A stretch of DNA of 20,351 nt from DASVDK01 sp036381125 [NCBI: Thermodesulfobacteriota bacterium] (lineage in GTDB: Bacteria > DASVDK01): positions 1-20,351 of the forward strand of contig DASVDK010000196.1 in NCBI GenBank assembly GCA_036381125.1. The letters run 5' to 3'. This document shows, piece by piece, positions 1 through 20,351 of this stretch. Both the position numbers and the translations under genes were made by a program. The notes below the pieces were generated by a model. That model was given only the letters and a program-made list of their open reading frames with translations. It did no database searches and was not told where the DNA came from. Position 1 is the stretch's first letter, and each line of letters begins with the position of its first letter.

Positions 1-980
1 AGGGGGAGCGCGAAGTTCCCGGCGCCGCAGTAGAGGTCGAGCAGTCGCACCCCCTCCCGCGGCGCGACGGCCCGCGCCACCGCCTCGACCAGCCGCGCGT
101 TCACGGCCGGGTTCGCCTGCATGAAGACGCCGGCCGGCACCTCGAGCGGGAGCGGACGGCCGCCCGGGCCCGGCACCGTGACCGTGAGCGCGGTCCGCCC
201 CCGCTCCACCGCCGACGCGGCCGCGCCGGCCGGCGGCTCGAGCCGCAGGCCGGCGAGCCCCGGCCACGCGGCGACGAGACGGTCGGCGAGACGCGCCGCC
301 TCTCGGGACGCGACGGCGGCCCCGAGACGGGCCGTGGCCACGACGTGCGCCGGGTCGTCTCCCACGGCGATCTCGACCTCGACGATCGGCGGCGGGACGC
401 GTCCGGCCGCCGCGGCGGCACGCAGGCGCTCGAACGCGGCCGCGACCGGCGGACTGGCCACGGCGCACCGCTCGACGTCGACCACCTCGTGGCTCGCCGC
501 CGCGCGGAAGCCGACCGCGCGCCGGCCGCGCTCGCCCGCGGGCCCGAGCGCCGCCTCGATGCGCGCGCGGTAGCCGAGACCGGGCGGGACCCCGGAGGGA
601 TCGACCGCGACGACGGGGATCTCGGCCGGCGCCTCCAGCCGGCCGATGCGCACGAGGGCGTCGCGCACGACGTCGGCGCGGCCGCGGCGCTGCGCCGCGA
701 GGTCGAGCGCGAGCCAGGCGCAGCCCCCGCATCGGCCCGCGTACGGACAGGGCGGCGCGACGCGGGCGGGCGACGGCTCGAGCAGCTCGACCACGCGCCC
801 CTCGAGGCGGCCGCCGCGCGCGGGGAGGAGCCGCACGCGCACGCGGTCGCCCGGCAGGCTCCCCGACACGAAGACCGCTCGCCCCTCGTAACGGGCGATC
901 CCGTCGCCGCCGCCCGCCATGCGGTCGATCACCACGACCGGCTCGCGGCCGTCGTCCGGCGGTCTGCTAGGATTGGGCAT
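1..980 (-). CDS. RlmD/TrmA-type RNA (uracil-C5) methyltransferase, partial (C-terminus outside window)
   Basis: Reading leftwards from ATG at 980, an open frame of about 326 codons runs off the left edge. Residues ~14-70 form a TRAM-like RNA-binding domain (VVVIDRMAGGGDGIARYEGR, then FVSGSLPGD). A CPYAGRCGGC motif (Cys78, Cys84, Cys87) plus Cys172 in VERCAV match the four [4Fe-4S] ligands of the RlmD/RumA branch, which makes m5U in 23S rRNA. The last visible residues, LLDLYCGAGNFALP, are SAM motif I of the Rossmann methyltransferase domain; the catalytic Cys lies off the window. The family is clear. The exact target (23S U1939, U747 or tRNA U54) cannot be settled from this part. The start codon is uncertain: in-frame ATGs lie at 1001, 980 and 920. 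The 980 start shares a CATG with the divergent gene at 979, and a GGTGA lies shortly before it. The start at 920 would cut into the TRAM domain. Confidence 0.88.
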   Translation of the reverse strand, partial: MPNPSRPPDDGREPVVVIDRMAGGGDGIARYEGRAVFVSGSLPGDRVRVRLLPARGGRLEGRVVELLEPSPARVAPPCPYAGRCGGCAWLALDLAAQRRGRADVVRDALVRIGRLEAPAEIPVVAVDPSGVPPGLGYRARIEAALGPAGERGRRAVGFRAAASHEVVDVERCAVASPPVAAAFERLRAAAAAGRVPPPIVEVEIAVGDDPAHVVATARLGAAVASREAARLADRLVAAWPGLAGLRLEPPAGAAASAVERGRTALTVTVPGPGGRPLPLEVPAGVFMQANPAVNARLVEAVARAVAPREGVRLLDLYCGAGNFALP

Positions 981-1686
981 GTTCGACTTCACCGGTCCCA
1001 TGGAGGCGCTGGTGGAGGACATCGTCCGGCGTCTGCCGGCCCTCGCGCACGTACGGACCGACCGGCTCCTGGTCACCGTGTCGCGCGCCAGGCGCGGCGG
1101 GCTCTCCGGCACCTACGCGCGGATCTTCCCCCTGCGCTTCGAGCACGGCGCCGTACGCACCACGCGGCGGGTCGGCCGCGAGCTGCACACGTACGAGATG
1201 CCGCCGCTCGTCTACGAGGGGCGGTCCATCCTCTACATCGTCACCTTCCTGCTGCCGCGGTTCCAGAACCTGACCTTCGAGCAGAAGGTCGCCACCGTGA
1301 TCCACGAGCTGTACCACGTGAGCGAGCGATGCGACGGCGACATCAGGCGGCTCGCCGGCAAGAACTTCGCCCACGGGCACTCGCGCCAGGCCTACGACCG
1401 GAAGATGGAGGCGCTCGCCGCCGAGTACCTCGCCCACCCCGGGCACCGCGCCGTCACCGAGTTCCTGAGGCCCCGCTTCCACACGCTCGAGGCACGCTAC
1501 GGCGGCGTCATCGGCCGGCGGCTCTCGCCGCCGGTGCCGCGCCTCGTTGCCCGCGAGCCGGCGACGCGTCGCGCACGGCGGCCGGCCGTCGCGGCGCCGC
1601 CCGTCCATCCGCCCGTCCAGCTCCCCTTCCCCTTCCCTACGCCCCCGCCGGCCCGGCGTCCCGGACGGCGACGACCAGGCACTTGA
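979..1686 (+). CDS. Putative zinc metallopeptidase (HExxH), uncharacterised
   Basis: This 235-residue protein is the only well-supported intact plus-strand gene. I chose ATG 979 because AGGA lies 7 nt before it; the frame is open for 20 more codons upstream without a good ribosome site. It carries HELYH at residues 109-113 (ATVIHELYHVSE), the zinc-binding and catalytic motif of many metallopeptidases. It is followed by KNFAHGHSRQAYDRK (about 128-142), whose His132 and His134 could supply a third ligand. Residues ~181-235 are an Arg/Pro-rich low-complexity tail, and the last 50 bp overlap the end of the convergent RlmI-like gene. No signal peptide or membrane segment is visible, so it is probably cytoplasmic. 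It resembles conserved putative metallopeptidase-domain proteins of unknown function; substrate and role are unknown. Its neighbours, both RNA methyltransferase genes on the other strand, give little hint. Confidence 0.8.
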   Translation: MFDFTGPMEALVEDIVRRLPALAHVRTDRLLVTVSRARRGGLSGTYARIFPLRFEHGAVRTTRRVGRELHTYEMPPLVYEGRSILYIVTFLLPRFQNLTFEQKVATVIHELYHVSERCDGDIRRLAGKNFAHGHSRQAYDRKMEALAAEYLAHPGHRAVTEFLRPRFHTLEARYGGVIGRRLSPPVPRLVAREPATRRARRPAVAAPPVHPPVQLPFPFPTPPPARRPGRRRPGT

Positions 1687-2839
1687 GGTAGTCGGTCTCC
1701 GGGCAGCCGAGGAGCACCGGGTGATCCGGCGCCTGCCCTCCGGTCTCCACGACGAGGGCCGTGCGGCCGGCGTCGGCGGCGGCATCGCGGACGAGGTCGC
1801 GGAAGGTCTCGCGGTCGATGTGGTAGGAGCAGGAGCAGGTCACGAGGTGCCCGCCCGGGGCAAGGAGGCGGAAGGCCCGCCGGTTGATCTCGCGGTAGCC
1901 CCGCCGCGCGCCCGCCACCTGCTTGCGCGACCTGGCGAAGGCCGGCGGGTCGAGGATCACGAGGTCGAACCGCGCCCCCGCCGCATCGAGCGCCGCGAGG
2001 CGGTCGAGGGCGTCGCCCTGCTCGAAGCGGCAGCGGTCGGCGAGCCCGTTCCGCTCGGCGTTGCGCCGCGCGAGCGCGAGCGCCTCGGCCGACGCGTCGA
2101 GGAAGCGCACCTCCCGCGCCCCGGCCTTCGCGGCCCGCAGGCCGAAGGCCCCCGAGTAGCAGAAGGCGTCCAGCACCCTCGCGTCCGGGGCGAGCCGGTC
2201 GACTCGCGTGTGGTTCACCCGCTGATCGAAGAAGAAGCCGGTCTTCTGGCCTCTGCACGGGTCGACCTCGAAGGCGAGGCCGTTCACCTCGATGACGAGG
2301 GGGGCGTCGACCCGGCCGCGCACCTCCGGCTCGGCGAGCGGCAGCCCTTCGAGCTCCCGGATGCCGGCGTCGCGCCGCACGACGACCCCCTCGGGCGCGA
2401 GCGTCGCCTCGAGCGCCTCGAGCGCCTCCGGCAGGAGCCGCTCCATGCCGGCCGTGAGCGGCTGCACCACGAGCACCGCGCCGTAGCGGTCCACCACGAG
2501 TCCCGGCAGGCCGTCGGCCTCGCCGAAGACGAGGCGGTACGCGCTCGCCCCGGGAAGATGACGCTCGCGCAGTCGCATCGCGGCCGCGAGGCGCGCCTCG
2601 AAGAACGACCGGTCGATCTCGCGAGCCTCCCGGCTCATGAGCCGTGCGGCGATGAGGGTATGGGGGTTGTAGTAGCCGACGCCGAGGAGGCGGCCGCGCG
2701 CATCGGTCACGCGGACCAGCTCTCCCGGCTCGAACCGGGGCGGCCGGTCCCCGAACGGCGCGATCTCGTTCGAGAAGACCCAGGGGTGCCCCGCCTTGAC
2801 TCGGCCCTCTTCGTGTGGTCGGAGCGTCACGGTACGCAC
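1637..2839 (-). CDS. rlmI: RlmI-type 23S rRNA (cytosine-C5) methyltransferase
   Basis: This 400-residue SAM-dependent methyltransferase is of the RlmI family, which methylates C5 of C1962 in 23S rRNA in E. coli. The order is typical. A PUA RNA-binding domain comes first (~1-75, starting RTVTLRPHEEGRVKAGHPWVF). A central domain contains FGEADGLPGLVVDRYG, then GQKTGFFFDQR near 198-208. The Rossmann domain has SAM motif I DAFCYSGAFG (~224-233) and motif IV ILDPPAFARSRK (~295-306). I chose GTG 2839, directly before the PUA domain. An in-frame ATG at 2887 would add 16 residues, but it lies inside a 25-bp tandem repeat, so it is probably a chance extension. The 3' end overlaps the plus-strand metallopeptidase gene by 50 bp, tail to tail. 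No clear promoter is visible. Family call is secure; the exact rRNA position is inferred. Confidence 0.9.
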   Translation of the reverse strand: MRTVTLRPHEEGRVKAGHPWVFSNEIAPFGDRPPRFEPGELVRVTDARGRLLGVGYYNPHTLIAARLMSREAREIDRSFFEARLAAAMRLRERHLPGASAYRLVFGEADGLPGLVVDRYGAVLVVQPLTAGMERLLPEALEALEATLAPEGVVVRRDAGIRELEGLPLAEPEVRGRVDAPLVIEVNGLAFEVDPCRGQKTGFFFDQRVNHTRVDRLAPDARVLDAFCYSGAFGLRAAKAGAREVRFLDASAEALALARRNAERNGLADRCRFEQGDALDRLAALDAAGARFDLVILDPPAFARSRKQVAGARRGYREINRRAFRLLAPGGHLVTCSCSYHIDRETFRDLVRDAAADAGRTALVVETGGQAPDHPVLLGCPETDYLKCLVVAVRDAGPAGA

Positions 2840-2869
2840 GCCCGCATGGTAGCGTGGCCGCAGCGCCCC

Positions 2870-2944
2870 GGGGTCAGGCCTTTCCATTTTCCAGGGGGTC
2901 AGGTCTTTCCATTTTCCAGAGGGTCAGGTCTTTCCGTTTTCCAG
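2870..2944. repeat. Three tandem 25-bp repeats (GGGGTCAGGYCTTTCC family)
   Basis: Three back-to-back units lie at 2870-2894, 2895-2919 and 2920-2944. Each has the form (G/A)GGGTCAGG(C/T)CTTTCC(A/G) then TTTTCCAG, with only single-base differences. An inverted copy of the unit head (GGCCTGACCC, 2960-2969) and a direct head fragment (GGGTCAGG, 2987-2994) follow. The array is AT-richer than its surroundings and fills the interval between the GAF protein gene and the rlmI-like gene. It resembles REP-like extragenic repeats, which in several high-GC groups are moved by REP-associated tyrosine transposases. No such transposase is in this window, so that link is inferred. Confidence 0.85.
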
Positions 2945-2959
2945 CCGGAGAAGCGTCGA

Positions 2960-2994
2960 GGCCTGACCCGCGGGACGATCCTGGCCGGGTCAGG
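2960..2994. repeat. Inverted and partial copies of the 25-bp repeat head
   Basis: GGCCTGACCC at 2960-2969 is the exact reverse complement of GGGTCAGGCC at 2871-2880, and GGGTCAGG recurs at 2987-2994. The stop codon of the minus-strand GAF protein gene (TGA, 2992-2990) lies inside the last fragment, so the gene end may derive from the repeat. Opposed copies could fold into a long stem in RNA. Confidence 0.7.
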
Positions 2995-5455
2995 AGATGG
3001 CGCGTGGCCTCGAGGCGTGCTCGATGAGGGCGCGGGCGGCGTCCCCGTCGGCGACGAGGCCGGGGGGGAGGTCGTCGGGCGCCTGGGCGACGCCCATGGC
3101 GAGGCGGGCGCCCAGCTCCGCCATCGCCGTGCCGAGGCCGTCCTCGCGCGCGGCCTTCTCGAGCCGGTCGGCGACGGCGCGAGCGCCGTCCTCGGTATCG
3201 GGCAGAAGGACGGCAAGCCGGGTCTGGCTCACGCGCACGACCTCGTCGTAGACGCGCAACCGCGAGCGGAACGCCTCGCCGAGCTGCGCCAGGAGCGGGT
3301 CGATGCGCCGGGCGGCCCGCGAGGCGAGGATCCGCTCCGGCTCGAGCCGCGCGACGATCACGCCGACGTGGCGGCCGTTGCGCCGCGACCGCGCCAGCTC
3401 GTCGGCAAGCCGCCTCGACAGGTACGCCGCCCCGCCCGAGCCAGCCGGTGCCCCCGGCAACTCCCGCGCCGGCGAAGGCACCGGTGCACCTGCCCGGACG
3501 GAAAGGTTCGGCCTCGCCGGGGCCGCGCCCCGGCGCGAGGCGGCGGGCGGAACGGCCGCCCGGGAGGCGCCAGGATCGGCGGCCGGCGGGCGGTTCGCGG
3601 CCGCGGCGGCCGCGGGCGGCGCCGACCGGGGCGACGGCTCGGCCGGCGCCGGCGCCGGCGCTCGCGCTCCCGATCGCTCCTTGAGCGTCTGCTCGACGTA
3701 GGCGGCCAGCCGCCCGAGGATCTCCTCGTCGCCGGCGCCGAAAGGGAGCGGCCGGAAGGGATCGTCGGCCACCTTGTCGGCGACCGCGATCGTCCCGGCC
3801 ACGCGGCTGTCGACGAGCAGCGGGGTGGCCAGCCAGGTCCCCTCGCGCACGGCGCGCCGCTCCCGGCTCGCACGGCCGGCCGCCTGCTGCTCCGCGGCGA
3901 GCCGCTCGCGCCTGGCCGCCCGGTCCTCCGGGAGGCCGTAGGCGCCCTTCATGGTGAAGCGCGCCCCCTCCTCGCGGATCCGCACGACGGCCACGTCGGC
4001 CTCGAGAACCATGGCGGCCGACGCGGCGACGACGCGCCCCAGCTCCTCGAGGCTCGGCGCGGTGAGGATCGAGAGGCCGGCCTCGGTGATGGCGGCGAGC
4101 TTCGTCGCCTTGCCGGCCGCGGCGGCCTGCTCGCGCTCGCGCCGCAGGGCGTCGGCGAGCAGCGGCTTGAGTTCGCGCGAGAGGTCCACCGCCGCGCCGT
4201 CGCTCCCCGCGGTGGCGGTGATGACGAGGACGCCCTCGACACTCGACCGCGCGAGGAGCGGAGCGGCCAGCACGAGCCCGCCCCCCTCGGGATCGACCAG
4301 GCGCCGCTCCCGTCGCTCGCGCACGACGGCCCCTTCGAGGCCGTGGCCGAGCGACATCCGCGCCCCGCGCGCCCACGGCGCGCCGGCGCCGGCCTGGCTC
4401 GTGCCCTCGACGACGAGCAGCTCCGCCTCCGCGTCGTACCGGTAGACGGTGCAGGTGCCGCCCGGCAGGCGGGCCGCGACGGAGCGGCAGATGCCGTCGA
4501 GGCGCTCGGCGAGCGACCCCTCGGCGTCGAGCCGCTCGCGGAACTCGCGGTACGCGTCGAAGCGGGCCGCCACGCCCCTGAGCCGCTCGAACTCCTGCGA
4601 CCGGGAGATGATCTGGGCCTCGAGCGTCGCCAGCCGGGTGAGGAACGCGAGGTCCTCGTCGGTGAAGGCGTCGGGATCGGTCCGATGATGGACGTTGAGG
4701 ACGCCGATCACCCGGCCGTCGCCCGCGCGCAGCGGGACGCAGAGGGCGGCCGCCACGTCCTCCCGGATGTGGTGCGCGCCGGTGAGGGTCGGGTTGGCCG
4801 GCCCCGAGATCCGAAGCGGCGTCCCCTCCCTGGCGACCTTCCCCGAGATCCCCTCCCCCAGCGGGACGCGAATCGTGGGGATGACGTACGGGTCGATCCC
4901 CTCGGCGACGCGGACGCGGAGCACCTGCTCCTCGGGATCGAGCAGCAGCAGCGAGCCGCGATGCGCGCCGGTGGACTCGATCGCCACCGAGAGCACGAGC
5001 GACAGCAGCTCCTCCTGGTTCGACGCGAGGTTCACCGCGCCGATGATCTCGGAGAGGCCCGTGAAGAGCGCCGACTGCCGCTCGGCCGACTGGTCGCGGA
5101 CCGCGGCGGTCGGGTCCTTGGTCCCCCAGAGCAGCCGCGCGGAGAGCGCGCTCATGACCGTCGCGCGGGGCGGCTTCTTCTGCTGGATCGCGGCGCCCGT
5201 CTCGGCGTCGTGCGACGCGTCGATGACGAGGTCGAGGTCGGGCGTCTCGGCCAGCGCATCGAGGGTCGGCGCCACGGTCACCTGGTACCTGGAGGCGAGG
5301 CGATAGCCGAGCGCGTCGAGCTTGAAGACGAGCGCGTCCGGGTTGCGGTCGGCGATGAGCACGACCTTCACGTTCGGATCGCGGTCGAGCACCGGCAGGA
5401 GGGCGAGGCCCTCCTTGTTCGCACCGACGATGGCGACCCTGCGCATCCGCGGCAT
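2990..5455 (-). CDS. Rossmann + three GAF domains + degenerate GGDEF-like signalling protein
   Basis: An 821-residue, probably cytoplasmic protein without membrane segments. Residues ~5-110 look like an NAD(P)/nucleotide-binding Rossmann domain: VAIVGANKEGLALLPVL, acidic strand end VVLIADRNPD, and DLVIDASHD. Three GAF-type sensor domains follow at ~130-285 (clearest: GVLNVHHRTDPDAFTDEDL near 251), ~300-440 and ~450-590. An Ala/Pro-rich linker spans ~597-675 and carries a repeat shared with two neighbour genes. Residues ~677-815 align with a GGDEF fold (YLSRRLADELARSRRNGRHV; RVSQTRLAVLLPDTEDGARA), but the GGDEF signature at 743-747 reads SQTRL. Cyclic-di-GMP synthesis is therefore not expected. 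ATG 5455 lies 8 nt after the response regulator stop and has GAGG just upstream. Domain limits are judged by eye. Role unknown; last gene of a signalling operon. Confidence 0.85.
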   Translation of the reverse strand: MPRMRRVAIVGANKEGLALLPVLDRDPNVKVVLIADRNPDALVFKLDALGYRLASRYQVTVAPTLDALAETPDLDLVIDASHDAETGAAIQQKKPPRATVMSALSARLLWGTKDPTAAVRDQSAERQSALFTGLSEIIGAVNLASNQEELLSLVLSVAIESTGAHRGSLLLLDPEEQVLRVRVAEGIDPYVIPTIRVPLGEGISGKVAREGTPLRISGPANPTLTGAHHIREDVAAALCVPLRAGDGRVIGVLNVHHRTDPDAFTDEDLAFLTRLATLEAQIISRSQEFERLRGVAARFDAYREFRERLDAEGSLAERLDGICRSVAARLPGGTCTVYRYDAEAELLVVEGTSQAGAGAPWARGARMSLGHGLEGAVVRERRERRLVDPEGGGLVLAAPLLARSSVEGVLVITATAGSDGAAVDLSRELKPLLADALRREREQAAAAGKATKLAAITEAGLSILTAPSLEELGRVVAASAAMVLEADVAVVRIREEGARFTMKGAYGLPEDRAARRERLAAEQQAAGRASRERRAVREGTWLATPLLVDSRVAGTIAVADKVADDPFRPLPFGAGDEEILGRLAAYVEQTLKERSGARAPAPAPAEPSPRSAPPAAAAAANRPPAADPGASRAAVPPAASRRGAAPARPNLSVRAGAPVPSPARELPGAPAGSGGAAYLSRRLADELARSRRNGRHVGVIVARLEPERILASRAARRIDPLLAQLGEAFRSRLRVYDEVVRVSQTRLAVLLPDTEDGARAVADRLEKAAREDGLGTAMAELGARLAMGVAQAPDDLPPGLVADGDAARALIEHASRPRAIS
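3454..3507. repeat. Intragenic linker repeat, copy A (GAF protein gene)
   Basis: The stretch begins CCGGCAACTCCCGCGCCGG and continues CGAAGGC. It closely matches copy C at 8012-8065 (CCGGCAACTGCCGAGCCGG, then CGAAGGC) and has the same length. On the minus strand it encodes LSVRAGAPVPSPARELPG in the linker between the third GAF and the GGDEF-like domain. Confidence 0.6.
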
Positions 5456-5463
5456 GCTCGCCT

Positions 5464-6414
5464 CTACCCCTTCGGCTCGATCACGCCGAGCGCGAAGAGG
5501 TCGAGCAGCGTCGGCTGGATGGCCGACGGGGTCGACGGCGGGGCCGCCGGCGTGCGGGGGGACGTCCGTTCGGCCGAGGGAGCCGCAGCCGGGACCTTGC
5601 CGGCGCGGGGGGCGCCGGGCGCGCCGGCCGGCTCGCCGGCACGGGGGGCGCCGGGCGCACCGGCCGGCTCGGCGCGGTCGGCGGCCGGCGGCCGGCCGAG
5701 CTCGTCGGCGGCGCGCAGCGCGTCGAGGAGCAGCTCCTGCGTGGAGCCCGAGAGGGTGCGGGCCGGGGCCTCGCCGCCGAGGACGATCTCGAAGCGCCCC
5801 TCGCTCAGCGCGAGCAGCGACGGCAGCGCGGCGCGCCCCGCGACGCCGGCGTGGACCGCGTGCACCATGCTGCCCCGCTCGAGGAAGAGTCCGCCGACCT
5901 CCTCGCCGGCCGGTCCGATCACCCGCACCGCCGCCGTCTTGCGGCCGAGGTCGAGGATCTGCGCGATGTCGACGAGGCTCATGTCCCGCAGGTTGCCGGT
6001 AATGCCGGCGTCGGGCCCCTCGTCGGCCGCCGCGGCGACCGCCGCCCGCTTGAGGACCGCGCGCACCCGGGCGACCAGCTCCCTCGTGTCGAACGGCTTC
6101 GGGAGGAAGTCGTCCGCGCCGAGCTGCAGGCCGTAGATCCGGTCGGGCGCCGTGCTGCGCAGCGAGAGGAAGATGATCGGGATCCGCGCCGTCGCCCGTT
6201 CCGCTCTGAGCCGCCGGCAGAGCTGCCAGCCGTCGAGGCGGGGCATCAGGATGTCGGTGATCACGAGGTCGGGCGGCCGCGCCAGCACCCCCTCCCAGGC
6301 CGCCTGACCGTCGGCCGCCTGCTCCACGTCGAAGCCGGCGCGGCGCAGCACGGCGTCCAGCATCACCCGCATGTCGCGCTCGTCGTCGACCACGAGGATG
6401 CGGGGCCGGCTCAT
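5464..6414 (-). CDS. Response regulator: receiver + PATAN (DUF4388) domain
   Basis: A 316-residue protein with a CheY-like receiver (~4-122): acidic pair D10/D11, phosphorylation site D54 in VITDILMP, Ser84 in IFLSL, and Lys106 in LPKPF. All expected receiver residues are present, so it is probably phosphorylated by a histidine kinase encoded elsewhere. Residues ~136-237 match the PATAN/DUF4388 domain (GNLRDMSLVDIAQILDLGRK, then GLFLERGSMVHA), a probable protein-interaction module found beside receivers and MglA-type GTPases in deltaproteobacteria. The remainder is an Ala/Pro-rich linker with a duplicated AGEPAGAPGAPR unit, ending in a short conserved-looking tail (IQPTLLDLFALGVIEPKG). There is no DNA-binding domain. 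The ATG overlaps the stop of the GTPase-like gene (ATGA, 6414-6411), which suggests coupled translation. Confidence 0.92.
   Translation of the reverse strand: MSRPRILVVDDERDMRVMLDAVLRRAGFDVEQAADGQAAWEGVLARPPDLVITDILMPRLDGWQLCRRLRAERATARIPIIFLSLRSTAPDRIYGLQLGADDFLPKPFDTRELVARVRAVLKRAAVAAAADEGPDAGITGNLRDMSLVDIAQILDLGRKTAAVRVIGPAGEEVGGLFLERGSMVHAVHAGVAGRAALPSLLALSEGRFEIVLGGEAPARTLSGSTQELLLDALRAADELGRPPAADRAEPAGAPGAPRAGEPAGAPGAPRAGKVPAAAPSAERTSPRTPAAPPSTPSAIQPTLLDLFALGVIEPKG
5599..5670. repeat. 36-bp tandem duplication in response regulator linker
   Basis: Two adjacent 36-bp units (5599-5634 and 5635-5670) differ at only two positions. Each starts GCCGGC(G/A)CGGGGGG and ends CCGGCCGGCTC. The length is a multiple of three, so the frame is kept and the protein gains a second AGEPAGAPGAPR unit. 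Confidence 0.85.
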
Positions 6415-7292
6415 CGCGTCGCCCCACCGGCCTGCACGGGGTCGATCCTGAGCGTCAGGGTGAGGCGGTGCTCGCCCCCCCGCGGGTCGCGGACGACGAG
6501 CGGCACCTCCAGACCGCCGGGGACGCCCCGCGGCGTCCCGACCGCAACCGAACTCTGCGGTGCGTCCTGGGAAAGCCGTGCCGGCGAAGACGATGGTGCG
6601 CCCGCCTCGGCCGAGAGGGTTACGCGTGCCGGCGACGCCGGTGCGGCGCCCGGCTGGGCGGAAGAGGTGACGGTGGCCCGGGCCGCCGGCGTCTCCGGCC
6701 CGCCCTCCCCCTTCGCCACCACCAGCTTGGCCACGGCCGAGAGCGCGTTCAGGATCCCGCGGCCGTCGGTCGCCACCCCCTCGAACACCGGGGGGCGCTT
6801 GCCGTCGAGCCGATCGAGGAGCGTCTTGAGGATCTGCTCCGACGGCAGCGCGTTGGGCAGGTCGCGCTTGTTGAGGAGGATGACGACCGGAAGGGCCGAG
6901 AGGGCGCGTCCGTAGGCCGCCATGTGCTCGCTCAGCTCGCGCATGGCCGCCGCGGTGTCGCGGGCCCGCTCGGGCGCGGAGTCGGCCACGAAGATCACGC
7001 CGTCGACGCCCTTGAGGAGCTGCCGCCGCGAGCCGACGTTGGCCGCACCGCGGGGAACGGTGGCGAGTTGCACGCGGCGGTGCAGCCCGTTCACCTCGCC
7101 GAGGTCCACCGGGAGCACCTCGTAGGCGGCCTGGACGTCGGTGGGGAGGGTCTGGCGGACGATCTGACCGCGCTGGTCGGCTCGCATGCGGCGCCAGATC
7201 GTCTCGAGCGTGGTCGTCGTGCCGGCGCCCGCCGGCCCGAAGACCACGATCCGCGAGGTGACCACGCGCCGCTCGGCGCTCGCATCGGGCAC
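6411..7292 (-). CDS. MglA-like small GTPase homologue with altered P-loop (probable pseudo-GTPase)
   Basis: A 293-residue protein. Residues ~12-195 follow MglA, the polarity GTPase of gliding and type IV pilus motility: P-loop region VVFGPAGAGTTTTLE, switch region VQLATVPRGA, then LLKGVDGVIFVADS, and the guanine-specificity motif LLNKRDLPNAL (NKRD 141-144). The P-loop lysine is missing: G19-P-A-G-A-G24 is followed by Thr25-Thr26, and the codon is ACG where AAG would give Lys. MglA's TDRTLFF and TVPGQ motifs, which hold its catalytic Arg53 and Gln82, read TDVQAAY and TVPRG here. Nucleotide binding may be weak and hydrolysis is doubtful. Residues ~196-255 are a low-complexity linker with two copies of a repeat, followed by a small beta-rich tail (VPLVVRDPRGGEHRLTLTL). 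GTG 7292 is the chosen start. No Roadblock/MglB gene is adjacent. Confidence 0.9.
   Translation of the reverse strand: MPDASAERRVVTSRIVVFGPAGAGTTTTLETIWRRMRADQRGQIVRQTLPTDVQAAYEVLPVDLGEVNGLHRRVQLATVPRGAANVGSRRQLLKGVDGVIFVADSAPERARDTAAAMRELSEHMAAYGRALSALPVVILLNKRDLPNALPSEQILKTLLDRLDGKRPPVFEGVATDGRGILNALSAVAKLVVAKGEGGPETPAARATVTSSAQPGAAPASPARVTLSAEAGAPSSSPARLSQDAPQSSVAVGTPRGVPGGLEVPLVVRDPRGGEHRLTLTLRIDPVQAGGATR
6580..6619. repeat. Intragenic linker repeat, copy B1 (GTPase-like gene)
   Basis: Begins GCCGGCGAAGACGATGGTGC and continues GCCCGCCTCGGCCGAGAGGG, matching the core of copies A and C. On the minus strand it encodes LSAEAGAPSSSPAR in the linker after the G domain. ACTCTGCGGTGCG just to its left (6552-6564) recurs at 7959-7971 near copy C. 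Confidence 0.55.
6628..6667. repeat. Intragenic linker repeat, copy B2 (GTPase-like gene)
   Basis: A second, more diverged unit (GCCGGCGACGCCGGTGC, then GGCGCCCGGCTGGGCGGAAG) lies 8 bp from copy B1. It encodes SSAQPGAAPASPAR, so the linker holds two consecutive versions of the same peptide. Confidence 0.5.
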
Positions 7293-7304
7293 GGTCCGGC
7301 CGGC

Positions 7305-8537
7305 CTAGTGGCCGCCTCCGAACGCCGCCTGCTCTCTCTGCTTCTGGCGCTCGGCTTTGGCCTGCATCATGCGGCGGGCGGCGGTGGCGATGGCGCCCGA
7401 GACGTTCTTGCTCTTGGCGATCGCGGCGACGTCCTTCTCCTGGAGGGTGTTGAGGCAGCGCATCGCGATGTCGTTCGGCACGCGCGGGTTGCCGGCGAGC
7501 GCGAGGCGGACCGCGTAGAGCTTCATGAAGTCCTTGTTCTGGGCGATGAGGCGGAAGACCTCGGTCGAGAGGTTGCGCGAGTTCGCGAAGGCGATGATCT
7601 CGGTCTCGGTCACCTTCGGGCTCTTGACCACCGAGCCGCAGACCAGCTTGTTGGGGTCCTTGACGAGGAGCCCGCGCGCCTCCTTGTTGCCCTTGAAGGC
7701 GAGCTGGATCTTCTGCGACACGTTCATCTGGAGGATCTGCTTGTAGAGGCTCTCGTGCTGCGGCGAGCCCTCGTCGAGCGGCTGGTCGGACTCCTCCGTC
7801 AGGGCGCGGTCGAACTGGACGCCCGTGTCCTCGCCGGCGGCAAGCCGCGCCACCAGCGCCTGGGCGTCCGCCTCGGAGAGGTCCCCCCCCTGCGACGGGT
7901 CCTGGGTCGGCCGTGCCGAATCGGCCGGCGCGCCGGCCTGCGAAGGCGCCGGCGACGGACTCTGCGGTGCGGCCGCCTCCGACCGCGCCGGCGACGAACG
8001 ATGCGGTTCGGCCGGCAACTGCCGAGCCGGCGAAGGCTCTGTGGCGCCCGCCTGGGCCGAAGGGGTCGCCCCCGCCGCCTCCGCCCGCGCCATGGCGCTC
8101 GCGATGCGGGCCCGGTGCGGGCGCGGGATCGCACGGTCCTGCACGGCGGCCAGGAGCGCCGCCGGCCGCGCGACGGCGAGCCGGGCGAGCGCGGTGTCGG
8201 GCACCTGCGGATGGCGCAGCAGCCGGTCGGCCACCGCCGGGTCGGTGCCGCGGACGCGGGCGAGGATGTCGAGGATGCGCGGGTCGGTGTCCGGGGCGAC
8301 CCCCTCGAGGAGCGGCGCCACGGGGCCGCGGGCGAGGCGGTCGCGCGCCGCCTCGCGGACCGCCGGGTCGCGGTCGGCGGCCAGCACGGCCAGCGCGGCG
8401 AGCCGGTCGGCCGCGCCGAGCGGCGCCTCGCCCCTGGCGGCCGCCAGCCGCGACGCCCTGGGCGCGTCGGGTCGGACCACGGCGAGCGCGGCGGGCGAGA
8501 GGAGCGTCTTGGGGGACTCGCCCGGCGTACCGTTCAC
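7305..8537 (-). CDS. HEAT-like repeat protein with conserved C-terminal domain of unknown function
   Basis: A 410-residue protein. GTG 8537 is chosen because it overlaps the upstream TPR gene's stop (GTGA) and has GGAGG 9 nt before it. Residues ~12-150 are short helical HEAT-like units (LAVLAADRDPAVREAARDRL; ILARVRGTDPAVADRLLRHP). Residues ~150-260 are a Pro/Ala/Ser linker carrying a repeat shared with two downstream genes. Residues ~261-395 form a different, Lys-richer and less GC-biased domain (LYKQILQMNVSQKIQLAFKG; ARGLLVKDPNKLV; LALAGNPRVPNDIAMRCLNT). It resembles a conserved but uncharacterised helical protein of deltaproteobacteria. The tail is Lys/Gln-rich (MMQAKAERQKQREQ). No enzyme motifs are visible. 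It is probably a scaffold for the downstream GTPase-like and receiver proteins; that role is inferred from the operon. Confidence 0.85.
   Translation of the reverse strand: MNGTPGESPKTLLSPAALAVVRPDAPRASRLAAARGEAPLGAADRLAALAVLAADRDPAVREAARDRLARGPVAPLLEGVAPDTDPRILDILARVRGTDPAVADRLLRHPQVPDTALARLAVARPAALLAAVQDRAIPRPHRARIASAMARAEAAGATPSAQAGATEPSPARQLPAEPHRSSPARSEAAAPQSPSPAPSQAGAPADSARPTQDPSQGGDLSEADAQALVARLAAGEDTGVQFDRALTEESDQPLDEGSPQHESLYKQILQMNVSQKIQLAFKGNKEARGLLVKDPNKLVCGSVVKSPKVTETEIIAFANSRNLSTEVFRLIAQNKDFMKLYAVRLALAGNPRVPNDIAMRCLNTLQEKDVAAIAKSKNVSGAIATAARRMMQAKAERQKQREQAAFGGGH
8012..8065. repeat. Intragenic linker repeat, copy C (HEAT-like gene)
   Basis: Starts CCGGCAACTGCCGAGCCGG, continues CGAAGGCTCTGTGGCGCCCG and ends CCTGGGCCGAAGGGG. 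It encodes PSAQAGATEPSPARQLPA in the linker of the HEAT-like protein. It is the best match to copy A at 3454-3507. Confidence 0.6.
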
Positions 8538-8989
8538 GACCAGAGACCTCCGAGCCTCGCGCGGAGACGGCCCAGGTGGCGGTTGAGGAAATGGCTGCGC
8601 GGCAGCCAGCGCAGGACCGGCTGGCGGCGGATGCCGAGCGCCTCGAGCTCGCGCAGGATGGCGGGGTGTCGCGGATCGACCGTGCGGCCCTGCCGGAACG
8701 CCTGGACCGCCTCGCGCTTGCGGCCGGCCGACAGCAGCACCCTGCCGAGGTTCAGGTAGTGGTCCGCGCGGTAGAACTCGAGGTCGACCGCGCGACGGCA
8801 GTCGGCGATCCCCTCGTCGGTCCGTCCCTCGTACAGGGCGAGACAGAGCCCCCGGTGCGACAGCGCCGCCGCATCTCCCGGCTCGAGCCTCAGCGCCTCC
8901 TCGAAGCAGGCGAGGGCCTCGCGGTGGCGGCCGGCCTGAAGCAGCCGCTGACCCCGCTCGAACAGCGCGTTGTGATCGACTACGTTCAC
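8534..8989 (-). CDS. TPR-repeat protein
   Basis: A 151-residue soluble protein and the first gene of the five-gene signalling operon. About three tetratricopeptide repeats fill residues ~4-105: ALFERGQRLLQAGRHREALA with EEALRLEPGDA; GLCLALYEGRTDEGIADCRR; YLNLGRVLLSAGRKREAVQA. A basic tail follows (VLRWLPRSHFLNRHLGRLRA). TPRs bind other proteins, so an adaptor role is likely. In Myxococcus the TPR protein SgmX is an MglA effector, but this protein is much smaller and no orthology is claimed. The GTG start at 8989 has only a weak G-rich sequence before it. Its stop overlaps the next gene's start by four bases. Confidence 0.88.
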   Translation of the reverse strand: MNVVDHNALFERGQRLLQAGRHREALACFEEALRLEPGDAAALSHRGLCLALYEGRTDEGIADCRRAVDLEFYRADHYLNLGRVLLSAGRKREAVQAFRQGRTVDPRHPAILRELEALGIRRQPVLRWLPRSHFLNRHLGRLRARLGGLWS

Positions 8990-9065
8990 CGACGCCCCCG
9001 CGGGCGGCGGCCACCCGCCGACCGGGGTCTCGCGCGGAGGTCAGCGGGGGGCCGAGCGCCGGCGG

Positions 9066-9094
9066 GGTATATCAGAGGCCCCCCGGGGTGTCAA
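9066..9094 (-). promoter_or_regulatory. Sigma70-type promoter for the TPR-to-GAF operon
   Basis: On the minus strand TTGACA (9094-9089) is followed by a 17-bp spacer and TATACC (9071-9066), with TGA just before it giving an extended -10 (TGn). The -35 box overlaps the coaX stop codon. Transcription should start near 9059, leaving a leader of roughly 70 nt before the TPR gene. The spacer contains a CCCCGGGG palindrome. The same design recurs at 15049-15077. Confidence 0.72.
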
Positions 9095-9867
9095 GCCGCG
9101 CGGTGCCCCTGGCGGGCATGGATGAGCCGAAGGCCGTCGAGGGTGAGGAACTCGTCGATTTCCTTGATGGTTCTGGTTTCCGGGGCGATGAGCCCGGCGA
9201 GGCCGCCGGTGGCCACGACGGCCGGGTCCGACCCCGCCTCGCGAGCCATCCGCGTCACGATCTCGTCCACGAGGCCGACGTAGCCGAACACCAGGCCGGC
9301 CTGCATCGCGACGTTCGTCGTGCGGCCGATGACCGACGGCGGCCGGGTGATCTCGATCCGGGGCAGCCGCGACGTCCGTTGCACGAGCGCCTCGGCCGAG
9401 ATCCCGATCCCGGGCGCGATCGCGCCGCCGAGGTACTCGCCGGCGGCCGTGACGTAGTCGAAGGTCGTCGCCGTGCCGAAGTCGACGACGATGGCGGCGC
9501 GCTTGAAGCGCGTGTGCGCGGCGACGGCGTTGACGATGCGGTCGGCGCCGACGTCGGCCGGGTTCTCGTAGCGGATCGTGATGCCGGTGTCGGTGTCCGG
9601 ACCGACGACGAGCGGCACCGTGCCGAACCGGACGCGGCAGAGGTCGACGAACGTCGGGGTGAGCGGCGGCACGACGGAGGCGAGCACCGCCGCGCTGACC
9701 GCGGCGGGCGCGACCCCCTCCAGCGCGAAGCACTGGAGCACCGTGATCGCGTACTCGTCCGGCGTGCGGTCCTTGTGCGTGGCGAGCCGCCACTGATGGC
9801 GCAGCCGATCGCGGTCGTACAGGCCGATGGCGATGTTCGTGTTGCCGACGTCGATGGCCAGGAGCAT
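9091..9867 (-). CDS. coaX: Type III pantothenate kinase
   Basis: A 258-residue enzyme that phosphorylates pantothenate with ATP, the first committed step of coenzyme A synthesis. N-terminal LLAIDVGNTNIAIGLYD is the ASKHA phosphate-binding motif (Asp6). GADRIVNAVAA (~107-117) and VVDFGTATTFDYV (~128-138) carry the conserved acidic residues, and GGAIAPGIGIS (~147-157) is also typical. Length fits the family. ATG 9867 is 6 nt after the birA stop, with an ideal AGGAGG Shine-Dalgarno formed by birA's last two codons, so the two genes are probably translated together. birA-coaX neighbours are common in bacteria. The TGA is part of the -35 box of the next operon's promoter. Confidence 0.95.
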   Translation of the reverse strand: MLLAIDVGNTNIAIGLYDRDRLRHQWRLATHKDRTPDEYAITVLQCFALEGVAPAAVSAAVLASVVPPLTPTFVDLCRVRFGTVPLVVGPDTDTGITIRYENPADVGADRIVNAVAAHTRFKRAAIVVDFGTATTFDYVTAAGEYLGGAIAPGIGISAEALVQRTSRLPRIEITRPPSVIGRTTNVAMQAGLVFGYVGLVDEIVTRMAREAGSDPAVVATGGLAGLIAPETRTIKEIDEFLTLDGLRLIHARQGHRAA

Positions 9868-9873
9868 CGTCGC

Positions 9874-10674
9874 CTACCTCCTGAGGACCGTCACCTCGCC
9901 CGACACGACGGCTCGCCGGCCGGACGGCGTCTCGAGGAGCAGCGCACCGTCGTCGCCGAGCCCGATCGCCACCCCCTCCACCACCTCTGCGTTCGCCCCC
10001 GGCCCGCCGACGGCCACCGCCAGGCGCGTGCCGGGGAGCCCCGAGAGCCTGAGCCATGCCTCGCGGACCGGCTCGAAGCCGTCGCGCCGGGCACGGTCGA
10101 GCCAGGCGTCGAGCGCCTCGAGGAGGCGCCGCGCGACGACCGCCCGGTCCACCTCGCGGCCGAGCACTGCCGCGAAGGAGGTCGCGTGCGGCGCGAGATC
10201 GGCCGGCAGGCTCGACGGGTCGAGGTTCACGTTGACGCCGACGCCGAGGACGAGGTGCTCGATCCGCCCCGCCGGCCCGGTCTCGAGATCGGCCAGCACG
10301 CCCGCCGCCTTGCGGCCCCCGAGGAGGAGGTCGTTCGGCCACTTGAGGGTCGGCAGGAGCCCGGACGCGAGCGCCGCGCTGGCCACGGCCACGCCGCCGA
10401 GGAGCGTGAGCCGGGGCGCGGCGGGCGCCGGCAGGTCGGGACGCAGGAGGACCGACAGGTAGACGTTGACGCCGGCCGGCGAGACCCACGTGCGGCCGAG
10501 CCGGCCGCGCCCCGCCGTCTGCGCATCGGCGAGGACGGCGAACCCCTCGGGCGCGCCGGCGCGCGCCGCCTCGCGCACCAGGTCGCTCGTCGAGCCGACG
10601 GCGCCGTGCACCTCCAGCGGCCGGCCGACGACCCGCGTGGCGAGGCCGCGCTCGACGGCGTCGCGCGTGAGCAC
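9874..10674 (-). CDS. birA: Biotin-[acetyl-CoA-carboxylase] ligase, lacking the DNA-binding domain
   Basis: A 266-residue ligase that makes biotinyl-AMP and attaches biotin to the carrier domain of acetyl-CoA carboxylase and similar enzymes. Diagnostic motifs are AGRGRLGRTW (~54-63, the biotinyl-AMP loop) and LKWPNDLLLGGRKAAGVLAD (~110-129), then LGVGVNVN (~143-150) and a C-terminal SH3-like domain ending VSGEVTVLRR. The protein starts almost directly at the catalytic core, so it lacks the winged-helix domain of E. coli BirA (321 residues) and should not act as a biotin repressor. GTG 10674 is chosen: it is 8 nt after the valS stop, with AGGA about 6 nt before it. The frame stays open far upstream inside valS, but that part is only shadow. 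Confidence 0.93.
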   Translation of the reverse strand: MLTRDAVERGLATRVVGRPLEVHGAVGSTSDLVREAARAGAPEGFAVLADAQTAGRGRLGRTWVSPAGVNVYLSVLLRPDLPAPAAPRLTLLGGVAVASAALASGLLPTLKWPNDLLLGGRKAAGVLADLETGPAGRIEHLVLGVGVNVNLDPSSLPADLAPHATSFAAVLGREVDRAVVARRLLEALDAWLDRARRDGFEPVREAWLRLSGLPGTRLAVAVGGPGANAEVVEGVAIGLGDDGALLLETPSGRRAVVSGEVTVLRR

Positions 10675-10682
10675 GGACCGTC

Positions 10683-13412
10683 CTACGTTCCCGCGATCAC
10701 GGCGCGCACGCGCGCCAGGTTCTCGGCGAGCGCCCGCGCGTCGGTCTCGTAGGCGGCGAGCTTGGCCCGCTCCTTCTCGACGACCTCCTCGGGCGCCCGC
10801 GCGACGAAGTCCGCCTTCGCGAGCTTGGCGCGCGTGCCGGCGGCGAGCGACTCGACGCGCGCGAGTTCCTTCTCGAGGCGCGTCGCCTCCTCGCGGATGG
10901 CCGCCTCCCCCACCTCCACGAGCACCTCGACGCCCCGCACCACCTCGGCCGCCGCCCAGCGCGGCGCCGCCGCGCCCGGCCCGGTGATGGTCACGTCGGC
11001 GTTGGCGAGCGGCTCGACGTAGGTGCGCGCGAGCGACTCGAGGAGCGCCCGCCGCTGCGTCCCGTCGCCGCCCGCGGTCCCGAAGCGGACGAACGGGGCG
11101 ATCCGCCTGGCCGGCGGCAGGTTGTAGGTGCCGCGGATCCGCCGCGCCGCCACGATCACCGCCTGGACGAAGTCCATCTCGTCCTCGGCCGCGGCGTCGA
11201 TGCGAGCCGGGTCGGCCTTCGGGAAGGGGGCCGTCACGAGCATCTCGGCGTCTCCCGGCCGGCGGGGCAACGCGTGCCAGATCTCCTCGGTGACGAACGG
11301 CGCGATCGGGTGCAGGAGCGCCAGCGCCTCGCGGAGCACCTCGACCAGGACCGCCTGGCGCCGGGCGCGCCCGGCCGGCTCGGCCCCGGGCGACAGGTCG
11401 ACCTTGGACAGCTCGATGTACCAGTCGCAGTACTCGTGCCAGAGGAAGTCGTAGATGGCCGCCGCCGCGTCGTTGAAGCGGTAGGCGTCGAGATGCGCCC
11501 GCACCGACTCGACGGTACGCGCCGCGCGCGAGAGGATCCAGCGGTCGGCCAGGTCGAGCGTCTCCCGGGGCAGGTCGGCCACGCGGCCGACCGCGACGCC
11601 CGGGTCGACGTTCATCAACACGAACCTGGCCGCGTTCCAGATCTTGTTGACGAAGTTCCGGTAGCCGGCGATCCGCTCCTCCGCGAGCTTCACGTCGCGT
11701 CCCTGGGCCGCGAGCGCGGTGAGGGTGAACCGGAAGGCGTCGGCGCCGTACTTGTCGACCATCACGAGCGGGTCGATGACGTTGCCCTTGGACTTCGACA
11801 TCTTCTGCCCCTCGGCGTCGCGCACGAGGGCGTGGATGTAGACGTCGCGGAAGGGCTCGCGGCCCATGAAGCGGAGCCCCATCATGATCATCCGGGCCAC
11901 CCAGAAGAAGAGGATGTCGAACCCGGTGACGAGCAGCGAGGTCGGGTAGAACTTCGCGAGGTCGGGCGTCTGGTCGGGCCACCCCAGCGTCGAGAACGGC
12001 CAGAGCGCCGACGAGAACCAGGTGTCGAGGACGTCGGTCTCCTGGCGGAGCGTGGTGTGGCCGCTGCGGCAGGTCGTCGGCGCGTCGACCGCCACGATGA
12101 CGTCGTCGCACGTGTCGCAGAACCAGGCCGGGATCCGGTGCCCCCACCAGATCTGCCGCGAGATGGTCCAGTCCCGGATGTTCTCCATCCAGTTGAAGTA
12201 CGTGCTCTCCCACTGCTCGGGGATGATCCGGATCCGCCCCTCGCGCACGGCCGCGATGGCGGGCTCGGCGAGCGGCTTGATCCTGACGAACCACTGCGTC
12301 GAGACCATCGGCTCGATGACCGTGCGGCAGCGATAGCAGCGGCCGACGGCGTGCAGGTGCGGCTCGGTCTTCACCAGGAGCCCCGCCGCCTCGAGGTCGG
12401 CCACGATCCGCTTCCTCGCCTCGTACCGGTCGAGCCCCTGGTAGCGGCCGGCCGCCTCGGTCATCCTCGCGTGGGTGTCGAGCGCCACCACCTGCGGCAG
12501 GCCGTGCCGGCGGCCGATCTCGAAGTCGTTCGGGTCGTGGGCGGGCGTCACCTTGAGCGCGCCCGAGCCGAACGCGCGGTCGACGTAGGGGTCGGCGATC
12601 ACCGGGATGCGCCGGCCCGCCAGCGGCAGCTCCACCTCGCGCCCCACGAGGTGGCGGTAGCGCTCGTCCTCGGGGTGCACCGCCACGGCCGTGTCGCCGA
12701 ACATCGTCTCCGGACGCGTCGTGGCGACGACCGGCCCCTCGCCCGGGGCGCCCCCCACGAGCGGGTAGCGGATGTGGTAGAGGGCCCCCTGCGTCTCCTC
12801 GTACTCGACCTCGAGGTCGGAGATCGCCGTCTCGTCCCTGGGGCACCAGTTGACGATGTAGCCGCCGCGGTAGATGAGCCCGTCGTGGTAGAGCCGGACG
12901 AAGACCTCGCGCACGGCGCGCGAGAGCCCTTCGTCCATCGTGAAGCGCTCGCGCGTCCAGTCGCAGGAGGCGCCGAGCCGGCGAAGCTGCTTGATGATCG
13001 TCCCGCCCGACTCCGCCTTCCAGGCCCAGACGCGCTCGACGAAGGCCTCGCGGCCGAGGTCGTGGCGGGAGAGCCCCTGGGCCGCGAGCTGCCGCTCGAC
13101 GACGTTCTGCGTGGCGATGCCGGCGTGGTCCGTGCCCGGGACCCACAACGCCTCGAAACCGTCCATCCGCTTGTAGCGGATGACGATGTCCTGGAGGGTG
13201 TTGTTGAAGGCGTGCCCCATGTGGAGCGAGCCGGTGACGTTGGGCGGCGGGATGACGATGCTGAAGGGCGGCTTCGGCGACCGCGCGTCGGCGGTGAAGG
13301 CCCCGCGGTCGATCCAGGCCTGGTACCAGCGCGCCTCGATGCGCGCCGGCTCGAGCGCCTTCGGGAGCGCCGTGACGGGGCGTTCCTGCACTGATCCGGT
13401 CTTCTCGGGCAT
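10683..13412 (-). CDS. valS: Valyl-tRNA synthetase
   Basis: A 909-residue class Ia aminoacyl-tRNA synthetase that charges tRNA-Val and edits mischarged threonine. It has the HIGH-type motif HMGH (64-67) after PPPNVTGSL, the editing-domain motif [12 protein letters not shown] (~229-240), WWGHRIPAW (~422-430), and KMSKS (537-541). The anticodon-binding helical domain follows, then a C-terminal coiled coil (~830-909, [20 protein letters not shown]). Length is normal. First gene of valS-birA-coaX. ATG 13412 has no clear ribosome site. An alternative GTG at 13391 also precedes the conserved N-terminus. A TAAAAT box lies 8 nt upstream of the ATG. Confidence 0.97.
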
Positions 13413-13420
13413 GACCGGAA

Positions 13421-13449
13421 ATTTTAGCAGAGGGGGCGCTGGAGTCGGG
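13421..13449 (-). promoter_or_regulatory. Possible weak promoter of valS
   Basis: TAAAAT (13426-13421, minus strand) stands out in GC-rich DNA and fits a -10 box. The -35 region, 16-17 bp upstream, is poor (CCGACT/CCCGAC). With this -10, transcription would begin at or within a base or two of ATG 13412, meaning a leaderless mRNA or a start at GTG 13391. Confidence 0.3.
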
Positions 13450-13522
13450 AGGGGAGAGCCGAGCCGGTCGACGGCGCCGCGCCGCTCGAGGGCCGTGGGT
13501 CGCGCCCGCCGGCCGGGCCCCT

Positions 13523-13547
13523 GCCGGCAGGCGTGGCGCCTGCCGGC
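13523..13547. terminator. Perfect 11-bp inverted repeat, possible terminator hairpin
   Basis: GCCGGCAGGCG (13523-13533) and CGCCTGCCGGC (13537-13547) are separated by TGG. The hairpin lies 44 nt beyond the stop of the acidic-linker receiver gene and before valS. There is no T-tract on either side, so intrinsic termination is uncertain. The rest of 13450-13590 is GC-rich and shows nothing else. Confidence 0.4.
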
Positions 13548-13590
13548 CCGGCGCCCGCCGGCACGAGCGGTCGGCGCGTCCGGCTCTCGC

Positions 13591-14952
13591 CTACTTGCCG
13601 GTCAGCTTCCGGATCTCGGCGGTGATGAGCTGCTCGCAGAGGTCGGGGACGACCTCCCAGGCGACCGACTCGATCACCTCCCGCGCGACCCGCGTGACGA
13701 TGGCCTCGATCTGGGCCGGCGGCAGCGTGACGCCGGCGGCCTCCAGGTCGCCCGCCAGCCCCTCGGCAGCCGCCCTGACGCGGCTCGCGAGCGCCCCCAT
13801 GGGGACCGGGGCGGCTCCCACCCGCGTCACCGACTCGACCTGCCAGTCGTCGGCGCCGTCGGCCGGGACGAGCGCGCCGTCCTCGTCGGCCTCCGGCGGG
13901 GCGGCGAGCGGGTCCTCCTCGACGGCCTCGAGCGCCTCGGCCTCGAGGGCCTCGTCGGCGACCTCCTCGAAGTCGGTCAGCTCCATCGAGTCGTCGGCGA
14001 CCTCGGCGAGGTCGGCCCCGTCGCCGATCTCGGCGACCTCGGCGAACTCCGGATCCGCGGCAAAGGCGTCCTCGTCGGGCGCCGCCTCGGCGACCTCCAT
14101 GAGCTCCGCCGCCAGCTCGCCGTTGCCGCCGAAGCCGTCGTCGGTCGAGCCGAAGCCCTCGTCGGTCGAGCCGAAGCCCTCGTCCTCCGCCACCGGCTCG
14201 AGGAGGTCCGGCGCGGCGAGCGGGTCGTCATCCCCGAACGCGTCCGCCTCGGCGGCCGGCTCGGTCGCCTCGCTCTCCGCGAAGTCGAAGGTCTGCTCCC
14301 CCTCGATGCCGGCAACGCCCGCGTCGAGGGCCGGCTCGGTCCCGGGCTCGAAGTCGGACAGGTCCCACACGTCCTCCTCGGCCCCGGATCCGTTCTGGGC
14401 GTCCCAGTCCGCGTCCCCCTCCTGGACGGCGGCCTCGGGGGCGACCTCCTCGAAGGGGCTGAAGTCGTCCAGGTTGAACGAGGAATCGGCTTCGGCCAGG
14501 TCCGGCTCGACGGCTGCCGCCGTCCGCGCCGGGGGAGGGCCCGACGCACCCGGCTGCGCCGGCGGTCGGCCGCCGGGAGTCTGCGCGCGCGATGTCAATT
14601 CGTGCACCTTGTCGATGAGGGTCTGCGACTCGAACGGCTTGGTGATGTAGCCGTCGGCGCCGACCCGGGCCATCTCGGCTTCGTCGAACGACTCGAACGT
14701 ACCGGCCAGGAGCAGCACCGGGGTGTTGCGCAGCTCCGGGTCGTGCTTCACGTACTCGCAGACTTCGTAGCCGTTCTTCCCCGGCATCACGACGTCCGCC
14801 AGGATGAGATCGGGCCTGATCCGCCTGGCCGTCTGGATCGCGTCCACGCCGTTGTCGACGGTCGTGAGCGTGAAGTCCTCGTTCGCGAACGTGATGCCGA
14901 TGACCTTCTGGATGGTGATGCTGTCATCGGCCAGCAAGAGCTTCTTCGGCAT
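13591..14952 (-). CDS. Receiver-domain protein with long acidic linker and conserved C-terminal helix (RomR-like architecture)
   Basis: A 453-residue protein. The N-terminal receiver (~3-120) has D9/D10, phosphorylation site D53 in LILADVVMP, and Lys105 in ITKPFESQ. Residues ~125-385 are a very acidic Asp/Glu/Ala-rich, presumably disordered linker (for example [18 protein letters not shown]) with a small tandem repeat of EGFGSTD. Residues ~395-453 are a conserved-looking helical end ([20 protein letters not shown]). There is no DNA-binding or enzymatic output domain, so output is probably by protein contact. The layout resembles polar regulators such as Myxococcus RomR (receiver, linker, Glu-rich end), but orthology is not shown. 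It has its own promoter (15049-15077) and a ~90-nt leader. ATG 14952 lacks a strong ribosome site, but it is the natural receiver start ([10 protein letters not shown]). Confidence 0.88.
14140..14181. repeat. 21-bp tandem repeat in acidic-linker receiver gene
   Basis: Two exact 21-bp units (GTCGGTCGAGCCGAAGCCCT plus C) at 14140-14160 and 14161-14181 encode EGFGSTD twice, with a partial third unit to the left. The unit length keeps the frame. Confidence 0.85.
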
Positions 14953-14989
14953 CGGATCGTCGCTCGGCTCGGGCCCGGGCTCGTCGGGG

Positions 14990-15006
14990 GGCCGCGGGTC
15001 GCGGCC
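14990..15006. other. Hairpin in leader of the acidic-linker receiver gene
   Basis: GGCCGCG (14990-14996) and CGCGGCC (15000-15006) flank a 3-nt loop, a perfect 7-bp stem about 40 nt before ATG 14952 in the predicted 5' leader. It may stabilise the leader or modulate its translation. No known riboswitch or leader-peptide pattern was recognised. Confidence 0.4.
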
Positions 15007-15048
15007 TAACCCTCGTATCTGACTGAGGTTTCGACTTCAGAGGGGTGC

Positions 15049-15077
15049 CTTGTATCACGCCCCCGGACCGGTGTCAA
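15049..15077 (-). promoter_or_regulatory. Sigma70-type promoter for the acidic-linker receiver gene
   Basis: On the minus strand TTGACA (15077-15072), a 17-bp spacer, then TACAAG (15054-15049), preceded by TGA as an extended -10. This nearly copies the promoter at 9066-9094: both start TTGACACC, both have 17-bp G-rich spacers, both end TGATA or TGATAC. The expected start is near 15042. It lies between the chrA end and the receiver gene. Confidence 0.7.
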
Positions 15078-15115
15078 TGCAATCGGGGGCGGCCTCCCCG
15101 ACGGACCGGCGCCGC

Positions 15116-16348
15116 TCATCGCCCGAGCATGGCGGCTGCCGCAGCGGCGGCGATCACGACGAGCCACGGCGGCCACTTCCAGAGCGCCAGGAGCGCGAAG
15201 GCCGTCAGCGCCAGCGCGAAGTCGACCGGCCGTCCGATCGCACCGGTCCAGACCGGGTGGTAGAGGGCGGCGAGCAGCAGGCCGACGACCGCCGCGTTGA
15301 TGCCCCGCAGCGCCGCCTGGCAGCCGGTGCGCCTGCGCAGGAGGTCCCAGAACGGGAGGGCCCCGACCACGAAGAGGAACGACGGCAGGAAGATCGCGAC
15401 CAGCGTGAGGGCCGCGCCGGCCCATCCGCCCGGTCCCGGCCGCATCAGGGCGCCCAGGTAGGCGGCGAACGTGAAGAGCGGGCCCGGGACCGCCTGGGCG
15501 GCGCCGTAGCCGGCGACGAACTCCCGGTCGGTGACCCAGCCCGGCGGCACGACCTCGGCCTGCAGGAGCGGCAGGACGACGTGGCCGCCGCCGAAGACGA
15601 GGGAGCCGACCCGGAAGAAGCTGTCGAAGACGGCGAGCGCCTCGCTCGACACGACCTGCCGCGCGACCGGCAGTCCGACGAGGAGCCCGACGAGGAGGAG
15701 CAAGGCGGCCGTACCCTGGCGGCGGGTCACCGGGAGCGGGGCGGCCGGGCTCGGCGCCAGGGGCGGCGCCGGGAGCCATCGCCACCCGACCAGCCCCGAC
15801 AGGACGATGATCGCCACCTGCCCCGCGGCCGCGGGCCAGATCGTGGCCGCGACGGCGGCGGCGATCGCCAGCGTCGCACGCGCCCGATCGGGGGCGAGAC
15901 TGCGCGCCATCCCCCAGACCGCCTGCGCGACCACCGCGACGGCCACCACCTCGAGACCGTGGAGCCATCCGGCCTGCGCGACGTCCACCGCGTGGAGGCC
16001 GTAGGCGAAGAGCACGAGGGCGACCGCCGACGGGAGGGTGAACCCGAGCCAGGCGGCGAGCGCCCCCGGCAGGCCCGCGCGGAGGACGCCCACGGCCATG
16101 CCGACCTGACTGCTCGCCGGACCCGGCAGGAACTGGCAGAGCGCGACCAGGTCGGCATAGCTCCGCTCGTCGATCCACTTGCGGCGGACGACGTACTCCT
16201 CGCGGAAGTACCCGAGGTGCGCGACCGGCCCGCCGAACGACGTGAAGCCCAGCCGCGTGGCCGCGGCGAGGACCTCTCCGAACGAGCCGCGCGCCGCCCC
16301 ATCCCCGGGCCCGCCCGGCCGCGAGACCGTCCGCACCTCACCGGTCAT
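15116..16348 (-). CDS. chrA: Chromate/anion transporter, long-chain CHR family
   Basis: A 410-residue polytopic inner-membrane protein with two homologous CHR halves. The first (~25-190) has the signature GFTSFGGPVAHLGYFREEYV, then QFLPGPASSQVGM. The second (~230-405) has FRVGSLVFGGGHVVLPLL, then AAQAVPGPLFTFAAYLGAL. The paired FGGP/FGGGH and PGP motifs are typical of ChrA, which exports chromate in characterised bacteria; many homologues have untested substrates. Roughly 10-12 hydrophobic segments are visible. It follows the padR gene by 123 nt in the same direction, and padR-chrA pairing is widespread, so PadR control is likely. ATG 16348 follows a purine-rich GAGGACGAGG stretch. Confidence 0.93.
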   Translation of the reverse strand: MTGEVRTVSRPGGPGDGAARGSFGEVLAAATRLGFTSFGGPVAHLGYFREEYVVRRKWIDERSYADLVALCQFLPGPASSQVGMAVGVLRAGLPGALAAWLGFTLPSAVALVLFAYGLHAVDVAQAGWLHGLEVVAVAVVAQAVWGMARSLAPDRARATLAIAAAVAATIWPAAAGQVAIIVLSGLVGWRWLPAPPLAPSPAAPLPVTRRQGTAALLLLVGLLVGLPVARQVVSSEALAVFDSFFRVGSLVFGGGHVVLPLLQAEVVPPGWVTDREFVAGYGAAQAVPGPLFTFAAYLGALMRPGPGGWAGAALTLVAIFLPSFLFVVGALPFWDLLRRRTGCQAALRGINAAVVGLLLAALYHPVWTGAIGRPVDFALALTAFALLALWKWPPWLVVIAAAAAAAMLGR

Positions 16349-16471
16349 CGGGCCGCCTCGTCCTCGTGCGGCTCACGGGCGTCGATCACCGTTCGCGCCC
16401 CTCCGCGTCGCCCCACCATCGGCGCTCCCGCTCTGCCGGACGTTCACCCGAGACGCCGGCCCCCTCTCGGG

Positions 16472-16804
16472 TCAGCCGCTGCCGACGACCTCGTCCACCA
16501 GCTCGCGGATCCTCGGGCGGACCTGGGCCAGCAGCCGGCGCCCCGCCGACGTGGCCCGGTAGTACTTCCGGACCCGGCCGCCGATGACCTGCTCCTCTCG
16601 GCGGACGAGGCCGGCGTCCTCCAGGGCGTGCAGCGTCGGGTAGAGGGTGCCCGGGCTCACCTGATAGCCGTGCCGCCCCAGCTCCTCGATCATCTCGAGC
16701 CCGTACACCGGGCCCTCGGCCGCGTGATGGAGGATGTGCAGCTTGATGAAGCCGACGAGGAACTCCCGCAGCACCGCTTCGGCTTCGGCTCCTGGGACTG
16801 GCAT
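16472..16804 (-). CDS. PadR-family transcriptional regulator
   Basis: A 110-residue winged-helix regulator. Residues ~12-95 match PadR: FLVGFIKLHILHHAAEGPVY, YGLEMIEEL (34-42), the recognition segment SPGTLYPTLHALEDAGLV (50-67), and RVRKYYRATSAGRRLL. ATG 16804 gives a normal-length protein with GAGGA about 9 nt upstream. A longer frame to 16912 adds 36 Arg/Pro/Gly-rich residues that look like shadow. PadR proteins are mostly repressors that respond to small molecules or stress. The neighbour suggests it controls chrA, and perhaps once controlled the multicopper oxidase remnant on the other side. A TATCG/CGATA dyad lies ~155 bp upstream. Confidence 0.9.
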   Translation of the reverse strand: MPVPGAEAEAVLREFLVGFIKLHILHHAAEGPVYGLEMIEELGRHGYQVSPGTLYPTLHALEDAGLVRREEQVIGGRVRKYYRATSAGRRLLAQVRPRIRELVDEVVGSG

Positions 16805-17350
16805 CCGTCGCGGTCCTCGTGGCGGCGACCGGCGCGGCTCCGGTCCGACCCGAGCAGGGTCGTGCACGGAGGCGATGAGCCGCTCGCTCCCGGGACCGGG
16901 GCCCGCCCCCACCCCTCCCGGGCGCCGCCCCGTCGGCCCGGCGTCCAGCCCGGAGCGGGATATCGCCTGCCGTTATCGATTCACGATATCACGATCTTGC
17001 CGCGGGAGGAGCTGCCGCGCCGCGCCCCCGGCCGACGAGGACTCTGGGCCGCGTCGTGGCCCGCGGCAGTCGGCGTGCCGGAGCCGGTCGCGCGCCGGGG
17101 ATCCCGTGGCGTCCTGGCGGCGCGCTCGCACGCATTCCGCAGACCGTCCGCGTGCCGCCGGGCCCGGAGATGCCGACTCGTGCGGCCACGACGCGCCGAG
17201 ACGCTCGAAGGAGAACGCAACGGCCGCCGAGGTGCCGACCGGCCTGGTCACGGCTTACGACCACGACGAGGCCGCGCGTCGGCGCTGGCGGGGGAGCGCG
17301 GTCACGGGGCCGCGGCGCGCCCCCGTCGGCCGCTTCACGGGAGTCGCACC
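16805..17350. other. Gene-free interval between padR and the multicopper oxidase remnant
   Basis: Several overlapping open frames exist here, but none has a recognisable domain or a convincing start. Their composition is the Arg/Pro/Ala-rich pattern of GC-rich noncoding frames. The one distinct element is an AT-rich patch at 16959-16995. The stretch probably holds the padR promoter and the decayed upstream region of the oxidase remnant. Confidence 0.5.
16959..16995. promoter_or_regulatory. AT-rich dyad, candidate PadR operator
   Basis: GATATCG (16959-16965) is mirrored by CGATATC (16984-16990). Inside it, TATCG (16974-16978) and CGATA (16984-16988) form a tight dyad with spacer ATTCA. TCACGAT occurs twice (16981-16987 and 16989-16995). 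The half-sites sit 155-190 bp upstream of padR in otherwise GC-saturated DNA. Dyads with short AT-containing half-sites are usual for PadR dimers, but this assignment is inferred. Confidence 0.45.
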
Positions 17351-17796
17351 ATGAGCACGATGACCACCGTCTGGAAGCCGACGCGGCGGCAGGTCCTGTG
17401 GGCCGGCGCGATTGCCGGCGGCGCCCTGATGGGGCCCCGCCATGCCGCTGCCGGGACCGGGGCGGACGACGCCGCCGGCGTCGCGGCGCCGCCGGGGCCG
17501 GCCGACGTCACGCTCCGGACGAGACCATCCCGATGGTCTTCGGCAAGATCACCCGGGGCCGGGACGGCTTCAACGTCTGGACGATCAACGGCCAGTCGTA
17601 CGAGGCGCACGGCGCGCCGCAGCGCCTGACGCGCGGCCGCCGCTACCGGCTGGCCTTCGACAACCGCTCCGACGACAGGCACCCCCTGCACCTGCACCGG
17701 AGCGTGTTCGAGCTGACCAGCGTCGACGGAAAGCGGACCGCGGGGGTCATGAAGGACGTGGACTACGGGTTCATGAAGGTGTTCGACGTCGTCTGA
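17351..17796 (+). pseudogene. Remnant of a Tat-exported multicopper oxidase
   Basis: ATG 17351 opens a frame with a twin-arginine-type signal, PTRRQVLWAGAIAGGALM, then ADVTLR, as at the start of mature multicopper oxidases. After about 17510 the homology jumps to another frame: DETIPMVFGKITRGRDGF, NVWTINGQSYEAHG, YRLAFDNRSDDRHPLHLHRS, then FELTSVDGKRTAGVMKDV. This is the C-terminal cupredoxin domain, ending DYGFMKVFDVV at TGA 17794-17796. Between KDV and DYGF, the segment that normally carries the HCHxQ-type copper ligands is missing. Most of the domain(s) between the signal and the C-terminal domain is also missing. The only HxH left is HLH. One out-of-frame and one in-frame deletion therefore explain the locus. 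An 87-residue product from ATG 17533 is possible but would lack key copper ligands and a signal peptide. Confidence 0.72.
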
Positions 17797-17965
17797 GGAG
17801 TGTTGGGGAGAGGCGCCACGACTCGGCCGGGTGGCTCTTCGGCATCCGGATCCTCCCCGTGCGTTTCCGGACGTTCGCCGCCACGGCCACGGCGATCCGC
17901 CCGGCCGGCGACGACGCGAGACCCGCCGGCGGCCGAGCAGCGGCGAGTCGGGTCGCTTCGAGGGC

Positions 17966-18616
17966 CTAGAGACGCTCGAAGGCGCGCACCTGCTCGTCCG
18001 GACCGATGACGACCAGCACGTCGCCCCTATCGATCCGCTCGGAGCCGTCGGGCGCGGCGATGACCTGGTTGCCCTGCTTGCGGATCGCCACCGCCGTGAC
18101 CCCGTACCTCGAGCGAAGCGCCGCCTCTCGCAGCGTCACGCCCACGAGGGGCGCGGGCGCCACGAGCTCGGCCGCCGTCACCCCCTCGCTCACCGCGAAG
18201 CGCTCGAAGACATTCGGCGTGGCGAGCCGCTCGGCCAGGCGGTAGGCCATGTCGCGCTCCGGGAAGACGACCTCCGAGGCGCCGAGGCGCCTGAGCACCT
18301 TCGCGTGGTCGAGCGTGATCGCCTTGGCGATGATCTTCCGGGCGCCCAGCTCCCGCAGGTAGAGGGTCGCGAGGATGGACGCCTCCATCTCCTGCCCCAC
18401 GCTCACGACGGTCGCATCGGCCTCGGCGATGCCCGCCTGGACCAGCGCCTCCCGGTCGCGGATGTCGGCCAGCAGGGCCTGGCTCGAGAAGGGCCGGATC
18501 TCGTGCACCCGCTCGGGGTCGCGATCGACGGCGAGCACCTCCTCGCCTCGCTCGTAGAGCGCCCGCGCGACGTTCGAGCCGAAGCGGCCGAGCCCGAGCA
18601 CGCCGAAGAACGCCAT
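17966..18616 (-). CDS. RCK-type K+ uptake regulatory subunit (KtrA/TrkA), second paralogue
   Basis: A 216-residue cytosolic gating subunit. Residues 1-~130 form the RCK_N Rossmann domain: FFGVLGLGRFGSNVARAL (GxGxFG nucleotide loop) with acidic strand end VLAVDRD, then ADATVVSVGQEMEASILATL. Residues ~140-216 form TrkA_C (APAPLVGVTLREAALRSRYG; GDVLVVIGPDEQVRAFERL). Such subunits bind ATP/ADP or NAD(H) and gate the KtrB/TrkH channel. It starts 4 nt after the first RCK gene's stop and is clearly diverged from it, so it is not a recent copy. One domain per protein favours KtrA over the duplicated E. coli TrkA. No separate promoter is seen. The 170 nt beyond its stop, up to the oxidase remnant, show no clear terminator. 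Confidence 0.92.
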   Translation of the reverse strand: MAFFGVLGLGRFGSNVARALYERGEEVLAVDRDPERVHEIRPFSSQALLADIRDREALVQAGIAEADATVVSVGQEMEASILATLYLRELGARKIIAKAITLDHAKVLRRLGASEVVFPERDMAYRLAERLATPNVFERFAVSEGVTAAELVAPAPLVGVTLREAALRSRYGVTAVAIRKQGNQVIAAPDGSERIDRGDVLVVIGPDEQVRAFERL

Positions 18617-18620
18617 GGCC

Positions 18621-19280
18621 TTACCGGACGTACCGCTGCATGGCGTCGAGGTCGGCGTCGGCGCCCATGAGGATCAGGATGTCGCTGTCCTTCACGACGA
18701 ACTCCGGCGAGGGGACGAGGCTCACGCGCTCCGGGATCACCTCCTTGACGGCGATGACCTGGACGCCGAAGCGGTTGCGTACGCGAAGCTCGCGCAGCGT
18801 CTTGCCGATGAACTCGCGCGGCGGCGCCAGCTCGACGATGGAGTACCCCTCGGTGAAGGGGAGGTAGTCCACGACGTTGCGGGCCGCGAGCTTGCGGCCG
18901 AGGCGGTTGGCCACCTCCTTCTCCGGGTGGATCACCTCCGTGGCGCCGATCTTCGCGAGGATCTTGCCGTGGTCCTCGTTGAGCGCCTTGGCGTAGATGG
19001 TCGGCGTGCCGAGCTCCTTCAGGTGAAGCACCACGAGGATCGACGCGTCGATCTTCTGGCCGAGGGAGACGATGGCGGCGTCCACCCGGCCGAGCTCGAG
19101 CGCCTCGAGCGTCTCCATCTCGGTCGCGTCGGCGAGGACCGCCTTGTGGGCGAAGTCCTTGATGGCCTGCACGACCTCCCGATTGTGGTCGACCGCGATG
19201 ACCCGCTGCCCCCGATCGTGGAGCGTCCTGGCCACGTTGAAGCCGAAGGCGCCGAGGCCGATGACGGCGAAGACCGACAC
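18621..19280 (-). CDS. RCK-type K+ uptake regulatory subunit (KtrA/TrkA), first paralogue
   Basis: A 219-residue protein of the same fold: RCK_N with VFAVIGLGAFGFNVARTL, acidic VIAVDHN, and DAAIVSLGQKIDASILVVL. TrkA_C follows (PPREFIGKTLRELRVRNRFG; KDSDILILMGADADLDAMQR). It lies 73 nt downstream of ktrB and directly upstream of the second RCK gene, so all three are probably one transcript. Its nucleotide loop (GLGAFG) differs from the other's GLGRFG; in KtrA-type proteins this loop contacts the nucleotide, so ligand preference may differ. ATG 19280 begins right at the first beta strand. Confidence 0.93.
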   Translation of the reverse strand: MSVFAVIGLGAFGFNVARTLHDRGQRVIAVDHNREVVQAIKDFAHKAVLADATEMETLEALELGRVDAAIVSLGQKIDASILVVLHLKELGTPTIYAKALNEDHGKILAKIGATEVIHPEKEVANRLGRKLAARNVVDYLPFTEGYSIVELAPPREFIGKTLRELRVRNRFGVQVIAVKEVIPERVSLVPSPEFVVKDSDILILMGADADLDAMQRYVR

Positions 19281-19306
19281 CCGTTCCCCCCCGAGCGACG
19301 CGCCCG

Positions 19307-19341
19307 CCCCCGGCGCCGGCCCGCACGGGCGGCGCCGGGGG
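19307..19341. other. Strong hairpin between ktrB and the first RCK gene
   Basis: CCCCCGGCGCCG (19307-19318) pairs perfectly with CGGCGCCGGGGG (19330-19341). An inner CCC/GGG pair extends the stem towards the loop. No T-run follows, so it is more likely an RNA-processing, stability or attenuation element inside the operon than a full terminator. Confidence 0.6.
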
Positions 19342-19353
19342 CCCGGCGGCCAC

Positions 19354-20351
19354 TTACCCTACCACGACCGGCTCTTCCGGGTACTGGAACCGCCCGCGGG
19401 CCGGCCGCGAGAGGCCGAGCGTCAGCGTGAGCGGGCCGACCCGCCCCAGGTACATCATGGCCACGATGACGATCTTGCCCGCGTCGGAGAGCCGCGGCGT
19501 CACGCCGGTCGAGAGGCCGACGGTGCCGAACGCGCTCACCGCCTCGAAGAGCAGATCGAGGAAGAGCCCCCGCCTCGCGTCCGACACGCCGCCGTGCGCC
19601 TCGGTCACCTGCAGGGCGAGCGTCGCGGCGACGACGGCGAGCGCGGCCGCGGCCGCGAGCGTGACCGCCCGGCCGACCGTCTCGCGCGGCACGGCGTGGC
19701 GGAAGAGGTGCACCCGCTCCTCGCCCTGGAGCTGGCTCCGCACGATCCCCCAGAGGATCGCCGCCGTCGTCACCTTGATGCCGCCGCCGGTCGAGCCGGG
19801 CGCGGCGCCGATGAACATGAGCACGATCGTGAAGAAGAGGGTCGGGTTGGCGAGCCGCGCGTAGTCGAGCGTGTTGTAGCCGGCGGTCCGCGGCGTCACC
19901 GCCTGGAACCAGGCGGCCATCACCTTCGCCGGCCAGGGGAGCGCGGCGAGCGTGTTGGTGCGCTCGAGCAGGAAGAAGCCGACCATCCCGACGGCGAGCA
20001 GCAGCGCGGTCGTCGACAGGACGAGCCTCGTGTGCAGCGACAGATCCCGCTCCCGCGCCTTGCCCGTGCGACGCCCCCAGAACTCCCCGATCACGAGGAA
20101 GCCGATGCCGCCGAGGATGACGAGGCCGGGGATGACGACGTTGACCGTCGGGTCGTCCACGTAGTCGACGAGCCCCTGCGAGAAGAGGGCGAAGCCGGCG
20201 TTGCAGAAGGCGCTGACCGCGTGGAAGAGGCCGAACCAGAGCGCCCGGCCGGGCGGCATCTCGAGGGCGAAGCGGGCCGCCAGGGCGGCCGCGCCGACCG
20301 CCTCGATGACGAGCGTCGACACGAAGACCGTCGCGACGAGCCGGCGCAGGT
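19354..20351 (-). CDS. KtrB/TrkH-type K+ channel subunit, partial (N-terminus outside window)
   Basis: At least 331 residues, open through the right edge; a GTG at 20322 is internal, not the start. It is a polytopic inner-membrane protein of the Trk/Ktr/HKT superfamily. Three of the four pore-loop regions are visible: HAVSAFCNAGFALF (P2), AVTPRTAGYNT (P3), and FEAVSAFGTVGLSTGVTP (P4), each with the single conserved Gly of the selectivity filter. MFIGAAPGSTGGGIK after P3 is the typical intramembrane loop, and MMYLGRVGPLTLTL lies near the end. The protein closes with a short cytosolic tail (RFQYPEEPVVVG) as in KtrB. It is followed by two RCK genes, so it forms the K+ (perhaps Na+-dependent) uptake pore of this locus. 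The first pore loop and the promoter are outside the window. Confidence 0.94.
   Translation of the reverse strand, partial: LRRLVATVFVSTLVIEAVGAAALAARFALEMPPGRALWFGLFHAVSAFCNAGFALFSQGLVDYVDDPTVNVVIPGLVILGGIGFLVIGEFWGRRTGKARERDLSLHTRLVLSTTALLLAVGMVGFFLLERTNTLAALPWPAKVMAAWFQAVTPRTAGYNTLDYARLANPTLFFTIVLMFIGAAPGSTGGGIKVTTAAILWGIVRSQLQGEERVHLFRHAVPRETVGRAVTLAAAAALAVVAATLALQVTEAHGGVSDARRGLFLDLLFEAVSAFGTVGLSTGVTPRLSDAGKIVIVAMMYLGRVGPLTLTLGLSRPARGRFQYPEEPVVVG

Follow-up and report, generated by a model that had tools for sequence, protein, structure and literature searches.

A five-gene cluster around a decaying MglA-like Ras-fold protein: a possible sensor-adaptor-scaffold module

What does a Ras-like protein do in a signalling cluster once the residues for GTP turnover are gone? 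Among bacterial Ras-like switches MglA serves as the model, and an MglA-like gene lies at the centre of a five-gene cluster in the 20,351 nucleotides analysed here (contig DASVDK010000196.1 of a Thermodesulfobacteriota bacterium; hereafter the window). All five minus-strand reading frames are open, intact and tightly packed between 8989 and 2990 (Table 1), with GC at third codon positions of 0.89-0.97. As the preliminary description stated, two junctions are overlaps, GTGA at 8537-8534 and ATGA at 6414-6411, and the other gaps are 12 and 8 nt.

Table 1. Features of the cluster and its surroundings (positions in the window)
Feature	Positions	Strand	Evidence
TPR protein, 151 aa, GTG start	8534..8989	-	TPR_2 E 1.2e-15
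HEAT-like alpha-solenoid protein, 410 aa, conserved C-terminal half	7305..8537	-	ORF, predicted structure
MglA-like Ras-fold protein, 293 aa	6411..7292	-	Arf E 4.1e-8, MglA structure matches
Receiver + DUF4388 (PATAN) protein, 316 aa	5464..6414	-	receiver E 1.3e-29, DUF4388 E 1.6e-15
Rossmann-like N-terminus, GAF domains, GGDEF-like C-terminus, 821 aa	2990..5455	-	GAF E 2.4e-26
CoaX, type III pantothenate kinase, conserved upstream neighbour	9091..9867	-	
BirA-type biotin ligase, conserved upstream neighbour	9874..10680, start not fixed	-	
ValS, upstream neighbour in some relatives too	10683..13412	-	
Response regulator, 453 aa, conserved upstream neighbour in G030 phylum	13591..14952	-	
36-nt in-frame minisatellite in receiver-PATAN linker	5599..5710	-	
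39-nt in-frame minisatellite in HEAT-like protein linker	7948..8033	-	
Promoter-like TTGACA-17-TATA, overlaps CoaX stop codon	9068..9094	-	pattern count vs shuffles

How far is this arrangement conserved? The relatives reached through ValS are 80 loci of at least 589 candidates, and the nearest relatives need not be among them. The C-terminal half of the HEAT-like protein is matched in 101 of 297 genomes of one phylum sample and in 202 of 235 of another, that of genome G030, and has no match in viral contigs or plasmids. Around the HEAT gene 48 loci were fetched; in 16 of them an MglA-like gene follows, 14 times with an overlap or a gap of at most 27 nt at the junction. The Rossmann-GAF protein is present in 34 of the 235 genomes of the G030 phylum sample, most HEAT genomes there being without it, and in 31 of the 34 the MglA-like gene stands directly before it (for 26 of these the spacing is estimated at -13 to +9 nt). 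Of the three exceptions, G397 is truncated at contig ends, whereas G387 and G446 have a HEAT-MglA pair elsewhere. In three further phylum samples PATAN directly precedes Rossmann-GAF in every one of 11 loci (ten genomes), at spacings of -16 to +33 nt; at the 34 loci of the G030 phylum set, some of which are cut by contig ends, no PATAN gene turned up. A Rossmann-GAF search of 28 further genome sets returned G011 again and nothing else, and the order of G013 was represented in the search by G013 alone. A scan of genome contigs with the MglA-like protein yielded 216 pattern matches, none of them a relative. The window unites both pairs, HEAT-MglA and PATAN-Rossmann-GAF, in a single run. Among the loci compared the complete five-gene order occurs in the window only. 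Measured against the refuting condition of the preliminary description, genomes with scattered genes, the five are in part scattered: in G076, G011 and G013 HEAT lies apart from the PATAN-Rossmann-GAF pair. These data support the conclusion that the five genes are not a chance row and consist of conserved, tightly packed units.

Could they be neighbours mainly through an inherited housekeeping locus (BirA-CoaX-EF-G-SPOR-HEAT, in some genomes with ValS), their products forming no single complex? An EF-G paralog shares the strand with HEAT in 29 of the 48 HEAT loci, CoaX in 21, BirA in 18 and ValS in 9. For 33 loci of the G030 phylum set the same-strand counts are 28 for CoaX, 25 for BirA and 0 for ValS, with the 453-aa response regulator matched in 22, and HEAT is much more widespread than Rossmann-GAF. 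The EF-G and CoaX counts and the wide spread of HEAT speak for inheritance. The TPR gene comes directly after CoaX in 6/48 HEAT loci and has no match in those 33. Yet the signalling pairs remain adjacent, often overlapping, while EF-G, TPR and PATAN vary between them, and PATAN-Rossmann-GAF pairs persist where CoaX, BirA and HEAT matches are not seen nearby. We hold inheritance of the locus as the main cause to be unlikely.

The closest solved structures of the MglA-like protein are those of MglA (E 1.9e-41, 3t12), with similarity over the whole G domain, followed by a variable linker and a small conserved C-terminal beta tail. In place of the P-loop GxxxxGK[ST] the window protein has GPAGAGTT, Lys being replaced by Thr. 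The intrinsic arginine finger in G2, a criterion for MglA Group 1 as defined in PMC4316618, is absent (TDVQ), and G3 reads TVPRG instead of TVPGQ, so that the catalytic Gln is gone. Key catalytic residues of this GTPase-derived member have therefore been lost, as had been noticed at first reading. G4 is intact (NKRD). That NKRD is retained, as though the guanine contact still counted, is an observation that runs counter to a lost switch. A single-sequence model of the protein (pLDDT 38.6) is too poor for use.

Phylogeny places these losses in a lineage. HEAT-linked and cluster MglA-like proteins form one clade apart from canonical MglA (UFBoot 95), the eroded proteins are nested inside this joint clade (UFBoot 100), and the window protein branches beside L212, L214, L215 and L218 (UFBoot 88). 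All four features, GK[ST], the arginine, TVPGQ and NKRD, are kept in 11 of 15 HEAT-linked proteins. Among the 31 cluster proteins the arginine finger is absent in 30 and the G3 Gln likewise in 30; the P-loop Lys is kept in 24 and NKxD in 25. The Lys is missing in the remaining 7, and L259, L260 and the window protein lack it as well; parsimony on the tree gives at least six separate losses, that in the window being one. Since the relatives include intact GTP switches as well as decayed proteins, signalling by the cluster probably does not depend on an ordinary GTP cycle. Given that NKxD and the P-loop Lys are mostly kept, the cluster relatives could plausibly bind GTP without hydrolysing it, and the MglA-like protein may still be a nucleotide-bound switch that takes GTP through a changed P-loop, with exchange of partners rather than hydrolysis resetting it. 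For the window protein, which lacks the P-loop Lys, the arginine finger and the G3 Gln together, and in a clade where the Lys was lost so often, we find this rather unlikely. What we would propose for the lineage, as a quite possible though still doubtful history, is a Ras-like family turning from GTPase switch into pseudo-GTPase while its gene stays linked to that of a single solenoid partner; residues for hydrolysis would have gone early and the nucleotide-binding Lys many times, and the gene-linked Rossmann-GAF sensor and PATAN adaptor would have taken over switching.

The partner proteins bear on how that switching might work. In the receiver-PATAN protein, PF14332 (DUF4388/PATAN) scores 57.6 bits against a cut-off of 25, and the receiver keeps DD, the acceptor Asp, S and K, as a receiver should. 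In the relatives the acceptor is replaced in 6/6 proteins that have a receiver (Asn in L232-L235, Glu in L243 and L245), and five more (L231, L236, L229, L246, L244) consist of PATAN alone. The preliminary description proposed a polarity or surface-behaviour complex in which phosphorylation of the receiver replaces GTP turnover. The intact DD, D and K of the window receiver agree with this, as do the PATAN and MglA genes that are neighbours in some genomes according to PMC4316618, and PilB-type ATPases are present in the genomes searched. Since the acceptor is changed in all six receiver-bearing relatives and five more are receiver-less, the substitution of phosphorylation for GTP turnover is not supported; PATAN, moreover, was not found at the 34 G030-phylum loci, and no histidine kinase was found near the window cluster. 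This proposal we regard as very unlikely. In the Rossmann-GAF protein, the GGDEF match (E 0.00041) and the oxidoreductase-type Rossmann match (E 0.014) are weak and below cut-off. The GGDEF-like part is decayed, as first described: GG(D/E)EF is replaced by SQTRL in the window and occurs in none of the 41 rows, of 47, that reach the motif stretch.

The solenoid deserves its HEAT label in a general sense only, because it has no Pfam match above cut-off and its model has no PDB match in Foldseek at E <= 0.001. From an input of two sequences AlphaFold2 predicts an alpha-solenoid in two halves, joined by a low-confidence linker at about residues 159-218 (mean pLDDT 78). The upper Foldseek rows are mostly HEAT/ARM-type proteins, and in VIA-align the best Z, 6.6, is within helical-repeat noise, among rows that include HEAT, ARM, alphaRep and LRV chains. 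The general solenoid fold stands, and none of these matches assigns a family.

As had also been claimed, no Roadblock protein, histidine kinase or active output domain is found among the window proteins scanned (all but ValS), and PF03259 (Roadblock/MglB) is absent from four genes either side of the MglA-like gene. Canonical MglA-MglB pairs are sited elsewhere in 30 of 34 genomes. A PilB-type ATPase is matched in all 44 genomes searched, above cut-off in 39. In G030, nearly one whole contig, the cluster is present, but Roadblock has no match and PilB none above cut-off; for that genome this counts against an output tied to pili or MglB. Action of the MglA-like protein on a nearby MglB was considered and rejected, there being none nearby and no Roadblock match in G030.

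We tentatively favour, as close to an even prospect, a cytoplasmic sensor-adaptor-scaffold module that places two older units side by side and is built on a decaying Ras-like switch. One unit would be the HEAT-like solenoid with its own MglA paralog, the other the Rossmann-GAF sensor with the PATAN adaptor. Because its lineage lost the hydrolysis residues and, repeatedly, the nucleotide-binding Lys, the window MglA-like protein most likely serves as a binding partner with a Ras fold and has ceased to be a switch that hydrolyses GTP. A ligand on the Rossmann/GAF part may gate the PATAN protein through contact between the two, phosphorylation being optional, and the MglA-like/HEAT pair may hold or deliver the complex, with the conserved C-terminal beta tail as a dock. 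Our best guess for the output is an ATPase of the type IV pilus kind, since PilB is bound by other PATAN proteins; binding of PATAN to PilB and the sensor-PATAN pair PixD-PixE are described for cyanobacteria in PMC10519157 and PMC7690835. What the sequences show is the gene order, how it is conserved, the loss of motifs and the lineage; physical contact, ligand and output are inferences from these.

How does this compare with known systems? With MglA Group 1 (M. xanthus, T. thermophilus) the window protein shares G-domain similarity and NKRD, and 11/15 HEAT-linked relatives share TVPGQ and the arginine finger; unlike Group 1, it lacks the P-loop Lys, arginine finger and G3 Gln, adds the linker and beta tail, has no MglB nearby and sits on its own tree branch. 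The MglA-MglB-RomR/SgmX polarity system also combines an MglA-type, a receiver and a TPR protein, but the window cluster has no Roadblock partner, the canonical pairs lying elsewhere. PixD-PixE and other cyanobacterial sensor/PATAN-receiver pairs acting on PilB likewise join a sensor with PATAN, here as gene pairs in 11/11 loci, whereas the sensor here is Rossmann-GAF, not BLUF, and relatives have a degenerate receiver or none. Among eukaryotic proteins, pseudoGTPases (p190RhoGAP domains, septins) and the dynein light intermediate chain, with its Ras-like domain, also use for binding a GTPase fold that has lost motifs; the window protein differs in its bacterial MglA origin and in having intact relatives at the same locus. 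In the literature searched, with most subscription journals outside its coverage, we found no description of this MglA side lineage. Intact, hydrolysis-poor and Lys-less members at one conserved locus offer a natural series for what becomes of a Ras-like fold after GTP turnover, and likely partners for the MglA-like lineage can be named: the solenoid, PATAN and Rossmann-GAF.

The cluster had also been credited with its own promoter. A site at 9094-9068 is only suggested, because the TTGACA-17-TATA pattern was written after the site had been seen, and a stricter consensus scan found no promoter; the candidate at the CoaX stop codon is nevertheless the only occurrence of its pattern in the window, and 0 of 100 shuffles contain one.

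The five open reading frames of the cluster lie on the minus strand, flanked by CoaX and an RlmI-type methyltransferase gene, and an ORF check found again the overlaps and short gaps that had been reported from the sequence alone. High third-position GC fits with all five being coding.

Features in the window
Feature	Positions	Strand	Remarks
Five-gene cluster	8989-2990	minus	TPR protein; HEAT-like solenoid; MglA-like protein; receiver-PATAN protein; Rossmann-like/GAF/GGDEF-like (Rossmann-GAF) protein
25-nt unit, three tandem copies	2870-2944		GGGGTCAGGYCTTTCCATTTTCCAG-like; copies 88-96% identical to first
36-nt minisatellite	5599-5710		in frame
39-nt minisatellite	7948-8033		in frame
90-nt linker repeats	3437-3526, 6549-6638, 7995-8084		62-72% identity to reference copy
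453-aa response regulator	13591-14952
Multicopper-oxidase-like stretch (PF07731), with Tat-like signal	17056-17796 and 17345-17629	plus	Tat-like signal RRQVLWAGAIAGGALM just upstream

Relatives were reached first through ValS and then by whole-genome searches, the HEAT query being the C-terminal half of the HEAT-like protein, which is conserved. This query matched in 7 of 33 genomes (E <= 0.001), in 101 of 297 genomes from the phylum of relative G011 and in 202 of 235 from the phylum of relative G030 (both E <= 1e-8). Eight loci from the 33-genome search and 40 that ranked high among the 101 G011-phylum genomes, about 61 weaker ones being left out, make up a set of 48 HEAT loci. The MglA-like gene is the next gene after HEAT in 16 of these, at a spacing of at most 27 nt in 14; at the two wider gaps (loci L134 and L141) genes were counted with an internal stop. 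On the HEAT strand we find an EF-G paralog (29/48), CoaX (21/48), BirA (18/48), ValS (9/48) and a TPR match in eight loci, six of them immediately 3' of CoaX. In many relatives the EF-G paralog is close to HEAT or is the next gene upstream: L095, L093, the 29 loci within L137-L169 and, in the G030 phylum, the 18 of 33 loci within L190-L222; the L014 copy matches NCBIfam NF009381. A SPOR-domain protein often follows it, and all four tested proteins encoded between EF-G and HEAT have the domain above cut-off. In the window, TPR and HEAT have no EF-G paralog between them.

The Rossmann-GAF protein is present in 34 of 235 G030-phylum genomes. At these loci (L093 and 33 others fetched, several ending at contig ends) the MglA-like gene is immediately upstream in 31, and for 26 of these the spacing is estimated at between -13 and +9 nt; the exceptions are G397, where the contig ends, and G387 and G446, which have a HEAT-MglA pair elsewhere in the genome. 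The 33 loci also carry HEAT (29), CoaX (28), BirA (25), a 453-aa response regulator (22) and the EF-G paralog (18). Neither a TPR gene nor ValS was seen in the 33, several of which are shortened by contig ends, and no PATAN domain was found at the 34. The window's response regulator has its counterpart at the corresponding position in 21-22 of these 33 loci from another phylum sample, where its receiver and last ~40 residues find a match and its middle part varies.

Outside that phylum, Rossmann-GAF occurs in 4/149, 4/118 and 2/79 genomes of three samples, and in all 11 loci of these ten genomes a PATAN gene is immediately upstream. Six of the 11 PATAN proteins carry a receiver (L232-L235, L243, L245) and five do not (L229, L231, L236, L244, L246). 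The preliminary description suggested that phosphorylation of the receiver could take the place of GTP turnover; this is not supported. The acceptor position, Asp in the window, has changed in all six receivers, to Asn in four (L232-L235) and to Glu in two (L243, L245). The search for the same order in relatives that it had proposed found the pairs kept adjacent, but the complete five-gene order in the window and in no other genome among those searched; the two units stand at separate places in G076, G011 and G013. The window joins HEAT-MglA and PATAN-Rossmann-GAF, pairs kept in relatives, in a single run.

The loss of catalytic residues noticed at the outset is borne out for both enzyme-derived members. 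Of 47 rows, 6 are too short to cover the GG(D/E)EF stretch, and none of the other 41 has the motif. Read from an alignment with M. xanthus MglA, the window's MglA-like protein lacks the P-loop lysine, and erosion runs across its relatives. Of the 15 HEAT-linked proteins from the 48 HEAT loci, 11 have every GTPase motif intact, and some are lost in L138, L146, L160 and L169. Among the 31 MglA-like proteins, L093 included, that stand beside Rossmann-GAF in the G030 phylum, the arginine finger is gone in all except L222 and the G3 glutamine in all except L208; the P-loop lysine is retained in 24 and NKxD in 25. The lysine is absent from L190, L199, L201, L205, L209, L211, L215, the window protein, and L259 and L260, which G387 and G446 carry apart from Rossmann-GAF. 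Most tails finish in a short beta-rich end, like IPL-x-DxxG-xLxLxLDP, after a linker of greatly varying length; in L130, L132, L133, L134 and L196 the frame runs on or differs. L132, a 954-aa frame, has intact MglA motifs and a very long acidic repetitive linker.

In a tree of 64 proteins (LG+G4), rooted on M. xanthus MglA together with nine canonical MglA proteins, a single clade (UFBoot 95) takes in the HEAT-linked and the cluster proteins, with the eroded proteins nested within (100). The lysine-less L199, L201, L209 and L211 group together (98); L190, L205 and L215 each stand beside lysine-keeping proteins (99, 100, 100); and L259 and L260 pair, without printed support, within a supported group (100) in which every other protein retains the lysine. 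From these groupings, and provided that the lysine is never regained, at least six losses follow, the window's included; elsewhere within the cluster set, support is low for many inner branches. Many of the 34 genomes searched for Roadblock also have a further MglA paralog; the four read (L255-L258, from G332, G030, G343 and G537) are all intact, share 48-50% identity with the HEAT-linked query and are sister to the HEAT-linked lineage.

A Roadblock match was found in 30 of the 34 genomes, versus 3 of 14 controls, and each of the 30 has by coordinates at least one such match about 1 kb or less from a strong MglA match; the four canonical MglA read of the 30 (G532, G392, G343, G537) have all motifs intact. 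In G030, a 3.7-Mb genome with 3.67 Mb in one contig, the cluster is kept and no Roadblock match was found, so the cluster seems independent of MglB, at least there. All 44 genomes searched have a PilB-type ATPase match, which exceeds the cut-off in 39; 8 of the 14 controls have a match, none above cut-off. G030 again keeps the cluster with no PilB above cut-off (best 572.5 versus 675.65 bits).

What is retained is binding surface: the solenoid, a Ras fold with its tail, PATAN and GAF/Rossmann. Given that GG(D/E)EF is absent, the receiver acceptor variable and the GTPase eroded, we propose signalling by direct contact. Ligand bound by the Rossmann/GAF protein would gate PATAN through contact, and the MglA-like/HEAT pair might carry or place PATAN. 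Pilus output would be the least secure step. Passages of PMC10519157 and PMC7690835 describe cyanobacterial PATAN proteins that bind PilB, one of them held by a sensor.

Parts of Wuichet and Sogaard-Andersen 2014 (PMC4316618) place some Group 1 and 5 MglA genes near PATAN genes, cite Makarova 2006 for MglB near PATAN, and take TVPGQ together with the arginine finger as the mark of Group 1, both of which the window protein lacks; 'HEAT' and 'EF-G' are absent from its main text by term search. The candidate pilus regulators named in a 2024 M. xanthus paper (PMC11580455) include a TPR protein and two PATAN proteins. In the literature searched, with most subscription journals outside it, no description was found of the MglA-like lineage, its solenoid partner or the decay series.

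The linkers of three different cluster proteins share the 90-nt family; together with the two minisatellites, this looks as if short repeats had spread from linker to linker. The 25-nt repeat lies past the end of the Rossmann-GAF gene, before the methyltransferase gene is reached, with a GC of about half against more than 70% around it. The Tat-like signal, picked out by eye, lies in another frame than the multicopper-oxidase-like stretch; the two may belong to a single gene whose frame is broken, or a sequencing error may be the cause.
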